Assembly (NCBI RefSeq): GCF_004345825.1
Contig: NZ_SLXM01000003.1
Location: 62,001-126,000, forward strand
DNA length: 64,000 nucleotides
Direction: 5' to 3'
Origin: Tenacibaculum skagerrakense
GTDB lineage: Bacteria > Bacteroidota > Bacteroidia > Flavobacteriales > Flavobacteriaceae
Below, in pieces: positions 1 to 64,000 of the stretch. The notes beneath the pieces are model-generated. The model was not told the origin of the DNA, ran no database searches, and saw nothing but the letters and a program-made list of their open reading frames with translations. The position numbers and the translations under genes are program-made. Numbering within the stretch: the first letter of the stretch is position 1; every line of letters starts with the position of its first letter.

Positions 1-411
1 TTAGATAATGAGAAAAATGATGTTATTAAATTAAAGGATGAAATAAAGTTTGCAGAAAGTTATTTAGAATTAATGAGAATGCGATTTGAAGATGGAGTTC
101 AATTAAAACTAGATGTAAATGAGGAAGCATTGGAAAAATATATTTTAACTAATTCCCTCCAACAAGTATTGGAGAATATTTTTAAACATAATGAAGTATC
201 CTATGAAGTGCCTATGGAAATAGAAATATGTTCAGAAAATAATTATTTACAAATTAAAAATAAAAAAAATAAAAGATATTCAGAGTTTATAAGAAGAGGA
301 ATTGGGATAAATAATATAATGAAGAGGTATGCATTTATTTCTAACAGTGAAGTAGAGATTGAAGAGTCAGAAAATTTATATATAATTAGATTACCATTAC
401 TTTCAGATTAA
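1..411 (+). CDS. LytS-type sensor histidine kinase, C-terminal part (5' end outside window)
   Basis: The frame is open from base 1, so only the last 136 residues are present. The first residues (LDNEKNDVIKLKDEI, then FAESYLELMRMRF) match the helix after the phospho-accepting His of the His_kinase (LytS/YpdA) family. Next come an N-box-like segment (LQQVLENIFKHN) and a G-box-like segment (GIGINNIMKRY) of the ATP-binding domain. LytS-type kinases are membrane sensors that phosphorylate LytTR regulators. The stop is one base before the ATG of such a regulator, so the two are almost certainly cotranscribed partners. The stimulus cannot be read from this fragment. An ATG at 73 is internal, not the true start. 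Confidence 0.85.
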   Translation, partial: LDNEKNDVIKLKDEIKFAESYLELMRMRFEDGVQLKLDVNEEALEKYILTNSLQQVLENIFKHNEVSYEVPMEIEICSENNYLQIKNKKNKRYSEFIRRGIGINNIMKRYAFISNSEVEIEESENLYIIRLPLLSD

Positions 412-412
412 A

Positions 413-1153
413 ATGACTGCATTAATAATAGAAGATGAGTTACCTTCGGCAAGAAGATTAGAACGTTTATTGATAAAAAACAATATTACAGTAGTCAAAT
501 CATTGACTTCAATAAAAAGCTCTATTTCTTGGTTCAAAAATAATAATCATCCAAATTTAGTTTTTTTAGACATTCAATTATCTGATGGATTATGTTTTGA
601 AATATTTAAAAAAATAGATATACATTCAAATATTATTTTCACTACTGCTTACAGCGATTATAGTATAAAGGCTTTTGATTTTAATAGTATTTCGTATTTG
701 TTAAAACCAATTAATGATAATGACTTAATTAAAACACTTTTAAAAGCTAGTCAAATTTGTGAAAGGGAGGAAAACTATAATAATTTAATGAAAATACATT
801 CAGAATTTACTTCTCATAAATTCAAGACAACTTATACAATAAAGTTTGGAAACAAAATTAAAATTATAAAAGATAGAGATATTCATTATTTTGAAAGTAA
901 TGATAATTATACATATTTGAATTCTAATTCCAGTAAAGGAATAGTAAATTTTTCTCTTAGTAAACTTGAAGAAATTTTAAATCCATTTTATTTTTTTAGG
1001 GTTAATAGATCAATTATCATTAATAAAAATCAAATAAAACAGGTGGAAAAGTACAGTAACTCAAGATTAAAGTTAGTACTTCACTCTTATGACGAGCAAG
1101 AAATTATTGTAAGTAGAGAGCGTGTAAAAGATTTTAAAAATTGGATTGGCTAA
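413..1153 (+). CDS. LytTR-family response regulator
   Basis: This 246-residue protein has an N-terminal receiver domain (about 1-115) with acidic residues E7, D8 and E9 and the probable phospho-acceptor D53 (motif VFLDIQL). The C-terminal half (about 135-240) is a LytTR DNA-binding domain with the typical FESNDNYTYL and FFRVNRSIIIN segments. It starts one base after the stop of the sensor kinase fragment, so the pair forms a two-component system. LytTR regulators bind direct repeats upstream of their targets; those targets are not evident here. Its last bases overlap the 3' end of the convergent transporter by 4 bases. Confidence 0.92.
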   Translation: MTALIIEDELPSARRLERLLIKNNITVVKSLTSIKSSISWFKNNNHPNLVFLDIQLSDGLCFEIFKKIDIHSNIIFTTAYSDYSIKAFDFNSISYLLKPINDNDLIKTLLKASQICEREENYNNLMKIHSEFTSHKFKTTYTIKFGNKIKIIKDRDIHYFESNDNYTYLNSNSSKGIVNFSLSKLEEILNPFYFFRVNRSIIINKNQIKQVEKYSNSRLKLVLHSYDEQEIIVSRERVKDFKNWIG

Positions 1154-2319
1154 TAAACAGAATCCTTTTTGGAATTTAGCAAAGCAAAAACTGGACCTAT
1201 TACTAAAAACATAAATAGGTATTGTATATTAATATAATCCGACAAAAAATTAATTGTTTGAATACTTACTATAGTTAGAGAAAATCCTACGCAATTTACA
1301 ATGGTTAACGCAGTTCCTTTAATTTCTTTAGGAGCATTTTTAGCGACTAGTGTTGAAAAAAGAGGAGAATCCATAATTACTGCAAATCCCCATATCAACA
1401 ATAAGAAAAACAGCCAGATTTCATTAAATAGAAATAGTGTAGGAGATATCAAACAGCATATACCTGATAGTAGTAATGCAGCTGTAGCTATTTTTTGTTC
1501 ACCCCATTTTAACGATAAATATCCACCTACTACACAAGCTAGACTACCAATAGCTATGATTATAAAAGACCATAAAGAGATGTTAAAAGAGGATTCTGGG
1601 TGTAACGTATTATACGTTTTAAGTATCAAAGGAATAAAGACCCAAAAAGTATATAATTCCCACATATGACCAAAATAACCAAAAGCAGCAGAACGAAAAG
1701 ACTTATTTTTAAACACATCTACTATAGCATTTAAATGCAATTTATCGGTGCGTTTTCTAAAAGGACCATCAGGAATTAAAACTAACATTGCTCCACCACC
1801 AAGAACAGCTAAAATAGAAGTACCAGCAATAACCGATTCCCAAGGTAAAGAAGTTTTTAAAGCAGTTAGTAAGTGAGGAAGAGAAGTTCCTAAAACTAAA
1901 GCTCCTACTAAAAAACCTAAAGATTTTCCTAATTGTTTATTAAAATAATCCGCTGCAATTTTCATTCCTACAGGATAAATACCAGCTAAAAAGAAACCAG
2001 TTGAAAAACGAAGAGCCATAAGACTGATAAAAGTGTTTGAACTATAGATAATACCTAAGTTACATAAAGCTCCTGCTAAAGCACAAAAAAAGAATACTAT
2101 AGAAGGAGAAAATCGATCAGCAATATTTAGTAATGAAAATAGTAAAGTACCAACTAAAAAACCAAATTGTACAGAGGATGTTAAATTTGCTAAGGAGCTC
2201 TCGTTTAAATCAAAAGCACTTATTAAATCATTTATAATACCATTGCCAGCAAACCACAAAGATGTGCATAGAAATTGAGCAATAACTATTACCGTTAAGA
2301 TAAATATTCTTTTTTTCAA
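1150..2319 (-). CDS. MFS transporter
   Basis: The product is a 389-residue hydrophobic protein with about 12 predicted membrane segments, starting with one at residues 5-25. Typical MFS features include the conserved short loop after helix 2 (NIADRFSP) and FGYFGHMWELYTFW in the middle of the protein. It would be an inner-membrane secondary carrier. The overall pattern recalls the nitrate/cyanate-like (NNP/CynX) branch of MFS, but the substrate cannot be decided. It is convergent with the LytTR regulator, overlapping by 4 bases. It has no partner gene on its own strand, so context gives no clue to its cargo. Confidence 0.85.
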   Translation of the reverse strand: MKKRIFILTVIVIAQFLCTSLWFAGNGIINDLISAFDLNESSLANLTSSVQFGFLVGTLLFSLLNIADRFSPSIVFFFCALAGALCNLGIIYSSNTFISLMALRFSTGFFLAGIYPVGMKIAADYFNKQLGKSLGFLVGALVLGTSLPHLLTALKTSLPWESVIAGTSILAVLGGGAMLVLIPDGPFRKRTDKLHLNAIVDVFKNKSFRSAAFGYFGHMWELYTFWVFIPLILKTYNTLHPESSFNISLWSFIIIAIGSLACVVGGYLSLKWGEQKIATAALLLSGICCLISPTLFLFNEIWLFFLLLIWGFAVIMDSPLFSTLVAKNAPKEIKGTALTIVNCVGFSLTIVSIQTINFLSDYINIQYLFMFLVIGPVFALLNSKKDSVY

Positions 2320-2640
2320 TGAATGTTTTTTAGGGAAAAACTTACAGTTTAAATATATAAGCTTTTTTATAAAAAAAGTATTAATTGTTATAGTTTTTTA
2401 ATTGGAACAGTATAAATTTTGTTGAAATTTCTTTAAAAATGTAAAATTGAAAATGTTAGAAACAACAAAAAAATGACGTTTTGATTATTTTTAATAAAGA
2501 AGTGTATTGTATAATATATAATGAACTTTTTCATGGATAAGATAAGCTTATGAATCAAATAAGCAATATTAATATTATGTGGACCTACTATACAGCTAGT
2601 ATTTTGTATCTTATAGCTATAATTTTAAAAAGAGAAAGTT
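2320..2640. other. 321-base intergenic region without a convincing gene
   Basis: This divergent spacer separates the MFS gene from the secreted 171-residue protein and must hold both promoters. I see no clean TAnnTTTG box on either strand, only near matches. A 41-codon frame with one hydrophobic stretch runs from 2550 into the next gene. It has no visible ribosome-binding context and is not called. No repeat, tRNA or terminator was recognised. Confidence 0.6.
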
Positions 2641-3156
2641 ATGAAACTATTATTATCATGTGTTTTTGCAATTAGTATGTTTATTTCACCAGTCAATGAG
2701 AATAAAAATAAAGTACTTAAAGAAGCTTCAAATAAGTCTAAGGCCTTTAATAGAGGAAGTATAGCAAATACTAAAATATCGTATCATATTGCATCCGTTA
2801 ATAGAGGTCGATACGCAAAGATAGAATTTATCAACGATTATGATTATCCGGTGTTATTAGAAGGAATTGTTGATGGTGTTTTAATTGACGGTAAGAAAGA
2901 TTACAAAATTCGAATTAAGCCGAATAGTAGAAAATCTTTTCTCATCAGATATATTGAAAGACAGCGATTTCCAGCAAGATGCAACAGCAGTTGGGTTCTA
3001 GATTCAAATTGTATAGATACAAAAAGAGAGGTATTGTTAAATTATAACAGATATGATACAAGTTTGATTCATGTATATAATCATAAGCTCGAAATTATAG
3101 AAGATAAGAACAAGAAACATTTAGAAGGAAAAGTAGGGAGAACAATTCTGAGATAA
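2641..3156 (+). CDS. secreted protein of unknown function
   Basis: The 171-residue product begins with a short signal-peptide-like segment (MKLLLSCVFAISMFISPV) and then a basic, soluble body. I recognise no family. The body has alternating hydrophobic residues suggestive of a beta sandwich (segments YAKIEFINDYDYPVLLEG and DYKIRIKPNSRKSFLIRY). Two cysteines (CNSSW and DSNCID) could form a disulfide in the periplasm. It stands alone between a long upstream spacer and a strong terminator, so it is probably monocistronic. The start is the only sensible one, because the signal peptide begins there. Confidence 0.6.
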   Translation: MKLLLSCVFAISMFISPVNENKNKVLKEASNKSKAFNRGSIANTKISYHIASVNRGRYAKIEFINDYDYPVLLEGIVDGVLIDGKKDYKIRIKPNSRKSFLIRYIERQRFPARCNSSWVLDSNCIDTKREVLLNYNRYDTSLIHVYNHKLEIIEDKNKKHLEGKVGRTILR

Positions 3157-3162
3157 AACAAG

Positions 3163-3190
3163 AAAGACCATTTAAAAATGGTCTTTTTTT
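3163..3190. terminator. bidirectional terminator between the secreted protein gene and hutG
   Basis: An 11-base inverted repeat, AAAGACCATTT at 3163-3173 and AAATGGTCTTT at 3176-3186, is followed by a T run on the plus strand and preceded by A residues. It lies between two convergent genes and can serve both. Confidence 0.8.
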
Positions 3191-3193
3191 ATA

Positions 3194-4201
3194 CTAGTTA
3201 TTTCTTGATTTTATAAAATCTGTAATTAAATAACTTATAAATTTTCCCACTTGAGCTGTTGCCATTTTTTCATTAGAAATAGAAGGAGCTCCTTCACAAA
3301 CATGTAAATACGAAGCATTTTTATGTTTTCCAAAATAATGAACAAACTGCCTGGTTTGTTGAGGTGTAAAACCACTCGGAGTCATTGCACTACTTGGAAA
3401 ATATTGAATACAGTCTAAATCTATTTCTATACCAAATGGTTTTTCTGAAACAAAGTTTAATGCTCGTTGTAATTCACTTTTAAAAGAGGTAGTTTGATAA
3501 ACTTCTATCTCTTCGTACATGTTGTATTCTAGATTGATATTATCATGAATAAACTCAAAAATATATTGCGGAGTATAATTTTCATGCAAACCAAACATAA
3601 AATAGTGATCTAAAAAACCATTCTTTAGAGCATAAGAAAAACCATTTCCGCTATGTCTTTCCTCTAATTTTCGAAGGTCAGTATGAGCATCAAGATTTAC
3701 AACGTTTATGGCATCATTGTTTGCTTCGGATAGTCCTTTTAAATTTCCATAGGCGTTGTTGTGTCCTCCTCCAATAACAATTGGAATTTTATTAGAAGCA
3801 ATAATAAGTGCGATCCATTTAGATAGTTCAGCGTCTATTTCTTGAACAAGTTCATTACCTTTTTCTCTATCATTAGGATTAAAATTCACAACTTCATCTA
3901 AGAAATCTAAATAACCTAGAATCATAATTTCATTACCATTAATAAACTGATTTTGTTGTGTATTTAATAAAGCTTTTAAAGCAGGAATAAACGCTGTGTG
4001 TGCACCAGGATTTCCATAATTCATTTGAACACCAATATCTTCTGGGACACCAATTATTACAAACTTGGCATCAGAGTTTTGGAGTTCTTCCTCGACTTTT
4101 TTTGAATCTGTAATACACTGTACACATTCTCCTAGTTTTGTTTCTCCCTTTCTGGTAGCTACAAATTCACTAATATTTTCTTGAGAAAAAGTTTGTAACA
4201 T
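3194..4201 (-). CDS. hutG: formimidoylglutamase (arginase/ureohydrolase family)
   Basis: The product hydrolyses N-formimidoyl-L-glutamate to glutamate and formamide, the last step of one histidine-degradation branch. The 335-residue protein has the manganese-binding arginase motifs: GGGHNN (H147), DAHTD (171-175) and EIDLDCI (D261, D263). A serine- and proline-rich stretch after the last motif (SSAMTPSGFTP) is typical of ureohydrolases. It begins 3 bases after the stop of hutI, so the two are one operon. Arginase or agmatinase is the alternative by family, but pairing with imidazolonepropionase, whose product is this substrate, strongly favours HutG. It is probably a cytoplasmic enzyme. Confidence 0.9.
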   Translation of the reverse strand: MLQTFSQENISEFVATRKGETKLGECVQCITDSKKVEEELQNSDAKFVIIGVPEDIGVQMNYGNPGAHTAFIPALKALLNTQQNQFINGNEIMILGYLDFLDEVVNFNPNDREKGNELVQEIDAELSKWIALIIASNKIPIVIGGGHNNAYGNLKGLSEANNDAINVVNLDAHTDLRKLEERHSGNGFSYALKNGFLDHYFMFGLHENYTPQYIFEFIHDNINLEYNMYEEIEVYQTTSFKSELQRALNFVSEKPFGIEIDLDCIQYFPSSAMTPSGFTPQQTRQFVHYFGKHKNASYLHVCEGAPSISNEKMATAQVGKFISYLITDFIKSRNN

Positions 4202-4204
4202 AAA

Positions 4205-5440
4205 CTAAACTCGTTTTCCATTAAGATATACAGATTCAATTACATTTGAACCAAAACTATAAGGTAAAAAGCCATACGAAGGAATCTCTTTTGTAATAAA
4301 AAGATTCGCTTTTTTTCCTTTCGTAATAGAACCTACTTCGTCAGATAAATTCATGGCAAATGCTCCATTTATAGTAGCTGCATTAATAGCTTCTTCTGGA
4401 GTCATTTTCATTTTAATACAAGCCGAAGAAACAACAAAATTCATATTTCCAGAAGGAGTTGAACCAGGATTATAATCTGTTGCTAATGCTAAAGGTAATT
4501 CAGCATTTATAATATCACGAGCTGGAGTATAAGGAATGCTCAAGAAATAAGAACAGGATGGCAATGCAACAGGCATTGTATCAGAACCTTTTAAAGCTTC
4601 AATATCATCATCTGTCATAATTTCTAAATGATCTACAGATAAAGCTCCTTTTACTACACTAGCTTGTAAACCACCAATTGAGGTAAATTGATTTACATGA
4701 ATTTTAGGAACAAGTCCGTGCTTTTTTCCAGCATCAATTACTCTTTCTGTTTGCGATACAGAAAAATAACCAGTTTCACAGAAAGCATCAATAAAATCGG
4801 CCAAGTTTTCTTTGGTAATTTCTGGAAGCATTTCATTGATAATTACATCAATATAAGCATCTTTATTTTCTTTATATTCAGTAGGAAAAGCATGTGCTCC
4901 TAAGAAAGTTGCTTTAATAGGAATTTGGAAATTTTCCTTTAGCTTTTTTATAACACGAAGTATTTTTAGTTCAGCATCAACGGTTAAACCATAACCTGAT
5001 TTAATTTCAACTGCCCCAGTTCCTAATTGTATGATTTCTTTTAAACGTTTACTAGATTGCTCGTATAGTTCTTCTTCTGATGTATTTTGTAATTTTTTAG
5101 CTGAATTTAAAATTCCTCCACCACGATTAGCAATTTCTTCATACGTTAAACCATTAATTCTATCAACAAATTCTTGTTCTCTATTACCAGCATAAACAAT
5201 ATGAGTGTGACTATCACACCAAGAAGGAAATACCATTTTTCCTTTACAGTCTACAATCATTGCACTTTGGTAAGATGGAATCTCTTCCATAGAACCATAA
5301 TTGATAATTCGTTCTTTTTCAATAGCTAAAAAGGCATTTTTTATAGTAGGTAACTCAGCCATTTCTTTGCCTGAAACCTTTTTTACATTTTTATCTCTAA
5401 CTTGAACTAATTCCTTGATATTAATCAATATTGTTACCAT
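4205..5440 (-). CDS. hutI: imidazolonepropionase
   Basis: HutI opens the ring of 4-imidazolone-5-propanoate to give N-formimidoyl-L-glutamate, the third step of histidine breakdown. At 411 residues it has the usual length of this amidohydrolase-superfamily enzyme. The metal-binding motif SHTHIVYAGNR places H78 and H80. EIKSGYGL, FLGAHAFP and LATDYNPGSTPSGN are family hallmarks. The ATG lies about 20 bases after the predicted start of transcription from a TAAGTTTG box. hutG follows after 3 bases. hutH and hutU are not nearby and must lie elsewhere if the pathway is complete. Confidence 0.95.
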   Translation of the reverse strand: MVTILINIKELVQVRDKNVKKVSGKEMAELPTIKNAFLAIEKERIINYGSMEEIPSYQSAMIVDCKGKMVFPSWCDSHTHIVYAGNREQEFVDRINGLTYEEIANRGGGILNSAKKLQNTSEEELYEQSSKRLKEIIQLGTGAVEIKSGYGLTVDAELKILRVIKKLKENFQIPIKATFLGAHAFPTEYKENKDAYIDVIINEMLPEITKENLADFIDAFCETGYFSVSQTERVIDAGKKHGLVPKIHVNQFTSIGGLQASVVKGALSVDHLEIMTDDDIEALKGSDTMPVALPSCSYFLSIPYTPARDIINAELPLALATDYNPGSTPSGNMNFVVSSACIKMKMTPEEAINAATINGAFAMNLSDEVGSITKGKKANLFITKEIPSYGFLPYSFGSNVIESVYLNGKRV

Positions 5441-5450
5441 AAAAGCTTTA

Positions 5451-5474
5451 TAACTTTGAGCAGTGACAAACTTA
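5451..5474. promoter_or_regulatory. divergent promoter pair for hutI (-) and the DUF3995 gene (+)
   Basis: The spacer is only 53 bases. It contains TAACTTTG at 5451-5458 on the plus strand, with TTG 17 bases upstream at 5431-5433. It also contains TAAGTTTG at 5467-5474 on the minus strand. Both fit the Bacteroidetes -7 consensus TAnnTTTG. The predicted transcription starts cross, so the two promoters may compete. Confidence 0.6.
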
Positions 5475-5493
5475 CATTAAAAAACGAATTATT

Positions 5494-5919
5494 ATGGTAT
5501 TTTTTCTAGGGATTACATGCGGAATTATTTTTTTAGCGATTTCATTTCTTCATATTTACTGGGCATTTGGAGGGAACTTCGCATTAGGTGGAGTAATCCC
5601 AACTAAAACGGATGAGGTAAGAATTTTTAAAGCGCCACCGATTTTAACCTTTTTGGTTGCGGTATTTTTATTCTTTGTGGCTGTTATTTATTTACAAGCC
5701 TCAAAAGTTTTTGATTTTTCTATGTTACCGTTGTTCCTTAAACAATATGGTATCATTTTTTTCTCTTCGATTTTTATCATAAGAGCCATTGGTGATTTTA
5801 ACTATGTAGGCTTTTTTAAAAAGGTAAAAGGAACTCAGTTTGCTAAGAATGATTATAAGTATTTTTCACCTTTGTGTGTATTTCTGGGAATAGCTGGAAT
5901 TTTAATCTATTTTTTATAA
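5494..5919 (+). CDS. DUF3995 family membrane protein
   Basis: A 141-residue integral membrane protein with four predicted transmembrane segments (about 3-22, 50-70, 83-103 and 122-140). The first helix ends in LHIYWAFGG, the hallmark of the DUF3995 family. GVIPTK and IRAIGDFNYVGFFKK are further family-like segments. No biochemical role is established for this family. It is divergent from hutI with overlapping promoters but no obvious functional link. The ATG lies about 29 bases after the predicted transcription start. Confidence 0.8.
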   Translation: MVFFLGITCGIIFLAISFLHIYWAFGGNFALGGVIPTKTDEVRIFKAPPILTFLVAVFLFFVAVIYLQASKVFDFSMLPLFLKQYGIIFFSSIFIIRAIGDFNYVGFFKKVKGTQFAKNDYKYFSPLCVFLGIAGILIYFL

Positions 5920-5960
5920 AAGCCTAATAATTTTTCAGATTAAATAACACGTAAAACTCA

Positions 5961-6830
5961 CTAAAATAAAGTAACAACATAACACTGCTTAAACTCTTTA
6001 TTTATATCTAATTCAATAATTCCATCTTTAGTTGTGAAATCTTGATTAGTAGTTTCTAAGTCGGCGGCTCCCATCCAAGGCTCAAAACATATAAAAGGAG
6101 CTTTATTTACGGTCCAAAATGCAACGTATTCCCAATCTGAACATTCAAAATTAATTCCGTGTTTGTGTTTTTTTGATTTCAATGACATTACTTTAGAAGT
6201 AATATTCTTATAAATTAAAGCATCTTCTATAAACAAATTATAATTTAAAGGAAGTTCTTTTGGAAGTTGTTTTTCCGTTGGTGTTTCAATACGTAAACCA
6301 TTTTCTTTGTTCAATGAAAATTGTAACGGATTTTCATCTTTCTCAAATTCAATGAAATAGTCTGAAAACGAAGTTTCTTCAGTAATTGGACATTTAAAAG
6401 CAGGATGTGCTCCAATTGAAAAGAATATAGGTTTATTGTCTACATTTTCAACTTTGTAAGAAGTTTCGAGTTTGTTTTTTTCCAAACGATATGCAACTAA
6501 AAGTCTGAATTTATATGGATATATAGCTAGTGTTTTTTCTGAAAAAGACAATTCAAACACTAGTTCAGTTATCGATTGAGAAACAAGTGTAAATTCATTA
6601 TCTCTGGCAAAGCCATGCTGTGATAAATGAAATGTTTTATTATCCACTAGATAGGAGTTGTCTTTTAGTTTACCAACAATTGGAAATAGAATAGGAGCGT
6701 GGCGTTTCCAAAAATCAGGATTACCATTCCATAAATAATCAAGTTTTGTTTCTTTAGAATATAGCTTTATGAGTTCGGCTCCAGATAAAGAAAAAGTAGC
6801 TTTAATTTGTTCGTTTTCTAGTGTAATCAT
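5961..6830 (-). CDS. aldose 1-epimerase family protein (LacX/YeaD-like)
   Basis: The 289-residue cytoplasmic protein belongs to the galactose-mutarotase fold. Seen motifs are WNGNPDFWKRHAPILFPIVG near the N-terminus, LSQHGFARD with the proposed catalytic His, SIGAHPAFKCP in the middle, and FICFEPWMG near the end. Such enzymes interconvert alpha and beta anomers of aldoses or phosphorylated sugars; the exact sugar is unknown. I chose the ATG at 6830 (MITLENEQ). The longer frame from 6863 would start inside the terminator hairpin of the upstream deaminase gene and adds an atypical hydrophobic leader. Confidence 0.85.
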   Translation of the reverse strand: MITLENEQIKATFSLSGAELIKLYSKETKLDYLWNGNPDFWKRHAPILFPIVGKLKDNSYLVDNKTFHLSQHGFARDNEFTLVSQSITELVFELSFSEKTLAIYPYKFRLLVAYRLEKNKLETSYKVENVDNKPIFFSIGAHPAFKCPITEETSFSDYFIEFEKDENPLQFSLNKENGLRIETPTEKQLPKELPLNYNLFIEDALIYKNITSKVMSLKSKKHKHGINFECSDWEYVAFWTVNKAPFICFEPWMGAADLETTNQDFTTKDGIIELDINKEFKQCYVVTLF

Positions 6831-6845
6831 TAGTATTAGGTTATA

Positions 6846-6876
6846 AAAAATCCCTACTAACAAAGTAAGGATTTTA
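6846..6876 (-). terminator. terminator of guaD
   Basis: Reading the minus strand, AAAATCCTTACT, a short loop, AGTAGGGATTTT and further T residues form a stem-loop with one mismatch, starting a few bases after the guaD stop. It lies between guaD and the epimerase gene and separates them transcriptionally, at least in part. Confidence 0.7.
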
Positions 6877-6880
6877 ATAT

Positions 6881-7354
6881 TTAATATTCAATTTTGTCGT
6901 CTTTTTCAGACCATTTCTGAAATGGTTCTAAAGCGATTTCTCTTCCTACCTGCTCAAACGGAATACTTCTTTTTTCGTAAGGTAATGGTATTTCTTTATA
7001 GATAAACTCATCATCGAATCCGATATTTGCTGCATCTATTTGGTTACTTCCATAGTATACTTTGTCTGGTCTTGCCCAGTATATTGCTCCTAAACACATA
7101 GGGCAAGGTTCACAAGACGTATATACGATACATCCATCTAATTGAAATGAACCTAAGTTTTTACACGCATCTCTAATGGCAGTTACTTCTGCGTGCGCTG
7201 TAGGATCATTAGTTGAGGTAACTTTATTGTTTCCACGCCCAACTATTTCTCCGTCTTTAACTATAATACATCCAAACGGACCACCTTCATTATTTTGCAT
7301 TCCTTTTAAAGCAGCTTTTACTGCTTCACTCATATATTCTTCGTGTGTATTCAT
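6881..7354 (-). CDS. guaD: guanine deaminase (CDA-fold nucleobase deaminase)
   Basis: This 157-residue zinc enzyme should convert guanine to xanthine and ammonia in purine salvage. The catalytic motif HAE (H54, E56) and the zinc cysteines in CEPCPMC (C84, C87) match the cytidine-deaminase superfamily. Their positions are one off those I recall for the Bacillus enzyme (H53, C83, C86). The C-terminal FQKWSEKDDKIEY, with its aromatic end, also resembles the Bacillus-type guanine deaminase rather than the tRNA adenosine deaminase TadA. TadA remains the main alternative. It has its own -7 box and its own terminator, so it is probably monocistronic. Confidence 0.85.
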   Translation of the reverse strand: MNTHEEYMSEAVKAALKGMQNNEGGPFGCIIVKDGEIVGRGNNKVTSTNDPTAHAEVTAIRDACKNLGSFQLDGCIVYTSCEPCPMCLGAIYWARPDKVYYGSNQIDAANIGFDDEFIYKEIPLPYEKRSIPFEQVGREIALEPFQKWSEKDDKIEY

Positions 7355-7384
7355 ATTTTTATTTTAAAGATAAAAAAAGGGCAG

Positions 7385-7392
7385 CAAAAATA
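7385..7392 (-). promoter_or_regulatory. -7 box for guaD
   Basis: TATTTTTG on the minus strand fits TAnnTTTG and lies about 31 bases upstream of the guaD ATG, in the short gap after the lodB-like gene. No clear -33 TTG was seen. Confidence 0.5.
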
Positions 7393-7399
7393 GTAGATT

Positions 7400-8539
7400 T
7401 TACAATACGAAAGCATTTTCTAGTCTTCTTTTCCAAAATATAGCATTAGTCCATCGATTTTCAGCGCTGTAGAAAAGATTTTTATGTTTTAAATAATGAG
7501 TCCAAACAGAATTAATTTGTGAAGTATATTCTTTTGAAAACTGACTCATTTCTTCTTGGTATTTTAATGAAGAAATATCATATTTTTTTAGAAGTTGTGA
7601 AGCTTGCATAGCATTAGCCATGGCATTAAACATTCCTTGAGAAGATAAAGGATCAAAACTAATTGCAGCATCGCCTAAAGCAATCCATTGTTGCCCAACT
7701 ACCGTATGTAGTTTTGTAGAATTAGCACTTACAACACCTTTAAAATCAATTTCATTTTCTTTATGCTCAATTAATTTAGAAATAACTGAATTGGTTTTCG
7801 TTAATTGAGAAAACGACAAGAAATTTTTAAAAAGACTTTTATCAAAGATATCAGTATCAGTTTGGTAGGAAATAACTCTTTTGTTATCTGGAAGAACTGC
7901 TGTATACCACCAGCCGAACTCATCACTTATAATTGAACTCATGGTGTTTCTTTCTGTATTTGGAAGTGTAAACCAACAAGAGAGTAGAGAATCATAATTG
8001 GTTCTTTTTATTCCTAAACTTCTTGCAAAGTGAGCGTTTCTACCTGTAGCATCTATTACAAAATCTGCAGAGACTGTAATTGCTTCTCTATTCTTTTGAT
8101 TATCTTTTTTACAAGTTATTTTCCATTTTTCATCCGAATAAGTACTATTAAATAATCTAAATCCCCAAAATCCTTTTACACCTTTTTCCGAAGCTTTTTC
8201 TCTTAGAAATAAACAGAGTTTTTTTCGGTCAACACTTTTTGATAATCCATCTGGGTTTCTCAAATGATCAAGTATTTGTAATTGATCACTTCCCCAATAG
8301 GATTGCATTCCTAAATTATCAATGAATAAGTTTTTTAGCTCAGTATTATTTAAAGAAATTCCTAATGCATTAAAAACACGTTGTGTAGCAGGAGCTAAAG
8401 ATTCTCCAACTTTATCAATCGGTTGTTCTAGTTTATCAATAAGGGTTACTTTATAGTTATTCGATAAAGCAATGGCGGCAATGCAACCTGCAATGCCGCC
8501 ACCAATTATTGCTATTTCTGTATCATTATTATCCATCAT
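7400..8539 (-). CDS. LodB-like FAD-dependent oxidoreductase
   Basis: The 379-residue flavoprotein starts with a dinucleotide-binding motif IIGGGIAGCIAA (11-22). It has a second FAD motif near the C-terminal third, ALGDAAISFDPLSSQG, as in tryptophan-halogenase and geranylgeranyl-reductase relatives. Characterised LodB/GoxB proteins are needed to make the cysteine tryptophylquinone cofactor of their partner oxidases. This gene begins 17 bases after the stop of the lodA-like gene, the arrangement expected for such a pair. It therefore probably hydroxylates or otherwise matures the tryptophan in the neighbouring protein. A free-standing halogenase is less likely because of the context. It acts in the cytoplasm, with no signal peptide. 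Confidence 0.85.
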   Translation of the reverse strand: MMDNNDTEIAIIGGGIAGCIAAIALSNNYKVTLIDKLEQPIDKVGESLAPATQRVFNALGISLNNTELKNLFIDNLGMQSYWGSDQLQILDHLRNPDGLSKSVDRKKLCLFLREKASEKGVKGFWGFRLFNSTYSDEKWKITCKKDNQKNREAITVSADFVIDATGRNAHFARSLGIKRTNYDSLLSCWFTLPNTERNTMSSIISDEFGWWYTAVLPDNKRVISYQTDTDIFDKSLFKNFLSFSQLTKTNSVISKLIEHKENEIDFKGVVSANSTKLHTVVGQQWIALGDAAISFDPLSSQGMFNAMANAMQASQLLKKYDISSLKYQEEMSQFSKEYTSQINSVWTHYLKHKNLFYSAENRWTNAIFWKRRLENAFVL

Positions 8540-8556
8540 ATAAACAAACTCCTTTA

Positions 8557-11500
8557 TTATTTTGGAATATATCTTGAAAAACGTGTCATTTTCTCTGGTA
8601 TTCCAACTTCTGTTCTCTTTTGAGGAGCTTCTTGATGAGATTTTGTTCTATTAATGTTATGCAATTTTGAAGCTAATAAACTAATTGTATGAATAACATT
8701 TGGAGTTTGAACAAAATCTTTCATTAATTCGTCTTCAACTAAAGTTAATAATTGATTTTGAGCTCCTTCTAATAAGAATTCTTCATTCAATAAATTGTCA
8801 TGTGATAATTTATCTACTGCGTCAACTAAAACATCTTTTGTTGCAGAATTTAAACTATCAGTATTTAAAGTAGTATGTAAATCTTTTAAGGTAGCTTTTA
8901 AAAGTGCTTCTTCTTGGGCTGGAGTAGGCGTAATACCTACTTGCATTTCCTTTGGGAAATTTGGATCATTTTGAACTCCAGGACGTTTTTGAACAACTGC
9001 AAGTTTGTCAAAATACTTAATCATACTATTAATCTGATTAGTATAATTAGGTGCAGCACCATCTAAAGGAAGATCATTTAACCAATCTGCTCTGTCTGCA
9101 AAAGCTTCCATACGAGTTTCTTCTGCTAAATTAGTATCTAAAGTTTGATCATAACGTTTTTCGTTCAAGATATTATTCGGAACTCTTGCCGGCCAGAAAG
9201 TAGGTAGATATGGATCATATGTCGTTGTATATCCATCTCTACAACTTGCTGTATCAGTTTGCCATGGAATTGCCATCCAACGTGTAATTCCACCAGCAAC
9301 TTGTCCTCCTAAAATCGGACCTTTTGCTAACGTTAAGGTATCACTACTCATGGTTGGCCCGTAATATATATTGTTTACAGGAGGCGTAGCTTTTGCGTGT
9401 TTTACTCTAAACGGAGCCATATACATTCCAGAAGAACGCATAGGCCAAGTCATTTCACACCCAGGATGGAATGCATCTGCTAAACAAAAATCCATAGCGG
9501 CTTTAGTTAGCATATCAGGTTGTTCATGAACAGGCAAATCATCAATGGTTTTTTGTTTTTCATGAAACGGACAACCTTCAGTATCCATATAATCAGCGTC
9601 AAAATCACCAGTAACCCACTGATCTAAAAATTCCAATTGTAATTCAGATAAGGTAGCATGCTGACGTACAGAACCTGTTGAAGGAATACTAATAGCATCT
9701 CCATATAACCAAGGCCATAATTGTGGAGCTTCTGCACCTGTTACTTCAATTCTTCTAAAGTTATTAGAAATCGTTCTTCTCATTTCTAAAAATGCAGGAG
9801 AAGGATTACCCAACTTTTTGATCCATTCTTTCGAAGTGTAATTGAATTGTCCACCCCAACCAAAAGCACCAGCAAATCCAGCATTTACCCATTGTAAATC
9901 TGTCATACGTTGGAAAATTGGCAATATATCTTTTGTAAAAGAAGGTCGTTGCGGTCTTGTTAACATTCCAGATTTTACGGCTACACTTCTCATTAAATCC
10001 CACATGGTTCTTACCGATTTTTGCATCGGAGCATAATCTGGTGGGGCACAAACAACCCAAGCAGGATCAACTTTTAATTTTGTTCCGTTGTATTCTACTT
10101 CAGCAGTAACAGGTCCGTCAGAAGTATCATCATACCAACCTTCGTTATTGGCAAATGTAATAGCGATATCGCCATCTATATTTTCAGATTTTCCATGTCC
10201 ACCTAACATAATTAATCTACCTTTTTCATCGGTTTTCATTTCACCTAAATACACTTTTTTAGATAAAAACTCTCCTTCGAAGAAAGGACCATCTTGAATA
10301 TTAGTTCCGGAAATGGACTTTGCTCCTCCATCAATTAATAACGATTCACGATTAGGAACATTAATATTTCGTAAGAATGAAGGCGGAGCATCGGCAGCTT
10401 CAGGAATATCTAAAGCCAATTGAAACTGATACCATGAAGCTTTTTGATTCGCTAAATGGCAATGCCAAGTAATTTTTGCATTTTCAGCAGTTAATTCTTT
10501 TACTGCCTTCCCAGCGGCATTAAAACCATAAACCCTAAATTGTGCAGCTTGTCTTTTCAAGGCTCCGATTTCATCTCTATAAGCATAAGGATCTTCTTGC
10601 GCTATTGGTTCATCGGTTAAAGGGCCAATGAAATATTCTTTTTGGCTATTTCCAACTCGCATTATTCCTATTGGTGGATAAATTCCAGCAGTAACAATAC
10701 AATCATCATCTTCATCAGTATTTCCTTGGAACTTAGGATTTCTTTCTTTTGGCTCTTCTAATAATTCTCCATTCGCTTGATGACGAGCTTCTGCACTTGC
10801 AGCGTACACTACTTTTCTAACTTCAGCAATAGAACCTAATGGTTCATGTTGTGGTAGTGTTCTCCAAATATTGAAGGCTAAATTGCTTCCAAATTCAGCC
10901 TGACCAATTCCAGCAACATTTTGCTTTGGTAAATGAAGTTTTGCTATACAGATATATGGACTTTCTTCCGTACTCCAAACCACTTGTGCATCATCAATTG
11001 GCATGGTATCAGGATTTGTTCTTAATTGAATTTCAAACCTGAACGTAGCATCGCCTTGTAATAAACGTTTTTCAAGATCAATTTTTAAATAATCATTTTC
11101 ATTGAAAGGAGTTCCTTTATAAGTGTTTTCTGGAACTAAACGATACTTTACGATTTGATTGTCGCCTAATTTAAAAGGAAGAATCGCCCAATAACTTGCA
11201 CTTAAAACACTCGCTTCTTCCTTAGTCATTGCTTGTAATATAGCAGCAAGTTCAGGATGTTTATCTATATATGAATCATAATCTCTATCAATTACACCAG
11301 CAGTTGTAAAACTGCACATTTGTTGAGCATCACGAGCAAAAAAGCGATCGATATTTTGCATGATGAAGTCTGCATTTGTACCACCGTCTAAAATATTTTC
11401 TCCATTTATACCGAAAAGTTTCAGACCAACACCTAAAGTAGAATGCAAATCAGGTGAAGTAGGAGTAGTATCGCTCGAAAAACGAACAGCACACTCATAA

Positions 11501-11742
11501 GAATCGCCAGCAAATAGTCCTAATTTAAAACGTTCTTCTATATCTTTATTAATAACAAAATTTCCGTAGGCAATTCCGTGTTGTTTTCTAAAAACAGCTC
11601 TTTCTGCAGGTTTTTGTCCTCTTTCTATGCGTGTTTTTTGTCCCATTTCAACAAACATCTCTTTAAGACGTTTTGTAATAGTTTCAATATCTCCATCACA
11701 ATTCCAACATGAAGATGACTTGTAGTTATTAGATTCTTCCAT
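8557..11742 (-). CDS. LodA-like CTQ amino-acid oxidase fused to a catalase-like domain
   Basis: The product has 1061 residues, whereas a LodA-type oxidase alone has roughly 700. Residues about 350-1061 form the LodA-like part, opening with GIMRVGNSQKEYFIGP (R362). C762 (in HPGCEMTW) and W827 (in IPWQTD) are exactly 65 residues apart, the same spacing as Cys516 and Trp581 of Marinomonas LodA, which form cysteine tryptophylquinone. Such enzymes oxidise free amino acids and release hydrogen peroxide. Residues about 40-340 resemble the heme catalase superfamily (y4iL-like), with GLKLFG, HEPLGSIAEVRKVVY (R309, Y313, the proximal RxxxY) and RHQANG. The usual distal-His position appears to be F51. 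C12 and C15 form a CxxC near the N-terminus. No signal peptide is seen. The lodB-like gene follows in the same operon. Confidence 0.88.
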   Translation of the reverse strand: MEESNNYKSSSCWNCDGDIETITKRLKEMFVEMGQKTRIERGQKPAERAVFRKQHGIAYGNFVINKDIEERFKLGLFAGDSYECAVRFSSDTTPTSPDLHSTLGVGLKLFGINGENILDGGTNADFIMQNIDRFFARDAQQMCSFTTAGVIDRDYDSYIDKHPELAAILQAMTKEEASVLSASYWAILPFKLGDNQIVKYRLVPENTYKGTPFNENDYLKIDLEKRLLQGDATFRFEIQLRTNPDTMPIDDAQVVWSTEESPYICIAKLHLPKQNVAGIGQAEFGSNLAFNIWRTLPQHEPLGSIAEVRKVVYAASAEARHQANGELLEEPKERNPKFQGNTDEDDDCIVTAGIYPPIGIMRVGNSQKEYFIGPLTDEPIAQEDPYAYRDEIGALKRQAAQFRVYGFNAAGKAVKELTAENAKITWHCHLANQKASWYQFQLALDIPEAADAPPSFLRNINVPNRESLLIDGGAKSISGTNIQDGPFFEGEFLSKKVYLGEMKTDEKGRLIMLGGHGKSENIDGDIAITFANNEGWYDDTSDGPVTAEVEYNGTKLKVDPAWVVCAPPDYAPMQKSVRTMWDLMRSVAVKSGMLTRPQRPSFTKDILPIFQRMTDLQWVNAGFAGAFGWGGQFNYTSKEWIKKLGNPSPAFLEMRRTISNNFRRIEVTGAEAPQLWPWLYGDAISIPSTGSVRQHATLSELQLEFLDQWVTGDFDADYMDTEGCPFHEKQKTIDDLPVHEQPDMLTKAAMDFCLADAFHPGCEMTWPMRSSGMYMAPFRVKHAKATPPVNNIYYGPTMSSDTLTLAKGPILGGQVAGGITRWMAIPWQTDTASCRDGYTTTYDPYLPTFWPARVPNNILNEKRYDQTLDTNLAEETRMEAFADRADWLNDLPLDGAAPNYTNQINSMIKYFDKLAVVQKRPGVQNDPNFPKEMQVGITPTPAQEEALLKATLKDLHTTLNTDSLNSATKDVLVDAVDKLSHDNLLNEEFLLEGAQNQLLTLVEDELMKDFVQTPNVIHTISLLASKLHNINRTKSHQEAPQKRTEVGIPEKMTRFSRYIPK

Positions 11743-11862
11743 TGATTAGTAAGTTTAAAGTTTAGGTTAATCAGTACTAAAAATAAGATTTAATCTACTG
11801 ATTTAATGAAAAATATTCCCCAAACGTATTTTTTTTGGTTATGGGTGATTCTTTTGTAGTGC

Positions 11863-11897
11863 TAAAAAAGAAAAGCACAGTTATTAACTGTGCTTTT
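11863..11897 (-). terminator. terminator of the DUF4476 gene
   Basis: A perfect 12-base stem, AAAAGCACAGTT / AACTGTGCTTTT at 11871-11897 with a 3-base loop, is followed on the minus strand by CTTTTTT. It lies 31 bases after the DUF4476 stop codon. Confidence 0.85.
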
Positions 11898-11927
11898 AAA
11901 TCATATATAATAAAAAGTTCCTTTACT

Positions 11928-12944
11928 TTAGTTATTAAGGAGAAACTGATCAAATTCTCTTTTGTATCTAGAAAAACTTAGTGTTTCTTTTAGCTTGTAA
12001 AATTGATCTTTTTCAGGACAATTTTGAAAACTAACTTTTAGGATATCTAATTTATCTTTATCAAAACTAAATTCATTTACAATAGCTCTAATTCTAGGAA
12101 TTGAAAAGCAATTACGCTCTAAATGTTGTTTTGCTAATTGTAAACGTTCTTTAGAAAATCGTTCATCTTTTATAGATTTTAAAACATACTCAAATTCATT
12201 TTGAGATAAAGGCAAACAATTATTATAGCCAGGTTGATTGTTTATTTTTGTAATTTCAAGATCTATAAACCTAATTAAACGTTGTTTTAAATAATTCTCA
12301 TTGATTAATTGTTCTGTATAATAGAAATTTTCTAAATCAAATGAATAAGGAAAAGAAAATTGTAGCAATTCAAAACGCTCTCCATTAGACTGTACCATTT
12401 CTGTCAACTTCATAATTTGTGCTGTGCTTAAACAGTTATGAGAAATAATATCTTTTAAATCGTTTACAGTATAATTTCTCCTATTTCCTCTTTTGTTATA
12501 TAAATTATTGAATTGATATTCGGACATAGGTTGCTTACACGTATTTGTTATAATTCCATGATAATAATCTGCATTAGGGTAATCAATTTGGGAAATAACA
12601 TTTTGATTTGCTTGTGTATTGTGATATAATTTCATGGCAAAAGAAAAGCTAGAAAAAAGATCATACACCTGAAAGAAATTTCGTTTATCAATTACTTTTG
12701 GATATGCATTTACACAAATTCTGTATTTTCTTCTATCACTAGTAAAAAAACGACAAGCGTCGATTAATTCAGAAACATAAATATCGTTTTGAGAAGTATA
12801 ATTCATGGCTTTGTCTAAAACCATTTCTGGAGCATACTTTTTTTGTGTAAGCTCGTTTTTAAAAGATTCATATTTAGTTTTCTTTTGACCATAAGTAGCA
12901 AATGAAATATATAAGCCTAATAAGAGTAGTATTCGTAGTTTCAT
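11928..12944 (-). CDS. secreted protein with three DUF4476-like repeats
   Basis: The 338-residue product has a signal peptide (MKLRILLLLGLYISFATYGQ). Three related segments follow, at about 24-108, 138-228 and 246-335. Each has an aromatic start, a run of helices, an N/S-hydrophobic-S turn (ISHNCLSTAQI, LERNCFSIPRI), a charged K/R-L-x-L stretch, and an aspartate-phenylalanine end. The last repeat is the clearest DUF4476 match. DUF4476 occurs mainly in Bacteroidetes and has no known activity. The protein is probably periplasmic or surface exposed. It has its own terminator and no operon partner. Confidence 0.75.
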   Translation of the reverse strand: MKLRILLLLGLYISFATYGQKKTKYESFKNELTQKKYAPEMVLDKAMNYTSQNDIYVSELIDACRFFTSDRRKYRICVNAYPKVIDKRNFFQVYDLFSSFSFAMKLYHNTQANQNVISQIDYPNADYYHGIITNTCKQPMSEYQFNNLYNKRGNRRNYTVNDLKDIISHNCLSTAQIMKLTEMVQSNGERFELLQFSFPYSFDLENFYYTEQLINENYLKQRLIRFIDLEITKINNQPGYNNCLPLSQNEFEYVLKSIKDERFSKERLQLAKQHLERNCFSIPRIRAIVNEFSFDKDKLDILKVSFQNCPEKDQFYKLKETLSFSRYKREFDQFLLNN

Positions 12945-13068
12945 AAGTTTTGTTTTTAGTTATTAATAAGCTATTTTCAAACAGCATGCCAATAATCTAA
13001 GATTTTTAGATTTGATTTATATTGGTTTTATAAGTGTTTTAATATCAGTGTTTTTATTTGTAATAAAA

Positions 13069-13097
13069 AAATAAAAACCACAACAAGCGTTGTGGTT
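13069..13097 (-). terminator. terminator of fumC
   Basis: A 9-base stem, AACCACAAC (13076-13084) / GTTGTGGTT (13089-13097), is followed on the minus strand by TTTTATTTTTTTA. It lies 30 bases beyond the fumC stop. Confidence 0.85.
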
Positions 13098-13126
13098 CTA
13101 TTAGATTTTATAATTTTAAAAGGAGC

Positions 13127-14524
13127 TTATTTTAAACTTCCAATCATATCTTCTGGTTTTACCCACTCATCATATTCTTCTGCAGTAACGTAGCCTAAAT
13201 TAATAGCTTCTTCTTTTAAAGTAGTTCCGTTAGCATGAGCTGTATTTGCTATTTCAGCAGCTTTGTAATAACCAATTTTAATGTTTAAAGCCGTAACTAA
13301 CATTAAAGAATTGTTTACTAACTCAGTTATTCTTCCATAATTAGGCTCAATTCCTTGTGCACAATTTACATCAAAAGACACGCAAGCGTCTCCAATTAAT
13401 TGAGCAGATTGTAATACATTGGCTGCCATCATTGGTTTGAAAACGTTTAATTCATAATGACCTTGTGTTCCTCCAACAGTAACAGCAACATCATTACCCA
13501 TAACTTGCGCACAAACCATAGTAATAGCTTCTGCTTGTGTTGGGTTTACTTTACCTGGCATGATAGAAGAACCTGGTTCATTAGCTGGAATAATTAGTTC
13601 CCCAATACCTGAACGTGGTCCAGATGCCATTAAACGAATATCGTTCGCAATTTTGTTTAACGAAACGGCTAATTGTTTTAAAGCTGAATGCGTTTCAACT
13701 AAAGCATCGTGTGCAGCTAAAGCTTCAAATTTATTTTCTGCAGTAATAAATGGTAAACCAGTAAAATCTGCAATATACTTAGCTACTAGAACATCATAAC
13801 CCTCAGGAGTATTTAATCCAGTACCAACAGCTGTACCACCTAAAGCTAACTGACTTAAATGTGCTAATGAATTTTTTAATGCTTTTAAACCAAAGTTTAA
13901 TTGTGCTACATACCCAGAAAATTCCTGACCTAAGGTTAGGGGAGTAGCATCCATTAAATGCGTACGTCCAATTTTTACAACGTCTTTAAAATCTTCTGAT
14001 TTTTTTTGTAATGTATCTCTTAATTGCTCAACTCCTGGGATGGTAACTTCAACTACTTTCTTGTAAGCAGCAATGTGCATTCCTGTTGGGAATGTATCGT
14101 TAGATGATTGCGATTTATTTACATCATCATTTGGTTGAATTGTTTTTTCTCCTTCACCAATCTTTTTTCCTGCGATCTCATGAGCTCTGTTGGCAACAAC
14201 TTCGTTTACATTCATGTTGCTTTGCGTACCAGAACCAGTTTGCCAAATTACTAACGGGAATTGATCGTCGTGCTTACCAGCTAAAATTTCATCACAAACT
14301 TGTGCGATTAAATTACGTTTTTCTTCAGCAAGTACACCTAATTCACAATTGGCATAAGCAGCAGCTTTCTTTAAATAAGCAAATCCGTAAACAACTTCTA
14401 AAGGCATTGAACCAGCTGGTCCAATTTTAAAGTTATTTCTAGAACGCTCAGTTTGTGCTCCCCAATACTTATCGGCAGGTACTTTTACCTCACCCATTGT
14501 GTCTTTTTCAATTCTATATTCCAT
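13127..14524 (-). CDS. fumC: class II fumarate hydratase
   Basis: The 465-residue enzyme interconverts fumarate and malate in the TCA cycle. Family signatures are intact: [14 protein letters not shown] (97-110), the catalytic-His segment [10 protein letters not shown] (H189), and the superfamily signature [11 protein letters not shown] (318-328) with the catalytic serine. Length and ends match bacterial FumC. Aspartase and argininosuccinate lyase share the fold, but the [10 protein letters not shown] block and overall similarity favour fumarase. It is monocistronic, with a TAACTTTG promoter box upstream and a strong terminator downstream. Confidence 0.96.
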
Positions 14525-14552
14525 TATTATACGATTAGTTTATAAGTGGTTT

Positions 14553-14560
14553 CAAAGTTA
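14553..14560 (-). promoter_or_regulatory. -7 box for fumC
   Basis: TAACTTTG on the minus strand matches TAnnTTTG and would start transcription about 22 bases before the fumC ATG. No -33 TTG was seen at 17-23 bases. Confidence 0.5.
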
Positions 14561-14638
14561 AGAAAACTAGTAGAATTGTTTGTTTAAATTATTGTTGAAA
14601 TATTTTAAGAAATCATAGAAAAAAACGAAAATATATTC

Positions 14639-14646
14639 TATTTTTG
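14639..14646 (+). promoter_or_regulatory. -7 box for the 57-residue membrane protein gene
   Basis: TATTTTTG matches TAnnTTTG. Transcription would begin near 14653, giving a leader of about 23 bases before the ATG at 14676. Confidence 0.55.
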
Positions 14647-14675
14647 CAAGCAGTAATTATTTATCAAAACAAAAG

Positions 14676-14849
14676 ATGTTAAATTTTTCAGAGTTTTCAG
14701 GATTAGTATTATTTATGTTCATATTTACAACTGGTTTTTGGTTGTTAATTTTCTTATTAACGTTTGTAGTTCCTTATTGGATTGGTGGAACTATCTGGGA
14801 AAATTTAAAATTGAAGAGAGAAGCAAAAAAAGCTGCTGAAGGAAAGTAG
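14676..14849 (+). CDS. small membrane protein, 57 residues, unknown function
   Basis: The frame runs from ATG 14676 to TAG 14849. It encodes MLNFSEFSGLVLFMFIFTTG, then a long hydrophobic stretch (residues 9-36, possibly with a break), then PYWIGGTIWENLKLKREAKK and a short charged tail. This gives one or two membrane segments with a basic cytoplasmic end. It is supported by a -7 box at 14639, by a very strong terminator starting 21 bases after the stop, and by sitting in an otherwise gene-free gap between two minus-strand genes. I do not recognise a family. Confidence 0.7.
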   Translation: MLNFSEFSGLVLFMFIFTTGFWLLIFLLTFVVPYWIGGTIWENLKLKREAKKAAEGK

Positions 14850-14869
14850 TTTTAAAAATATAATATATA

Positions 14870-14897
14870 AAAGCCCGCAATTTGCGGGCTTTTTTTA
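14870..14897 (+). terminator. terminator of the 57-residue protein gene
   Basis: AAAGCCCGCAA / TTGCGGGCTTT (14870-14892), an 11-base GC-rich stem with a minimal loop, is followed by TTTTTAT. It is among the strongest terminators in the window. Confidence 0.9.
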
Positions 14898-14913
14898 TGC
14901 ACTAAAATACGGT

Positions 14914-14945
14914 CATAAAAAAAGCTCACTATAATGTGAGCTTTT
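14914..14945 (-). terminator. terminator of the TonB-type receptor gene
   Basis: AAAAGCTCAC (14920-14929) and GTGAGCTTTT (14936-14945) form a 10-base stem. On the minus strand it ends in TTTTTTTATG. It lies 23 bases beyond the stop of the receptor gene. Confidence 0.85.
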
Positions 14946-14968
14946 GATTTATAAATAGGTTCTAAATA

Positions 14969-17422
14969 TTAACTTCCGAATCCTTCGCCTCCATCACCAT
15001 CTCCATTATTTCTCTCAGGGCGTTCTCTTTTTTTCTTTTGATTGAAACGATAGGTAAAATTTAATGATATTTGGCGTTCTCTCCATTGAAAACTACTTTC
15101 ATTTACAGAGCGTAATGTATCATCTTCTTCATATAAGAAAGTTGTGCTTTCTCTTTTTCTGGTGTTGAATAAATCACTTACGTTTAAAACCAACGTAGCC
15201 TTTTCATTAAATAAATCTTTACTTAAAGCTATATTTGTAACAAACATACCTTTTCTAGTGCTTTGCGCATCATCTTGTGGGCCACGATACATAATTCTTG
15301 TTTGCCATTCTATTTTAGCAGGTAAAGTAACACGAGAATTGAAACGTGCAAACCAACTACTTTCATTTACTTCATCTAAATTAGTTACAACTGTTTCGCC
15401 TGAATTACTAGTATAAGTAAAATTAAAAGGATCTGTTTTAAATTTGAAATAGTTGAAAGAACCACTTAAACGAACACTTTTAGCTGGATTATAATTTGCA
15501 GTAAACTCAAAGCCATAACGTTGTTCATCATTTAAGTTTAATGGTTGACGAACAGTAACATCAGTTAACACCCCGTCTACATTTCTTTCTTCCAAAATAG
15601 AAACTCTTTGAATAACATCAGTGGAGTATTGATAATATACTGAAGCTCCTAAATTAAATTTACTAATTCTTGTATTGTAACCTAGATCGTAAGAACTCGT
15701 ATATGTTGGATTTAAATCAGGGTTTCCTCTAAAAACATTGGTTGCAGAACTTCTACTTTCAAAAGGATTTAAAAACCAATAACGAGGCCTTCTTAAACGT
15801 CTTGCATATCCTAGTGTAAAATTATCATTATCATTCAACTCATATCCAAAGTTGATTGTAGGAAACCATTCAGTATAATTCTTTTCGTTAAAAGAATCGT
15901 TATTAATTAAATATAAATCAATATTGGTAATCTCAGTTCTAAGTCCAAATAGATATGAAAACTTGTTAAGTTTACTACCAAACTGAGTATAAAAAGCATA
16001 AATATCTTGTTTAAAATCTATAGCATTAGAAGGATCAGAAGGTAATGTGTTTCCGTTTCCATCACGAACTCTAAAATCAGAATTTAAATCTTGTAAATCG
16101 GACTTATGTCCTAATTCAAATTGACTATTTTCTCCAATAGGTAAAACATAATCGATTTGAACTAATTTAGAAATTGAATTTGTGATTTGAGAATTTTGTT
16201 CTGATAAAACTCCATCAACTGTAATTAAAGCAGGTTCACTTTCTTTACTATCGCCATATTGTAAATCAACTGTCAATTTTTGACCTTTGTCATCGATGTT
16301 ATTGGTATAATTAATAGAATATTGAGTATCTGTCCCATCTTCTTTTTCGTTTTCAATACGAGTTTGATCACCTGTTTTATTTCTATTAACGTCAAAGAAT
16401 TCAGTAAAGTTGGTAGCAATATCATCATCCTTAGATGTTCTGTAAAAAAATGTACCTGTTATGGAACTATTTTTATTGATGTAGTATTCTAATCCTATAG
16501 AACCATTGTAATTATTACTTTTTCGATTAAAAGTTCTATCCTCATTTCTAAAATCATTTAACACACCATTATCATAATTTGAGAAAAAGCTTTGAGAATT
16601 TCCAGGACCTTTTCTAAAATTGTATCCAAGATTTGAAAATAAATTTACTTTTTTAGTTCTATAATTCAAGCTCGTACCTAAAGCAAATTGAGCTGGATGT
16701 CCAACCGTAGTGTTTAAAGAACCATTGAATCCAGTAATTTTACCTTTTCGTAAAATAATATTTAAAATTCCAGCTGTACCTTCAGCGTCGTAACGTGCAG
16801 AAGGAGAGGTGATAACTTCAACTTTTTCAATAGCATCGGCAGGTAAATTACGTAAAGCATCAGTTCCATTTAAACCAACTAAAGCAGAAGGTTTACCATC
16901 TATTAAAATTCGAACATTCTCGTTACCACGTAAGCTTACAGCACCTTCAGCATCTACATTTACAGAAGGAACGTTATCTAACACATCAGAAGCATTTCCT
17001 CCTTTAATAGTCATGTCTTTCCCTACATTATATATTTTTTTATCTAAACGGATCTCTACAGTAGATTTCTCAGCTACGATTTCAATTTCTTCTAAGGTTT
17101 CTGTATCTTCAGATAATGTAATTACACCTAAATTGATGTCAGCAGACAGCTCTTTTTGTGGTAATTGCTTAGTTTTAAAACCGATAAACTCTACTTTCAT
17201 ATCGTAAAGTCCTTTTGGTACTGCAACTGAAAAGTTTCCATTTAAATCGGTAACGCCACCGGTAACTTTTTTAGTTTTTACATCTGTTATAATAAATGTT
17301 GCATATTCCAGAGGTTGTTTAGAAGAAGCCTCCATAATTTTTCCAGTAACAGTTATATTAGTTCCTCTTTGTGCAAATATGGAAGTACAAAAGAGTATAA
17401 ATAGGATTGTAATTTTATTCAT
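14969..17422 (-). CDS. TonB-dependent receptor-like outer-membrane protein
   Basis: The 817-residue protein has a signal peptide (MNKITILFILFCTSIFA) and a carboxypeptidase-regulatory-like beta domain at about 23-105 (VTGKIMEASSKQPLEYATF). A plug domain follows at about 120-230 (LDNVPSVNVDAEGAVSLRGN, IEKVEVITSPSARYDAEGTA), then a long beta barrel with alternating aromatic residues. The pattern fits the Bacteroidetes outer membrane beta-barrel receptor family (PF14905-like) rather than SusC. The substrate is unknown. The tail is rich in Arg, Gly and Asp (ERPERNNGDGDGGEGFGS). No SusD-like gene is adjacent, and the gene is flanked by its own terminator. Confidence 0.85.
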   Translation of the reverse strand: MNKITILFILFCTSIFAQRGTNITVTGKIMEASSKQPLEYATFIITDVKTKKVTGGVTDLNGNFSVAVPKGLYDMKVEFIGFKTKQLPQKELSADINLGVITLSEDTETLEEIEIVAEKSTVEIRLDKKIYNVGKDMTIKGGNASDVLDNVPSVNVDAEGAVSLRGNENVRILIDGKPSALVGLNGTDALRNLPADAIEKVEVITSPSARYDAEGTAGILNIILRKGKITGFNGSLNTTVGHPAQFALGTSLNYRTKKVNLFSNLGYNFRKGPGNSQSFFSNYDNGVLNDFRNEDRTFNRKSNNYNGSIGLEYYINKNSSITGTFFYRTSKDDDIATNFTEFFDVNRNKTGDQTRIENEKEDGTDTQYSINYTNNIDDKGQKLTVDLQYGDSKESEPALITVDGVLSEQNSQITNSISKLVQIDYVLPIGENSQFELGHKSDLQDLNSDFRVRDGNGNTLPSDPSNAIDFKQDIYAFYTQFGSKLNKFSYLFGLRTEITNIDLYLINNDSFNEKNYTEWFPTINFGYELNDNDNFTLGYARRLRRPRYWFLNPFESRSSATNVFRGNPDLNPTYTSSYDLGYNTRISKFNLGASVYYQYSTDVIQRVSILEERNVDGVLTDVTVRQPLNLNDEQRYGFEFTANYNPAKSVRLSGSFNYFKFKTDPFNFTYTSNSGETVVTNLDEVNESSWFARFNSRVTLPAKIEWQTRIMYRGPQDDAQSTRKGMFVTNIALSKDLFNEKATLVLNVSDLFNTRKRESTTFLYEEDDTLRSVNESSFQWRERQISLNFTYRFNQKKKRERPERNNGDGDGGEGFGS

Positions 17423-17505
17423 GTATGTGATGATAATAGATTAACTATACTTTGACAGCAAAGTTCCGTAATGGTTTAAGCACTTGATGTTAAAAGTTTG
17501 TTAAA

Positions 17506-17546
17506 CAAAAAAGCTGCATCGTTAAACATAACAAATGCAGCTTTTT
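17506..17546 (-). terminator. terminator of yidC
   Basis: AAAAGCTGCAT (17510-17520) pairs with ATGCAGCTTTT (17536-17546) across a 15-base loop. The minus strand continues with TTTTTTGTTT. It lies about 28 bases beyond the yidC stop. Confidence 0.8.
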
Positions 17547-17573
17547 ACGTTAAAATATAAACTTATTTATATA

Positions 17574-19463
17574 TTATTTTTTTCTGTTTTGTGCAGCCTT
17601 TTTTTGTGCTTCTTGTTGTTCTTGAGCTTGTTTCATGGCAGCGTCTAAACGCTCTCTGAATTTACTCTTTTTAACAGGTTTTTTCTTGTTTTCCTCTATT
17701 TGTGCATGAATTTTTGCTTCATCAATTACATAGTTTTTAATGATAAACATAATTGTAATTGTAAGTAAGTTAGAAATAAAGTAATATAAACTTAATCCAC
17801 TTGCATAGTTATTAAAGAAGAATAACATCATGATAGGAGAGAAGTAAATCATATACTTCATCATTTTAGTCATGTCTGGCATTCCTTCTTGAGGAGGAGC
17901 TTGCATAGCTGATTGTTGACTTTGATTCATTTTCATGTAAAAGAAAATAGCAATAGAAGCTAAAATCGGGAATAAACTAATATGATCTCCATAGAATGGA
18001 ATACTAAATGGTAGTTTAGCTATGGTGTCATAAGAAGATAAATCGTTCGCCCATAAGAATGCTTTCTGTCTAAAATCAATATTGGTTGGGAAAAACTTAA
18101 ATAAAGCAAAGAACACAGGCATTTGTAATAATGCAGGAATACAACCGGACATCATACTAACTCCAGCTTTTCGTTGCACCGCCATAATTTCTTGCTGACG
18201 TTTCATTGCATTTTCATTACCAGGGTATTTTTTGTTTATTTCTTCCATCTCTGGGCGAATTACCTTCATTTTTGCACTAGATAAATATGACTTATATAAT
18301 ACAGGAGATAAGATAATTCTTGTAACAATGGTCATTAAAATAATAATTAAACCATAATTTCCAATAAATCCTTTTAATAAGTTAAATACAGGATAGAAAA
18401 TAGTTCTGTTTAAGAATCCGAAGATACCCCAACCTAAGTCAGAAATTTCTTTTAAATCTGTTCCTTCATATGTCTTTAATAAATTATAATCAGTTGGTCC
18501 GTAAAACCACTGCATGTTATAATTTAGTTCTCCACTCTGTAAAGCTAAAGGTGTATTTAAACTATAAGTTTTTGTAAAAACAGAATCTTGCTCTTCTCCT
18601 AAATAATCTACAGATTTTAATTTTGCATCTTTAAAAGGAGTGTCAGTAGATAAAACAGCAGAGAAGAAGTGTTGTTTATAAGCAACCCAGTCTACTTGAC
18701 TTGCAACTTCATCATCTTTCATTTGTAAATATTCAACATCACCATCTTGCTTATAGTAGTAATATGAATACATGTTTTCAGTACGTAAACTTTTTTCTTT
18801 ACGTAAAGCTTTTAAATCCCAAGATAAGTTAATTGGTTGTCCGCCATTAATAACATTACTTAAACCTTGAGAGCGCACAGCAAAACCAATTCTATAATCG
18901 TTTGGTTTAATTTCATAGCGATACTCTAAAAATTTAGTTTCAGAAACTTTTAACTTCATAGAAAGAATAGTATTCTCTCCATTTTTAGTTAATTCAGGAC
19001 TAAATAATAAATCTTTAGTATTTAAAATTCTATTATCTGTAGTACCAAAATTGATGTTAAAAGACGCGTTTTTATCTTTAATAATGTGTAAAGGTAAAGA
19101 GTCGTATGTTTTATAATTTTTAACTAAAGCCTCTTTTATTTGTCCTCCTTTATTACTGATGATTAATTTTACTAATTCATTCTCAATTGTAGTTTCACCA
19201 TCAGTACTAGTAGCTGCTCCATAAGCAAAAGCACCTAATTGATTTTGTAAAGCGATTTGCTTTAAAGAATCATTTGCGATAGTATTTTCAGTAAGTGTAG
19301 GACTTGTAGCCGTTGAGTCTATTTGAGTAGTTAACTCAGTTTGAGTTGTTTTAGATTGCTCTTCTTCAACATTTGGTTTATTAGAGTTCATCCACCATAA
19401 TAAAATTCCCACTAATAATAACATTCCTAAAAAGGAGTTGAAGTCAAATTTTTTTTCTTCCAT
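17574..19463 (-). CDS. yidC: membrane protein insertase YidC
   Basis: The 629-residue inner-membrane insertase helps fold and insert membrane proteins, alone or with SecYEG. It has an N-terminal membrane anchor (FLGMLLLVGILLWWMN, about 11-26) and a large periplasmic beta-sandwich domain (about 80-350). The conserved Oxa1/YidC core (about 365-580) includes GNYGLIIILMTIVTRIILSP and SGCIPALLQMPVFFALFKF. The C-terminal tail is basic (KKKPVKKSKFRERL), as expected for ribosome contact. Length is normal for a Gram-negative YidC. The start is fixed by the anchor. A TACATTTG box lies about 59 bases upstream. Confidence 0.97.
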   Translation of the reverse strand: MEEKKFDFNSFLGMLLLVGILLWWMNSNKPNVEEEQSKTTQTELTTQIDSTATSPTLTENTIANDSLKQIALQNQLGAFAYGAATSTDGETTIENELVKLIISNKGGQIKEALVKNYKTYDSLPLHIIKDKNASFNINFGTTDNRILNTKDLLFSPELTKNGENTILSMKLKVSETKFLEYRYEIKPNDYRIGFAVRSQGLSNVINGGQPINLSWDLKALRKEKSLRTENMYSYYYYKQDGDVEYLQMKDDEVASQVDWVAYKQHFFSAVLSTDTPFKDAKLKSVDYLGEEQDSVFTKTYSLNTPLALQSGELNYNMQWFYGPTDYNLLKTYEGTDLKEISDLGWGIFGFLNRTIFYPVFNLLKGFIGNYGLIIILMTIVTRIILSPVLYKSYLSSAKMKVIRPEMEEINKKYPGNENAMKRQQEIMAVQRKAGVSMMSGCIPALLQMPVFFALFKFFPTNIDFRQKAFLWANDLSSYDTIAKLPFSIPFYGDHISLFPILASIAIFFYMKMNQSQQSAMQAPPQEGMPDMTKMMKYMIYFSPIMMLFFFNNYASGLSLYYFISNLLTITIMFIIKNYVIDEAKIHAQIEENKKKPVKKSKFRERLDAAMKQAQEQQEAQKKAAQNRKK

Positions 19464-19521
19464 CGATAAATATTAAATGTCAACTTGTCATTTCTCAAAA
19501 AATTAGCTGAGAAAAACGCGA

Positions 19522-19529
19522 CAAATGTA
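19522..19529 (-). promoter_or_regulatory. -7 box for yidC
   Basis: TACATTTG on the minus strand matches TAnnTTTG and implies a leader of about 50 bases. No -33 TTG is clear. Confidence 0.5.
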
Positions 19530-19608
19530 GCAAAACTACACCGTTTTTTAGTTGTTTAGTTATAATTAATTTATTTAATCTATATAGCACAATTGGTGTT
19601 CCATTTTT

Positions 19609-19616
19609 TATTTTTG
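19609..19616 (+). promoter_or_regulatory. -7 box for the cupin gene
   Basis: TATTTTTG matches TAnnTTTG; transcription would start near 19622. This places the in-frame TTG at 19593 upstream of the transcript and favours the ATG at 19638. Confidence 0.5.
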
Positions 19617-19637
19617 TTACAGATATTAATTTTTATC

Positions 19638-20003
19638 ATGAAAAAATACACGATACAAAAATCTCCGTTTGTTGTTCCTACCACAGATGGAAAATTAATA
19701 GAAGAACATTTTGGTAATGCCACTACACAAGATTCAAAAATTAGCATTGCACATATGATAGCTCCTTCTGGTTGGAGTGAACCTTTTCAAACTCCAGAAT
19801 TTGAAGAGTATACTTATATCATTAGAGGGAAAAAGCAATTTATAATAGATGGAGAAACTATTGTTTTAGAAGCAGGACAATCAATTAAAATTGAAAAGAA
19901 TGTGAGAGTTCAATACTCAAACCCTTTTAAAGAAGAATGCGAGTATATAGCTATTTGCTTACCCGCATTTTCTATGGATTTGGTGAATAGAGAGGGGGAA
20001 TAA
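19638..20003 (+). CDS. cupin-domain protein
   Basis: A single-domain cupin of 121 residues starting MKKYTIQKSPF. Cupin motif 1 is degenerate but recognisable (GWSEPFQTPEFEEYTYIIRG), and motif 2 runs through GQSIKIEKNVRVQYSNP. Most metal-binding histidines of classical cupins are missing, so metal binding and catalysis are uncertain. A ligand-binding or isomerase role is possible. I chose ATG 19638 because the longer frame begins with TTG inside the promoter region. The next gene is convergent with an 12-base gap and no obvious terminator. Confidence 0.75.
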   Translation: MKKYTIQKSPFVVPTTDGKLIEEHFGNATTQDSKISIAHMIAPSGWSEPFQTPEFEEYTYIIRGKKQFIIDGETIVLEAGQSIKIEKNVRVQYSNPFKEECEYIAICLPAFSMDLVNREGE

Positions 20004-20015
20004 AATGAATATTAA

Positions 20016-20930
20016 TTAAAGTTTAAATTTTAATGTTACAGCATAAAAAGATTGTTCTTCGAAATTTATAGAGGGGTTTTCTCCATTAACATAATCAATC
20101 CCAATTTTAGCCGATTTTTTTTCATCATCACTAATGTAAAACAGATAATTGAAACTAGTGGAAAAATAGTTATGACTTATTTTTTCTAAGTTCGTAACAT
20201 TTTCTACTAAATTATAGCGATACTGCCAATCGAAATTTATTTCAAATTTATTCTTAATTTTATCATTATTAGGAAAAAGAGAAAAATTACTATTGATTCT
20301 TAAGTAAGCTCTGTAAATATTTCCTTTATCATTATTAGATTCAGTAGATATTCTATTTTCGTTTTCTAATCCAATATATGGAGACCATAAGAATTTAGTT
20401 AAATTACCAAATTTTACAGTATTATTAGGGATCCAAAAAGTTCTAGCTTTCATACCTGTTCCTCGTGCAATAAAAGTAATATAGTAATTCCCTTGAAAAG
20501 ATGTTATATCTTTTATATTATCATTATTGTATTTTACAGATGAAATTAAAATAGGAGTCCAGCTATTGTCGGAATTTAATGAGATATCATGAATTTGTAT
20601 CTCTAAAGCTAAGCCGGCTAACCAATTATCTTGTTCCTTCTCTATTAATGTATTCAAGTGGTATTCAAAATAAGGAGATAATGTTAATACTTTGTTGTGT
20701 TTATTTTCTTTAAGTATATTGAAACCTATAGCGGCGTTCAATAACCATGAGTCCACTTTGTTTTTCGGTTTGGTGTAAGTGATTTGAGCTGGTTCAGCAT
20801 TTGAGTTTTTACTTTCAAAAGATTTTCTTAATGTTATTTTTTCCCAGAAGTTACTAGAGTCATTATTTATTTGCTGTGAATATATTTTCAATGACATTAT
20901 GAATAAAAAAATAAAATATTTGATTCTCAT
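20016..20930 (-). CDS. probable outer-membrane beta-barrel protein, unknown function
   Basis: The 304-residue product has a signal peptide (MRIKYFIFLFIMSLKIYSQ). The mature part alternates polar and hydrophobic residues in many short strands (WLLNAAIGFNIL, FEINFDWQYRYNLV, YFSTSFNYLFYI). It ends in FYAVTLKFKL, an aromatic-rich final strand with a beta-barrel-like signature. I recognise no named family. Its ATG overlaps the stop of the upstream carrier-like gene by 4 bases, so the two are translationally coupled. It is the last gene of the operon starting at 21707, which is probably controlled by the neighbouring response regulator. Confidence 0.65.
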   Translation of the reverse strand: MRIKYFIFLFIMSLKIYSQQINNDSSNFWEKITLRKSFESKNSNAEPAQITYTKPKNKVDSWLLNAAIGFNILKENKHNKVLTLSPYFEYHLNTLIEKEQDNWLAGLALEIQIHDISLNSDNSWTPILISSVKYNNDNIKDITSFQGNYYITFIARGTGMKARTFWIPNNTVKFGNLTKFLWSPYIGLENENRISTESNNDKGNIYRAYLRINSNFSLFPNNDKIKNKFEINFDWQYRYNLVENVTNLEKISHNYFSTSFNYLFYISDDEKKSAKIGIDYVNGENPSINFEEQSFYAVTLKFKL

Positions 20931-21304
20931 GATTTAGATTTTATTAAATTGATGCAGTTGATTACTGTTACTAAACTAGCACACTCACTCACAGTAATTA
21001 TGCCTGAGGAGTTAAAATTCCATACAATTCTTTGAAAAGGTATTTTTAAAGCTTTTTTGTGATATATTCTTAAACCTAAATCATCTTTTAAACTTTGACT
21101 TTCTTTGATATCTTGGATTTCAAATCCACTTAAACTTGATAGTTCTTCAAAGACTTTTCTTTTTACAAAATCATCTAAATTATTTCTTTCTGTAGATAAT
21201 TGAATTTGATTGCTTAGATTTTGTGAATTACTTTGATCATTGATAAAGTTCTTGAGTTGTAGTAGCTCTGACTCATTTAAAAATAGAGTGATTTTTTGAT
21301 TCAT
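20927..21304 (-). CDS. acyl-carrier-protein-like polypeptide without the pantetheine serine
   Basis: A 125-residue soluble protein of no recognised family. Its C-terminal 80 residues resemble the ACP fold by eye: a first helix (DDFVKRKVFEELSSLSGF), an IQDIKESQSLKDDLG segment like the ACP loop before helix II, and a late SECASLVTVINCINLI like the last ACP helix. The DSL motif that carries phosphopantetheine is absent (the segment reads LGLRIYHKKA). If the resemblance is real, the protein cannot be a conventional carrier. The N-terminal 45 residues look helical and polar. It starts 4 bases after the membrane protein gene and overlaps the next gene by 4 bases. Confidence 0.55.
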   Translation of the reverse strand: MNQKITLFLNESELLQLKNFINDQSNSQNLSNQIQLSTERNNLDDFVKRKVFEELSSLSGFEIQDIKESQSLKDDLGLRIYHKKALKIPFQRIVWNFNSSGIITVSECASLVTVINCINLIKSKS

Positions 21305-21308
21305 AATA

Positions 21309-21707
21309 TTAATATTTATTTAAATAATCTAATGGTTTAAATTCTTTTGTGTTATTAAAGGTTTTTATTTGTATGTTATCTGAATGTTCTTCTGTTATAC
21401 TATCAGCGCTATTAAATAAGTTAGTAACGACTTTTAATAGACTTTTGATAATTATTGGATAAAACATTCCGGTTAGAAATAGCTTCGTATTTGTGGTTAT
21501 AGCATCAATTTTTATAAAATCGACAATGTAATTTGAGGTAATTCCAAAAAAGAGTATTGAAACTATGGTAATAATCCAGTAGATTTTAGAGTTAAAAACT
21601 TTAACATTATTTCCTAAACTTCTACTTAAATTAAACCAGTGCAGAACTTCTTGTCCTAGTGCACCAAGAAAACTTGGAATGAAGAGTTGTAAACTGATTA
21701 AAAACAT
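21309..21707 (-). CDS. small inner-membrane protein, unknown function
   Basis: The 132-residue product has about three hydrophobic segments (2-20, 42-60 and 75-93) and a polar C-terminal tail of about 35 residues. The first segment contains PSFLGALGQEVLHW, a mid-membrane glycine/glutamate/histidine pattern that may be functional. No family is recognised. It is the first gene of a three-gene operon with the carrier-like and beta-barrel genes. A TACTTTTG box at 21736 and an upstream inverted repeat suggest activator-dependent expression. Confidence 0.65.
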   Translation of the reverse strand: MFLISLQLFIPSFLGALGQEVLHWFNLSRSLGNNVKVFNSKIYWIITIVSILFFGITSNYIVDFIKIDAITTNTKLFLTGMFYPIIIKSLLKVVTNLFNSADSITEEHSDNIQIKTFNNTKEFKPLDYLNKY

Positions 21708-21735
21708 ACTTGTTGAATTTTGGTTTGTGTATATT

Positions 21736-21782
21736 CAAAAGTATGTTTAAAAGGAAGTGTTTTTTCTACCTACAAATAGGTA
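21736..21782 (-). promoter_or_regulatory. promoter and operator of the 21707-20016 operon
   Basis: The -7 box TACTTTTG is at 21736-21743 on the minus strand. The inverted repeat TACCTACAAATAGGTA is at 21767-21782, ending 23 bases upstream of the box. There is no -33 TTG. The repeat can be read as NarL-like heptamers in a 7-2-7 layout (TACCTAT on one strand). The same arrangement occurs at 24743-24789 and, degenerate, at 22446-22491. Confidence 0.65.
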
Positions 21783-21785
21783 AAA

Positions 21786-22427
21786 TTAAAACTGATATTT
21801 CTTATCAATAGCGTATTTAACTAGTTCGTTACCGTTTTTTAAATCGAGTTTACGAATCATGTTTTTTCGATGTGTGTCAACTGTAGTTTTTGCAATAAAT
21901 AAGGCTTCAGCTATTTCTTTTGAAGTTTTTCCATTAGCAATTAAATTCAGTATTTCTTTTTCTCTATTGGATAGTAGTACTTTTTCTGACTTTCCTACAG
22001 TAACATTAGTATCTATATAATCATTCATAAAATTAAAAGCAACGTTAGGATCAAAAAAAGTCTCACCTTGCGCAACGGTAACAATAGCTTTAGAGAGCAT
22101 TTTAATACCTGAGTTTTTCAATAAATAACCAGAGGCACCAGCATCTAACATTTGTTTTATAGCATCAGGTTGGTCAAACATTGTTAGTGCGAGAACACGA
22201 ATATGAGGAAGTCTAGTTTTTATGATTTTAGTAGCTTCAATACCATCCATTTTTGGCATACGGATATCAGTAATAACCAATTTAGGTTGTTTTAACAAAA
22301 CCAACTTAACCAAGTCTTCACCATTATTTACAGTACCTATAATGTTTACAGTTTCATCATATTCAAAAAAAGATTTAACACCATCAATTAGCATTTGATG
22401 ATCTTCAGCCATGATTATTGTTATCAT
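21786..22427 (-). CDS. NarL/LuxR-type response regulator
   Basis: The 213-residue regulator has a receiver domain (about 1-120) with E8, D9, the phospho-acceptor D54 (LVITDIRMPKMDG) and a conserved Lys near 104. The LuxR-type helix-turn-helix (about 148-210) contains LSNREKEILNLIANGKTSKEIA and VDTHRKNMIRKL in pieces. The partner is the HisKA_3 kinase immediately upstream. I chose ATG 22427 (MITIIMAEDHQ). The longer frame would begin with TTG at 22448, which lies inside the -7 box TATATTTG. A degenerate copy of the operator upstream suggests autoregulation. Confidence 0.92.
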   Translation of the reverse strand: MITIIMAEDHQMLIDGVKSFFEYDETVNIIGTVNNGEDLVKLVLLKQPKLVITDIRMPKMDGIEATKIIKTRLPHIRVLALTMFDQPDAIKQMLDAGASGYLLKNSGIKMLSKAIVTVAQGETFFDPNVAFNFMNDYIDTNVTVGKSEKVLLSNREKEILNLIANGKTSKEIAEALFIAKTTVDTHRKNMIRKLDLKNGNELVKYAIDKKYQF

Positions 22428-22445
22428 AATTAATTGGTCTTTACT

Positions 22446-22491
22446 CAAATATAGGAAATAACGTTTCCTAATTTATACTCATAATTAGGTA
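22446..22491 (-). promoter_or_regulatory. promoter and degenerate operator of the response regulator gene
   Basis: TATATTTG at 22446-22453 is a perfect -7 box. TACTCATAATTAGGTA at 22476-22491 ends 22 bases upstream and directly abuts the stop codon of the kinase gene. One half, TAGGTA, is identical to the other two sites and the other half differs at two positions. The half TACTCAT fits the NarL heptamer TACYNMT. Confidence 0.55.
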
Positions 22492-24189
22492 TTATAAAGG
22501 GATATTAATAATTATTGAGGTGCCTCTTTTTATAGCAGAATCAATCTGAAAATTTCCGTGTAAATATTCAACCCTTTTTTTAATAGAACCTAATCCCATT
22601 CCATTATTGTAAGGAATTATACTTGGATTAAAACCTTTGCCATTATCTTCAATAATAATGTTTAAGTTATCATCAAAGTGAGAAATATTGATAGTAGCTT
22701 CTGATGCTTCAGCATGTTTTATAATGTTCGTTATGAGTTCTTGAATAATTCTAAAGATTGTTATTTCTGTATTTGAATCCAATCTTCTATCCAAACCAAA
22801 ATCTACAATTTCAATGTTTAATTGATTGGCAGATGAAATTTTTTCAGCCATCATTTTAATAGCAACTAGTAAGCCTTGATTAGCAATAACACCAGCATTT
22901 TTTGCATGAGCAATACTGCGAACTTTTAAATAGGTTTCATCAATTAATTTTTCAGTTTTATTATACAGTTCTTCTTGGTTGAAGTGTTTTTTCTCTCTGT
23001 TAAGTTTTAAATTTTCAAAATGTAATTTTAAAGTGGCAAGAACACTTCCAATATTATCGTGTAAATCTTCTGCAATTCGTATACGTTCTTTTTCTTGACC
23101 TTCAACCATTGCATTTATAGTTGTGATTTCTTGTTCTTTTAATAGCGTTAAATTTTTCTGTTTTTCAAGTTCTTTTTGCTGTTCTGCTAATAAACGTTTT
23201 TTTCGAGAGTTTTTGAGGTTTAGATAAGCAATAGTTCCACCGAAAAATAAAAGTATTAAAGAACCAAAAAGGAAGTTTTGCGTTTGTTTTCTTTTTTGTT
23301 CGGTTAGTAGATTTTTTTGTCGAAGTTCTAAGTTCTCTTTGTCTTTTTCAGCTACTTTATATTTTTCGTCTAATTCTTTAATAGCTTTATTCTGATTAAA
23401 AACATCTAAACTGTCTTTATAAGTAATGTATTTAGATTGATATTGAAAAGCTTTTTTATAGTCTTGTAACCTTTGATAACATTCTGAAAATTTTCTATAA
23501 ATAATTTTTTTATATTTCAATTTCCCTTCATTTAAAATCAATTGATCTGTTTTTTTTAAAAGTTCTATGGCTTTTGTAAATTTTGATTGATTTTGATAAA
23601 GATTAATTAAGTTGATATAAACACTAGCAATTTTATTTGTGTTTTCTTTTGGAATAATATTTAAAGCTTTATTTAAATAAACATTGGCAGAGTCCTGGTA
23701 CTTTTTAGAATATAGTAGCCCTAAATTGATAAATACATTTGATTTGTAATCAGGTCTTTTGATTTTAGTTGTAAGATAGATGGATTTATGAAAATATGAG
23801 GCCGACTTTTCTGGAGAATTTTGATTAAAAAAATAAACTCCAAACCGATTGTTCAATCCAATTAATAATAATTTGTCTTTAGTGCTAATTTCTTCGTTTT
23901 CTGTTAAGTAATGTAGCCTATCTTTATTTAGATTTTCTTGCCAACCTACAATATCAAATAATTTTAAATTACATAGAAATATACTATCATTATCTTTTAA
24001 AACTTTATATCCATCTTTGGCTTTCTTCATTAAAAAATAAGCAGAGTCAGTTTTGTTTAAGTTTCCAAAATGAATAGCAGATTTATAATAATAACTAGTA
24101 GGCTTTTCTTTTTGAGCATACATAAAACTACAAACCATTAAAAGCATGATTTGTAGAATATTTTGAGTGATTTTTTTTGATAAAGTCAT
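22492..24189 (-). CDS. TPR-containing sensor histidine kinase (HisKA_3 type)
   Basis: The 565-residue kinase has a signal peptide (ending SFMYAQ), then a periplasmic region of tetratricopeptide-like helices (about 28-240). A coiled coil is followed by one membrane helix near 297-318 (FLFGSLILLFFGGTIAYL) and another coiled coil. The HisKA_3 dimerisation helix has the phospho-His H377 (RIAEDLHDNIGSVLATLK). The HATPase domain shows IIQELITNIIKHAEAS and EDNGKGFNPS. This layout is common in Bacteroidetes NarL-type systems, where the TPR region senses a periplasmic protein or peptide. The gene starts 5 bases after the 173-residue unknown protein and precedes its response regulator. Confidence 0.93.
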   Translation of the reverse strand: MTLSKKITQNILQIMLLMVCSFMYAQKEKPTSYYYKSAIHFGNLNKTDSAYFLMKKAKDGYKVLKDNDSIFLCNLKLFDIVGWQENLNKDRLHYLTENEEISTKDKLLLIGLNNRFGVYFFNQNSPEKSASYFHKSIYLTTKIKRPDYKSNVFINLGLLYSKKYQDSANVYLNKALNIIPKENTNKIASVYINLINLYQNQSKFTKAIELLKKTDQLILNEGKLKYKKIIYRKFSECYQRLQDYKKAFQYQSKYITYKDSLDVFNQNKAIKELDEKYKVAEKDKENLELRQKNLLTEQKRKQTQNFLFGSLILLFFGGTIAYLNLKNSRKKRLLAEQQKELEKQKNLTLLKEQEITTINAMVEGQEKERIRIAEDLHDNIGSVLATLKLHFENLKLNREKKHFNQEELYNKTEKLIDETYLKVRSIAHAKNAGVIANQGLLVAIKMMAEKISSANQLNIEIVDFGLDRRLDSNTEITIFRIIQELITNIIKHAEASEATINISHFDDNLNIIIEDNGKGFNPSIIPYNNGMGLGSIKKRVEYLHGNFQIDSAIKRGTSIIINIPL

Positions 24190-24194
24190 TAGTT

Positions 24195-24716
24195 TTAAGG
24201 ACCAGTAACAATTACTCCACCTCCAGCTTCTTCTGGTTTTATTATTAACAATTCAGATAGCTTATCAATTTTATTGTCTAATATTTTACTAGAACATAAA
24301 TCTTTATCATCGTTTAACGTTATAACTAAAAGAGATTCATGATTTTTAATGTCGAATTTTATCGGTTGACAGGTTTCTAGATCATATATTTCATCAAATA
24401 AAATTTTACCATCTAGAAAAAAATTTATGTCTAAACCTAATGTAGAAGCAGCAGTTGGCTCAGAAATATGTATTAGTAAAATTCTTAAATTACTAACATT
24501 TATTCCTATTTCTAAAAAAATATCGCTCGAAACCTCATAGACTTTTTGAATTTCGAAATCTTTTTTAGGACAAGGTATTTTAACACTAACATATTTTTTT
24601 GAAGGGTTAAAGTAACTTTCTTTTAATAGAACATTAAAATTTTTTTTGTGCAAACTAGAGTAACCATTTCCAGGTTTACCTGGTTTACAAATTGGCCAAT
24701 TTGGATTTTTTTTCAT
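24195..24716 (-). CDS. protein of unknown function encoded with the two-component system
   Basis: The 173-residue product has no recognised family and no signal peptide. It opens with a Pro/Gly-rich segment (NPNWPICKPGKPGNGYSS), continues as a likely beta-rich domain (YVSVKIPCPKKDF, LRILLIHISEP, LLVITLNDDKD), and ends in an unusual glycine-rich tail, EEAGGGVIVTGP. Four cysteines are present (C10, then PCP, TCQ and LCSS). It is the first gene of the operon with the kinase, 5 bases upstream of it. It has a promoter with the shared inverted repeat, so it is likely part of the same regulatory circuit, either as a target or as a modulator. Confidence 0.6.
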   Translation of the reverse strand: MKKNPNWPICKPGKPGNGYSSLHKKNFNVLLKESYFNPSKKYVSVKIPCPKKDFEIQKVYEVSSDIFLEIGINVSNLRILLIHISEPTAASTLGLDINFFLDGKILFDEIYDLETCQPIKFDIKNHESLLVITLNDDKDLCSSKILDNKIDKLSELLIIKPEEAGGGVIVTGP

Positions 24717-24742
24717 TACAAATATATATTGATTAGTAGTTT

Positions 24743-24789
24743 CAAATATCTGAACTACATAGATAAATAAATATACCTACTAATAGGTA
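24743..24789 (-). promoter_or_regulatory. promoter and operator of the 24716-22492 operon
   Basis: GATATTTG at 24743-24750 (7 of 8 bases of TAnnTTTG) is preceded by the inverted repeat TACCTACTAATAGGTA at 24774-24789, again 23 bases upstream of the box. No -33 TTG is present. The arms TACCTA and TAGGTA are identical to those at 21767-21782. A perfect TATATTTG at 24719-24726 is too close to the ATG to serve as the promoter. Confidence 0.6.
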
Positions 24790-24819
24790 GTTTAGGATAT
24801 TTAAATATATGGATATATT

Positions 24820-25509
24820 TTAATGTAAAGTAAAAACGGTCAATAAGATACCTAGAAGAATAGCTGTAAACTTTTGAAAATTGAATTTGTGGTTTTCAGA
24901 TGTTTCAAAAAGGATAATGGTAGAAATATGAAGAAAAACTCCAATAATTAATGCGGTAATTTGTTTGTGGTACTGTTGTAAGAAGTCTATATTTTCTCCT
25001 AAAAAATAACCTAACGGACTCATTAAACTAAAAACAAAAAGAAATAAAAAAGTCTTAGTTTTTGAGAATTCTGAATGTAAAAAGAAGGTGGTTAAAATAA
25101 TGGCAATCGGAATTTTATGTACAACAATTGCCCATAATAAATTATCATTAGCATTGTGTATAGGTAATCCTTCTGAAAACGCATGAATAGACAAACTCAC
25201 AAATAATAACCAAGGAAACTTATTAGAATGAGAATGTAAGTGTACATGACCATGTTCAGCTCCTTTTGAGAAGGATTCAAGTACGGACTGCACTAAAATT
25301 CCAACTAAAATTAAAATTCCTAAAGTATGAGAATCGTGTTCATTAGAATGATTATAGTAAATCTCAGGAAGTAGATGTAAAATTGTTACAGACAATAAAT
25401 AAGCTCCGCTAAAAGCTAATAATAATCTCGTATACAATTTATTAGGTTTTTTAAATAATACAAAGACACCACCTAATAAAACAGCTCCAATTAAGAGTAT
25501 ATAACTCAT
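24820..25509 (-). CDS. ZIP-family metal transporter
   Basis: The 229-residue inner-membrane protein has about 7-8 hydrophobic helices. A histidine-rich loop (HGHVHLHSHS) lies between helices 3 and 4. The two signature helices carry the metal-site residues: SIHAFSEGLPIHN (H and E) and VVHKIPIAIIL (H). ZIP proteins move zinc, iron or other divalent ions into the cytoplasm. Its start overlaps the stop of the methyltransferase gene by 4 bases, so the two are cotranscribed. No clear terminator follows; only an AT-only stem lies between it and the next operon. Confidence 0.88.
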   Translation of the reverse strand: MSYILLIGAVLLGGVFVLFKKPNKLYTRLLLAFSGAYLLSVTILHLLPEIYYNHSNEHDSHTLGILILVGILVQSVLESFSKGAEHGHVHLHSHSNKFPWLLFVSLSIHAFSEGLPIHNANDNLLWAIVVHKIPIAIILTTFFLHSEFSKTKTFLFLFVFSLMSPLGYFLGENIDFLQQYHKQITALIIGVFLHISTIILFETSENHKFNFQKFTAILLGILLTVFTLH

Positions 25510-26231
25510 TTAGCAATTAATATTAATCGACTAGATTGTTCTTCGTCGAATTCATTTAAATTATAATCTCCAAATGTATTTATAATAGTTAAATCTGCAC
25601 TATTAAAATAGTGTTTCATTTTTGCTAAATCTAAAAATTTAACTTTTTCAGTGTAGGAGTGTTGTTGGTCATCAGCAAAAAAGGAGATATGTTTTAAAAT
25701 AAAACCATCTCTTATTTCCCTCTCTATATGAAATGTAATTCCGTCTACTTCTTTGGTCTCTTTTTCAACAAGATTATTTTTGGTTTTCTGAACATTTAAA
25801 AAATCAAGTACCAATACACCCGAATCTTTAAGTCCACTTTTCATTCCTTTTAAAACCTTTAAATCTTCCTGATCGTCATCAAAGTAACCAAAGCTTGTAA
25901 ATAAATTGAAAACAGCATCATATTTATTTTCTAAAGATTTTCGCATGTCCCAAACCTCGAAATGCAATTTTTCGTTCTCAAATTGCTTAGCATGTTCAAT
26001 ACTATTTTTGCTTAAATCTCCACCGGTAACTCTATATCCTAACGAATTTAAGTAGATAGAATGCCTTCCTTTACCACATGGTAAATCGGCTATGTGCGCA
26101 TCTTTAGGAAGCTCTAAAAAGTTAGTGATGTTTTGCATAAATAACTGAGCATCATTATCATCTCTGTTTTTATATAAAGTATGATAATAAGTGGTATCAA
26201 ACCAAGAAGTAAACCAATCTTTTGTCTCCAT
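25506..26231 (-). CDS. class I SAM-dependent methyltransferase
   Basis: The 241-residue cytoplasmic protein has a Rossmann-type methyltransferase core. Motif I is IADLPCGKGRHSIYLNSLGY (about 43-62), followed by the acidic end of strand 2 (VTGGDLS) and motif IV-like DAVFNLFTSFGYF. It resembles small-molecule methyltransferases of the methyltransf_25/UbiE type. The substrate is unknown. It is translationally coupled to the ZIP transporter (4-base overlap), which hints at shared regulation but not at a known pathway. Confidence 0.85.
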   Translation of the reverse strand: METKDWFTSWFDTTYYHTLYKNRDDNDAQLFMQNITNFLELPKDAHIADLPCGKGRHSIYLNSLGYRVTGGDLSKNSIEHAKQFENEKLHFEVWDMRKSLENKYDAVFNLFTSFGYFDDDQEDLKVLKGMKSGLKDSGVLVLDFLNVQKTKNNLVEKETKEVDGITFHIEREIRDGFILKHISFFADDQQHSYTEKVKFLDLAKMKHYFNSADLTIINTFGDYNLNEFDEEQSSRLILIAK

Positions 26232-26452
26232 AGGAATAAGTTGGACGCAAAAGTAGTGAAAACTTACAGTATTTTAATAGTTACATTTTCTGTATTGAGC
26301 ATTCAGTTCTCTGTTTTTAAATTTCAATATTCAGTTTTAATTATCAAATAGCTGAAAACTAGAAGTGATGAGCTTGTAAATTAATAAAATTCAAAATTCT
26401 CTTAATCTTAGAACTTTAGTCTTTATACTTTTAAACTTTAGAGAGTAAAGCG

Positions 26453-26460
26453 TACTTTTG
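26453..26460 (+). promoter_or_regulatory. -7 box for the THUMP methyltransferase gene
   Basis: TACTTTTG matches TAnnTTTG. With a start of transcription near 26467, the leader before the ATG at 26473 would be only about 6 bases. Confidence 0.5.
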
Positions 26461-26472
26461 TAGTGTTAAACA

Positions 26473-27648
26473 ATGAGCATGGATAAAGATTTTAAAATGG
26501 TAGCAACTACCATTTCTGGACTAGAAGGAGTATTAGCGGATGAATTAAGAAAGTTAGGAGCTAGAGATGTAAATGAGGCTATTAGAAGCGTTTACTTTAA
26601 GGGAGATAAAGGTTTTATGTATAAAGCTAATATCGCTTTACGTACTGCTATTAGAATTTTAAAACCAATTAAGAAGAGTAAGGTTTTTGATGAAGAGGAT
26701 TTATATGAAGCTATTCAAAGAATAAAATGGGAACGTATTTTAGATGTTGATGGAACTTTTGCAGTTGATGCAGTAGTTTTTTCCAGAAATTTCACTACAA
26801 ATTCACATTATATTTCTTTAAAATCAAAAGATGCTATTGCGGATTATTTCATGCTTAAATACAAGAAGCGTCCGAATGTTGATTTAAAACAACCTGATGT
26901 AAAAATCCATATTCATATTCATAAAGAATGGTTAACTGTTTCTTTAGATAGCTCTGGAGATTCACTTCATAAAAGAGGTTATAGAAGCGCTACAAATATT
27001 GCACCTATTAATGAAGTTTTAGCTGCTGGACTTGTATTATTATCAGGATATAAAGGTGAAGAAAATTTTATTGATCCAATGTGTGGTTCTGGAACATTGT
27101 TAATTGAAGCAGCAATGATTGCTAATAATATTCCGGCTAACATTAATCGTAAGCATTTTGCTTTTGAAAATTGGAAAGATTATGATGAAGATTTATACTT
27201 TATAATTCAGGATTCTTTATTAAAGAAAATTAGAAGTTCTCATTTTAAAATTATGGGATTTGATAAAGCACCTTCAGCTGTAAATAAAGCTAGACAAAAT
27301 ATTGTAAATGCTAACTTAGAAGAATTTATAGGTGTGCACCATGTGAACTTTTTCAATTCTAAAAAAGAAGTGTTTGGTAAAACAACAATTTTATTCAATC
27401 CACCTTATGGAGAGCGTTTAAACATTAACGTTGAAGAGTTTTACAAAAGTATTGGAGATACGTTAAAGAATGGTTATCCGAATTCTACAGCTTGGTTAAT
27501 AACATCAGATTTTTCTGCATTAAAATATGTTGGATTAAGAACCTCTCAACGATTGCCAATTAAAAATGGTGATTTAGATTGTCGATTTGTGAAATACGAG
27601 TTGTACGAAGGAAGTAAGAAACAAAAAAAAGAAGAAGTGCCGGAATAA
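26473..27648 (+). CDS. THUMP-domain 23S rRNA (guanine-N2) methyltransferase, RlmL/YpsC type
   Basis: The 391-residue RNA methylase has an N-terminal ferredoxin-like/THUMP region (about 5-160; ATTISGLEGVLADELRKLGA) followed by the UPF0020 methyltransferase domain. Key motifs are NEVLAAGLVLLSGY, the SAM-site DPMCGSGTLLIEAAMIANN and the catalytic FNPPYGERL. The family modifies a guanine N2 in 23S rRNA, as YpsC and the N-terminal half of E. coli RlmL do. The exact base is inferred. An alternative start at the third codon (26479) would lengthen the short leader. The end of the gene forms part of its own terminator hairpin. Confidence 0.9.
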   Translation: MSMDKDFKMVATTISGLEGVLADELRKLGARDVNEAIRSVYFKGDKGFMYKANIALRTAIRILKPIKKSKVFDEEDLYEAIQRIKWERILDVDGTFAVDAVVFSRNFTTNSHYISLKSKDAIADYFMLKYKKRPNVDLKQPDVKIHIHIHKEWLTVSLDSSGDSLHKRGYRSATNIAPINEVLAAGLVLLSGYKGEENFIDPMCGSGTLLIEAAMIANNIPANINRKHFAFENWKDYDEDLYFIIQDSLLKKIRSSHFKIMGFDKAPSAVNKARQNIVNANLEEFIGVHHVNFFNSKKEVFGKTTILFNPPYGERLNINVEEFYKSIGDTLKNGYPNSTAWLITSDFSALKYVGLRTSQRLPIKNGDLDCRFVKYELYEGSKKQKKEEVPE

Positions 27649-27668
27649 GCACTTCTTCTTTTTTTTTA
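27631..27668 (+). terminator. terminator overlapping the end of the THUMP methyltransferase gene
   Basis: GAAGAAGTGC (27631-27640) lies within the last codons and GCACTTCTTC (27649-27658) directly after the stop codon. A run of T follows to 27667. The stop codon sits in the loop. Confidence 0.85.
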
Positions 27669-27682
27669 TATAGTAGATAAGT

Positions 27683-28453
27683 TTATTTGCTTTTCAATAC
27701 GTATTTACTAAAGCTTTTACCATTTATTTTTGTGTACTTTGAGTCAATATCAAACCCAACTTCCATATTTTTAATATCAAACTCTCCATCAACCTTTGTG
27801 TATTTAATATCTAAGTCTTCTTGAAACTTAACGTTGTTAAACGAAACCCCGTTTTTAAATTTAGTGTATTTAAAGGTAGCAGTTTCCTTAAAAGTTGAGT
27901 TGGCAAAGCTTACAAATTTTCTAAAATCAGCATATTTAAATGTAGCAGGTTCGTCAAAAAGAGTGTTTTCAAAAGAGATATTTCTTGAGAACTCAGCATA
28001 TTTAAAGGTACTATCATCTAAAAATTTAGTCCCGCTAAAATCAGTATTTTCATCAAAATCAGAGTATTTAAACATAGCTTTTCTTTCGAAAGTACAATTT
28101 TTAAAAACTACAGTATCTTCAAAATTAGCAATAAAAGTGTATCCACTATCTTCATGAGGAACGTACGCTAAAACATCGTCTTTAAACGTACAATTTGTAA
28201 AAGAAATACTACTAGATATATCTTTTTCAACAGTGTTAGAACCTCCATTATTCCACCAACGACTTCTTTTCGGTAAAGAAGGTAGAGCGTCATCCATATA
28301 AGTCAAGTCTAATACTCCTTCAATTATTGCATTATTAATAGTAATTTTTTTCCCATCTTTTATATCTCTTAAAATATCTGAAGCATTTACTGTTTTTTGA
28401 GAGAATGAAAAAGTAGCAATAAATAAAGCTAAGGAAGTAATTATATATTTCAT
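27683..28453 (-). CDS. secreted pentapeptide-like repeat protein
   Basis: The 256-residue product has a signal peptide (MKYIITSLALFIATFSFS). From about residue 105 a regular repeat follows, in which Phe or another hydrophobic recurs about every five residues (FKNCTFERKAMFKYSDF, TFKYAEFSRNISFENTLF). This is the signature of a right-handed quadrilateral beta helix. The FKY[ATS]xF variant recurs about every 20-22 residues. Such proteins have no enzymatic motif and often act as binding scaffolds. It is probably periplasmic or surface located. No operon partner is seen. Confidence 0.8.
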   Translation of the reverse strand: MKYIITSLALFIATFSFSQKTVNASDILRDIKDGKKITINNAIIEGVLDLTYMDDALPSLPKRSRWWNNGGSNTVEKDISSSISFTNCTFKDDVLAYVPHEDSGYTFIANFEDTVVFKNCTFERKAMFKYSDFDENTDFSGTKFLDDSTFKYAEFSRNISFENTLFDEPATFKYADFRKFVSFANSTFKETATFKYTKFKNGVSFNNVKFQEDLDIKYTKVDGEFDIKNMEVGFDIDSKYTKINGKSFSKYVLKSK

Positions 28454-28506
28454 GATGTTAAATTTTATCGTTTATACTAAAGACACATCATTTTTTGAAT
28501 TGTTAC

Positions 28507-28540
28507 ACAAAAAAAACACCCGATAAAAAATCGAGTGTTT
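28507..28540 (-). terminator. terminator of the HU gene
   Basis: On the minus strand AACACTCGAT and ATCGGGTGTT form a 10-base stem with one G-T pair, followed by TTTTTT. It lies 28 bases beyond the HU stop codon. Confidence 0.85.
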
Positions 28541-28567
28541 CTATTATGTTCTTAAACTATAAATTTT

Positions 28568-28840
28568 TTAGTTTACAGAATCGCTTAAACCAGCACCAGC
28601 TTTAAACTTTACAACATTCTTAGCAGCGATCTTGATTTCTTTACCAGTTTGTGGGTTTCTACCATTTCTAGCAGCTCTTTTAGAAACTGACCAAGTTCCC
28701 CATCCAACTAATGCAACTTTGTCACCTTTCTTTAAAGCGCTAGTTACGTTGTTAGTTAAAGAATCTAAAGCAGCTTTAGCAGCAGCTTTTGAAATTCCTG
28801 CGTCAGCAGCCATCGCGTCGATTAAATCAGACTTGTTCAT
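28568..28840 (-). CDS. HU-family DNA-binding protein
   Basis: The 90-residue basic protein is a classic HU/IHF homologue. It starts [20 protein letters not shown], has [20 protein letters not shown] and [14 protein letters not shown] in the DNA-gripping beta arm, and ends with [15 protein letters not shown] dimers bend and compact DNA in the nucleoid. Length and all key residues are normal. The gene is monocistronic, with a full -33/-7 promoter and a strong terminator. Confidence 0.96.
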
Positions 28841-28889
28841 AATTTATAGATTTTTAAAATTAATTAATGTTTTTTGCATTAATGCTCAA

Positions 28890-28919
28890 CAAATATAGAT
28901 TTAATGCGATATTGCGCAA
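28890..28919 (-). promoter_or_regulatory. promoter of the HU gene
   Basis: This is the best promoter in the window. On the minus strand, TTG (28917-28919), a 19-base spacer and TATATTTG (28890-28897) fit the Bacteroidetes housekeeping consensus TTG-N(17-23)-TAnnTTTG. The predicted leader is about 43 bases. Confidence 0.75.
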
Positions 28920-29023
28920 GTTTAGGGGGTAAAAATCCAATAATTTGTTAATAAGTTATATCAATTTGTTAATAACCCTAAATAAAAAACGGAAAAATTC
29001 ATTAACCCCACGTCTATAAAGGG

Positions 29024-29968
29024 CTAGAGCATCATCGCTTCTTTTTCAAATGTAAAACCATTTAATAAGCTTGGAATATCTAATAATTTCTTACCAGAAA
29101 GCTTTATCTCATTAATTATCAAATAACCATCTTTAACAGCAACTTTTAATTCTTTTTTAGAGGTCACGATAGTTCCAGTGTTTAAATTATGATTAATAAC
29201 TTCTTTTGATACACCATATATTTTAGCTGTAATTTCTTCATCTCCATTTTTAATGGTTGTCCAAGCAGCAGGATAAGGATTTAAACCTCTTATATGGTTA
29301 TAAATGTCAGAAAGTGATTGAGACCAATCAATTTTACAATTGTGAGGATATAACTTTGGCGCAGCTTTTTCTTCAAGCTCAGGTTGTTTAGATGTAGCAA
29401 CTTCATCCGAAGCAATTAAATCAACAGTTTTAGTGACTAAATCGGCACCTAGATACATTAGTCTATCATGCAGATCTCCAACAATTTCATCTTCTTTGAT
29501 GTCAATTTCACTTTTTAAGATGATTTCACCTGTATCAATTTTATCATCTATAAAGAATGTTGTTACTCCAGTTTTCTTTTCACCATTAATAATAGCCCAA
29601 TTAATAGGAGCAGCTCCTCTATATTCTGGTAATAAGGACGCATGTAAATTAAATGTTCCGTACTCTGGCATTTTCCACACAATTGTAGGAAGCATTCTAA
29701 AGGCAACTACAATCTGTAAATTTGCGTTTAAAGCTTTTAAATCATTTATAAAATCTTCACTTTTTAGATTGGTAGGTTGGAGAATAGGAATGTTTAGTGT
29801 AGATGCATACTTTTTTACTGCCGATTGATTTAGCTTTCGTCCTCTACCAGCAGGTTTGTCAGGAGCAGTAATAACTCCAACAACATTATAATTAGTATCA
29901 ATTAGTTTTTTTAAAATGGTAACCGCAAAATCGGGAGTACCCATAAAAACAATTCGTATATCTTTCAT
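29024..29968 (-). CDS. fmt: methionyl-tRNA formyltransferase
   Basis: The 314-residue enzyme formylates initiator Met-tRNA using 10-formyltetrahydrofolate. The hallmark FNLHASLLPEYRGAAPI places catalytic N107 and H109; D145 lies in DDKIDTGEI, one position off my recollection of the E. coli residues (N108, H110, D146). The N-terminal Rossmann start is IVFMGTPDFAV, and the C-terminal anticodon-like domain follows from about 205. It begins directly after the recQ stop with no gap, making it the last gene of the AAA ATPase-recQ-fmt operon. Confidence 0.96.
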   Translation of the reverse strand: MKDIRIVFMGTPDFAVTILKKLIDTNYNVVGVITAPDKPAGRGRKLNQSAVKKYASTLNIPILQPTNLKSEDFINDLKALNANLQIVVAFRMLPTIVWKMPEYGTFNLHASLLPEYRGAAPINWAIINGEKKTGVTTFFIDDKIDTGEIILKSEIDIKEDEIVGDLHDRLMYLGADLVTKTVDLIASDEVATSKQPELEEKAAPKLYPHNCKIDWSQSLSDIYNHIRGLNPYPAAWTTIKNGDEEITAKIYGVSKEVINHNLNTGTIVTSKKELKVAVKDGYLIINEIKLSGKKLLDIPSLLNGFTFEKEAMML

Positions 29969-31855
29969 TTATTTTAAAAAGTATGTATTAGTGTTTGTGA
30001 TTTCTATTATTTCTTCCGCTATTAATTCTCGCAAATGTATTAAAATATCATTTTCAGGATACGGTAATAATTCACATAACTCAAGAGCGTTCAACGATTT
30101 TTTAGTTTTTAAAACTTCCATTATACTAGAAGAAATGGTAGGCGCTGGTTTATTGTTTTTTCTGCAAACATCACAGTTCCCACATGGTTTATCTACAAAT
30201 TCGCCAAAGTAATTAAGTAATTGTATATTTCTACAAACTTTATCATTTAGAACATAGTTAATTAATGTTTCTAATTTTTCCTCCTTATGTTTTAAGAAGC
30301 TAGTAATTAATTTACTGTTTCTATTGATTGTTTTATCATCTTCTCTCGGAACTAAAAAAACTATTTCACTATCTGAAGTTGACTTATGGTATTTTAAAAT
30401 ACCATCTAGAGCTAATTTTTCTAATGATTCAATTACGTTATCGGAAGTAATGCCTACGTTTTTCGCAATTGAAAATTCATTGATTTTAACTTCGTTTTCA
30501 AAAAGTCCAGCATACATTCTCAATAAAGTATCTAAAAATTTTCTTCTGGCATTGTGTGATTCTTTGTAATTTAAAAGCTGACGATTATTGACTAAAAATT
30601 GAATACTAGAGCTTTTCTGACTGGCTTGATTTAGTTCAATTATTCCATAATTATTCAAAATCTGTAGAATACTAAATACTTTTAGAGAAATAAATTTATA
30701 TGAATTACAAAATTCTAAAATGTTTAATCTGTACTTTTCTTCTGAATATTCACCGATTGCAATTTGAAAATATTGATATAGTTTTTTATGTACTTCTTTA
30801 ATTTCGTTGATTGAAGGTTGAGATCTCTTAAAAATCTCTTTTGAAGTTTCAATATCAGAAAGATTAGTTAAGAAAATCGCAAAAGCATCTTCTTTATTCC
30901 TGCCAGCTCTACCTGCTTCTTGTACATAATTTTCAATAGAGGAAGGTAAATTATAATGAATTACTGTTTTTACATTTGCTTTGTCAATTCCCATTCCAAA
31001 AGCATTAGTAGCAACCATAATTGGAGTTTTCTCACTCATCCAATTTTCGTAAGCATTTTTTTTCTCACTTACAGATAATCCGCCATGATAAAAACTACTA
31101 TTAAATCCAGAATAGTTTAAATAATTTGATAATTCTTTGGTTTTCTTTCTAGAATTAACATAGACAATACTTGGAGCTTTATTTTTTTTAAAAACTTGAC
31201 TAAGCTTAGACAACTTATCGTTTGTGTTTATTATATGATAATGAAGATTTTTTTTATGAAAAGACTCTTTAAGAATCGTTGGCTTTTCTAATTCAAGAAT
31301 TTGAATAATATCTTCTAAAACTTTTTTAGTAGCAGTTGCAGTTAACGCTACTATTTTTGAGTTTGGGACTAGTTTTCTAAGAATATTTAGTTTAGTGTAC
31401 GAAGGTCTAAAATCATGTCCCCATTCGGATATACAATGCGCTTCATCTATTACGATAAGAGCTATCTTTAAATCGCTAATTCTATCTTGAATTAATTTAG
31501 ATTGCAGTCTTTCTGGAGATAGGTATAAAAATTTATAGTTACCGTACTTAATATTATCAAAAATACGTACAATATCATCTACAGAAGATCCTGAAGGAAT
31601 GTGTGTTGCTTTTATACCTTTGTTTTGAAGATTGGTAACTTGATCTTCAATTAAAGCAATTAAAGGAGATATTACGACGCATACACCATCAAAAAATAAA
31701 CCAGGAACTTGAAAAGCAATTGATTTACCACCACCAGTTGGAAGCAATGCAACAGTATCATTTTTAGAAAGGATACTATCAACAATTTCTTTCTGTTTTG
31801 GTCTAAAAGAAGAGAAACCCCAATAGGTTTCCAATATTTTTAAAGGATCAGACAT
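29969..31855 (-). CDS. recQ: ATP-dependent DNA helicase RecQ
   Basis: The 628-residue 3'-5' helicase acts in recombination and repair. Motif I is LLPTGGGKSIAFQVPG (GGGKS 41-45), motif II DEAH is at 137-140 (VIDEAHCISEWGHDFRP), and motif VI is YVQEAGRAGRNKE. The zinc-binding RQC cysteines appear as CRNIQLLNYFGE followed by CGNCDVC. After the RQC domain only about 50 residues remain, so the HRDC domain of long RecQ proteins is absent or replaced by a short helical tail, as in many Bacteroidetes second RecQ copies. It lies between the AAA ATPase (3-base gap) and fmt (no gap). Confidence 0.94.
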   Translation of the reverse strand: MSDPLKILETYWGFSSFRPKQKEIVDSILSKNDTVALLPTGGGKSIAFQVPGLFFDGVCVVISPLIALIEDQVTNLQNKGIKATHIPSGSSVDDIVRIFDNIKYGNYKFLYLSPERLQSKLIQDRISDLKIALIVIDEAHCISEWGHDFRPSYTKLNILRKLVPNSKIVALTATATKKVLEDIIQILELEKPTILKESFHKKNLHYHIINTNDKLSKLSQVFKKNKAPSIVYVNSRKKTKELSNYLNYSGFNSSFYHGGLSVSEKKNAYENWMSEKTPIMVATNAFGMGIDKANVKTVIHYNLPSSIENYVQEAGRAGRNKEDAFAIFLTNLSDIETSKEIFKRSQPSINEIKEVHKKLYQYFQIAIGEYSEEKYRLNILEFCNSYKFISLKVFSILQILNNYGIIELNQASQKSSSIQFLVNNRQLLNYKESHNARRKFLDTLLRMYAGLFENEVKINEFSIAKNVGITSDNVIESLEKLALDGILKYHKSTSDSEIVFLVPREDDKTINRNSKLITSFLKHKEEKLETLINYVLNDKVCRNIQLLNYFGEFVDKPCGNCDVCRKNNKPAPTISSSIMEVLKTKKSLNALELCELLPYPENDILIHLRELIAEEIIEITNTNTYFLK

Positions 31856-31858
31856 TTT

Positions 31859-32389
31859 TTACATATGACTCAAAATGAAATCGCAACGATTTCTTACAGT
31901 ATCAAAAGGTACGTTTATAATTTCGTAATTTAATTCAGCATAGGCTTCATTTAAATATTTACTGATGGTTTCAGACTGTTCAAAAGTTTCGTAACGCTCG
32001 TTATCAGATCGATAAATATCTTCCCAAGGCAAAAATTGAAAAACTTTGGTATAACGATATTGTTCACTTTTTTCTAGGAAAACAGATGGAAATTCAGTGT
32101 TAAAATAGCGCATGTAAGCATGAATACTTGGAATCCCTCTATCAAAAAAAACAATTCTGTCATTTGATTTTTCAGCATCAAGATACTGCTGTTCTCTTCC
32201 TTCTAATAGTTTGTAACTAAATAAAATAGGGTCTGTTAAGAATAGCTGTTCAATTCCTTCTTCTTGAGCTTTTTTTGTTACTTCTCTAGAAATTTCAGGC
32301 ATACACATAAATCCTTGACGCTTTAAATACCTTAAAACGGAAGACTTTCCAGTGCCTGGTCCACCAATTAAAACAATTTTTTGTTGCAT
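31859..32389 (-). CDS. small P-loop ATPase (AAA_28/NadR-like)
   Basis: The 176-residue P-loop protein has Walker A GGPGTGKSS (9-17) right at the N-terminus and a Walker B-like RIVFFDRGIPSIHAY. The fold resembles nucleoside/nucleotide kinases such as the kinase domain of NadR and belongs to the AAA_28 family. The substrate is unknown. It heads the operon with recQ and fmt, 3 bases upstream of recQ. Its ATG lies almost at the predicted transcription start, so the message may be leaderless. Confidence 0.8.
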   Translation of the reverse strand: MQQKIVLIGGPGTGKSSVLRYLKRQGFMCMPEISREVTKKAQEEGIEQLFLTDPILFSYKLLEGREQQYLDAEKSNDRIVFFDRGIPSIHAYMRYFNTEFPSVFLEKSEQYRYTKVFQFLPWEDIYRSDNERYETFEQSETISKYLNEAYAELNYEIINVPFDTVRNRCDFILSHM

Positions 32390-32393
32390 ACGG

Positions 32394-32441
32394 CAAAAAT
32401 AAAAGTTTCATTAGTTATATGTAATAAATAGTGTAATTTTG
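32394..32441. promoter_or_regulatory. divergent promoters for the P-loop ATPase (-) and DUF493 operon (+)
   Basis: TATTTTTG at 32394-32401 on the minus strand lies only 5 bases from the ATPase ATG. TAATTTTG at 32434-32441 on the plus strand would give the DUF493 operon a leader of about 58 bases. Both match TAnnTTTG. Confidence 0.5.
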
Positions 32442-32505
32442 TTCTCCTAAATATTTTAGAGCTTAATTTATTCAAGAAAAAAGTAACTATTCAAAAGGGG
32501 ATACC

Positions 32506-32787
32506 ATGACTGACAGAGAGGCTTTTTACATAAAACTTAAAACCAAATTAGAGGAAACATCTACATTTCCTTTAAAATACTTATATAAATTTATCGTTCC
32601 AACTAATGGGAATCAAGTAGAAGAAGTTAAAGATCTATTTGATAAAGGAGGAGCAGTAATTGAAACTAAAAAATCAAGAACAGGTAAATATGTTAGTGTT
32701 TCTATTCATATAAGTATGAAGAGTTCAGATGAAATTATAGAATACTATCAAAGAGCCGAAAAAATTGAAGGAATCATATCGTTATAA
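32506..32787 (+). CDS. DUF493 (YbeD-like) family protein
   Basis: The 93-residue protein matches the DUF493 family along its whole length: FPLKYLYKFIVP, KSRTGKYVSVSIHISMKSS and the closing EIIEYYQRAEKIEGIISL. The family has an ACT-like alpha/beta fold and is thought to act in regulation; its role is unproven. It is the first gene of a five-gene plus-strand run, followed after 4 bases by the PPIase gene. The ATG follows an AAAGGGG stretch at 32496-32502. Confidence 0.85.
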   Translation: MTDREAFYIKLKTKLEETSTFPLKYLYKFIVPTNGNQVEEVKDLFDKGGAVIETKKSRTGKYVSVSIHISMKSSDEIIEYYQRAEKIEGIISL

Positions 32788-32791
32788 TTTT

Positions 32792-34396
32792 ATGAAGAAA
32801 ATCATTTTTGCAACTATTTTTTTGTTTTTCGGTAAAATGAGTTTTGCTCAGAAAGACAAAGTATTACTTACTATTAATGATGATCCGGTATATGTATCTG
32901 AGTTTAAAAGAGTATATGAGAAAAACTTAGATCAGATAAGCGATAGTGAGAAAGGAATAGATAAAAATCTAGCTCTTTTTATAAATTACAAATTAAAGCT
33001 GATAGAAGCTTATAAGCTTAAATTAGATACTTCTAAAACGTATAAGAGTGAGTTTAGAAGTTATAAGAATCAATTAATGACTCCTTATCTTCAAGACGAA
33101 GATTTTAAGAAAGCATTGTTAGAAGAGGCATATAATAGAACTACAGAAGAAGTTAGAGCTAGTCATATTCTTATATCGTATTCTAAGAAAAGTACTAAAA
33201 GAGATACTACTGAAATCATCAGTATTTTAGATTCTATTAAAGATAGAATTAACAAAGGAGAATCTTTCGACAAGTTAGCACGTGAGTATTCAGATGATCC
33301 TTCAGCTAAAATGAATGGTGGAGATTTAGGTTATTTTTCTGCGTTTAGAATGGTATATCCTTTTGAAAACGCTGCTTATAACACCGAAGTAGGGAATGTT
33401 TCTGAGCCATTTAAAACTAGGTTTGGTTATCATATAGTAAAAGTAACTGATAAGAGAAAATCAAAAGGAGCTTTTGAAGTTGCACATATTTTAGCTAGAG
33501 ATAATAGCATCATAGGAAAAGTTAAAATAGATTCAGTTTACCAGAAATTACAAAAAGGAGAGTCCTTTGAAGAATTAGCCAAAAAATATTCAGAAGATAA
33601 AGGATCTGCTGTTAATGGTGGAGTTTTACCAAAGTTTTCATCAGGTAGAATGGTCCCTTCTTTTGAAAACGAAGTTTTTAAATTAGAAAAAGAGGGAGCC
33701 ATTAGCGAGCCTTTTAAAACTAGATATGGATGGCATATTGTTAAGCTACTTAAGAATTATCCAGTTAAACCGTTAAAAGAATTAAAATCTGAATTAGAAG
33801 CTAGAATTAGAACTAGTAACAGAGGAAAGCTTTCTATGCAGAAATTAATAAAGGATTTAAAATCTAAATACAAAGTTACTGTTCATAAAGATATTCTAAA
33901 TCAGGTTAGTTTAAACAGAGATTTTCAGTTTTCAGACGAGGATAAAAAGAATGCTATTTTAACGATTGAAGAAAATACCATTCCTCTTAAAGAATTTTTA
34001 GACTATATAAAGAATAAGAAGTATTTAAGTATTGAAGAGTTGTGGAGTAAGTTTGAAGATGATCAAGTATTAAATTATTACAAAGAGGATTTGGTGAATC
34101 TGTATCCTGAATATAAAAATACCTTACAAGAGTATAAAGACGGACTTTTACTTTTCGATTTAATGAAAACTAAAATCTGGGATGCTTCTCAAAAAGATGA
34201 TGAAGGATTGACAAGTTATTTTGAAAAAAACAAATCAAACTACAAATCTGAGGATATCAAAAATATTAAAGGAGAAGTAATTAATGATTATCAAAAATAT
34301 TTAGAAGAAGAGTGGCTTACGGCTTTGAAGAAAGAAAACACTATTAAGATTAATAACAAAGTTTTAAAGAAATTAAAAAAGTATTACAATCAATAA
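32792..34396 (+). CDS. periplasmic peptidyl-prolyl isomerase with two parvulin domains
   Basis: The 534-residue protein has a signal peptide (MKKIIFATIFLFFGKMSFAQ). ATG 32792 is chosen over an upstream ATG in the same frame because the signal begins there and it lies just after the DUF493 stop. A SurA-like N-terminal helical region (about 20-115) is followed by two parvulin (rotamase) domains. The first has RASHILISYSKKS to FKTRFGYHIVKVTDKR (about 120-220) and the second FEVAHILARDN to FKTRYGWHIVKLLKN (about 225-325). A further C-terminal helical region follows. It probably chaperones outer-membrane proteins. It is the first of three related genes in a row. Confidence 0.88.
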   Translation: MKKIIFATIFLFFGKMSFAQKDKVLLTINDDPVYVSEFKRVYEKNLDQISDSEKGIDKNLALFINYKLKLIEAYKLKLDTSKTYKSEFRSYKNQLMTPYLQDEDFKKALLEEAYNRTTEEVRASHILISYSKKSTKRDTTEIISILDSIKDRINKGESFDKLAREYSDDPSAKMNGGDLGYFSAFRMVYPFENAAYNTEVGNVSEPFKTRFGYHIVKVTDKRKSKGAFEVAHILARDNSIIGKVKIDSVYQKLQKGESFEELAKKYSEDKGSAVNGGVLPKFSSGRMVPSFENEVFKLEKEGAISEPFKTRYGWHIVKLLKNYPVKPLKELKSELEARIRTSNRGKLSMQKLIKDLKSKYKVTVHKDILNQVSLNRDFQFSDEDKKNAILTIEENTIPLKEFLDYIKNKKYLSIEELWSKFEDDQVLNYYKEDLVNLYPEYKNTLQEYKDGLLLFDLMKTKIWDASQKDDEGLTSYFEKNKSNYKSEDIKNIKGEVINDYQKYLEEEWLTALKKENTIKINNKVLKKLKKYYNQ

Positions 34397-34406
34397 AAAA
34401 AGAAAC

Positions 34407-35279
34407 GTGAGGAAATTTGTTATCATTTTTTTGAGTCTTTTTGTAATTGGTTCTTGTGACAAATTAAAATCTCTTGATCTTTTTACTAAAAAAGAAGAAC
34501 GTAAAGAGCCTATTGTAGCTTCAGTAGGACAAACAAACTTGTATTTATCAGAATTAGCTGGTGTTATTCCTAGGGGAATTTCAAGAAATGATAGTATTGT
34601 ATTAGCTAAGAGTTACATAAATACTTGGGCAAAACAACAACTTTTATTACAAAAAGCAGAAGAAAATATTTCGGAAGTTAACAGTAAAAAAATAGACGAT
34701 CTAATTAAAACCTACAGGCAAAGCCTTTATATAAATGGTTATAAAGAAAGTTTAATTAAGCAACAGTTAGATACTATTGTAACTGAAGAAGCAATTCTTA
34801 CCTATTATGAAAATAATAAAGAGAATTTTAAGCTTAATGAAGAATTGTTACAGATAAAATACGTGTACTTTGGAAACGACTTTTTAGACAAAAAGGAAGC
34901 TATCGAGAAATTTAAATCTGAAGAAGAAGAAGATTTAGAAGATTTAGAGTCGTTAACAATTAATTTTAAAGATTATCAATTAAGAGATTCTTCTTGGACT
35001 ACTTATGACAATGTTCTTCAAAAAATTCCACCTTTTAGATATGAAGCGAAAGAAAATTTGTTAAAAAAATCAAAATTCATAAAGAGGGAAGATAGTTTAG
35101 GAGTATATTTGGTCGCTGTGAACGATGTTTTGCTAAGAAACGACATTGCTCCACTGAGTTACATAGAAAATAATATTAAACAATTAATCTTACATAAACG
35201 TAAGATAGAATTAGTTAGAGATATAGAAAAAACGTTGATTAATGATGCAATTAAAAATAATGAATTTAAAGAGTATTAG
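34407..35279 (+). CDS. SurA-like lipoprotein without a parvulin domain
   Basis: The 290-residue product starts with GTG at 34407, the only start that keeps the lipoprotein signal (MRKFVIIFLSLFVIGSC, lipobox ending at C17). It has a SurA-N-like segment (VASVGQTNLYLSELAGVIP) and a helical core. The expected parvulin motifs (GxLG, F..GYHI) are missing, so it is probably a chaperone without isomerase activity. It lies between two parvulin proteins in the same operon, 10 bases after the first. Its last 20 bases overlap the start of the second. Its coding end is Lys/Asn rich. Confidence 0.78.
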   Translation: MRKFVIIFLSLFVIGSCDKLKSLDLFTKKEERKEPIVASVGQTNLYLSELAGVIPRGISRNDSIVLAKSYINTWAKQQLLLQKAEENISEVNSKKIDDLIKTYRQSLYINGYKESLIKQQLDTIVTEEAILTYYENNKENFKLNEELLQIKYVYFGNDFLDKKEAIEKFKSEEEEDLEDLESLTINFKDYQLRDSSWTTYDNVLQKIPPFRYEAKENLLKKSKFIKREDSLGVYLVAVNDVLLRNDIAPLSYIENNIKQLILHKRKIELVRDIEKTLINDAIKNNEFKEY

Positions 35280-36618
35280 CCTTTCACTTTTTATGATGTT
35301 TACAACTGCTAATTTGTTTGCACAAAAAGTAAAAATTGATGGAGTTGCCGTTGTAGTTGGTAAGAATATTGTTTTAGATTCAGATATTGAAAAGTTTAAA
35401 CAAGAAGTAGAACTTAGGAGTGAGGGAAAAATTAAGATTTCTAACTGTGAAATGTTAGAAGAATTAATGCAACAGAAACTTTTAGCGCATCATGCTGTTG
35501 TAGATAGTGTAACAGTTTCAAAATCTGAAATTGATTCTAGAGTCGATAGAAGTATTCAATATTTTACTCAAGAGTATGGTTCGGTAGATAAAGTTGTTGC
35601 CGCGTATGGTTTTAACGATATAGATGATCTTAAGAAGGAATTGTCTCGTGTACAAAAGGAAAATACTTTAATAGAAAAAGAACAAGCTAAAGTTACTGAA
35701 GATGTTGATGTTACTCCAGAAGAAGTACGTTTATACTTCAACGGTTTAAAAGAAAAGGAAGAACTTCCTGAGTTTCCAGCTGAAGTAGAATTGGCACAGA
35801 TTGTTATAAAAGCTGAACCTACAGAAGAAGAAAATAAAAGAGTAATTGACAAGTTAACTGAAATTAGAAGACAAATTATTGAAGATGGTGCTAGTTTTAA
35901 GTTAAAAGCTATTATCAATTCTGATGAGCCAAATGTTGGTCAAACTGGAGGGTTTTTAGGACCAGTAACAAAAGAAACGCAGTTTATTAGAGAGTTTAAA
36001 GAAGTGGTGTTTAGTCTGGATGAAGGACAAATATCGGAGCCTTTTAAAACAGATTTCGGGTATCACATTGTATTACTTCATAAAATTAAAGGTAAAGCAA
36101 GAGAGGTTTCTCATATTTTAATCATGCCTCAAGTTACCGATGAAAAGCTTAAACAGACAAAAGATCAACTTGAAAAAGTAAGACAGGAATTAGTCGATGG
36201 AAAGATAACTTTTGAAGAAGCGGTTAAAAAATATTCACAGGATGAGGATACTAAAAATAGTGATGGACTTTACATCAATCCTTACACTGGTGAACCAACA
36301 TGGGAATTAACACGTATGGACCCTGCTTTATATGGTAGAATTAATGAATTACAAACAGGAGAGTATTCGGAGGTCTTTTACGAAGAAACAAATACTCAAA
36401 AGAAAATGTATATGTTAATTTTAATGAAAAACAGAACCAATACACATACTGCAGATTTGGTGAAAGATTATGTGAAGGTTCAACAGTTAGCATTAGCTAA
36501 GAAAAAAGAAGAAACTATAGAAAAGTGGTCTAAAGAGAAAATATTAGAAACCTATATAAAGCTTGGAGAAGACTATAAAAAATGTACTTTTAAAGCTAAT
36601 TGGAAAAAAGAAAACTAA
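35260..36618 (+). CDS. SurA-like periplasmic chaperone/peptidyl-prolyl isomerase
   Basis: The 452-residue product begins at ATG 35260, where the signal peptide starts (MNLKSISLSLFMMFTTANLF, then AQ). A methionine further upstream in the frame would add a charged leader. A SurA_N domain (about 24-165; VAVVVGKNIVLDSDIEKF) precedes two parvulin domains. The first ends in FKTDFGYHIVLLHKIKG and the second spans REVSHILIMPQ to about 380. SurA escorts unfolded beta-barrel proteins to the outer-membrane assembly machine. It overlaps the preceding lipoprotein gene by 20 bases and is followed 6 bases later by the MoxR gene. Confidence 0.9.
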   Translation: MNLKSISLSLFMMFTTANLFAQKVKIDGVAVVVGKNIVLDSDIEKFKQEVELRSEGKIKISNCEMLEELMQQKLLAHHAVVDSVTVSKSEIDSRVDRSIQYFTQEYGSVDKVVAAYGFNDIDDLKKELSRVQKENTLIEKEQAKVTEDVDVTPEEVRLYFNGLKEKEELPEFPAEVELAQIVIKAEPTEEENKRVIDKLTEIRRQIIEDGASFKLKAIINSDEPNVGQTGGFLGPVTKETQFIREFKEVVFSLDEGQISEPFKTDFGYHIVLLHKIKGKAREVSHILIMPQVTDEKLKQTKDQLEKVRQELVDGKITFEEAVKKYSQDEDTKNSDGLYINPYTGEPTWELTRMDPALYGRINELQTGEYSEVFYEETNTQKKMYMLILMKNRTNTHTADLVKDYVKVQQLALAKKKEETIEKWSKEKILETYIKLGEDYKKCTFKANWKKEN

Positions 36619-36624
36619 GAATAT

Positions 36625-37578
36625 ATGTCTGAAGTTACAGCGGTAGATAATCTTGTTAAAAAATACGCCCAATTACAACAAGAAATAGGTAAAGTTATTA
36701 TAGGGCAAAACGAAGCTGTTAACTTTACATTATTATCCATTTTCTGTGGAGGACATTCTCTGTTAATTGGAGTGCCTGGTTTGGCCAAAACATTGTTAGT
36801 AAACACAATCTCTAATTCTTTGGGTTTAGGTTTTAACAGAATTCAGTTTACACCAGATTTAATGCCTTCTGATATTTTAGGTAGTGAAATTTTGGATGAA
36901 ACTAGAAAGTTTAAATTTATTAAAGGTCCAATATTCTCCAATATCATCTTGGCTGATGAGATTAACAGAACACCACCTAAAACTCAAGCTGCTTTATTAG
37001 AAGCGATGCAAGAGAGATCGGTTACAATTGCTGGAAATCATTATAAATTAGATTTGCCTTTCTTTGTATTAGCAACGCAGAACCCAATTGAGCAGGAGGG
37101 AACCTACCCTTTACCAGAAGCTCAGTTAGACCGTTTTATGTTTTCTATTAATTTAGATTATCCTTCGTTTGAAGAAGAAGTTGAAGTTGTTAAAAGTACG
37201 ACTTCGATTAATGAGCAAAAAGTTAATTCTTTATTTAGTCCTTCTGAAATCATTGAAATTCAAAAGCTAATAAGAAAAATTCCTGTAGCAGATAACGTAA
37301 TAGAGTATGCAGTTTCTTTAGTTGGTAAAACAAGACCAAACTCGAATTTAGCTACAGATATGGTAAAAAAGTATATTGATTGGGGTGCTGGACCAAGAGC
37401 TTCACAGAACTTAATTTTAGCTGCAAAAGCGCATGCTGCTGTGAATGGCAAATACTCACCAGATATTGAAGACGTTCAAGCTATTGCAGTTCCAATCTTG
37501 TCTCACAGAGTTGTTAAGAACTATAAAGCAGAAGCTGAAGGAATAACGATAAAAGAAATTATTACTTCTTTATTTTAA
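36625..37578 (+). CDS. MoxR-family AAA ATPase
   Basis: The 317-residue AAA+ ATPase has Walker A GVPGLAKTL (49-57), Walker B IILADEINRTPPKTQAALLE, sensor 1 LATQNPIEQEGTYPLPEAQ and the arginine finger LDRFMF. MoxR proteins work as chaperones that mature metalloenzymes or complexes, usually with VWA-domain partners. No such partner is present; the gene closes the operon. The tie to the SurA-like genes is by position only. A strong bidirectional terminator follows. Confidence 0.92.
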   Translation: MSEVTAVDNLVKKYAQLQQEIGKVIIGQNEAVNFTLLSIFCGGHSLLIGVPGLAKTLLVNTISNSLGLGFNRIQFTPDLMPSDILGSEILDETRKFKFIKGPIFSNIILADEINRTPPKTQAALLEAMQERSVTIAGNHYKLDLPFFVLATQNPIEQEGTYPLPEAQLDRFMFSINLDYPSFEEEVEVVKSTTSINEQKVNSLFSPSEIIEIQKLIRKIPVADNVIEYAVSLVGKTRPNSNLATDMVKKYIDWGAGPRASQNLILAAKAHAAVNGKYSPDIEDVQAIAVPILSHRVVKNYKAEAEGITIKEIITSLF

Positions 37579-37620
37579 AAGTAAAGAATACTTAAACAAA
37601 CAAAATAGTTTTAAAGCATA

Positions 37621-37652
37621 AAAAAACTCGGAAGATATCTTCCGAGTTTTTT
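37621..37652. terminator. bidirectional terminator between moxR-like gene and endonuclease gene
   Basis: AAAAAACTCGGAAGAT (37621-37636) and ATCTTCCGAGTTTTTT (37637-37652) form a perfect palindrome with T runs on both strands. It lies between convergent genes. Confidence 0.9.
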
Positions 37653-37671
37653 ATTTATAAAGCTTGCAAAC

Positions 37672-40600
37672 TTATTTCTTTATAAACTTTTGAGTCATTC
37701 TTTCTTCTCCATCATTAATTTCTAGTAAATACACTCCAGTTTTAAGTGTACCTACGTTAATGTGATTTTCTTCTAGGTTTCCAGTTGTTATAACTTGTCC
37801 TAAAATAGAAGTAATGGTATATGTTACGTTCTCAACGTTTCTATCTTGTAATTGAATAGTAATAAAATTACCTGCCACTGGGTTAGGATACATTTTAAAG
37901 TCACCTTCAAAAGCATCAAACTCATCAGTGTTTACGTAATTTAATTCTGTTAAAGTAGTTGCAGCTATTGCATTTGTAGATCTTGCTGCAGTACCAGAAG
38001 TACCTGTAATGGTAACCTGATCTATATAAATATAATCGCTATTATTCGAAGCATCTGCTTGTAATCTAAATTGTGCGTTAGAAGCAAAATTATAATCAGC
38101 TTTATTTAAAGTAACTGTTGCATTGTAAAAAGTACTGTTATTAAAATTAGTTCCGCTAGCCCAAACAGCTACAGTTTGCCAAGTACTTCCATCATAGTAA
38201 CGTAACCAGAAATCTTCTCCAGTTTCCATGCTATAGGCATAGAAATAGAAATCAACTTCTACGGTATCATAAGTAGTTAAATCATAAGTTTCAGAAGTCA
38301 TAGCTGATCCCGTTCCTGAATTATCTCTTAAACGAATAGAAAAAGATCCTTCAAAAGAACGAGTTCCAGAATATCTGTCAACATCACTACCACCATCAGT
38401 CCAATTATCCCATCCTGATTCAAAATAAGATTCAGATAAAACTACTGGTCCCGTTGGGTTAGTTCCACCATTATTAAGATTACCTAACCCACTAAAAGTA
38501 TCAACACTTAAAACATCCCATTCAGAAGTTGTGTAAGTAGCGTTAGGAGAAGTTATAGTAGATTTTCTCTGTAATGTTACATCTTGAGCAAAATTAGCAC
38601 TACTGCTAGGATTTCCTATTAAATCTAATAAAACTCCGTTTTTAAATAAACCGATAGCATCATTACCGTTAAAAGTAGTAATACTTGCTTCAGTGATGTT
38701 AGCTACATTTATAATGGCAGCAGTTGCATTAGAATTCGCCACTACATAAACATCACCGTTAGCTAATTGTCCACTTAAATTTAGAACACTTGTAAAACTT
38801 CCAGAACCATTAGTTGCTTTTCTTAAAGAATATTCTGATAAATCTACCGTAGCTCCAGATAAGTTTGCAATTTCAATAGCTTTATTGTTTGACGATCCTT
38901 CAACATATTCAGAAATAATTAAATCTCCATTTGTTGATGGTTCAGGTAATGTAGTTACACTAACTGTATTACTAGAGTTTGAAACATTTCCAGCTTCATC
39001 AAAAGCCTTAACAGAGAAGTTATAACCAGTATTTGCTGTTAAATTAGTTACTGAGTAACTTGTTGTTGTTACAGTTGCAATTTTAGTACTTCCTTGGTAT
39101 ACATCGTATCCAGATACAGCAACGTTATCAGTAGAAGCACTCCAAGCTAAATCCGTAGATGTTTGAGTAGTGTTAGAAGAAATTAATCCAGATGGAGTAG
39201 ATGGAGCAGTTGTATCCGCTACAGCAGTATCCATTGTATGAGTTCCTAAATCAGAAAAAGTGTCTATCGTAAATGTATCCCATTCAGAAGTTACATAACT
39301 ACTATTTGGAGCAGTTATTGAAGACTTTCTCCTCAAAGTAACATCTTGTGCAAAAGTTGCACTGCTACTTTGATTTCCTACCAAGTCAATTAAAACGCCA
39401 TTTTTAAATAAACCTATGGCATCATTTCCATTAAAGGTAGTTACACTATTTTCGGTAATATTTGCAACACTAGTAATAGCAGCAGAAGCACTTGTATTAG
39501 CAATTATATATACTTGTCCGTTTGCTAATTGACCACTTAAATTTAAAATACTTGAAAAACTACCTGAACCATTTGTAGCTTTTCTTAAAGAATAAGAAGA
39601 TAAATCAACCGAAGCTCCAGTAAAATTAGCAATTTCAATAGCTTTATTGTAAGAAGATCCTTCTACATATTCAGAGATTAATAAGTCTGAAGCATTTCCG
39701 TTTCCAGATCCTCCGCCAGATTGTGTAGTTGCTGAAACAGTATTACTATTTCCAGAAGTATTTCCAGCGGCATCATATGCTCTTACAAAAAAAGAATACG
39801 TAACTCCAGAGCTTAAGGCAGTTACTGTGTAGTTAGTATTTTGTGTAGTTGCAATTTGAGTTCCGTTTCTAAAAATAGTATACCCAGAAACAGCGATATT
39901 ATCTGTTGATGCAGACCACGATAAATCAACAGTACTCTGTGTTACACTAGAAGCAACTAATCCGGTTGGAGTAGTAGGAGCTTGTGTGTCGTTTCCACCA
40001 GTATTACCGAATAAATCTTCAGCTTGCGGACCACCCCAAATTTGAGTAGCAAATGCTGGGTTATCGATAAACGGATTTCTATTTCCTTGTTCAACTTGTA
40101 AAATCGGATTACGTTGTTTTTCTAAATCAGATACAGGATCTTCTGCATTCCATTGTAAGAATAAGTCAATCATATTTGTATCAGTAGGTACAGAACTACC
40201 AACCCCAACATTGGTAGGTAAAGTTCTACTTCCGTAGCGCAAGTACATGTACATCATCATTCTGGCAACATCACCTTTCCATTCATCACCAGGATACCAG
40301 TATCCTTCTGGCGTAATGTAAGAAGCAACTCCGCTACCAGCTGCGAATTTTCTATTATTCCTTGAGGAATTTCTAGAACCATCACAAGGTCGTAAACTGT
40401 GTGCGTCTGAACCTGGACCTGAAGTTCCCAAATCAGGATTCCCTAAAGATTTAGGATATACATGTTCTCTGTTCCAGTCTCCAGAGTTTCCTCCATTTTG
40501 ATCTCTTCCTCTTGTTCTATCATTTGTGATATCAGAGTCCGAATCATTCCAACCATAAATTAAGATAACTCTAGAAGAGTTGGTCGGGTCTAAATCTGTT

Positions 40601-40791
40601 TGCTTTAAAGCATCCCACACACCTGGAGTATAGCTTAAAAAAATATTGTGTGTAGAAATAATTTTGGTAGCTAGTTCGTCTTTCAATGCCGAACCGTTTA
40701 AGCTTAAATTTACATCGTTATAGTACGACGGAATTTGAGCTTCTACCGATAGCGAGAGTATCAGTAGGAGTAAGGGTAGTAATTTTCTCAT
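37672..40791 (-). CDS. secreted endonuclease I-type nuclease with duplicated FN3-LTD modules and T9SS signal
   Basis: The 1039-residue exported protein has a signal peptide (MRKLLPLLLLILSLSVEA). The endonuclease I (NucM-type) domain spans about 20-260, with NREHVYPKS (H110) and DAHSLRP (H131) as likely catalytic histidines and SRNNRKFA after them. Next come fibronectin III (about 268-354), lamin-tail-like domain (364-519), a second fibronectin III (528-616) and a second lamin-tail domain (621-774). A beta-sandwich module with aromatic residues (about 784-934) is followed by a type IX secretion sorting domain (about 960-1039; MYPNPVAGNF to MTQKFIKK). It is therefore secreted or surface-anchored through T9SS and probably degrades extracellular DNA or RNA. 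Confidence 0.9.
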   Translation of the reverse strand: MRKLLPLLLLILSLSVEAQIPSYYNDVNLSLNGSALKDELATKIISTHNIFLSYTPGVWDALKQTDLDPTNSSRVILIYGWNDSDSDITNDRTRGRDQNGGNSGDWNREHVYPKSLGNPDLGTSGPGSDAHSLRPCDGSRNSSRNNRKFAAGSGVASYITPEGYWYPGDEWKGDVARMMMYMYLRYGSRTLPTNVGVGSSVPTDTNMIDLFLQWNAEDPVSDLEKQRNPILQVEQGNRNPFIDNPAFATQIWGGPQAEDLFGNTGGNDTQAPTTPTGLVASSVTQSTVDLSWSASTDNIAVSGYTIFRNGTQIATTQNTNYTVTALSSGVTYSFFVRAYDAAGNTSGNSNTVSATTQSGGGSGNGNASDLLISEYVEGSSYNKAIEIANFTGASVDLSSYSLRKATNGSGSFSSILNLSGQLANGQVYIIANTSASAAITSVANITENSVTTFNGNDAIGLFKNGVLIDLVGNQSSSATFAQDVTLRRKSSITAPNSSYVTSEWDTFTIDTFSDLGTHTMDTAVADTTAPSTPSGLISSNTTQTSTDLAWSASTDNVAVSGYDVYQGSTKIATVTTTSYSVTNLTANTGYNFSVKAFDEAGNVSNSSNTVSVTTLPEPSTNGDLIISEYVEGSSNNKAIEIANLSGATVDLSEYSLRKATNGSGSFTSVLNLSGQLANGDVYVVANSNATAAIINVANITEASITTFNGNDAIGLFKNGVLLDLIGNPSSSANFAQDVTLQRKSTITSPNATYTTSEWDVLSVDTFSGLGNLNNGGTNPTGPVVLSESYFESGWDNWTDGGSDVDRYSGTRSFEGSFSIRLRDNSGTGSAMTSETYDLTTYDTVEVDFYFYAYSMETGEDFWLRYYDGSTWQTVAVWASGTNFNNSTFYNATVTLNKADYNFASNAQFRLQADASNNSDYIYIDQVTITGTSGTAARSTNAIAATTLTELNYVNTDEFDAFEGDFKMYPNPVAGNFITIQLQDRNVENVTYTITSILGQVITTGNLEENHINVGTLKTGVYLLEINDGEERMTQKFIKK

Positions 40792-40957
40792 TTTTTATTT
40801 TGTTAAAACCAAGCAAATTTCATTAGTTTATGTTAACAAAATATTAACAAAACATTATGAATTAATAAGTTATTAACATACTTATTATCAATTAAGTCTA
40901 AAATTAAGAGTAAAGTTATATATCGCTAAAATTGTCTATTATTTCTATATAAAAGTG

Positions 40958-40965
40958 TAAATTTG
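40958..40965 (+). promoter_or_regulatory. -7 box for pheT
   Basis: TAAATTTG matches TAnnTTTG. TTG at 40932-40934 lies 23 bases upstream, at the long end of the accepted spacing. The predicted leader is about 17 bases. Confidence 0.5.
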
Positions 40966-40988
40966 CAAGCCAAAAGAGAAAAAACAAC

Positions 40989-43415
40989 ATGAAGATATCG
41001 TATAACTGGTTACAACAATTTTTACAATTAGATTGGTCTCCTGAAAAAACAGGAGAATTATTAACTGATCTTGGGTTAGAAGTTGAAGGTATTGAGTTAA
41101 AGGAAAGTATTAAGGGAAGTTTAGAGGGAGTTGTAGTAGGAGAAGTTTTAACATGTAAAAAACACCCTAACGCAGATAAATTAAAAGTTACCACTGTTAA
41201 CTTAGGAAAAGGTGAACCTGTTCAGATTGTTTGTGGTGCGCCAAATGTAGATGCTGGTCAGAAAGTTCCTGTTGCTACTATTGGAACAATGTTATATGAT
41301 GAAAAAGGGGAAGGTTTCAAAATAAAGAAAGGTAAAATTCGTGGAGAGGAAAGTCACGGAATGATTTGTGCCGAAGATGAACTTGGTTTAGGAAGCAGTC
41401 ATGATGGAATTTTGATTTTAAGCGAAGATTTAGTTCCTGGTACTCCTTGTGCTCAAGTTTTTAATATAGAAACGGATCATGTTTTTGAAATTGGTTTAAC
41501 ACCAAACCGTGCGGATGCTATGAGTCACTATGGTGTTGCTCGTGATTTAAGAGCTGGTTTAATGCAAAAAGATGTAAATCTTGAATTAATATCACCTTCT
41601 GTTTCTGATTTTCATGTTGATGAGAGAAGACTTAAGATTGATATTGAGGTTGAAAATAAAGAATTAGTTCCTAGATATTGTGGTATTACTATTACTGATG
41701 TAGAAGTAAAAGATTCACCAGAATGGATTCAAAATAGGTTAAAGGCAATTGGTATTACACCTAAGAACAATATTGTAGACATTACAAATTATGTGTTACA
41801 TGAATTAGGTCAGCCTTTACATGCTTTTGATGCATCTAAAATTAGAGGAAATAAAGTAGTTGTTAAAACATTAGAAGAAGGAACTAAGTTTATCACATTA
41901 GATGAAGTTGAAAGAGAATTATCTTCTGAGGACATTATGATTTGTGATGCTGAAGGTAATCCTTTGTGTATTGGAGGTGTTTTTGGTGGTTTAAAATCAG
42001 GAGTTACAGAAAATACTACCACTGTATTCTTAGAAAGCGCCTATTTTAATCCAGTTGCTATTCGTAAAACAGCAAAACGTCATGGGTTAAACACCGATGC
42101 TTCTTTCCGTTTCGAAAGAGGAATTGATATCAATCAAACAAAGTATGCATTGAAAAGAGCTGCTTTGTTAATTGAAGAATATGCAGGAGGAAAATTATCT
42201 TCAGATATCTTAGATTTCTTCCCAGAAAAGGTAAATGACTTTGAAGTGTTTTTATCTTTTGATAGTGTTTATAGATTAATCGGTCAAGAGATTCCTAAAG
42301 AAACTATCAAGAAGATTTTAGCTTCTTTAGAAATCAAAATTAATAGTGTTACGGAAGCCGGTTTAGGTCTAGTAATTCCATCTTATAGAGTTGATGTTCA
42401 AAGAGAAGCTGATATTATTGAAGAGATTTTAAGAGTCTATGGATATAACAATATCGAGTTTTCTCATAAGTTAAATGCGTCAATTTCATTTGATAACGAT
42501 ATACAAGTAAAAGTTGAAAACACTATTGCTAATCAGTTAGTAGCAGTTGGATTCAACGAAACGATGTCAAATTCTTTAACTAAAGAAGATTATATTGAAT
42601 TATCGGAGGATTTAAATGAAAACTTTAATGTAGAAATGTTGAATCCTTTAAGTAGCGATTTAAAAGTCATGAGACAATCGTTACTTTTTAGTGGATTAGA
42701 AAGCATAGCATATAACATTAATAGAAAAAACAACAGTTTAAAGTTTTTTGAATTTGGTAAAACATATCACAAATATGAAAGTGGATATGAAGAGCAAAAG
42801 CATTTAACGTTATTTGTTACAGGAAATAGAGTAAAAGATACTTGGACTTTAGAGAATAAACCATCTGATTTCTTTTATTTAAAAGGAGTGTTAACTAGCT
42901 TATTTGAAAGAATCGGTTTAGCTAACTTTAAAACTACTCCGGTTAAATCTGACTTATTCTCTGAAGGGTTAACGTTGAGTTTAGGAAAAACTAAGTTGGT
43001 AGATTTTGGTGTAGTAAAAAGAGCTATTTTAAAAGAATTTTCTATTAAACAAGAAGTTGTTTTTGCTGATATTAAATGGGATGTTATTTTACCGTTGGTT
43101 GGAAATAAAAAAATTAAAGTAAGTGATTTGGCAAAATTCCCAGTTGTAAAAAGAGATTTAGCTTTATTGTTAGATGAGAAAGTTGAGTTTAAAGACTTAT
43201 ATAACTTAGCTTTTCAAGCTGAACGTAAATTGTTAAAAGAAGTAGATTTGTTTGATGTTTATGAAGGAAAAAATCTACCTGAAGGTAAAAAATCTTATGC
43301 AGTAAGTTTTGTGTTACAAGATGAAGATAAAACACTTAACGATAAGCAGATAGATAAAATAATGCAAAAATTACAGCAAACATTCGAAAAGAATGTTGGC
43401 GCAGAATTAAGATAA
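40989..43415 (+). CDS. pheT: phenylalanyl-tRNA synthetase beta subunit
   Basis: The 808-residue protein charges tRNA-Phe with PheS in an alpha2-beta2 complex. The start MKISYNWLQQFL is conserved. The tRNA-binding (OB) domain covers about 40-150 (EVLTCKKHPNADKLKVTTV). The B3/B4 editing domain, B5 domain and pseudo-catalytic core follow, and the ferredoxin-fold anticodon-binding domain forms the C-terminus (about 715-808; KFPVVKRDLALLLDE, SYAVSFVLQDEDKTLND). Length is standard. pheS is not adjacent, as is usual in this phylum. The gene has its own -7 box and a terminator. Confidence 0.97.
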   Translation: MKISYNWLQQFLQLDWSPEKTGELLTDLGLEVEGIELKESIKGSLEGVVVGEVLTCKKHPNADKLKVTTVNLGKGEPVQIVCGAPNVDAGQKVPVATIGTMLYDEKGEGFKIKKGKIRGEESHGMICAEDELGLGSSHDGILILSEDLVPGTPCAQVFNIETDHVFEIGLTPNRADAMSHYGVARDLRAGLMQKDVNLELISPSVSDFHVDERRLKIDIEVENKELVPRYCGITITDVEVKDSPEWIQNRLKAIGITPKNNIVDITNYVLHELGQPLHAFDASKIRGNKVVVKTLEEGTKFITLDEVERELSSEDIMICDAEGNPLCIGGVFGGLKSGVTENTTTVFLESAYFNPVAIRKTAKRHGLNTDASFRFERGIDINQTKYALKRAALLIEEYAGGKLSSDILDFFPEKVNDFEVFLSFDSVYRLIGQEIPKETIKKILASLEIKINSVTEAGLGLVIPSYRVDVQREADIIEEILRVYGYNNIEFSHKLNASISFDNDIQVKVENTIANQLVAVGFNETMSNSLTKEDYIELSEDLNENFNVEMLNPLSSDLKVMRQSLLFSGLESIAYNINRKNNSLKFFEFGKTYHKYESGYEEQKHLTLFVTGNRVKDTWTLENKPSDFFYLKGVLTSLFERIGLANFKTTPVKSDLFSEGLTLSLGKTKLVDFGVVKRAILKEFSIKQEVVFADIKWDVILPLVGNKKIKVSDLAKFPVVKRDLALLLDEKVEFKDLYNLAFQAERKLLKEVDLFDVYEGKNLPEGKKSYAVSFVLQDEDKTLNDKQIDKIMQKLQQTFEKNVGAELR

Positions 43416-43418
43416 TAT

Positions 43419-43443
43419 AAGCTCCTTTTGGGAGCTTTTTTTA
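43419..43443 (+). terminator. terminator of pheT
   Basis: AAGCTCC, a short T-rich loop, GGAGCTT and a T run form a typical terminator within 30 bases of the pheT stop. pyrD begins only 14 bases later, so partial read-through is plausible. Confidence 0.75.
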
Positions 43444-43456
43444 TAAAATAAAAGTA

Positions 43457-44491
43457 ATGTACAAATTAATCATACGTCCGATATTTTTTCTTTTTGATCC
43501 TGAAAAAATCCACTATTTTACTTTTTCATTGATAAAAGTTTTATCTAAAATACCTTTTGTAAGTTCAATTTTTAGAAGTTTATATCAGTTGAATAACAAG
43601 AAGTTAGAGCGTAATTTATTCGGGTTAACATTTAAAAATCCGGTTGGGTTAGCAGCAGGCTTTGATAAGAATGCAGTTTTATATAATGAATTAGCTGATT
43701 TCGGTTTTGGCTTTATTGAAATTGGTACTGTAACACCAGAAGGCCAAGAAGGAAATCCTAAAAAGCGTTTATTTAGATTAAAAGATGATAAAGGAATTAT
43801 CAATAGAATGGGGTTTAATAATGAAGGTTTACAAGCAGCAATAACGCAATTAAAAAAGAATAAAGGTAAGGTAATTATTGGAGGTAATATTGGTAAAAAC
43901 ACTGCTACAAAACCTGAGAATTATACAGCAGATTATACACAATGTTTTGAAGAATTACATCCTTATGTAGATTATTTTGTGCTAAATGTAAGTTGTCCAA
44001 ATGTTTCAAGTCATGCAAAGCTAGAGGATGCAGATTATTTAAAGGAGTTAATTACAGAAGTCCAAAAAATTAACAACTTAAAATCAGTACAGAAACCAAT
44101 TTTATTAAAAATCGCTCCAGATTTAAACACAAATCAACTAGACGAAATCATCGAACTAGTTGCAGCAACTAAAATTGATGGAATTATAGCTTCTAATACA
44201 TCAGTAGATAGAACAGGTTTAAAAGCTTCCGAAGATAGATTAAAAGAAATTGGAAATGGAGGTTTAAGTGGTCAACCAATCAAAGAGAAGAGTACGAAGG
44301 TAATAAAATATTTAGCGGATAATTCTAATAAAGCTTTTCCAATTATTGGAGTAGGAGGTATACATTCTGAAAAAGATGCGCTAGAAAAGATCGATGCTGG
44401 GGCTGATTTAGTTCAAATCTATACTGGTTTTATTTATGAAGGACCTTCTTTAGTGAAGAGAATCAATAAAGCAATTTTAAAAAGAAGTTAA
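43457..44491 (+). CDS. pyrD: dihydroorotate dehydrogenase (quinone), class 2
   Basis: The 344-residue membrane-associated flavoenzyme oxidises dihydroorotate to orotate in pyrimidine synthesis and passes electrons to quinone. Class 2 is supported by the N-terminal hydrophobic extension (residues 1-45, before [13 protein letters not shown]) and by the serine-type catalytic base region ([11 protein letters not shown]). FMN-binding segments are IASNTSVDR and [10 protein letters not shown]. It sits 14 bases after the pheT terminator and 3 bases before the LysE-type exporter gene, so it is probably cotranscribed with the latter. Confidence 0.95.
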
Positions 44492-44494
44492 TTC

Positions 44495-45121
44495 ATGTTT
44501 GAAACATTAATCTCTTTTGCATTAACAACAGCTGCATTAGCTATTTCACCAGGTCCAGATAATATTTTTGTACTTACACAAAGTATAGTAAATGGCAAAA
44601 AGTTTGGTATTGCAACTGTTTTAGGATTAATAACTGGCTGTATTATTCATACAACATTAATTGCTTTTGGTGTTTCTGAAGTAATAAAAGCCAACGAAAA
44701 TATTTTCTTTATTATAAAGCTATTTGGAGCGGGGTACTTATTATATCTAGCTTATATGGTTTATAAAAGTGACGCTAAAATTGCTTTTTCAACCGAAAAT
44801 ATAGAAAAGAAGACAACGTTTCAATTATTTAAAACTGGTTTTTGGATGAATATTTTAAATCCAAAAGTTACCATTTTCTTTTTAGCATTTTTTCCACAGT
44901 TTTTATTTTCTATAACTACATCGACAGTTATACAGTTTTATGTTTTAGGAGGAATTTTTATGTTGGTTTCATTTATAATATTTTCTCTAATAGCAATTTT
45001 GGCAGGTTCTATATCAGAGTTAATTAAAAAGAATCAGAACGTAGGAGTCTATTTGAAATGGTTACAGATTATAGTTTTTGTTGGAATAGCTATTTTTATT
45101 CTTTTACCAGATTCAAAATAG
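44495..45121 (+). CDS. LysE-family amino-acid exporter
   Basis: The 208-residue inner-membrane protein has about six membrane helices. The first carries the family signature AISPGPDNIFVLTQSIVNGK. The later FWMNILNPKVTIFFLAFFPQF is also typical of LysE/RhtB proteins. These export amino acids such as lysine, threonine or homoserine; the cargo here is unknown. It starts 3 bases after pyrD. Its stop codon directly abuts the stop of the convergent bacillithiol-transferase-like gene, leaving no spacer. Confidence 0.92.
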   Translation: MFETLISFALTTAALAISPGPDNIFVLTQSIVNGKKFGIATVLGLITGCIIHTTLIAFGVSEVIKANENIFFIIKLFGAGYLLYLAYMVYKSDAKIAFSTENIEKKTTFQLFKTGFWMNILNPKVTIFFLAFFPQFLFSITTSTVIQFYVLGGIFMLVSFIIFSLIAILAGSISELIKKNQNVGVYLKWLQIIVFVGIAIFILLPDSK

Positions 45122-45649
45122 CTACCAACCCATCTTTTTAATTAAATTCTCAATATGTGCATAATGGTGATTACAATGCCATGCATAAATTCCAATATTT
45201 TCTTTTAAGGTTACTTTTTCATTACCATCAGGATGAATGAAATATTTTTCTAAATCTTCATTTGATAATAATCGTAAAAAATATACCCACTTGGCATGCA
45301 AAGCTTTTAAGGTATTTATAGATAAATATATTGGACCTTCTTTAGTATCAGAAAGCTCAGCCCATCGATCTTCATAATAGGCTTTAATAACAGGTTTATC
45401 CTCTGTTAAAGTCCATTTAAATCGAGTGTAAGAATTATGATGACTATCTGAACAATGATGTACAACCTGTCTAATTGTCCATCCACCATCTCTATAAGGC
45501 GTATCTAATTGTTGTTCAGTAAGATTATTTACAAGCTTTTCTAATCTAGTTGGAAATTCTTCTATAGTTACAATCCAACTTTTAATATTCTCTTTTTTAA
45601 TTTCGGAAGGAATTACAACTTTACCAATAGGATATTTTAAATGTTCCAT
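45122..45649 (-). CDS. YfiT-type bacillithiol transferase (DinB-like fold)
   Basis: The 175-residue protein belongs to the DinB/YfiT four-helix-bundle metalloenzymes. It starts with YPIGKVVIP and has IRQVVHHCSDSHHNSYTRFK (H64, H65) and YAWHCNHHYAHIE (H158, H161, H162 near the end), which supply the metal-binding histidines. YfiT of Bacillus joins bacillithiol to electrophiles in detoxification. The function here is inferred from the family. The gene lies 1 base after the TPR lipoprotein gene on the same strand. Confidence 0.88.
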   Translation of the reverse strand: MEHLKYPIGKVVIPSEIKKENIKSWIVTIEEFPTRLEKLVNNLTEQQLDTPYRDGGWTIRQVVHHCSDSHHNSYTRFKWTLTEDKPVIKAYYEDRWAELSDTKEGPIYLSINTLKALHAKWVYFLRLLSNEDLEKYFIHPDGNEKVTLKENIGIYAWHCNHHYAHIENLIKKMGW

Positions 45650-45650
45650 G

Positions 45651-46331
45651 CTATTTCTCGTCCGTAAGTTTTTTCAAGTTTCTCATAGAACTTCTGTTTT
45701 CAGGATTAATACTTAGCGCTTTCTTATAGCTATCGATAGCTTTAATAGTATCATTACTTTTAAGATAAGCATCACCTAAACTATCAAAGGTATTAGAACT
45801 GGTTGGATATAACTCTGTATTTATTTTGAAAACATTGATGGCTTTTTCAATTTCATCATTGTTAAGATATCGATATCCTGTTCTGTTTAAATTTCGCTCT
45901 TTAATTATAGGATTTAAACTATCTCTTTCTTGAATTTCCTTATATCCGTTTAAAGCAAGCTCATAGTTGTTGTCTTCTAAATATTCACTAGGAGTTTTTT
46001 CTCCTTTTTTTAACTTTAAAAAAGTGAATTTTTCACCTTTATGTTCCCTTTTTTCAGCTAAAACTATTTTATGTTTTTTTGTGTTAAAAATTAATTTTTC
46101 ATTTAATTCTCTTACATAAAATATGCTGTCATTTACTTTCAATGGCTTTAAATCAGAATTTCTCCAATTTAAATATAACTCTTTATCTTTAAATACAACC
46201 TCAATAACTTCATCTGCGTTGAAAAAGTAACGACCAGATGCATTGCTTATAAACTCATCGGTATTTTTTTTTGAAGTACAATTTAGTAAGAATAGTGCAC
46301 AGCAAATGCTGAATAATAGTTTGGTTTTCAT
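45651..46331 (-). CDS. TPR-containing lipoprotein
   Basis: The 226-residue product has a lipoprotein signal (MKTKLLFSICCALFLLNC, lipobox Cys at about 18). A beta-like middle part (about 30-110) precedes tetratricopeptide repeats at about 145-220 (AINVFKINTELYPTSSNTFD, AIDSYKKALSINPENRSS). TPRs mediate protein contacts, so it is probably a scaffold at the periplasmic face. It heads a two-gene operon with the YfiT-like gene, 1 base apart. Confidence 0.8.
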   Translation of the reverse strand: MKTKLLFSICCALFLLNCTSKKNTDEFISNASGRYFFNADEVIEVVFKDKELYLNWRNSDLKPLKVNDSIFYVRELNEKLIFNTKKHKIVLAEKREHKGEKFTFLKLKKGEKTPSEYLEDNNYELALNGYKEIQERDSLNPIIKERNLNRTGYRYLNNDEIEKAINVFKINTELYPTSSNTFDSLGDAYLKSNDTIKAIDSYKKALSINPENRSSMRNLKKLTDEK

Positions 46332-46553
46332 AGTAGTATTAAAAAGTAATAAAAATAAGACGAATCTAATAAAGATATGTTACATCGTAATTACTTAAAA
46401 TTTAGTAGTTGGCATAACTATTGACTTACATACATTGAATTAAGAGTGTAATAATTACTAACTTGTTGTTTTTCAATGTTTTTATAAATTAACACTTCTT
46501 TTTTATTTTAATAAAGAAAGCTATATAATGTCATATTGACAGATAATTAAGAT

Positions 46554-49010
46554 ATGAGTAGATCTAAAGTAATACATCTAGACAACTTGTCTTTACAAGA
46601 TATGTTAAATGAAGATTCTGAATTAATCCCTTTATTAACGCCTGAGGATGAGGAAATTATTAATAATGAGGATGTTCCTAATGAATTACCAATTCTTCCT
46701 TTAAGAAATACAGTGTTATTTCCAGGAGTAGTAATACCAATTACTGCAGGAAGAGATAAATCGATACAATTAATTAAAGATGCTAATAAAGGAAGTAAAA
46801 TTCTTGGAGTTGTAGCACAACGTAATAGTGAGGTTGAAGATCCAACCTTAGACGATATTTATCATACTGGAGTTGTAGCCCAAATTTTACGAGTTTTAAC
46901 TATGCCTGATGGTAATACTACTGTTATTATTCAGGGGAAAAAGCGTTTTGAAATTGAGGAGCTTATACAAGAAGAACCGTATTTAAAAGCTAGAGTTTCA
47001 GAAGCAATTGAAGAACGTACGATAGACGATCAAAAAGAATTTGATGCAATTATTGAGTCTATTAAAGAATTGGCTTTGGATGTTATCAAAGAGAATCCAA
47101 TGTTACCTTCAGAAGCGTCTTTTGCTATCAAAAACATTCAATCAAACTCATTTTTAGTCAACTTTATTTCTTCTAATATGGATTTAAGTGTTGGGCAGAA
47201 ACAGGTTTTATTAGAAAAAGATAATCTAAAGGAAAGAGCGCTTTTAACACTTAAAAACTTAGATAGAGAGTTACAAAAGCTTCAGTTACGTAATGATATT
47301 CAATCTAAAACCAGATCTGATTTAGATAAACAACAGAGAGAATATTATTTACACCAACAATTAAAAACCATTCAAGAAGAACTTGGTGGGGTATCTCATG
47401 ATCAGGAGCTTGAAGAAATGAAAGCTCAGGCTAAAAAGAAAAAATGGACGAAAGAGGTAGGAGAGACATTTGAGAAGGAGCTGAATAGATTAAAAAGAAT
47501 GAATCCTCAAATGGCAGAGTATGGTGTACAACGTAACTATTTAGAATTATTATTAGAATTGCCATGGAACGAATACTCAGAAGATAAATTCGATCTTAAA
47601 AAGGCACAAAAAATATTAGACAGAGATCATTTTGGATTAGAAAAAGTTAAACAGCGTATTATCGAGCATTTAGCGGTATTAAAGTTGAGAGGTGATATGA
47701 AATCTCCTATAATCTGTTTATACGGTCCTCCAGGTGTTGGAAAAACATCGTTAGGTAAATCAGTAGCAGAGGCTTTAGGCAGAAAGTATGTTAGAATGTC
47801 ATTAGGAGGTTTACGTGATGAAGCAGAAATTAGAGGACATAGAAAAACATACATAGGAGCTATGCCAGGTCGATTAATCCAGAATATTAAAAAAGCAGGA
47901 ACTTCTAATCCTGTATTTGTATTAGATGAAATAGATAAGTTAAGTCAGAGTCATCAAGGAGATCCGTCATCAGCAATGCTAGAGGTATTAGATCCTGAGC
48001 AAAATACGGAGTTTTACGATAATTACTTAGAAGTTGGTTATGACCTTTCTAAAGTGTTATTTATAGCAACAGCTAATAATATTAATCAAATTCCATGGGC
48101 ATTAAGAGATCGTATGGAAATAATTAATGTTACTGGATATACGATTGAAGAAAAGGTAGAAATTGCCAAAAAGTATTTAATACCAAAACAATTAAAAGAG
48201 CATGGACTAAAAGATGAACACTTAAAGTTAGGAAAAGCTCAAATAGAAAAGATTGTTGAAGGATATACTAGAGAATCGGGAGTTCGTGGTTTAGAAAAGC
48301 AAGTAGCTAAAGTAGTCCGTTTTGCTGCTAAATCTATCGCAATGGAAGATGAGTATAACGTTACGCTAACTAATGAAGATATAGAGACTATTTTGGGTCC
48401 AGCAAGGTTAGAGCGTGATAAGTATGAAAATAATGACACTGCTGGTGTTGTTACTGGTTTAGCGTGGACAAGTGTTGGTGGAGATATATTATTTATAGAA
48501 TCAATTTTATCTAAAGGAAAAGGAAATCTTTCTATTACAGGTAATTTAGGTACTGTAATGAAAGAGTCTTCTACGATTGCAATGAAGTATATCAAATCTA
48601 ATGCTGAGTTGTTTGGAATCAACCCAGAAATAATTGATAATTATGATGTACATATTCATGTTCCTGAAGGTGCTACACCTAAAGATGGACCTAGTGCAGG
48701 AATTACAATGTTGACTTCTTTAGTCTCAGTTTTTACCCAACGAAAAGTAAAAAATAAATTAGCAATGACTGGTGAAATTACGTTACGAGGAAAAGTATTA
48801 CCAGTTGGCGGAATAAAAGAGAAAATATTAGCAGCAAAAAGAGCTAATATCAAAGAAATTATTTTGTGTGCTGAGAATAAAAGAGATATTGACGAAATTA
48901 AAGAAAGTTATTTAAAAGGATTGAAATTCCATTATGTGACTGAAATGAGTGAAGTAATTGATATCGCACTTACAAAGCAAAAAGTAAAGAATGCTAAGAA
49001 ATTAGATTAA
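46554..49010 (+). CDS. lon: ATP-dependent protease Lon
   Basis: The 818-residue cytoplasmic protease degrades misfolded and regulatory proteins. The N-terminal LON substrate domain (about 40-235; [19 protein letters not shown]) is followed by a coiled coil and the AAA+ module with Walker [10 protein letters not shown] and FVLDEIDKL. The C-terminal protease domain holds the catalytic dyad S714 (DGPSAGITM) and K757 ([12 protein letters not shown]). That is 43 residues apart, as in E. coli (S679, K722). An N-terminal extension of about 35 acidic residues precedes the LON domain. No TAnnTTTG box is evident upstream, so a heat-shock or other type of promoter is possible. Confidence 0.97.
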
Positions 49011-49014
49011 TAGA

Positions 49015-49042
49015 GAGCCTCACATTTGTGAGGCTTTTTTAT
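49015..49042 (+). terminator. terminator of lon
   Basis: AGCCTCACA (49016-49024) and TGTGAGGCT (49027-49035) form a 9-base stem followed by TTTTT. It may also slow the convergent SDR gene. Confidence 0.85.
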
Positions 49043-49043
49043 T

Positions 49044-49772
49044 TTACGAATCTCTTAAATCTATAGTTTTTCCGTTTTTTAATTTGCTTTTAGTATCTAA
49101 ATCAAAAATACGGAGTGCTACAAATTCGGGTGTGTATAATTCTTTGTTTTCCTTTAAATCGATAAAACGCTGCACATTTTTAAAGTCGGAAACAGAAGTG
49201 TTACGTATTTGAGTTTGCATATTAGTATCAACAACTCCAGGACGAATTCCATAAGCTTTTACACCGTTTTTTAATTCACTTTGTTCTTGTGCTATGGTTG
49301 CTGTCATCATGTCAATAGCAGCTTTTGAACTACAATAAACGCTCCAACCACTATATGGTTTAGTTGCTGCTCCCGATGAAATAGAAATTATTTGTTTTTT
49401 ACAATCTGTTTCTGAAAGTTTATCAATAAATAAACCAGATAAGACTAAAGGGATAGTTGTGTTTAATAAAATTGATTGATGAATATCATCAGATGGAATG
49501 GTTTCTAAATTACCAATTTTTCCTAGCCTTCCAGCATTATTAACTAACGTTATTGATGCAGGATTTAATTCTTTAATTTCTTCTAAAAGTTTAGTAAAGC
49601 TATTAGTTGCAGACTTAATATCGGATAAATCAATAGCTATTTCTTTTAGGTTTTTATTTTCTGTAATTGATCGAGAAAGAGTAAAAACTATATACTTTTC
49701 TTCGGCATACTTATTAGCCAATGCAAATCCTATTCCTTTACTTCCTCCTGTTATAATTACAATATTACTCAC
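49044..49772 (-). CDS. short-chain dehydrogenase/reductase
   Basis: The 242-residue NAD(P)-dependent oxidoreductase has the cofactor motif TGGSKGIGFALA, the NNAG motif (LVNNAGRLG) and the catalytic YxxxK (SVYCSSKAA), with the preceding Ser in ISISSGAA. The sequence is close in pattern to benzil reductase/sepiapterin-reductase-like SDRs. The substrate is not known. Its start overlaps the end of the glycosyltransferase gene by 8 bases. It ends the operon that begins with def. Confidence 0.88.
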   Translation of the reverse strand: MSNIVIITGGSKGIGFALANKYAEEKYIVFTLSRSITENKNLKEIAIDLSDIKSATNSFTKLLEEIKELNPASITLVNNAGRLGKIGNLETIPSDDIHQSILLNTTIPLVLSGLFIDKLSETDCKKQIISISSGAATKPYSGWSVYCSSKAAIDMMTATIAQEQSELKNGVKAYGIRPGVVDTNMQTQIRNTSVSDFKNVQRFIDLKENKELYTPEFVALRIFDLDTKSKLKNGKTIDLRDS

Positions 49773-50856
49773 TAAGTAGTTTTTTATACAAATCTAATGT
49801 TTCGTTTACAGTTCTTTCAATGCTATACACATTTAAGATTCTGTTTTTAGCATTTTTACCCATTTGTTTACACAATACTGAATCATTAGCTAATTTTGAA
49901 ATTGCTTTTCCAATTGCTTTAGAATCTTTTAAAGGAACTACAATACCAGAGTTTTCATCAATAAGTTCTGTGCATCCACCAGCATTGGTCATAATAATAG
50001 GTTTACCTATACTCATGGCTTCACTAATTGCTCTTCCAAAACCTTCACTTAAAGAAGTTTGAACATACATATCACAACCGGCAAGTAAATTAGGAACATC
50101 ATTTCGTTTTCCTAAAACATGAATACGATTACTAATCTTACTATTTTTTCTGATACTATCTATGTGTGGAGCGTCTGTATTTTCTCCTATTAACACATAA
50201 TGAATTTCTTTTTCAGAATCTAAAAAATTAGAAGATTCTAAGAAATACCTAGTTCCTTTTACTTTTCTATGATTTCCTATAGAACACACAACAACAGCAT
50301 CTTCTGGAATTCCAATTTGTGTGTAATCAAAGGATTTTACGTCAGAAAACCACTCAGAACTATATCCTTTAAAGATGCGAATAGCTTTTTGTTTATGTTT
50401 GCCGAAAAGTTGCTTTTTTACATGGTTGTAAACAAAATTACTATTACCAATAATTGCATCAATCCTAGGGTTTAAATAGGTCAAATAAGAACTTGGATCG
50501 TACCAGTGTAAACTTACAGAACCAAAGTAAATAACTGTTTTAACTTCAGGGTGTTTACGTAATGCTATTAATCCACTTCTAGCAGCTTTTCCGCTAATAA
50601 AATGGACTAGATCAATAGTATGTTGAATTATTAATTCTGAAAAGGCTTCTTGATATTCAGCATCTATTTTTTTCTTAGGATATACATCTAAAAATGTAGC
50701 ATTTGGGTTTTGTGAAGAAATAAACTCACGAACATCATCTGTAATTGGACCAATTAAGTAAATATGTACACCTTTTTCTTTAAGACCAAGAAATAAAGCA
50801 ACTTGAGCAATTTGGGTGTTTAAATTACCACCACCTAAAACAAACAGTACATTCAT
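49765..50856 (-). CDS. glycosyltransferase family 4
   Basis: The 363-residue GT-B enzyme has N-terminal FVLGGGNLNTQIAQ and C-terminal donor-site motifs VCSIGNHRKVKGT, IHVLGKRNDVPNL and the retaining EX7E signature in EGFGRAISEAMSIGKPI. It transfers a sugar from a nucleotide donor to an unknown acceptor, probably in envelope glycan synthesis. It lies between mazG (5-base gap) and the SDR gene (8-base overlap), a housekeeping operon that gives no hint of the substrate. Confidence 0.9.
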   Translation of the reverse strand: MNVLFVLGGGNLNTQIAQVALFLGLKEKGVHIYLIGPITDDVREFISSQNPNATFLDVYPKKKIDAEYQEAFSELIIQHTIDLVHFISGKAARSGLIALRKHPEVKTVIYFGSVSLHWYDPSSYLTYLNPRIDAIIGNSNFVYNHVKKQLFGKHKQKAIRIFKGYSSEWFSDVKSFDYTQIGIPEDAVVVCSIGNHRKVKGTRYFLESSNFLDSEKEIHYVLIGENTDAPHIDSIRKNSKISNRIHVLGKRNDVPNLLAGCDMYVQTSLSEGFGRAISEAMSIGKPIIMTNAGGCTELIDENSGIVVPLKDSKAIGKAISKLANDSVLCKQMGKNAKNRILNVYSIERTVNETLDLYKKLLSE

Positions 50857-50861
50857 GTTAT

Positions 50862-51644
50862 TTACTTAAAAAATGCTTTGGACTCATTCCAAAACACATC
50901 CATTTCAGCTAAACTCATATCCGATAACTCTTTTCCAATTTCTTTAGCTTTACTTTCCAGATATTGAAAACGACTGATAAATTTTTTATTAGTTCGCTCT
51001 AAGGCATTTTCTGGGTTTACTTTAATGAATCGTGCGTAGTTAATCATTGAAAAGAGTACATCTCCAAATTCTTTTTCTATGTTTTGTTGATTTCCTTTTT
51101 CAATTTCTTCATTCAGTTCATTTAATTCTTCCTGAACTTTCTCCCAAACTTGGTGTGGTTCTTCCCAATCAAAACCAACTCCAGCAACTTTATCTTGTAT
51201 TCTATTTGCTTTTACCAATGCAGGTAAGCTTTTAGGAACACCTTCTAAAACAGATTTTTTCCCCTCTTTAAGCTTTAGTTTTTCCCAATTTCTTTTGACA
51301 TCTTCTTCGTTTTCAACAGAAACATCGCCATAAATATGTGGATGTCGTTCAATAAGTTTGTCAGAAATTGCATTGGCAATATCAGCAATATCGAAAGCTT
51401 TTTTCTCGCTTCCTATTTTTGCATAAAAAACGATGTGCAAAAGCACATCGCCTAATTCTTTTTTTAATTCTTCTAAGTCGTTATCTAAAATAGCGTCTCC
51501 TAATTCGTAAACCTCTTCAATAGTCAAATGACGTAAGCTTTCTAGTGTTTGTTTTTTATCCCAAGGGCACTTTTCTCGTAAATCGTCCATGATATCTAAA
51601 AGACGATTGAAAGCTTCTAATTGTTGTTTACGAGTGTTTAACAT
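50862..51644 (-). CDS. mazG: nucleoside triphosphate pyrophosphohydrolase MazG
   Basis: The 260-residue protein has two MazG-type helical domains. The first has RLLDIMDDLREKCPWDKKQT and the EExxE-type metal site TIEEVYELGDAI with ELKKELGDVLLH. The second has VQEELNELNEEIEKG and EKEFGDVLFSMINYARF. MazG removes non-canonical or excess nucleoside triphosphates. Length matches the family. Spacings are 3 bases to the DUF5606 gene and 5 bases to the glycosyltransferase gene. Confidence 0.95.
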   Translation of the reverse strand: MLNTRKQQLEAFNRLLDIMDDLREKCPWDKKQTLESLRHLTIEEVYELGDAILDNDLEELKKELGDVLLHIVFYAKIGSEKKAFDIADIANAISDKLIERHPHIYGDVSVENEEDVKRNWEKLKLKEGKKSVLEGVPKSLPALVKANRIQDKVAGVGFDWEEPHQVWEKVQEELNELNEEIEKGNQQNIEKEFGDVLFSMINYARFIKVNPENALERTNKKFISRFQYLESKAKEIGKELSDMSLAEMDVFWNESKAFFK

Positions 51645-51647
51645 ATG

Positions 51648-52070
51648 CTATTCTTCTTCGTCAGTAGTAACTTCTTCCTGAATTAAAGTAGAGAAGTCAA
51701 AATTAGCTTTAGCTAAAATATTATACCACTGAATTACTTTCTTAATATTTGAAGTATATACTCTTTCATCATCATAATCAGGTAATACTTCAGCAAAGTA
51801 TGCTGTTAACTTTGCTGCACTTTCTTTATGAGAAATAGCTTCTTTACCACCTTCTTTATCAGCAATATTTTTAAATACTTGTGCTAAAGGAATATCTTCA
51901 GCATAGGTAAAAATAGCAATGTTTTCTAATAAGCTTACATTATGAGTAGCCGTTATTGGCATACGCTTATCTTCTAATAATGATTTTACAATTACACCAC
52001 TTTTTGTTTGTGATAAAATTTCAAATAAACCAGGTTTTCCTGCTACTGCTATAATTTTACTAAATTCCAT
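51648..52070 (-). CDS. DUF5606 domain protein
   Basis: The 140-residue soluble protein is the DUF5606 family conserved in Bacteroidetes. Typical segments are KIIAVAGKPGLFEILSQTKS, NVSLLENIAIFTYAED and IKKVIQWYNILAKANF. Its start looks like a small beta domain, followed by helices. No function is established. Its place between def and mazG suggests a housekeeping role. The C-terminus is acidic (EEVTTDEEE). Confidence 0.88.
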   Translation of the reverse strand: MEFSKIIAVAGKPGLFEILSQTKSGVIVKSLLEDKRMPITATHNVSLLENIAIFTYAEDIPLAQVFKNIADKEGGKEAISHKESAAKLTAYFAEVLPDYDDERVYTSNIKKVIQWYNILAKANFDFSTLIQEEVTTDEEE

Positions 52071-52078
52071 GTATATAA

Positions 52079-52663
52079 TTATCTTTTTAAGTTAGGAAAG
52101 CGCATTCTGTAATCTGCATTAATCTTTCCTTTTGAAATATTTTCTAATTTTTTCTTGATTAATCTTTTCTTAAGAGAAGAAAGTTTATCGGTAAATAAAA
52201 CACCTTCAATATGGTCGTATTCATGTTGAAAAACTCTAGCAGCTAAACCAGATAAAACTTCGGTCTTCTTTTCAAAATTTTCGTCTTGATATTCAATGGT
52301 TATAGTAGGTTTTCTCCATACATCTTCACGTATATCAGGAATACTTAAACAACCTTCGTTAAAAACCCATTCTTCACCCTCTTCTTCAAGAATTTTTGCA
52401 TTAATAAACACACGATTAAAACCTTCTAAAACTTTACGCTCATCATCACTTAAATCTTCATCACCAGCAAAAGGTGATGCATCAATAACAAATAAACGAA
52501 TGTCTTTTCCGATTTGTGGAGCTGCTAAACCAACACCAGAAGCATTGTACATCGTCTCTTTCATGGTAGCAATCAGTTCTGTAAGGTTAGGGTAATCTTT
52601 ATCGATTTCCTTTCCAACCTTTCTAAGAACAGGATCGCCATAAGCAACAATTGGTAAAACCAT
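52079..52663 (-). CDS. def: peptide deformylase
   Basis: The 194-residue metalloenzyme removes the formyl group from new proteins. All three motifs are present: GVGLAAPQIG (43-52), EGCLSIP with metal ligand C105, and QHEYDHIEG with ligands H147 and H151 and catalytic E148. A short acidic insert (GDEDLSDDERK, about 67-77) is typical of type I enzymes in this phylum. It is the first gene of an operon with DUF5606, mazG, the glycosyltransferase and the SDR gene. A TACTTTTG box lies just upstream. fmt, its functional partner, is elsewhere in the window. Confidence 0.97.
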   Translation of the reverse strand: MVLPIVAYGDPVLRKVGKEIDKDYPNLTELIATMKETMYNASGVGLAAPQIGKDIRLFVIDASPFAGDEDLSDDERKVLEGFNRVFINAKILEEEGEEWVFNEGCLSIPDIREDVWRKPTITIEYQDENFEKKTEVLSGLAARVFQHEYDHIEGVLFTDKLSSLKKRLIKKKLENISKGKINADYRMRFPNLKR

Positions 52664-52689
52664 AAATAAATTATTTTTTTAAACGCATG

Positions 52690-52697
52690 CAAAAGTA
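52690..52697 (-). promoter_or_regulatory. -7 box for the def operon
   Basis: TACTTTTG on the minus strand matches TAnnTTTG and gives a leader of about 20 bases. It lies just after the ruvX stop. Confidence 0.5.
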
Positions 52698-52720
52698 CAA
52701 ATAACGTTTATTTCTTTAAA

Positions 52721-53131
52721 TTATTTGTTGTACAAATATGATTGAAGAATTATGGTAGCACTAATTTCATCAACTAATGCTTTATTTCTTCGTTGTTTCT
52801 TTTTCAAACCACCGTCAATCATTGTTTGAAAAGCCATCTTAGAGGTAAAACGTTCATCTATACGCTGAACGGGTACAGTTGGGATCTCTTTAGTTAATTT
52901 TTCAAGAAAAGGTAGGATAAGTTGTTCGCTTTCACTGTCGGTATTATCCATTTGCTTTGGTTTTCCAACAATAAATAATTCTACGTTTTCTTTAGAGATA
53001 TAATCTTTTAAAAATGAAATTAATTCTTCTGTAGGAACAGTTGTTAATCCAGAAGCTATAATCTGTAATTCATCTGTAACAGCAATTCCTGTTCGTTTTA
53101 ATCCAAAATCTATAGCAAGTATTCGTGCCAA
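52721..53131 (-). CDS. ruvX: putative pre-16S rRNA nuclease / Holliday junction resolvase-like RuvX (YqgF)
   Basis: The 136-residue RNase H-fold protein carries the conserved metal-binding pattern: LAIDFGLKRTGIAV with D7, FIVGKPKQMDNTDS in the middle, and RIDERFTSKMA with D and E. YqgF takes part in maturation of the 16S rRNA 5' end. The YqgF/RuvX length is normal. It has its own TATTTTTG box and precedes the def operon promoter. Confidence 0.93.
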   Translation of the reverse strand: MARILAIDFGLKRTGIAVTDELQIIASGLTTVPTEELISFLKDYISKENVELFIVGKPKQMDNTDSESEQLILPFLEKLTKEIPTVPVQRIDERFTSKMAFQTMIDGGLKKKQRRNKALVDEISATIILQSYLYNK

Positions 53132-53147
53132 ATTATTTTATTTTTTG

Positions 53148-53155
53148 CAAAAATA
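53148..53155 (-). promoter_or_regulatory. -7 box for ruvX
   Basis: TATTTTTG on the minus strand matches TAnnTTTG, about 17 bases upstream of the ruvX ATG. Confidence 0.45.
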
Positions 53156-53225
53156 CTCATTTTAAACAAGGAATCGTTTTCTGTTTAAAAAATGTATTTT
53201 CGCTATTCAAAAATAGATACTAATT

Positions 53226-53233
53226 TATATTTG
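53226..53233 (+). promoter_or_regulatory. -7 box for dapD
   Basis: TATATTTG is a perfect -7 element; the predicted leader before the ATG at 53251 is about 11 bases. No clear -33 TTG. Confidence 0.55.
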
Positions 53234-53250
53234 CTTAAAATATTTTAATA

Positions 53251-54066
53251 ATGACAGAGATTCGTTCAATCATAGAGAAAGCTTGGGATAACCGAGAAAT
53301 GTTAAAAGAAGAAGAAACTATAGCTGCAATTAGAAATGTTGTTGACTTGTTAGATTTAGGAGAATTACGAGTAGCAGAGCCAACAGCTGACGGATGGCAA
53401 GTGAATGAATGGGTAAAGAAAGCCGTTGTTTTATACTTTCCAATTCAAAAAATGGAAACGTTGGAAGCAGGAATCTTTGAATATCACGATAAAATCCCTT
53501 TAAAAAGAAACTATCAAGAAAAAGGAATTAGAGTTGTACCAAATGCAGTAGCACGTCATGGAGCATATATTTCTGCTGGAACGATTTTAATGCCAAGTTA
53601 TGTAAACATCGGTGCTTATGTTGATGAAGGAACAATGGTTGATACATGGGCAACAGTAGGTTCTTGTGCACAAATTGGAAAAAATGTTCACTTATCAGGA
53701 GGTGTTGGTATTGGTGGAGTTTTAGAGCCTTTACAAGCTGCTCCTGTAATTATTGAAGACAATGCTTTCATTGGATCACGTTGTATTGTAGTAGAAGGTG
53801 TTAAAGTAGAAAAGGAAGCAGTTTTAGGTGCAAACGTAGTGTTAACAGCTTCTACAAAAATTATTGATGTTACAGGTGATGAACCAGTTGAAATGAAAGG
53901 AATAGTTCCTGCTCGTTCTGTGGTGATTCCTGGAAGTTATACAAAGAAATTTGCTGCAGGAGAGTACAATGTACCATGTGCCTTAATTATTGGTAAACGT
54001 AAAGAAAGTACAAATAAGAAAACATCGTTAAACGATGCGTTAAGAGAATACGACGTAGCCGTTTAA
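53251..54066 (+). CDS. dapD: tetrahydrodipicolinate N-succinyltransferase
   Basis: The 271-residue enzyme transfers succinyl from succinyl-CoA to tetrahydrodipicolinate in lysine and diaminopimelate synthesis. A helical N-terminal domain (1-100) is followed by a left-handed beta helix with hexapeptide repeats (PSYVNIGAYVDEGTMVDTWA, SCAQIGKNVHLSGGVGIGGV). The C-terminal segment VPARSVVIPGSY is also conserved. It is monocistronic, with a -7 box upstream and a terminator hairpin downstream. It indicates the succinylase branch of the pathway. Confidence 0.97.
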   Translation: MTEIRSIIEKAWDNREMLKEEETIAAIRNVVDLLDLGELRVAEPTADGWQVNEWVKKAVVLYFPIQKMETLEAGIFEYHDKIPLKRNYQEKGIRVVPNAVARHGAYISAGTILMPSYVNIGAYVDEGTMVDTWATVGSCAQIGKNVHLSGGVGIGGVLEPLQAAPVIIEDNAFIGSRCIVVEGVKVEKEAVLGANVVLTASTKIIDVTGDEPVEMKGIVPARSVVIPGSYTKKFAAGEYNVPCALIIGKRKESTNKKTSLNDALREYDVAV

Positions 54067-54094
54067 AAGATTCATAGTTAAATATATTTCCAAA

Positions 54095-54130
54095 GAGACC
54101 GAATATAGTTTTATATTTGGTCTCTTTTTG
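54095..54130 (+). terminator. terminator of dapD with a -7 box embedded in its 3' arm
   Basis: AGAGACC-AATATA and TATATT-GGTCTCT, with one mismatch, enclose a short loop and are followed by TTTTTG. The 3' arm contains a perfect -7 element TATATTTG (54112-54119), whose transcript would begin near 54126, just before the ATG at 54132. Confidence 0.75.
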
Positions 54131-54131
54131 T

Positions 54132-55169
54132 ATGAAAATAGCTATTGTTGAAATATCAGAATCTCATGAAGAGTGTATTTATACGCAAGTTTCTTTCTTG
54201 AAAGATGCTGGATTTTCGGTTACGTTATTTGGTCATCTAGATATCATCAAACAAGCTAATTCATACATTCATTTGTTTGATACAATTCAGGAAGTTGATT
54301 TTAATACGCTTTCTTTCTTAAAATCATTCTCACTTCAAATGAAGTTAACAAAGCAACTGGCTAAATTTGATAGCGTAATTTTTAACACAGCTTCTTCTTC
54401 AAAAAAATTAAGGAATATTGCATTATTTCTTACGTTTTATAAAGTTGATGTAATTGGTGTTCTTCATGATGCAAAACGTTTGGAAAAGAGTTTTACGCAA
54501 CGTTTGTTTTCAATAAAGATTAAAAAGTACTTTGTGCTAAATGATTTTATCAAAGAAAATTATAAAAATATAAGAGCTTCTAAGCTTGAAAGTTTTTATC
54601 CAATTTTTTTTCCAAAAACAGATAAAGAAGAAATAACAAAGGATGTAAATGACATTTGGATAACAATTCCTGGAAGATTGCATTACAGTCGCCGCAATTA
54701 TAAATTCTTAATTGAGCAGTTACAAAAGCATCAAATTAATAAGAATATTAAATTTGTTATTCTTGGTAATATTAATTCTAAAGATGGATTACATTTTTTA
54801 GAAGAATTAAAGAAGTATGAATTAGTGCATTCTTTTATAATATTCAAAGAATTTATTTCGAATTCAACATATTACAGTTATTTGGAAAAGTCAGATTACA
54901 TTTTACCTTTATTAAACTTGAATGATAAAAGTTATCTAAAAAGTAAAATTACAGGCACATTTAATATGGCTTTTGGGTTTAAAAAAAGCATGATTTGTAA
55001 TCAAGAATTAGCAATTATTTCTGATATAAAGAAAAATGGAATTTTGTACGATGAGCATTCATTTATTTCTATTCTTAATGAACTTTCATTTGATGATAGT
55101 AATCGTTATGATGATGAAAAATGGACGTATAAATATCAGAAAACTAAATATATAAACTTTATTCAATAG
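54132..55169 (+). CDS. putative GT-B-fold glycosyltransferase
   Basis: The 345-residue cytoplasmic protein starts MKIAIVEISESHEECIYTQV. A longer frame would begin with TTG at 54117 inside the terminator/promoter, so ATG 54132 is chosen. Segments such as LTKQLAKFDSVIFNTA and ITIPGRLHYSRRNYKFLIEQ (start of a second Rossmann-like half) and FVILGNINSKDG resemble GT-B enzymes. The classical EX7E motif is not seen, so the assignment is tentative. It is the first of three plus-strand glycosyltransferase genes, 3 bases before the next. An envelope or exopolysaccharide role is inferred from context. Confidence 0.65.
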   Translation: MKIAIVEISESHEECIYTQVSFLKDAGFSVTLFGHLDIIKQANSYIHLFDTIQEVDFNTLSFLKSFSLQMKLTKQLAKFDSVIFNTASSSKKLRNIALFLTFYKVDVIGVLHDAKRLEKSFTQRLFSIKIKKYFVLNDFIKENYKNIRASKLESFYPIFFPKTDKEEITKDVNDIWITIPGRLHYSRRNYKFLIEQLQKHQINKNIKFVILGNINSKDGLHFLEELKKYELVHSFIIFKEFISNSTYYSYLEKSDYILPLLNLNDKSYLKSKITGTFNMAFGFKKSMICNQELAIISDIKKNGILYDEHSFISILNELSFDDSNRYDDEKWTYKYQKTKYINFIQ

Positions 55170-55172
55170 TAT

Positions 55173-56297
55173 ATGCGAATAGGTTTTGATGGTAAAAGAG
55201 CATTTCATAATGCAACAGGATTGGGAAATTATAGTAGAGATTTGCTTAAAATTTTAGCTACTCATTTTTCTGATGACGAATACTACGTATATAATACAAA
55301 ACCTAAAAAAATTGATAGACTCAGCAGTTTTAACAATATAATTGAAAAATTACCTGTTGTTGCTTTTTGGAAAAAGTTCTCTTCTATTTGGAGACAAGGT
55401 CCGATTTTAAGTCAATTAAAAAAAGATCAAATACAATTGTATCATGGATTATCAGGAGAAATTCCAAGAGGAATTAAAAAGTCTGGAATTCCTTCAGTTG
55501 TTACTATACACGATTTAATTTTTGTTCGCTATCCGGAATTATATTCTTTTTTTGATAGAAAAATTCACTTTAATAAGTTTAAATATGCTTCAGAAAAGGC
55601 AGATAAAGTAATTGCAATAAGTGAACAAACTAAGAATGATATCATAACGTTTTTAGGAATTGAAGCTTCTAAAATTGAAGTTATTTATCAAGGTTGTCAT
55701 GCTGTTTTTAAGGAAGAAGTTTCAATTCAAGATAAGTCTGAAGTAAAAAAGAAATTTAATCTTCCAGAAAACTTTATTTTGAATGTAGGAACGATTGAGG
55801 AAAGAAAGAATTTACTAAGTATCGTAAAATCTATTAAAGAATTAAAAACCCACTTAGTTGTTATTGGACGAAAAACAACTTATTATCAAACAGTATTGAA
55901 ATATATTGATGATAATCGGTTAAGTAATAGAGTTCATTTTTTAGAAGGTGTAGATTTAAAAGAGTTGGCAACTATTTATCAAATGGCCTATGTATTTGTG
56001 TATCCTAGCATTTTTGAAGGATTCGGAATTCCTATTATTGAAGCATTGTATTCTAAAACACCTGTAATTACATCAAAAGGGGGCGTTTTCCCTGAAGCAG
56101 GTGGACCAGATACATGCTATGTAGACCCAAGTAATACCGAAGAGTTTTCAAAGGCAATTGAGAATCTACTTAATAATAAACAAAAGCGTACTGAAATGGC
56201 TGACAGAGGTTTTACCTTTGTGCAAAAATTTAATGATGATGTTATAGCAAATAATATCATGCAACTTTATAGATCGATTTTAAATGAGCGAAACTAA
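55173..56297 (+). CDS. glycosyltransferase family 4
   Basis: The 374-residue GT-B protein has the acceptor-side loop ATGLGNYSRDLLKIL (about 15-29) and VVTIHDLIFVRYPELYS. The donor-side half has NVGTIEERKNL, VFVYPSIFEGFG and the EX7E signature EGFGIPIIEALYSK. The pattern is that of mannosyl- or glucosyltransferases of family GT4. It follows the previous gene by 3 bases and overlaps the next by 14 bases, so the three are cotranscribed. The sugar and acceptor are unknown. Confidence 0.92.
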   Translation: MRIGFDGKRAFHNATGLGNYSRDLLKILATHFSDDEYYVYNTKPKKIDRLSSFNNIIEKLPVVAFWKKFSSIWRQGPILSQLKKDQIQLYHGLSGEIPRGIKKSGIPSVVTIHDLIFVRYPELYSFFDRKIHFNKFKYASEKADKVIAISEQTKNDIITFLGIEASKIEVIYQGCHAVFKEEVSIQDKSEVKKKFNLPENFILNVGTIEERKNLLSIVKSIKELKTHLVVIGRKTTYYQTVLKYIDDNRLSNRVHFLEGVDLKELATIYQMAYVFVYPSIFEGFGIPIIEALYSKTPVITSKGGVFPEAGGPDTCYVDPSNTEEFSKAIENLLNNKQKRTEMADRGFTFVQKFNDDVIANNIMQLYRSILNERN

Positions 56298-57378
56298 AAC
56301 CATCTGTTTTTTTAATTCCACAAAAACTTGGGGAGGAGGAGAGAAGTGGCATTTTGAAATGGCTGCTTTTTTACATTCTCAAGGTGTAAAGGTTTTGGTA
56401 ATTGTCTCTCCGAACAGTGAATTAAGTAAAAAGCTAAAGGAAAAAGGAGTTCCTACGGAGGAAATTAAAGTTTCTAATTTTAGCTACGTTAATTTTTCTA
56501 AAGTCAATAAAGTTGTTCAATTTTATAAGAAGCATAACGTTACTACTGTTGTTATGAATTCTTCTGAAGATATGAAGATAGGAGGAATGGCTGCTAAAAA
56601 AGCAGGTTTACAACGTATTATTTATAGAAGAGGAAGCGCAATTCCGATTAAGAATTCATTTGTAAATCGTTATTTTTTCCAGAATGTTTTAACTGAAGTC
56701 TTAGCAAATTCAGAAGCTACCAAAAAAACTATCAATGCTAAGAATCCAGTATTATTTCCTGAAAATAACATTACAGTAATTCCTAATGGAATTGATGTCG
56801 ATAAATTTGATAACCTACCTTTTGAGTGTTTATATAAAAAGGAAGGAAACGAATTAGTATTAGGGAATTTAGGCAGAATGGTTTTTCAGAAAAATCAAAA
56901 ATTCTTAATAGAAGTAGCCGTAGAATTAAAAAAGAGAAATATTGATTTTAAAATCCTGATTGGAGGTAGTGGTAAATTAGAAAAAGAATTAAAAGATAGA
57001 GTTGTTCAAGAAAACTTAGATAAAGAAATTAAGTTTTTAGGTTTCATAGAGAATCCTAAAAGCTTTATGAATAGTATCGATGTCTTTTTACTACCATCAA
57101 GGTGGGAAGGTTTTGGATACGTTTTGGCTGAAGCTATGTTATGTGAAAAGCCTTGTGTTGCTTTTGAAATTAGTAGTAATTCTCAAATAGTTGAAAATGA
57201 AACTAATGGTTTTTTAGTTCCGTTTGAAAACGTGAATGCTTTTTGTAATAAAATTGAATGGTTTTCAGATCATAAAAACAAAATAGAAGAAATGGGAAAA
57301 AATGGTCGAAAGAAAATCGAAAATGAATTCAATAGTGCTTTAATTCAAAATAAAGTTAAAACGTTTTTAGAGTCTTAA
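56284..57378 (+). CDS. glycosyltransferase family 4
   Basis: The 364-residue GT-B protein opens with TICFFNSTKTWGGGEKWHFE, a typical GT4 glycine-rich acceptor loop. ITVIPNGIDVDKFD and LVLGNLGRMVFQKNQKFLIE mark the linker and donor half. EGFGYVLAEAM carries the EX7E signature. Its start overlaps the preceding GT gene by 14 bases and its stop overlaps the convergent GT2 gene by 4 bases. Together with its neighbours it probably extends a lipopolysaccharide core or other surface glycan. Confidence 0.92.
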   Translation: MSETKTICFFNSTKTWGGGEKWHFEMAAFLHSQGVKVLVIVSPNSELSKKLKEKGVPTEEIKVSNFSYVNFSKVNKVVQFYKKHNVTTVVMNSSEDMKIGGMAAKKAGLQRIIYRRGSAIPIKNSFVNRYFFQNVLTEVLANSEATKKTINAKNPVLFPENNITVIPNGIDVDKFDNLPFECLYKKEGNELVLGNLGRMVFQKNQKFLIEVAVELKKRNIDFKILIGGSGKLEKELKDRVVQENLDKEIKFLGFIENPKSFMNSIDVFLLPSRWEGFGYVLAEAMLCEKPCVAFEISSNSQIVENETNGFLVPFENVNAFCNKIEWFSDHKNKIEEMGKNGRKKIENEFNSALIQNKVKTFLES

Positions 57379-58139
57379 GACTTAGCGTTTTTATTTCTTT
57401 CTCTAAGCTTCAAATATTTTAATACGCTATATTCAGCAATATATGTGCTCCAAACATAACCTTCATACCCATTTAAAATATTTCCACGGATAAAGTATTC
57501 TTTAATAAAAGCTAAAGGATATTTAAAAAGTAAAATTAACAGATTAACTCTTTTTCTCTTTTTAAAATACTCTTCAGAAACTAAGGTTGCATATCGGTTT
57601 TTCTTATAATTTATTTGTTCAACAGTACTGGCTGTGTAATGGTAAAACACATTCTTAAATCGTCCTTTTTTACCTTTATACTCCACTGTTTCGTGCACTT
57701 TTTTATCTGAAAAATTCGCATAGTTCTTATTAAATAATCGGAGAATTGGAGTGTTTTTTAAATAACCGTATTTGAATACTTTTCCTAAATATACATGCTT
57801 TCTATTCAATAGATAAGCTTTATAAGTAAGTTTTTGTTTAGAAAATTCAGTTTGAATTTCATTGATAAGTTCATTTGTCAATACTTCGTCAGCATCAACA
57901 GATAAAACCCAATCAAAACTACATTTTTCAACTAGAAACCGTTTTTGTTCTCCATAACCTTTAAATTCTTTAGAGTAAACTTTAGCTCCGAAGGAAGCAC
58001 AAATTTCTTTTGTTTTATCAGTACTGTTAGAATCAATAACAACAATTTCATCACACCAAGTCAGTTTTTCAAGTGTACGCGCAATATTACTTTCTTCATT
58101 AAAAGTAATTAAAGCAGCACTGATTTGGTGTTTATGCAT
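57375..58139 (-). CDS. glycosyltransferase family 2 (WaaE/KdtX-like)
   Basis: The 254-residue GT-A enzyme has ISAALITFNEESNIARTLE at the N-terminus, IVVIDSNSTDKTKEI for the nucleotide site, and the metal-binding DADE (SVDADEVLT). The central VYLGKVFKYG and the closing YKYPLAFIKEYFIRGN-like region resemble the LPS core glucosyltransferase WaaE. The catalytic product is inferred by family only. It is convergent with the GT4 series (4-base overlap) and has its own -7 box. It is probably peripheral on the inner membrane. Confidence 0.9.
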   Translation of the reverse strand: MHKHQISAALITFNEESNIARTLEKLTWCDEIVVIDSNSTDKTKEICASFGAKVYSKEFKGYGEQKRFLVEKCSFDWVLSVDADEVLTNELINEIQTEFSKQKLTYKAYLLNRKHVYLGKVFKYGYLKNTPILRLFNKNYANFSDKKVHETVEYKGKKGRFKNVFYHYTASTVEQINYKKNRYATLVSEEYFKKRKRVNLLILLFKYPLAFIKEYFIRGNILNGYEGYVWSTYIAEYSVLKYLKLRERNKNAKS

Positions 58140-58157
58140 TTTTGGAATTTATATACA

Positions 58158-58165
58158 CAAACATA
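58158..58165 (-). promoter_or_regulatory. -7 box for the GT2 gene
   Basis: TATGTTTG on the minus strand matches TAnnTTTG, 18 bases before the ATG of the GT2 gene. Confidence 0.45.
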
Positions 58166-58267
58166 AGGAATTTACTCATTTCAGTAGGTCTGACTTTGTG
58201 AATTGTAGAAATTAGTTTTCAAACTTGCAGTTTTTAGTTTTAAATAGAAAATTCCATTGGATATGCG

Positions 58268-58275
58268 TAAATTTG
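58268..58275 (+). promoter_or_regulatory. -7 box for the tsaC-cca genes
   Basis: TAAATTTG matches TAnnTTTG. The predicted leader before the ATG at 58310 is about 28 bases. Confidence 0.5.
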
Positions 58276-58309
58276 CTCCGCAATTTTTTTGAATTAAATT
58301 TAAAGAAAA

Positions 58310-58858
58310 ATGATTGAAGAAACACTTGAACATTTAGTAAACGGAAATACTATTTTATACCCTACTGATACGGTATGGGGATTAGGTTGTGACGCGACTA
58401 ATAGCGAAGCTGTTAAGGAAATTTATAAAATTAAAAACCGTGAAGAAAGCAAGAGTTTAATTGTTTTAGTAAGTTCTTTAGAGATGCTTAAAAAGTATGT
58501 TACGGTTCCAGAAAAAGCGGTTCAAATTTTAGAGAACACCACAAAACCGACAACAATTATTTATAGTAATCCGAATGGAATAGCTTCAAATATCGTTAAT
58601 AAAGAGGATAATACGTTAGCAATTCGTATTGTTCAAAATGATTTTTGTAAAGAGTTAATTGATAAGTTCGGAAAACCAATTGTTTCGACTTCAGCAAACG
58701 TTAGTGGAAACCCAACACCAAAGTCATTTTCTGAAATAGAAAGAGCAATTTTGGATAGCGTAGATTATATAGTAAATTTGCAGCAAGATAAAGTTTCTGA
58801 AAAGTCATCGACTATTTTAAAAATTGAAGGAGAAGAAATTATAGTGATTCGAGAATAG
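58310..58858 (+). CDS. tsaC: threonylcarbamoyl-AMP synthase (YrdC/Sua5 family)
   Basis: The 182-residue single YrdC domain forms threonylcarbamoyl-AMP from threonine, bicarbonate and ATP for the t6A modification of tRNAs reading ANN codons. It has the nucleotide-site segment LYPTDTVWGLGCDA, the KxR motif (KNREESKSL) and the STSANVSG segment. There is no C-terminal Sua5 domain. A YciO-type paralogue of unclear function is the main alternative. It is followed after 5 bases by cca, so the pair links two tRNA-maturation steps. Confidence 0.85.
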   Translation: MIEETLEHLVNGNTILYPTDTVWGLGCDATNSEAVKEIYKIKNREESKSLIVLVSSLEMLKKYVTVPEKAVQILENTTKPTTIIYSNPNGIASNIVNKEDNTLAIRIVQNDFCKELIDKFGKPIVSTSANVSGNPTPKSFSEIERAILDSVDYIVNLQQDKVSEKSSTILKIEGEEIIVIRE

Positions 58859-58863
58859 AATTT

Positions 58864-60288
58864 ATGCCAGAGAAGTATTACAAAGAAGCAATTTCGAATA
58901 AAATATTTGAATACATTACACAAGCCACAGAAGAATTACAATTAGAGAGTTATGTAATTGGTGGTTTTGTGCGTGATTTTATATTACAAAGAGGTAACGC
59001 AAAGGATATTGATGTTGTTACCGTTGGTAGTGGTATTGAGTTAGCTCAAAAAGTAGCAAGTTTATTGCCAAATACACCTAAAGTACAGGTTTTTAAAACC
59101 TACGGAACAGCAATGTTGCGTTACCAAGATATTGAAGTTGAATTTGTAGGGGCACGAAAAGAGTCTTACAACGAAGACAGCAGAAACCCAGAAGTTTCAG
59201 AAGGAACTTTACAAGATGATCAAAATCGTCGAGACTTTACAATCAATGCCCTAGCATTAAGTCTGAATAAAGAATCATTTGGAAAATTACTAGATCCGTT
59301 TGATGGGATTTCTGATTTGGAAAATAAAATTATCAGAACTCCATTAGATCCAGATATTACCTATTCTGATGATCCTTTACGCATGATGCGTGCTGTTCGA
59401 TTTGCTTCACAATTAAATTTTACGATAGAGAAAAGTTCATTAGAGGCGATTACCAATAACGTAGAGCGTATTGATATTATTACTAGAGAGCGTATTGTAG
59501 ATGAACTCAATAAAATTATTGCTTCACCAGTGCCTTCTGTTGGTTTTTTATTGCTTGAAAAAACGGGGTTATTAAAACGACTTATTCCAGAATTAATAGC
59601 TTTAAAAGGAGTGGAGGAAGTAGAAGGACAGAAGCATAAAGATAACTTTTATCATACATTAGAAGTAGTAGATAATATTTCTCAGAACACAGAAGATGTT
59701 TGGCTACGTTGGGCTGCTTTATTACATGATATAGGAAAAGCACCCACAAAGAAGTTTAGTAAAAAAGTAGGATGGACATTCCATTCTCACGAGTTTGTTG
59801 GTTCTAAAATGGTTTATAAGCTTTTTAAGCGATTAAAAATGCCTTTGAATAATAAGATGAAATTCGTTCAGAAAATGGTATTGTTAAGCTCTAGACCAAT
59901 TGTTTTGGCTTCTGAAGTAACAGACTCTGCTGTTCGAAGATTAATTTTTGATACTGGTGATGATATTGATAGTTTAATGACACTTTGTGAAGCTGATATC
60001 ACTACAAAGAATCCAAAAAAGTTTAAGCGTTATCATAAAAACTTTGAAATTGTTCGAGAAAAAATCAAAGAAGTAGAAGAGCGCGATCGTGTTCGTAATT
60101 TCCAACCACCAATAACAGGAGAGGAAATTATGAAGACTTTTAACTTAAAACCTTGTCGTGAAATCGGACAAATAAAAGAGGCAATAAAAGAAGCAATTTT
60201 AGAAGGGGAAATACCAAACGAATATGAAGCTTCCTATAACTTTATGCTTAAAAAAGCTGAGAGTTTAGGCTTACAAGTAAGTTTATAA
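58864..60288 (+). CDS. cca: CCA tRNA nucleotidyltransferase with HD domain
   Basis: The 474-residue class II nucleotidyltransferase adds or repairs the tRNA 3' CCA end. The catalytic GGFVRDFILQ and metal ligands in NAKDIDVV (D48, D50) are at the N-terminus, followed by the template motif RRDFTINALAL. A C-terminal HD hydrolase domain (LLHDIGKAP, then HSHEFVGSKM) suggests extra phosphatase activity. This layout is common in Bacteroidetes. It starts 5 bases after tsaC. Confidence 0.93.
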   Translation: MPEKYYKEAISNKIFEYITQATEELQLESYVIGGFVRDFILQRGNAKDIDVVTVGSGIELAQKVASLLPNTPKVQVFKTYGTAMLRYQDIEVEFVGARKESYNEDSRNPEVSEGTLQDDQNRRDFTINALALSLNKESFGKLLDPFDGISDLENKIIRTPLDPDITYSDDPLRMMRAVRFASQLNFTIEKSSLEAITNNVERIDIITRERIVDELNKIIASPVPSVGFLLLEKTGLLKRLIPELIALKGVEEVEGQKHKDNFYHTLEVVDNISQNTEDVWLRWAALLHDIGKAPTKKFSKKVGWTFHSHEFVGSKMVYKLFKRLKMPLNNKMKFVQKMVLLSSRPIVLASEVTDSAVRRLIFDTGDDIDSLMTLCEADITTKNPKKFKRYHKNFEIVREKIKEVEERDRVRNFQPPITGEEIMKTFNLKPCREIGQIKEAIKEAILEGEIPNEYEASYNFMLKKAESLGLQVSL

Positions 60289-60301
60289 AGTTAAAAATTA
60301 G

Positions 60302-60332
60302 AGTTTTCATTAAATTGAAAATTTTATTTTTA
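60302..60332 (+). terminator. weak terminator candidate after cca
   Basis: TTTTCA and TGAAAA form a 6-base stem around a 6-base loop, followed by TTTTATTTTTAG. The stem is AT rich, so strength is doubtful. Confidence 0.4.
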
Positions 60333-60890
60333 GTTTAAGACCACTATAGGGTTTTTGGGAATGTTGAATAAACCGAGATGCAACTTTACATCAATATGAG
60401 TTTGGTTTTGAATCCTTTCATATTTAGATTTTTCTAATGGAACTTTATAAAAATCATTTGCTAGCAATATTATTTCTTCTTCCTCATGATCGTAATACCC
60501 TATTTTAATAGTACGTTGAATAGTCTTTTCAGAAGTGTAGAAATTATTCAATACTAAAGCAGTATTACAAATTATTTCATTTATGCTAAAAAAAATGGAG
60601 AAGGTAAATAGAATATTGTAAAATGAAAGAGAATATAATTTGCTTTTTTCAATTTTTCTTGATTCATATTTTCTTCGAACAAGAAATAGTGTAATTAAAA
60701 AGAAAATAACTCCTATCAAGATATTAGTGTTTCCTAAATTTTGTTTTATTAGTTTTACATCTTCTGTTAAATATCCTTTGGTGTAGTCGTAGTTTGCAAT
60801 AGAAAAGAAAACAATAATAATTAATAAAGAATAAATACTGGCTTTATGTTTTATAACTAGTTTCTTTATGTTAAAAAGCCTTTTATGCAT
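60330..60890 (-). CDS. membrane protein of unknown function
   Basis: The 186-residue product has about three hydrophobic segments (18-35, 52-70 and 86-112) and a C-terminal soluble part of about 60 residues with an EEEEIILLANDFYKVPLEKS patch. No family is recognised. Its start overlaps the glycosyltransferase gene by 8 bases, so it is the last gene of the phosphohexomutase-exporter-glycosyltransferase operon. A role in glycan handling is only suggested by position. Confidence 0.6.
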   Translation of the reverse strand: MHKRLFNIKKLVIKHKASIYSLLIIIVFFSIANYDYTKGYLTEDVKLIKQNLGNTNILIGVIFFLITLFLVRRKYESRKIEKSKLYSLSFYNILFTFSIFFSINEIICNTALVLNNFYTSEKTIQRTIKIGYYDHEEEEIILLANDFYKVPLEKSKYERIQNQTHIDVKLHLGLFNIPKNPIVVLN

Positions 60891-61890
60891 TTATAAACAA
60901 TTCATCAATCTTTTTAGAACAGTTTTCCCACGAATAAGCTAAAGCAGTTTCTCTAATGTTTGTTGCTAGTTCGTCAGCCTTTTTAATTAAAGGAATTACA
61001 TCCTCATAAGTAGCGTCTAATTCAAATAAGAAACCATTTTTACCGTGTTCTATAACATCAGGACAAAAACCAGTTTTTGACGCTACAGGAACACAATTAG
61101 AAAGCATAGCTTCTAAAACAGGAACTGGTCCGCCTTCTAATAAAGAAGGAGAAACAAAGGTGTCAATCTTCGCATATAAATCAGGAAATTCTGAATAATC
61201 TCGATTGTTGTGATAGGTAAAGTTATCTAATTGCTCTAATTCATGAAATTTATCGAAATTCTCCCAGTTTTTTCCGAAAATATGAAAATCCTTCTCCGGC
61301 ATATTTTTTATAATTTGATAAACTAATTCCGGATTTTTACGTTCTCCAAAATTTGAACAAAAACCAACATCGCCTGCATTTCGCTCATGTGAATAGAAAA
61401 ATTCAGGATCTGATGCAATGTGTATAACTTCTAGTTTCTCAGGTTTAATTCCAATTCCGATTAAATCTTGCTTTACTTGAGAGTTTAGACAAATTACTTT
61501 ATCTGCTAAATTTAAACACCAGGCAATATGCGTTTTGGAGTACGAAGTTGTGTAATGTGCATGTGTAAACATGACTATATTTTTCTTCCTCAAAATTTGA
61601 GGATTATGACGCATGGCTCTACAGAAGTAATGAGGATAGATAAAATAATATCCGTCTGCATCTGGTAAATTTCTGAGTTTAGCATGAAAGTAGGGAGAAG
61701 CATTTAAATCTGAGTGCTGTGAAAGTCTGCGAACTTTTGTTCCGAAAATCCAATTTTTATCAGCTTCTCTAGCCACATACACTAATTTATCAATTGTTGT
61801 TTTCTTTTCAATCTTAATAAATTTAGATTTTAAAATGGCTAATAAATATTTCCATTTATATATAATATTGAATATTAAATATTCTTTCAT
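60883..61890 (-). CDS. glycosyltransferase family 1/4-like protein
   Basis: The 335-residue protein is GT-B-like. YYFIYPHYFCRAMRHNPQ and DKVICLNSQVKQDLIGIGI belong to the acceptor half. The donor half has VGFCSNFGERKNPELVYQII, FHIFGKNWENFDKF and the EX7E-type EGGPVPVLEAMLSNCVPVAS. The glycine-for-phenylalanine change in that motif is unusual. Sugar and acceptor are unknown. It starts 2 bases after the MsbA-like gene and overlaps the next by 8 bases. Confidence 0.85.
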   Translation of the reverse strand: MKEYLIFNIIYKWKYLLAILKSKFIKIEKKTTIDKLVYVAREADKNWIFGTKVRRLSQHSDLNASPYFHAKLRNLPDADGYYFIYPHYFCRAMRHNPQILRKKNIVMFTHAHYTTSYSKTHIAWCLNLADKVICLNSQVKQDLIGIGIKPEKLEVIHIASDPEFFYSHERNAGDVGFCSNFGERKNPELVYQIIKNMPEKDFHIFGKNWENFDKFHELEQLDNFTYHNNRDYSEFPDLYAKIDTFVSPSLLEGGPVPVLEAMLSNCVPVASKTGFCPDVIEHGKNGFLFELDATYEDVIPLIKKADELATNIRETALAYSWENCSKKIDELFINA

Positions 61891-61892
61891 GA

Positions 61893-63725
61893 TTAAGAAT
61901 CAATATTTTGCATCGTAACTAGTTTGAAGTATTCTCCCTTTTTAGTTAAGAGCTCATCATGTTTTCCTTGTTCTACAATTTCTCCTTTATGTAACACAAC
62001 GATATTATCAGCATTTTGAATAGTAGATAAACGGTGAGCAATTACCATAGAAGTTCTGTTTTGCATCATGTTTTCTAAAGCAGATTGTACCAGTTTTTCA
62101 GATTCAGTATCTAGGGCAGAAGTAGCTTCATCTAAAATCATAATTGGAGGATTCTTTAAGACAGCTCTCGCAATAGATAGACGCTGTTTTTGTCCGCCTG
62201 ATAATTTATTCCCGCTATCTCCTATATTCGTTTCAAATTGCTTGGGTTGATCTTTAATAAACTCATATGCATTGGCAATTTTAGCAGCTTTTAAAACTTC
62301 TTCATCAGTTGCATTTTGATCACCAATTTTTATATTTTCTTTGATAGAATCATTAAATAAGATTGAATCTTGAGTTACAATTCCCATTAAGTTTAATAAT
62401 GATTTCTTACTGAGAGTTTTAATGTTTACACCATCAATTAAAATTTCACCTTTGGTAACATCATAAAAGCGAGTAATAAGGTTGGCAAGTGTAGATTTTC
62501 CACTTCCAGATTGACCAACTAAAGCAACGGATTTTCCTTTCGGTATTTTTAAAGAAAAATCTTCTAAAACATAATCATCTTGATATTTAAACCAAACATT
62601 TTTAAACTCAATATCATGATCAAAAGTTAACTTACTCTTTGCATTAGGAGCATCCTTTAACTCATCATCTGTTTCTAAAATTTGAAGAATTCTATCAGCT
62701 GCGGCATTTCCTTTTTTTATAGTAAAGCTTGCTTTAGAGATAGACTTTGCAGGTGTAATGATATTGTATGCCAATCCTAAAAAACCTAATAATGTTTCTC
62801 CTCCAATAGTTTTATCTATCAAAACAATTCTTCCTCCATACCAAATCAAAATACAAAAAACAGTAACGCCCAATATTTCACTTACTGGCCCTGCTAATTG
62901 AGTCTTAATCATTAATTTATTCATTAATTTTTCAAAACGACTGGTAGAATATTGAAACTTTTTGTTAAATATTTTTTCAGCTGTAAACCCTTTAATAACT
63001 TTTAAACCTTGTAAGGTTTCATCGAGTATAGACAAGAAAATACCTTGTTCGTACTGAACTTTATCTGAAGTCTTTTTTAAATTTTTACCAATAACATTGA
63101 TAATAAAACCAGCGACCGGTATAAATATAAATATGAAAATAGTTAGTTTAACACTAAAAACAAGCATCATAGAAATTGATATGATGATCATTAAAGGATC
63201 TCTAAATATTAACTCTAATATTGAAAGAAAAGAATAGTGTACTTCAATTACATCATTTCCAATACGTGCCATAATATCACCTTTTCTTTTCTCAGAAAAA
63301 TAAGAAATAGGTAAAGAGACTGTTTTTTGATATAAATCATTACGCAAATCTTTTAAAACACCATTTTTTAAAAAAGTGATGTAATAGAAAGCTAAATAAC
63401 TGAATATATTTTTTAGAATAAATGTTATGACAATTAAAGATATAACCAAAATAAGAGCGCTAGACGCATCCTCTTGAACTATTTGGTTTGTGTAATAACT
63501 TAAACTTTGATTAACATAGCTATTTATATCAGTAAAACCTTGATATATAGGTTTTGCAATTTTTTCAGTTTTCTTTTCATCTCCGAAAAGCACCTTTAAT
63601 AGTGGCATAATAACTATAAAAGAAAGTGCAGAAAATAATGCATAAAGAATGTTAAAAAAGATGTTTAAAAAAGCGAATCTCTTGTAGGGATTCGCGTATT
63701 TTAAAATTTTCTTGAAGTATTCCAT
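61893..63725 (-). CDS. MsbA-like ABC exporter
   Basis: The 610-residue half transporter has six membrane helices (about 17-310) and a C-terminal ATPase. The ATPase shows Walker A VGQSGSGKSTLANLITRF, signature LSGGQKQRLSIARAVL, Walker B IMILDEATSALD and the H-loop MVIAHRLSTIQ. The overall type matches lipid A/lipid flippases (MsbA) and related exporters. A stretch of about 40 residues between the first two membrane helices (KKTEKIAKPIYQGFTDINSY) is common in Bacteroidetes copies. Its ATG overlaps the phosphohexomutase stop by one base (TAATG), so it is translationally coupled. Confidence 0.9.
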   Translation of the reverse strand: MEYFKKILKYANPYKRFAFLNIFFNILYALFSALSFIVIMPLLKVLFGDEKKTEKIAKPIYQGFTDINSYVNQSLSYYTNQIVQEDASSALILVISLIVITFILKNIFSYLAFYYITFLKNGVLKDLRNDLYQKTVSLPISYFSEKRKGDIMARIGNDVIEVHYSFLSILELIFRDPLMIIISISMMLVFSVKLTIFIFIFIPVAGFIINVIGKNLKKTSDKVQYEQGIFLSILDETLQGLKVIKGFTAEKIFNKKFQYSTSRFEKLMNKLMIKTQLAGPVSEILGVTVFCILIWYGGRIVLIDKTIGGETLLGFLGLAYNIITPAKSISKASFTIKKGNAAADRILQILETDDELKDAPNAKSKLTFDHDIEFKNVWFKYQDDYVLEDFSLKIPKGKSVALVGQSGSGKSTLANLITRFYDVTKGEILIDGVNIKTLSKKSLLNLMGIVTQDSILFNDSIKENIKIGDQNATDEEVLKAAKIANAYEFIKDQPKQFETNIGDSGNKLSGGQKQRLSIARAVLKNPPIMILDEATSALDTESEKLVQSALENMMQNRTSMVIAHRLSTIQNADNIVVLHKGEIVEQGKHDELLTKKGEYFKLVTMQNIDS

Positions 63726-64000
63726 TAAACTTCTAATTGTGTTTGTATTCTTGAAATTCGTTCATCTAAAAGCTTTTCAACTTTATCTGTGTTTTCAATG
63801 CTATCTAAATCATCTTGAACACTAATGTAGAACTTAATTTTAGGTTCAGTTCCACTTGGTCTACAAGCTACTTTTGTTCCTTTTTCTGTTTCGTACACTA
63901 ATACATTTGATTTTGGAATATCAATTGTAGATTCCTCTCCAGTAATTATGTTTTTACGAACAGAAGTTTTATAATCGTTTACAAAAGTTACTTTTTCACC
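63725..64000 (-). CDS. phospho-sugar mutase, C-terminal part (runs out of window)
   Basis: Only the last 91 residues are present; the gene continues beyond base 64000. The frame reads through the substrate-phosphate-binding motif RPSGTEPKIKFYISV, the hallmark of the C-terminal domain of phosphoglucomutase/phosphomannomutase enzymes, and ends ISRIQTQLEV. Such enzymes interconvert hexose-1- and hexose-6-phosphates and feed nucleotide-sugar synthesis. It leads the operon with the MsbA-like exporter and glycosyltransferase, fitting a role in glycan supply. The exact sugar cannot be told from this part. Confidence 0.9.
   Translation of the reverse strand, partial: GEKVTFVNDYKTSVRKNIITGEESTIDIPKSNVLVYETEKGTKVACRPSGTEPKIKFYISVQDDLDSIENTDKVEKLLDERISRIQTQLEV

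Follow-up and report, generated by a model that had tools for sequence, protein, structure and literature searches.

Within the 64,000-nucleotide stretch of Tenacibaculum skagerrakense DNA that was analysed (the window), a minus-strand locus opens with a gene for a 173-aa protein (24195-24716), hereafter the cassette or partner protein (class 1), the model of which is beta-rich with a C-terminal strand and the C-terminal tail of which reads PEEAGGGVIVTGP. Behind it lie a 565-aa TPR sensor histidine kinase (22492-24189; TPR_12, HisKA_3, HATPase_c) and a NarL/LuxR-type response regulator of 213 aa from the ATG (21786-22427). The latter consists of a receiver domain followed by a GerE/LuxR DNA-binding domain (Response_reg, 2.2e-23; GerE, 4.1e-20; both over the gathering scores), and is not a NarL equivalog, since it reached 116 bits against the NCBIfam NarL model with a cut-off of 250. 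A downstream operon starts with a membrane-like protein of 132 aa (21309-21707), relatives of which occupy the equivalent place in loci L040 and L110, and continues with a 125-aa protein of unknown family (20927-21304), with a 50% identical relative behind its own palindrome in L154, and a 304-aa protein with a signal-like N-terminus as the last gene (20016-20930). The label "carrier-like", given to the 125-aa protein in the initial annotation, found no support.

Each of these transcription units is preceded by a palindrome, here a predicted operator, and a -7 box, all on the minus strand. Upstream of the cassette/kinase operon, the perfect palindrome TACCTATTAGTAGGTA (24774-24789) is followed after 23 bases by the box GATATTTG (24743-24750); upstream of the regulator gene, the degenerate palindrome TACCTAATTATGAGTA (22476-22491) is followed after 22 bases by TATATTTG (22446-22453); and upstream of the downstream operon, the perfect palindrome TACCTATTTGTAGGTA (21767-21782) is followed after 23 bases by TACTTTTG (21736-21743). 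The initial annotation had described two perfect copies and one degenerate copy 22-23 bases upstream of -7 boxes, and positions and spacing proved accurate, with the reservation that the 24743 box departs in one base from TAnnTTTG, the -7 consensus of Bacteroidota sigma-ABfr promoters as cited in the available part of PMC7366714; the other two boxes match it. According to the same partial source, no -33 element was found in Flavobacterium johnsoniae either, so that this element is perhaps not general. For the three promoters the initial annotation had claimed that a -33 TTG is missing, and this holds genus-wide: a TTG stands 17-21 bases upstream of the box in just 4 of 136 sites, and the sigma-ABfr -33 element (TTTG/TTG) is absent from 132. 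Perfect palindromes numbered two in the window and none in 100 dinucleotide shuffles, and the full pattern of palindrome, 22-23 bases and -7 box was found three times, again with none in 100 shuffles; the palindrome-spacer-box observation holds and exceeds what chance would give. The palindrome alone at up to three mismatches was not enriched in the window (24 found, 31.6 expected) and was rejected as evidence, so that the degenerate copy counts only together with its box and spacing.

The heptamer consensus of NarL-family regulators, as given in the initial annotation, is TACYNMT. The window site has the NarL 7-2-7 geometry, TACCTAN-NN-NTAGGTA, with inverted heptamers two bases apart over 16 bp, the middle site being degenerate. 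As far as the accessible portion of PMC4549865 describes Escherichia coli NarL, the two systems share a Response_reg plus GerE regulator and 16-bp inverted heptamers two bases apart, and the window sites are placed like the 7-2-7 sites of napF (-40 to -49) and yeaR (-38 to -47). They differ in the core, here TACCTA/TAGGTA, in the Bacteroidota -7 type of promoter, in the absence of any nitrate link seen at the window locus, and in that a single constant operator serves swapped sensor cassettes here.

We then compared 166 genomes of the genus set, mostly Tenacibaculum and Polaribacter, 63 of which contain the response regulator. With up to two mismatches allowed, the palindrome was present at 60 of 61 cassette promoters (the ZIP gene is not seen in the fetched stretches of L037 and L045), at 46 of 63 regulator promoters, and at the downstream operon in 16 of the 26 loci with a gene on the same strand no more than 420 bases downstream, the remaining ten downstream genes having no site; 100 permuted half-sites gave mean matches of 1.39, 0.81 and 0.12, respectively. 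Among the 17 regulator promoters without such a site, eight have a site with three mismatches, and in five an additional gene separates kinase and regulator and itself carries the site. No box (up to one mismatch) stood at 22 or 23 bases in 16 of the 60 cassette sites when the best palindrome was taken, in part an effect of choosing the other member of a tandem pair: 22 of 63 loci have a second palindrome at a distance of exactly 24 bp, and 23 of 26 palindrome pairs 17-40 bp apart are spaced at exactly 24. Across the genus, the cassette boxes often read GATATTTG rather than TAnnTTTG. A backward control pattern was not found in any of the 166 genomes. The search of related genomes for which the initial annotation had called revealed site and spacing retained before orthologous genes, and the site was kept even before unrelated genes occupying the equivalent place; the annotation's refuting condition of a site not conserved before orthologues did not hold. 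In other genera, TACCYA-N4-TRGGTA with a box gave ten sites in 8 of 20 loci, and 60 permuted forms gave none.

The TPR sensor of the kinase and the partner gene behave differently from the operator. Genus and family together provided 83 loci (63 and 20), yielding 80 kinase modules, 79 with a partner. Partner classes were single-linkage BLAST groups (E<1e-3); the class tests excluded small classes as well as L151, L247, L254, L257, L258 and L259, which have no recognised kinase. Single-linkage clustering placed all 79 sensors in one group, and nearest neighbours (64 modules) and trees (56 loci) were therefore used; the trees were quick ones and branch support was not weighed. The partner class was shared with the nearest sensor in 61 of 64 modules, with the nearest kinase domain in 28 of 64 and with the nearest regulator in 23 of 59, while shuffled partner labels gave 22 of 64. 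On the sensor tree the partner class changed three times, the minimum, and on the regulator tree and the kinase-domain tree it changed 22 times each, shuffled labels giving about 24. This comparison shows that the TPR sensor and the gene preceding the kinase are exchanged jointly as a cassette between species; operator, spacing and regulator are constant in the genus, with a kinase domain that does not track the partner class. A peptide-pheromone locus is recognised by a polymorphic, co-inherited receptor and signal gene beside a constant regulator, a criterion that the locus fulfils provided that the partner gene encodes the signal.

The window kinase has the layout of a FimS-like TPR kinase, with a TPR sensor between hydrophobic segments (residues 7-23 and ~305-325) followed by HisKA_3 and HATPase_c. 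A hydrophobic segment precedes the kinase domain in 76 of 79 kinases, and an N-terminal one was seen in 38 of 79, the start codons being uncertain. Residues 110-346 align with a portion of the NCBIfam FimS model (E 4.5e-13), at 48.3 bits where the cut-off needs 600. In Porphyromonas gingivalis, according to the sections available of PMC11053733 and PMC1974823, respectively, FimS has a periplasmic TPR sensor of unknown signal for which polypeptide binding has been suggested, and FimR binds fimbria gene promoters; in contrast to FimS-FimR, a partner gene co-varies with the sensor here and the output genes differ. The window partner had no match in Pfam, PADLOC (E 0.01) or NCBIfam, and the kinase matched no PADLOC family at E 0.01; a known anti-phage defence system was rejected on the lack of a PADLOC match for either protein. 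Foldseek (E<=0.001) returned no match for the models of the window partner and a class-0 partner, and with VIA-align neither scored high enough for a fold to be assigned (window partner: Z 5.6, rmsd 3.5, 101 aligned, best with the NigD-like protein 4pqx; class-0 partner: Z 3.8, rmsd 3.2, 89 aligned). A simple pattern found a lipoprotein-like signal in only 5 of 26 class-1 partners, which leaves unclear how the partner would meet a periplasmic sensor. None of the paper listings obtained (open-licence papers only) named this type of locus.

The palindrome could instead be a general element whose reader is some other widespread regulator rather than the neighbouring response regulator. In favour of a general element, 35 motif-plus-box sites were present in 22 of 103 regulator-free genomes, and a conserved intergenic palindrome lies beside an RNA methyltransferase-like gene in genomes both with and without the regulator. 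Against this, the motif is tied to the presence of the regulator (58 of 63 genomes versus 22 of 103) and to the regulator's own operon at up to three places, and a TTG directly follows the palindrome in 17 of the 30 listed regulator-free sites (the other 13 having none) versus 1 of 136 local sites, so that the palindrome also occurs in another kind of promoter with another reader; we consider the general-element explanation improbable. An RNA gene was also rejected as the explanation of the other, mostly TTG-type palindromes, since 12 loci held no tRNA and 8 gave no match to Rfam. Equally common copies of the repeat elsewhere without a -7 box at this spacing would have refuted the initial annotation; all three perfect palindromes in the genome carry one. 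The third lies outside the window, before a gene for a 171-aa product that is 40-46% identical to those of genes standing between the kinase and regulator genes of five other species (L040, L114, L119, L121 and L135), and 63% identical to an L176 protein whose gene follows a palindrome of its own, so that the original description of the regulon as local was too narrow. A repressing regulator is conceivable insofar as NarL itself represses at the 7-2-7 site of frdA, but that site lies near the start (-4/+6; both from the available part of PMC4549865), whereas the window sites stand upstream of the -7 box at fixed spacing and lack the -33 TTG, and the departure of many cassette boxes from TAnnTTTG is, by inference, what activated promoters would be expected to have; repression is accordingly very improbable. 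The copy at 21767, a 6-bp inverted repeat three bases after the regulator stop codon, might be taken for a terminator hairpin, but its stem is A+T-rich without a T run behind it, the identical sequence recurs at equal distance to a -7 box at two other promoters, and 16 of 26 loci have a like site ahead of the downstream gene; this explanation was rejected and retains hardly any credence.

The cassette proteins, for their part, might be mere outputs, such as secreted effectors or immunity-type proteins, that share the kinase operon without contacting the sensor. The window partner without a family match would suit this explanation, as would the peptidases of unrelated families that precede some partners, including two subtilases that both match a PADLOC subtilase model. 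Pure outputs, however, need not track the sensor, and partner class and sensor change together, in nearest neighbours as on the sensor tree, while kinase domain and regulator do not follow. We regard outputs as unlikely, though still a serious possibility.

For the palindrome, the preferred reading is that it is the operator of the local NarL-type regulator, which activates the cassette/kinase operon, its own gene and the output operon; we consider this very likely, in the absence of binding, expression or phosphorylation data. The TPR kinase would phosphorylate the response regulator, a dimer of which would bind TACCTAN-NN-NTAGGTA centred ~42 bases before the start and replace the missing -33 element, activating the three promoters plus one distant gene; such a circuit would constitute a positive feedback switch. 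The proposal of the initial annotation that the regulator activates itself and the neighbouring operon is supported in its NarL-type reading by geometry, NarL-like placement, conservation and co-occurrence, and remains unproven as to binding and activation. The in silico evidence gives good support to an autoregulated NarL-type regulon, with binding inferred. We give even chances to the inference that the cassette protein, sometimes with an upstream-encoded peptidase, acts on the sensor as its ligand or local regulator by way of the conserved C-terminal tail of the cassette protein. The locus has the look of a fixed switch into which a polymorphic signal/receptor cassette is plugged, the ligand role of the cassette protein being inferred. 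In the Gram-positive agr and ComQXPA systems, a conserved regulator has operators on its own operon, and a polymorphic receptor and a neighbouring gene are swapped together, sometimes with a peptidase in the cassette. The present locus resembles them in its constant regulator, self-operon operators, joint exchange of receptor and neighbour and occasional cassette peptidase, and differs in that its partners are beta-rich proteins of ~150-240 aa rather than small peptides, that its hosts are Gram-negative, and that export and maturation are not shown. TPR domains also sense peptides in the RRNPP regulators (Rap, PlcR), which are cytosolic and not kinases, whereas at the present locus a membrane kinase carries the TPR domain as its sensor.

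In these marine flavobacteria, the short palindrome probably marks promoters switched on by one conserved regulator, and the operator motif allows their regulons to be mapped; the 16-bp operator with its -7 box is also a ready read-out that can be placed before a reporter. The signal of Bacteroidota TPR-type sensor kinases is open (that of FimS is unknown, according to the available part of PMC11053733), and the genome comparison supplies every sensor class with a candidate ligand to which it is physically linked. The locus offers an example of sensor/partner modules swapped so often that the regulator tree is no longer followed. More tentatively, and as a possibility that we do not yet favour, the Flavobacteriaceae may use polymorphic protein- or peptide-ligand signalling, in which a ligand and the TPR sensor that matches it, with or without a processing peptidase, would be swapped between species onto a fixed kinase core, regulator and palindromic operator, giving pherotype-like specificity and positive feedback on surface and secretion genes.

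The initial annotation had placed matched operators at the cassette/kinase, regulator and downstream-operon promoters of the window, and these sites proved real: two perfect TACCTA-N4-TAGGTA palindromes and one degenerate copy, each with a -7 box (consensus TAnnTTTG, with one departure at the cassette/kinase promoter) at 22-23 bases. On the minus strand, the cassette/kinase palindrome reads TACCTATTAGTAGGTA (24789-24774), with box GATATTTG 23 bases further on; the regulator-promoter palindrome reads TACCTAATTATGAGTA (22491-22476), with box TATATTTG 22 bases further on; and the downstream-operon palindrome reads TACCTATTTGTAGGTA (21782-21767), with box TACTTTTG 23 bases further on. Perfect palindromes occurred twice in the window and the full pattern of palindrome, spacing and box three times, vs none in 100 shuffles in either case; the palindrome alone, with up to three mismatches, showed no enrichment there (24 observed vs 31.6 expected).

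In the whole genome (3,708,577 bases), the perfect palindrome was found three times and its backward control once, and the predicted box stood at 22 or 23 bases in all three cases. The third copy (C5:239776-239821) precedes a gene for a 171-aa protein. This protein shares 40-46% identity (E at most 1e-36, rounded) with the product of a gene lying between kinase and regulator in five stretches fetched from other genomes (L040, L114, L119, L121 and L135), where that gene has a palindrome at its promoter in every case. Its identity to a protein of another stretch, L176, whose gene sits behind a palindrome, is 63%. With two mismatches allowed, the regulator's own promoter was a fourth clear member (backward control: one per strand); the remaining matches, for most but not all of which neighbouring genes were read, were weaker, and some were shifted readings of the same sites.

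The regulator was present in 63 of the 166 genomes of the genus set, own included (75-94% identity, E<=1e-60), mostly Tenacibaculum and Polaribacter, and we compared the own locus with 62 other fetched loci. The proposed operators were retained in related genomes: allowing two mismatches, the palindrome was found in 60/61 cassette promoters (48 perfect), in 46/63 regulator promoters and ahead of 16/26 same-strand downstream genes. With 100 permuted half-sites, the corresponding counts averaged 1.39, 0.81 and 0.12 and reached at most 10, 7 and 3. The box (up to one mismatch) followed at 22/23 bases in 44/60, 46/46 and 16/16 of these palindromes. Among 136 genus sites with a box, the spacing was 22 in 76 and 23 in 60, and the claimed absence of a -33 TTG was confirmed, a TTG standing 17-21 bases ahead of the box in just four. 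A second palindrome lay exactly 24 bp away in 22/63 loci (e.g. L109, oriented 5582 and 5606), mostly upstream of the cassette operator; 23 of 26 pairs 17-40 bp apart were at exactly 24, a spacing that suggests tandem dimers. Beyond the genus set, a search of 299 genomes of the family found regulator relatives (E<=1e-55) in 61 from other genera. In the 20 loci fetched, a window-like kinase always directly preceded the regulator, and a 125-263-aa gene preceded the kinase in 18 (L247 lacked it; L248 was cut by the contig end). TACCYA-N4-TRGGTA with the box was found at ten places in 8/20 of these loci, and for none of 60 permuted forms.

Motif plus box occurred in 58/63 genus genomes with the regulator (169 sites) vs 22/103 without it (35 sites), and its backward control in none of the 166; the statistical test of this association ignores relatedness of the genomes. 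The sites in regulator-free genomes count against a simple one-regulator explanation, and the palindrome probably has another reader besides the local regulator: a TTG directly followed the palindrome in 17 among 30 of the 35 regulator-free-genome sites (five were left out) vs 1/136 local sites. Among 30 loci read, one recurring class of sites has an RNA methyltransferase-like gene as its neighbour; it is found both where the genome has the regulator and where it does not, and possibly serves a small RNA or leader under another regulator. No tRNA was found in 12 loci of this kind, and no Rfam family in eight. In ten such loci (L158, L161, L166, L169, L170, L171, L177, L181, L182 and L183), palindrome and box at 22/23 lie around position 1501, the palindrome some 12 bases away from where the divergent RNA methyltransferase-like gene starts and directly followed by TTG in 8/10; in the nine read, the next downstream gene of at least 90 aa is on the opposite strand, more than 100 bases away.

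The small gene between the ZIP-type gene and the kinase, which we term the partner (173 aa in the window, 24195-24716, minus strand), varies widely among loci, and some loci carry a peptidase gene ahead. Of ten chosen large cassette genes scanned with Pfam, six scored above the cut-off of a peptidase family (two subtilases, two trypsins, one C70 papain-like, one DUF31) and four did not. Among 79 modules, 33 had a partner of the Cys-tail class (Cys within the last 16 residues in 33/33) and 26 one of the GGGVIVxGP-tail class, which includes the window's (tail present in 22); the others formed one class of seven and small classes. AlphaFold models of the window partner and a Cys-tail partner (pLDDT 79.6 and 82.6) were both beta-rich, with a final strand after a poorly predicted loop, and none of the solved structures compared was clearly alike. 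Two partner-kinase modules stood in tandem in five loci, and L045 also had two kinases. As a separate observation, L132 (oriented 4377-4535) and L134 (oriented 4128-4286) each carry a gene for a lipoprotein-like product of 52 aa, which is made up of a signal followed by a tail (APESKDGSIIIGD and APETKDGSIIIGG, respectively) resembling the tails of some partners.

The nearest sensor domain belonged to the same partner class in 61/64 modules, the nearest kinase domain in 28/64 and the nearest regulator in 23/59, with a shuffled-label baseline of 22/64. On trees of 61 loci (56 with a partner class), class changed three times for the sensor, the minimum for four classes, and 22 times each for regulator and kinase domain; shuffled labels gave about 24 changes (lowest 19-20). 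Partner and sensor thus move as a unit, no longer tracking the regulator or the kinase domain. That the partner is a ligand is our inference.

Insofar as comparison of genomes can establish it, site, spacing and missing -33 TTG are conserved, the motif is linked to regulator presence, and partner and sensor are co-inherited. Binding of the palindrome by the regulator, phosphorylation, activation from about -42 and positive feedback are inferred. This placement resembles the NarL activator sites at napF (-40 to -49) and yeaR (-38 to -47; PMC4549865). Among studied proteins, the nearest relative noticed for the TPR part of the kinase was FimS of P. gingivalis, whose signal is unknown (PMC11053733).

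Two recurrent arrangements were observed downstream of the regulator. A secretion-like operon of five genes, which in L148 includes one for a DUF6175 protein, stands in L037, L038, L047, L147 and L148. In the last four, the next gene encodes 92-98 aa and has a palindrome of its own upstream; in L038 and L047, inspection by eye showed several Cys in its product. A pair of ~610- and ~245-aa genes, regulator-like by eye, stands in L034, L108, L115, L126, L132, L134 and L143, with nearby 60-75-aa genes whose N-termini resemble leader peptides; no palindrome preceded its first gene in six of these seven loci (at least four mismatches), L143 being outside the count.

The operons downstream of the regulator vary between loci, and many species have an opposite-strand gene instead. 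The 132/125/304-aa set of the window is found again in L040 and partly in L110; L140 encodes an LRR/Ig protein of 1414 aa that bears a Por secretion tail, and L148 a DUF6175 protein and one protein just below the FlgO cut-off. By inference, these operons suggest that the outputs of the system are cell-surface and secretion functions.
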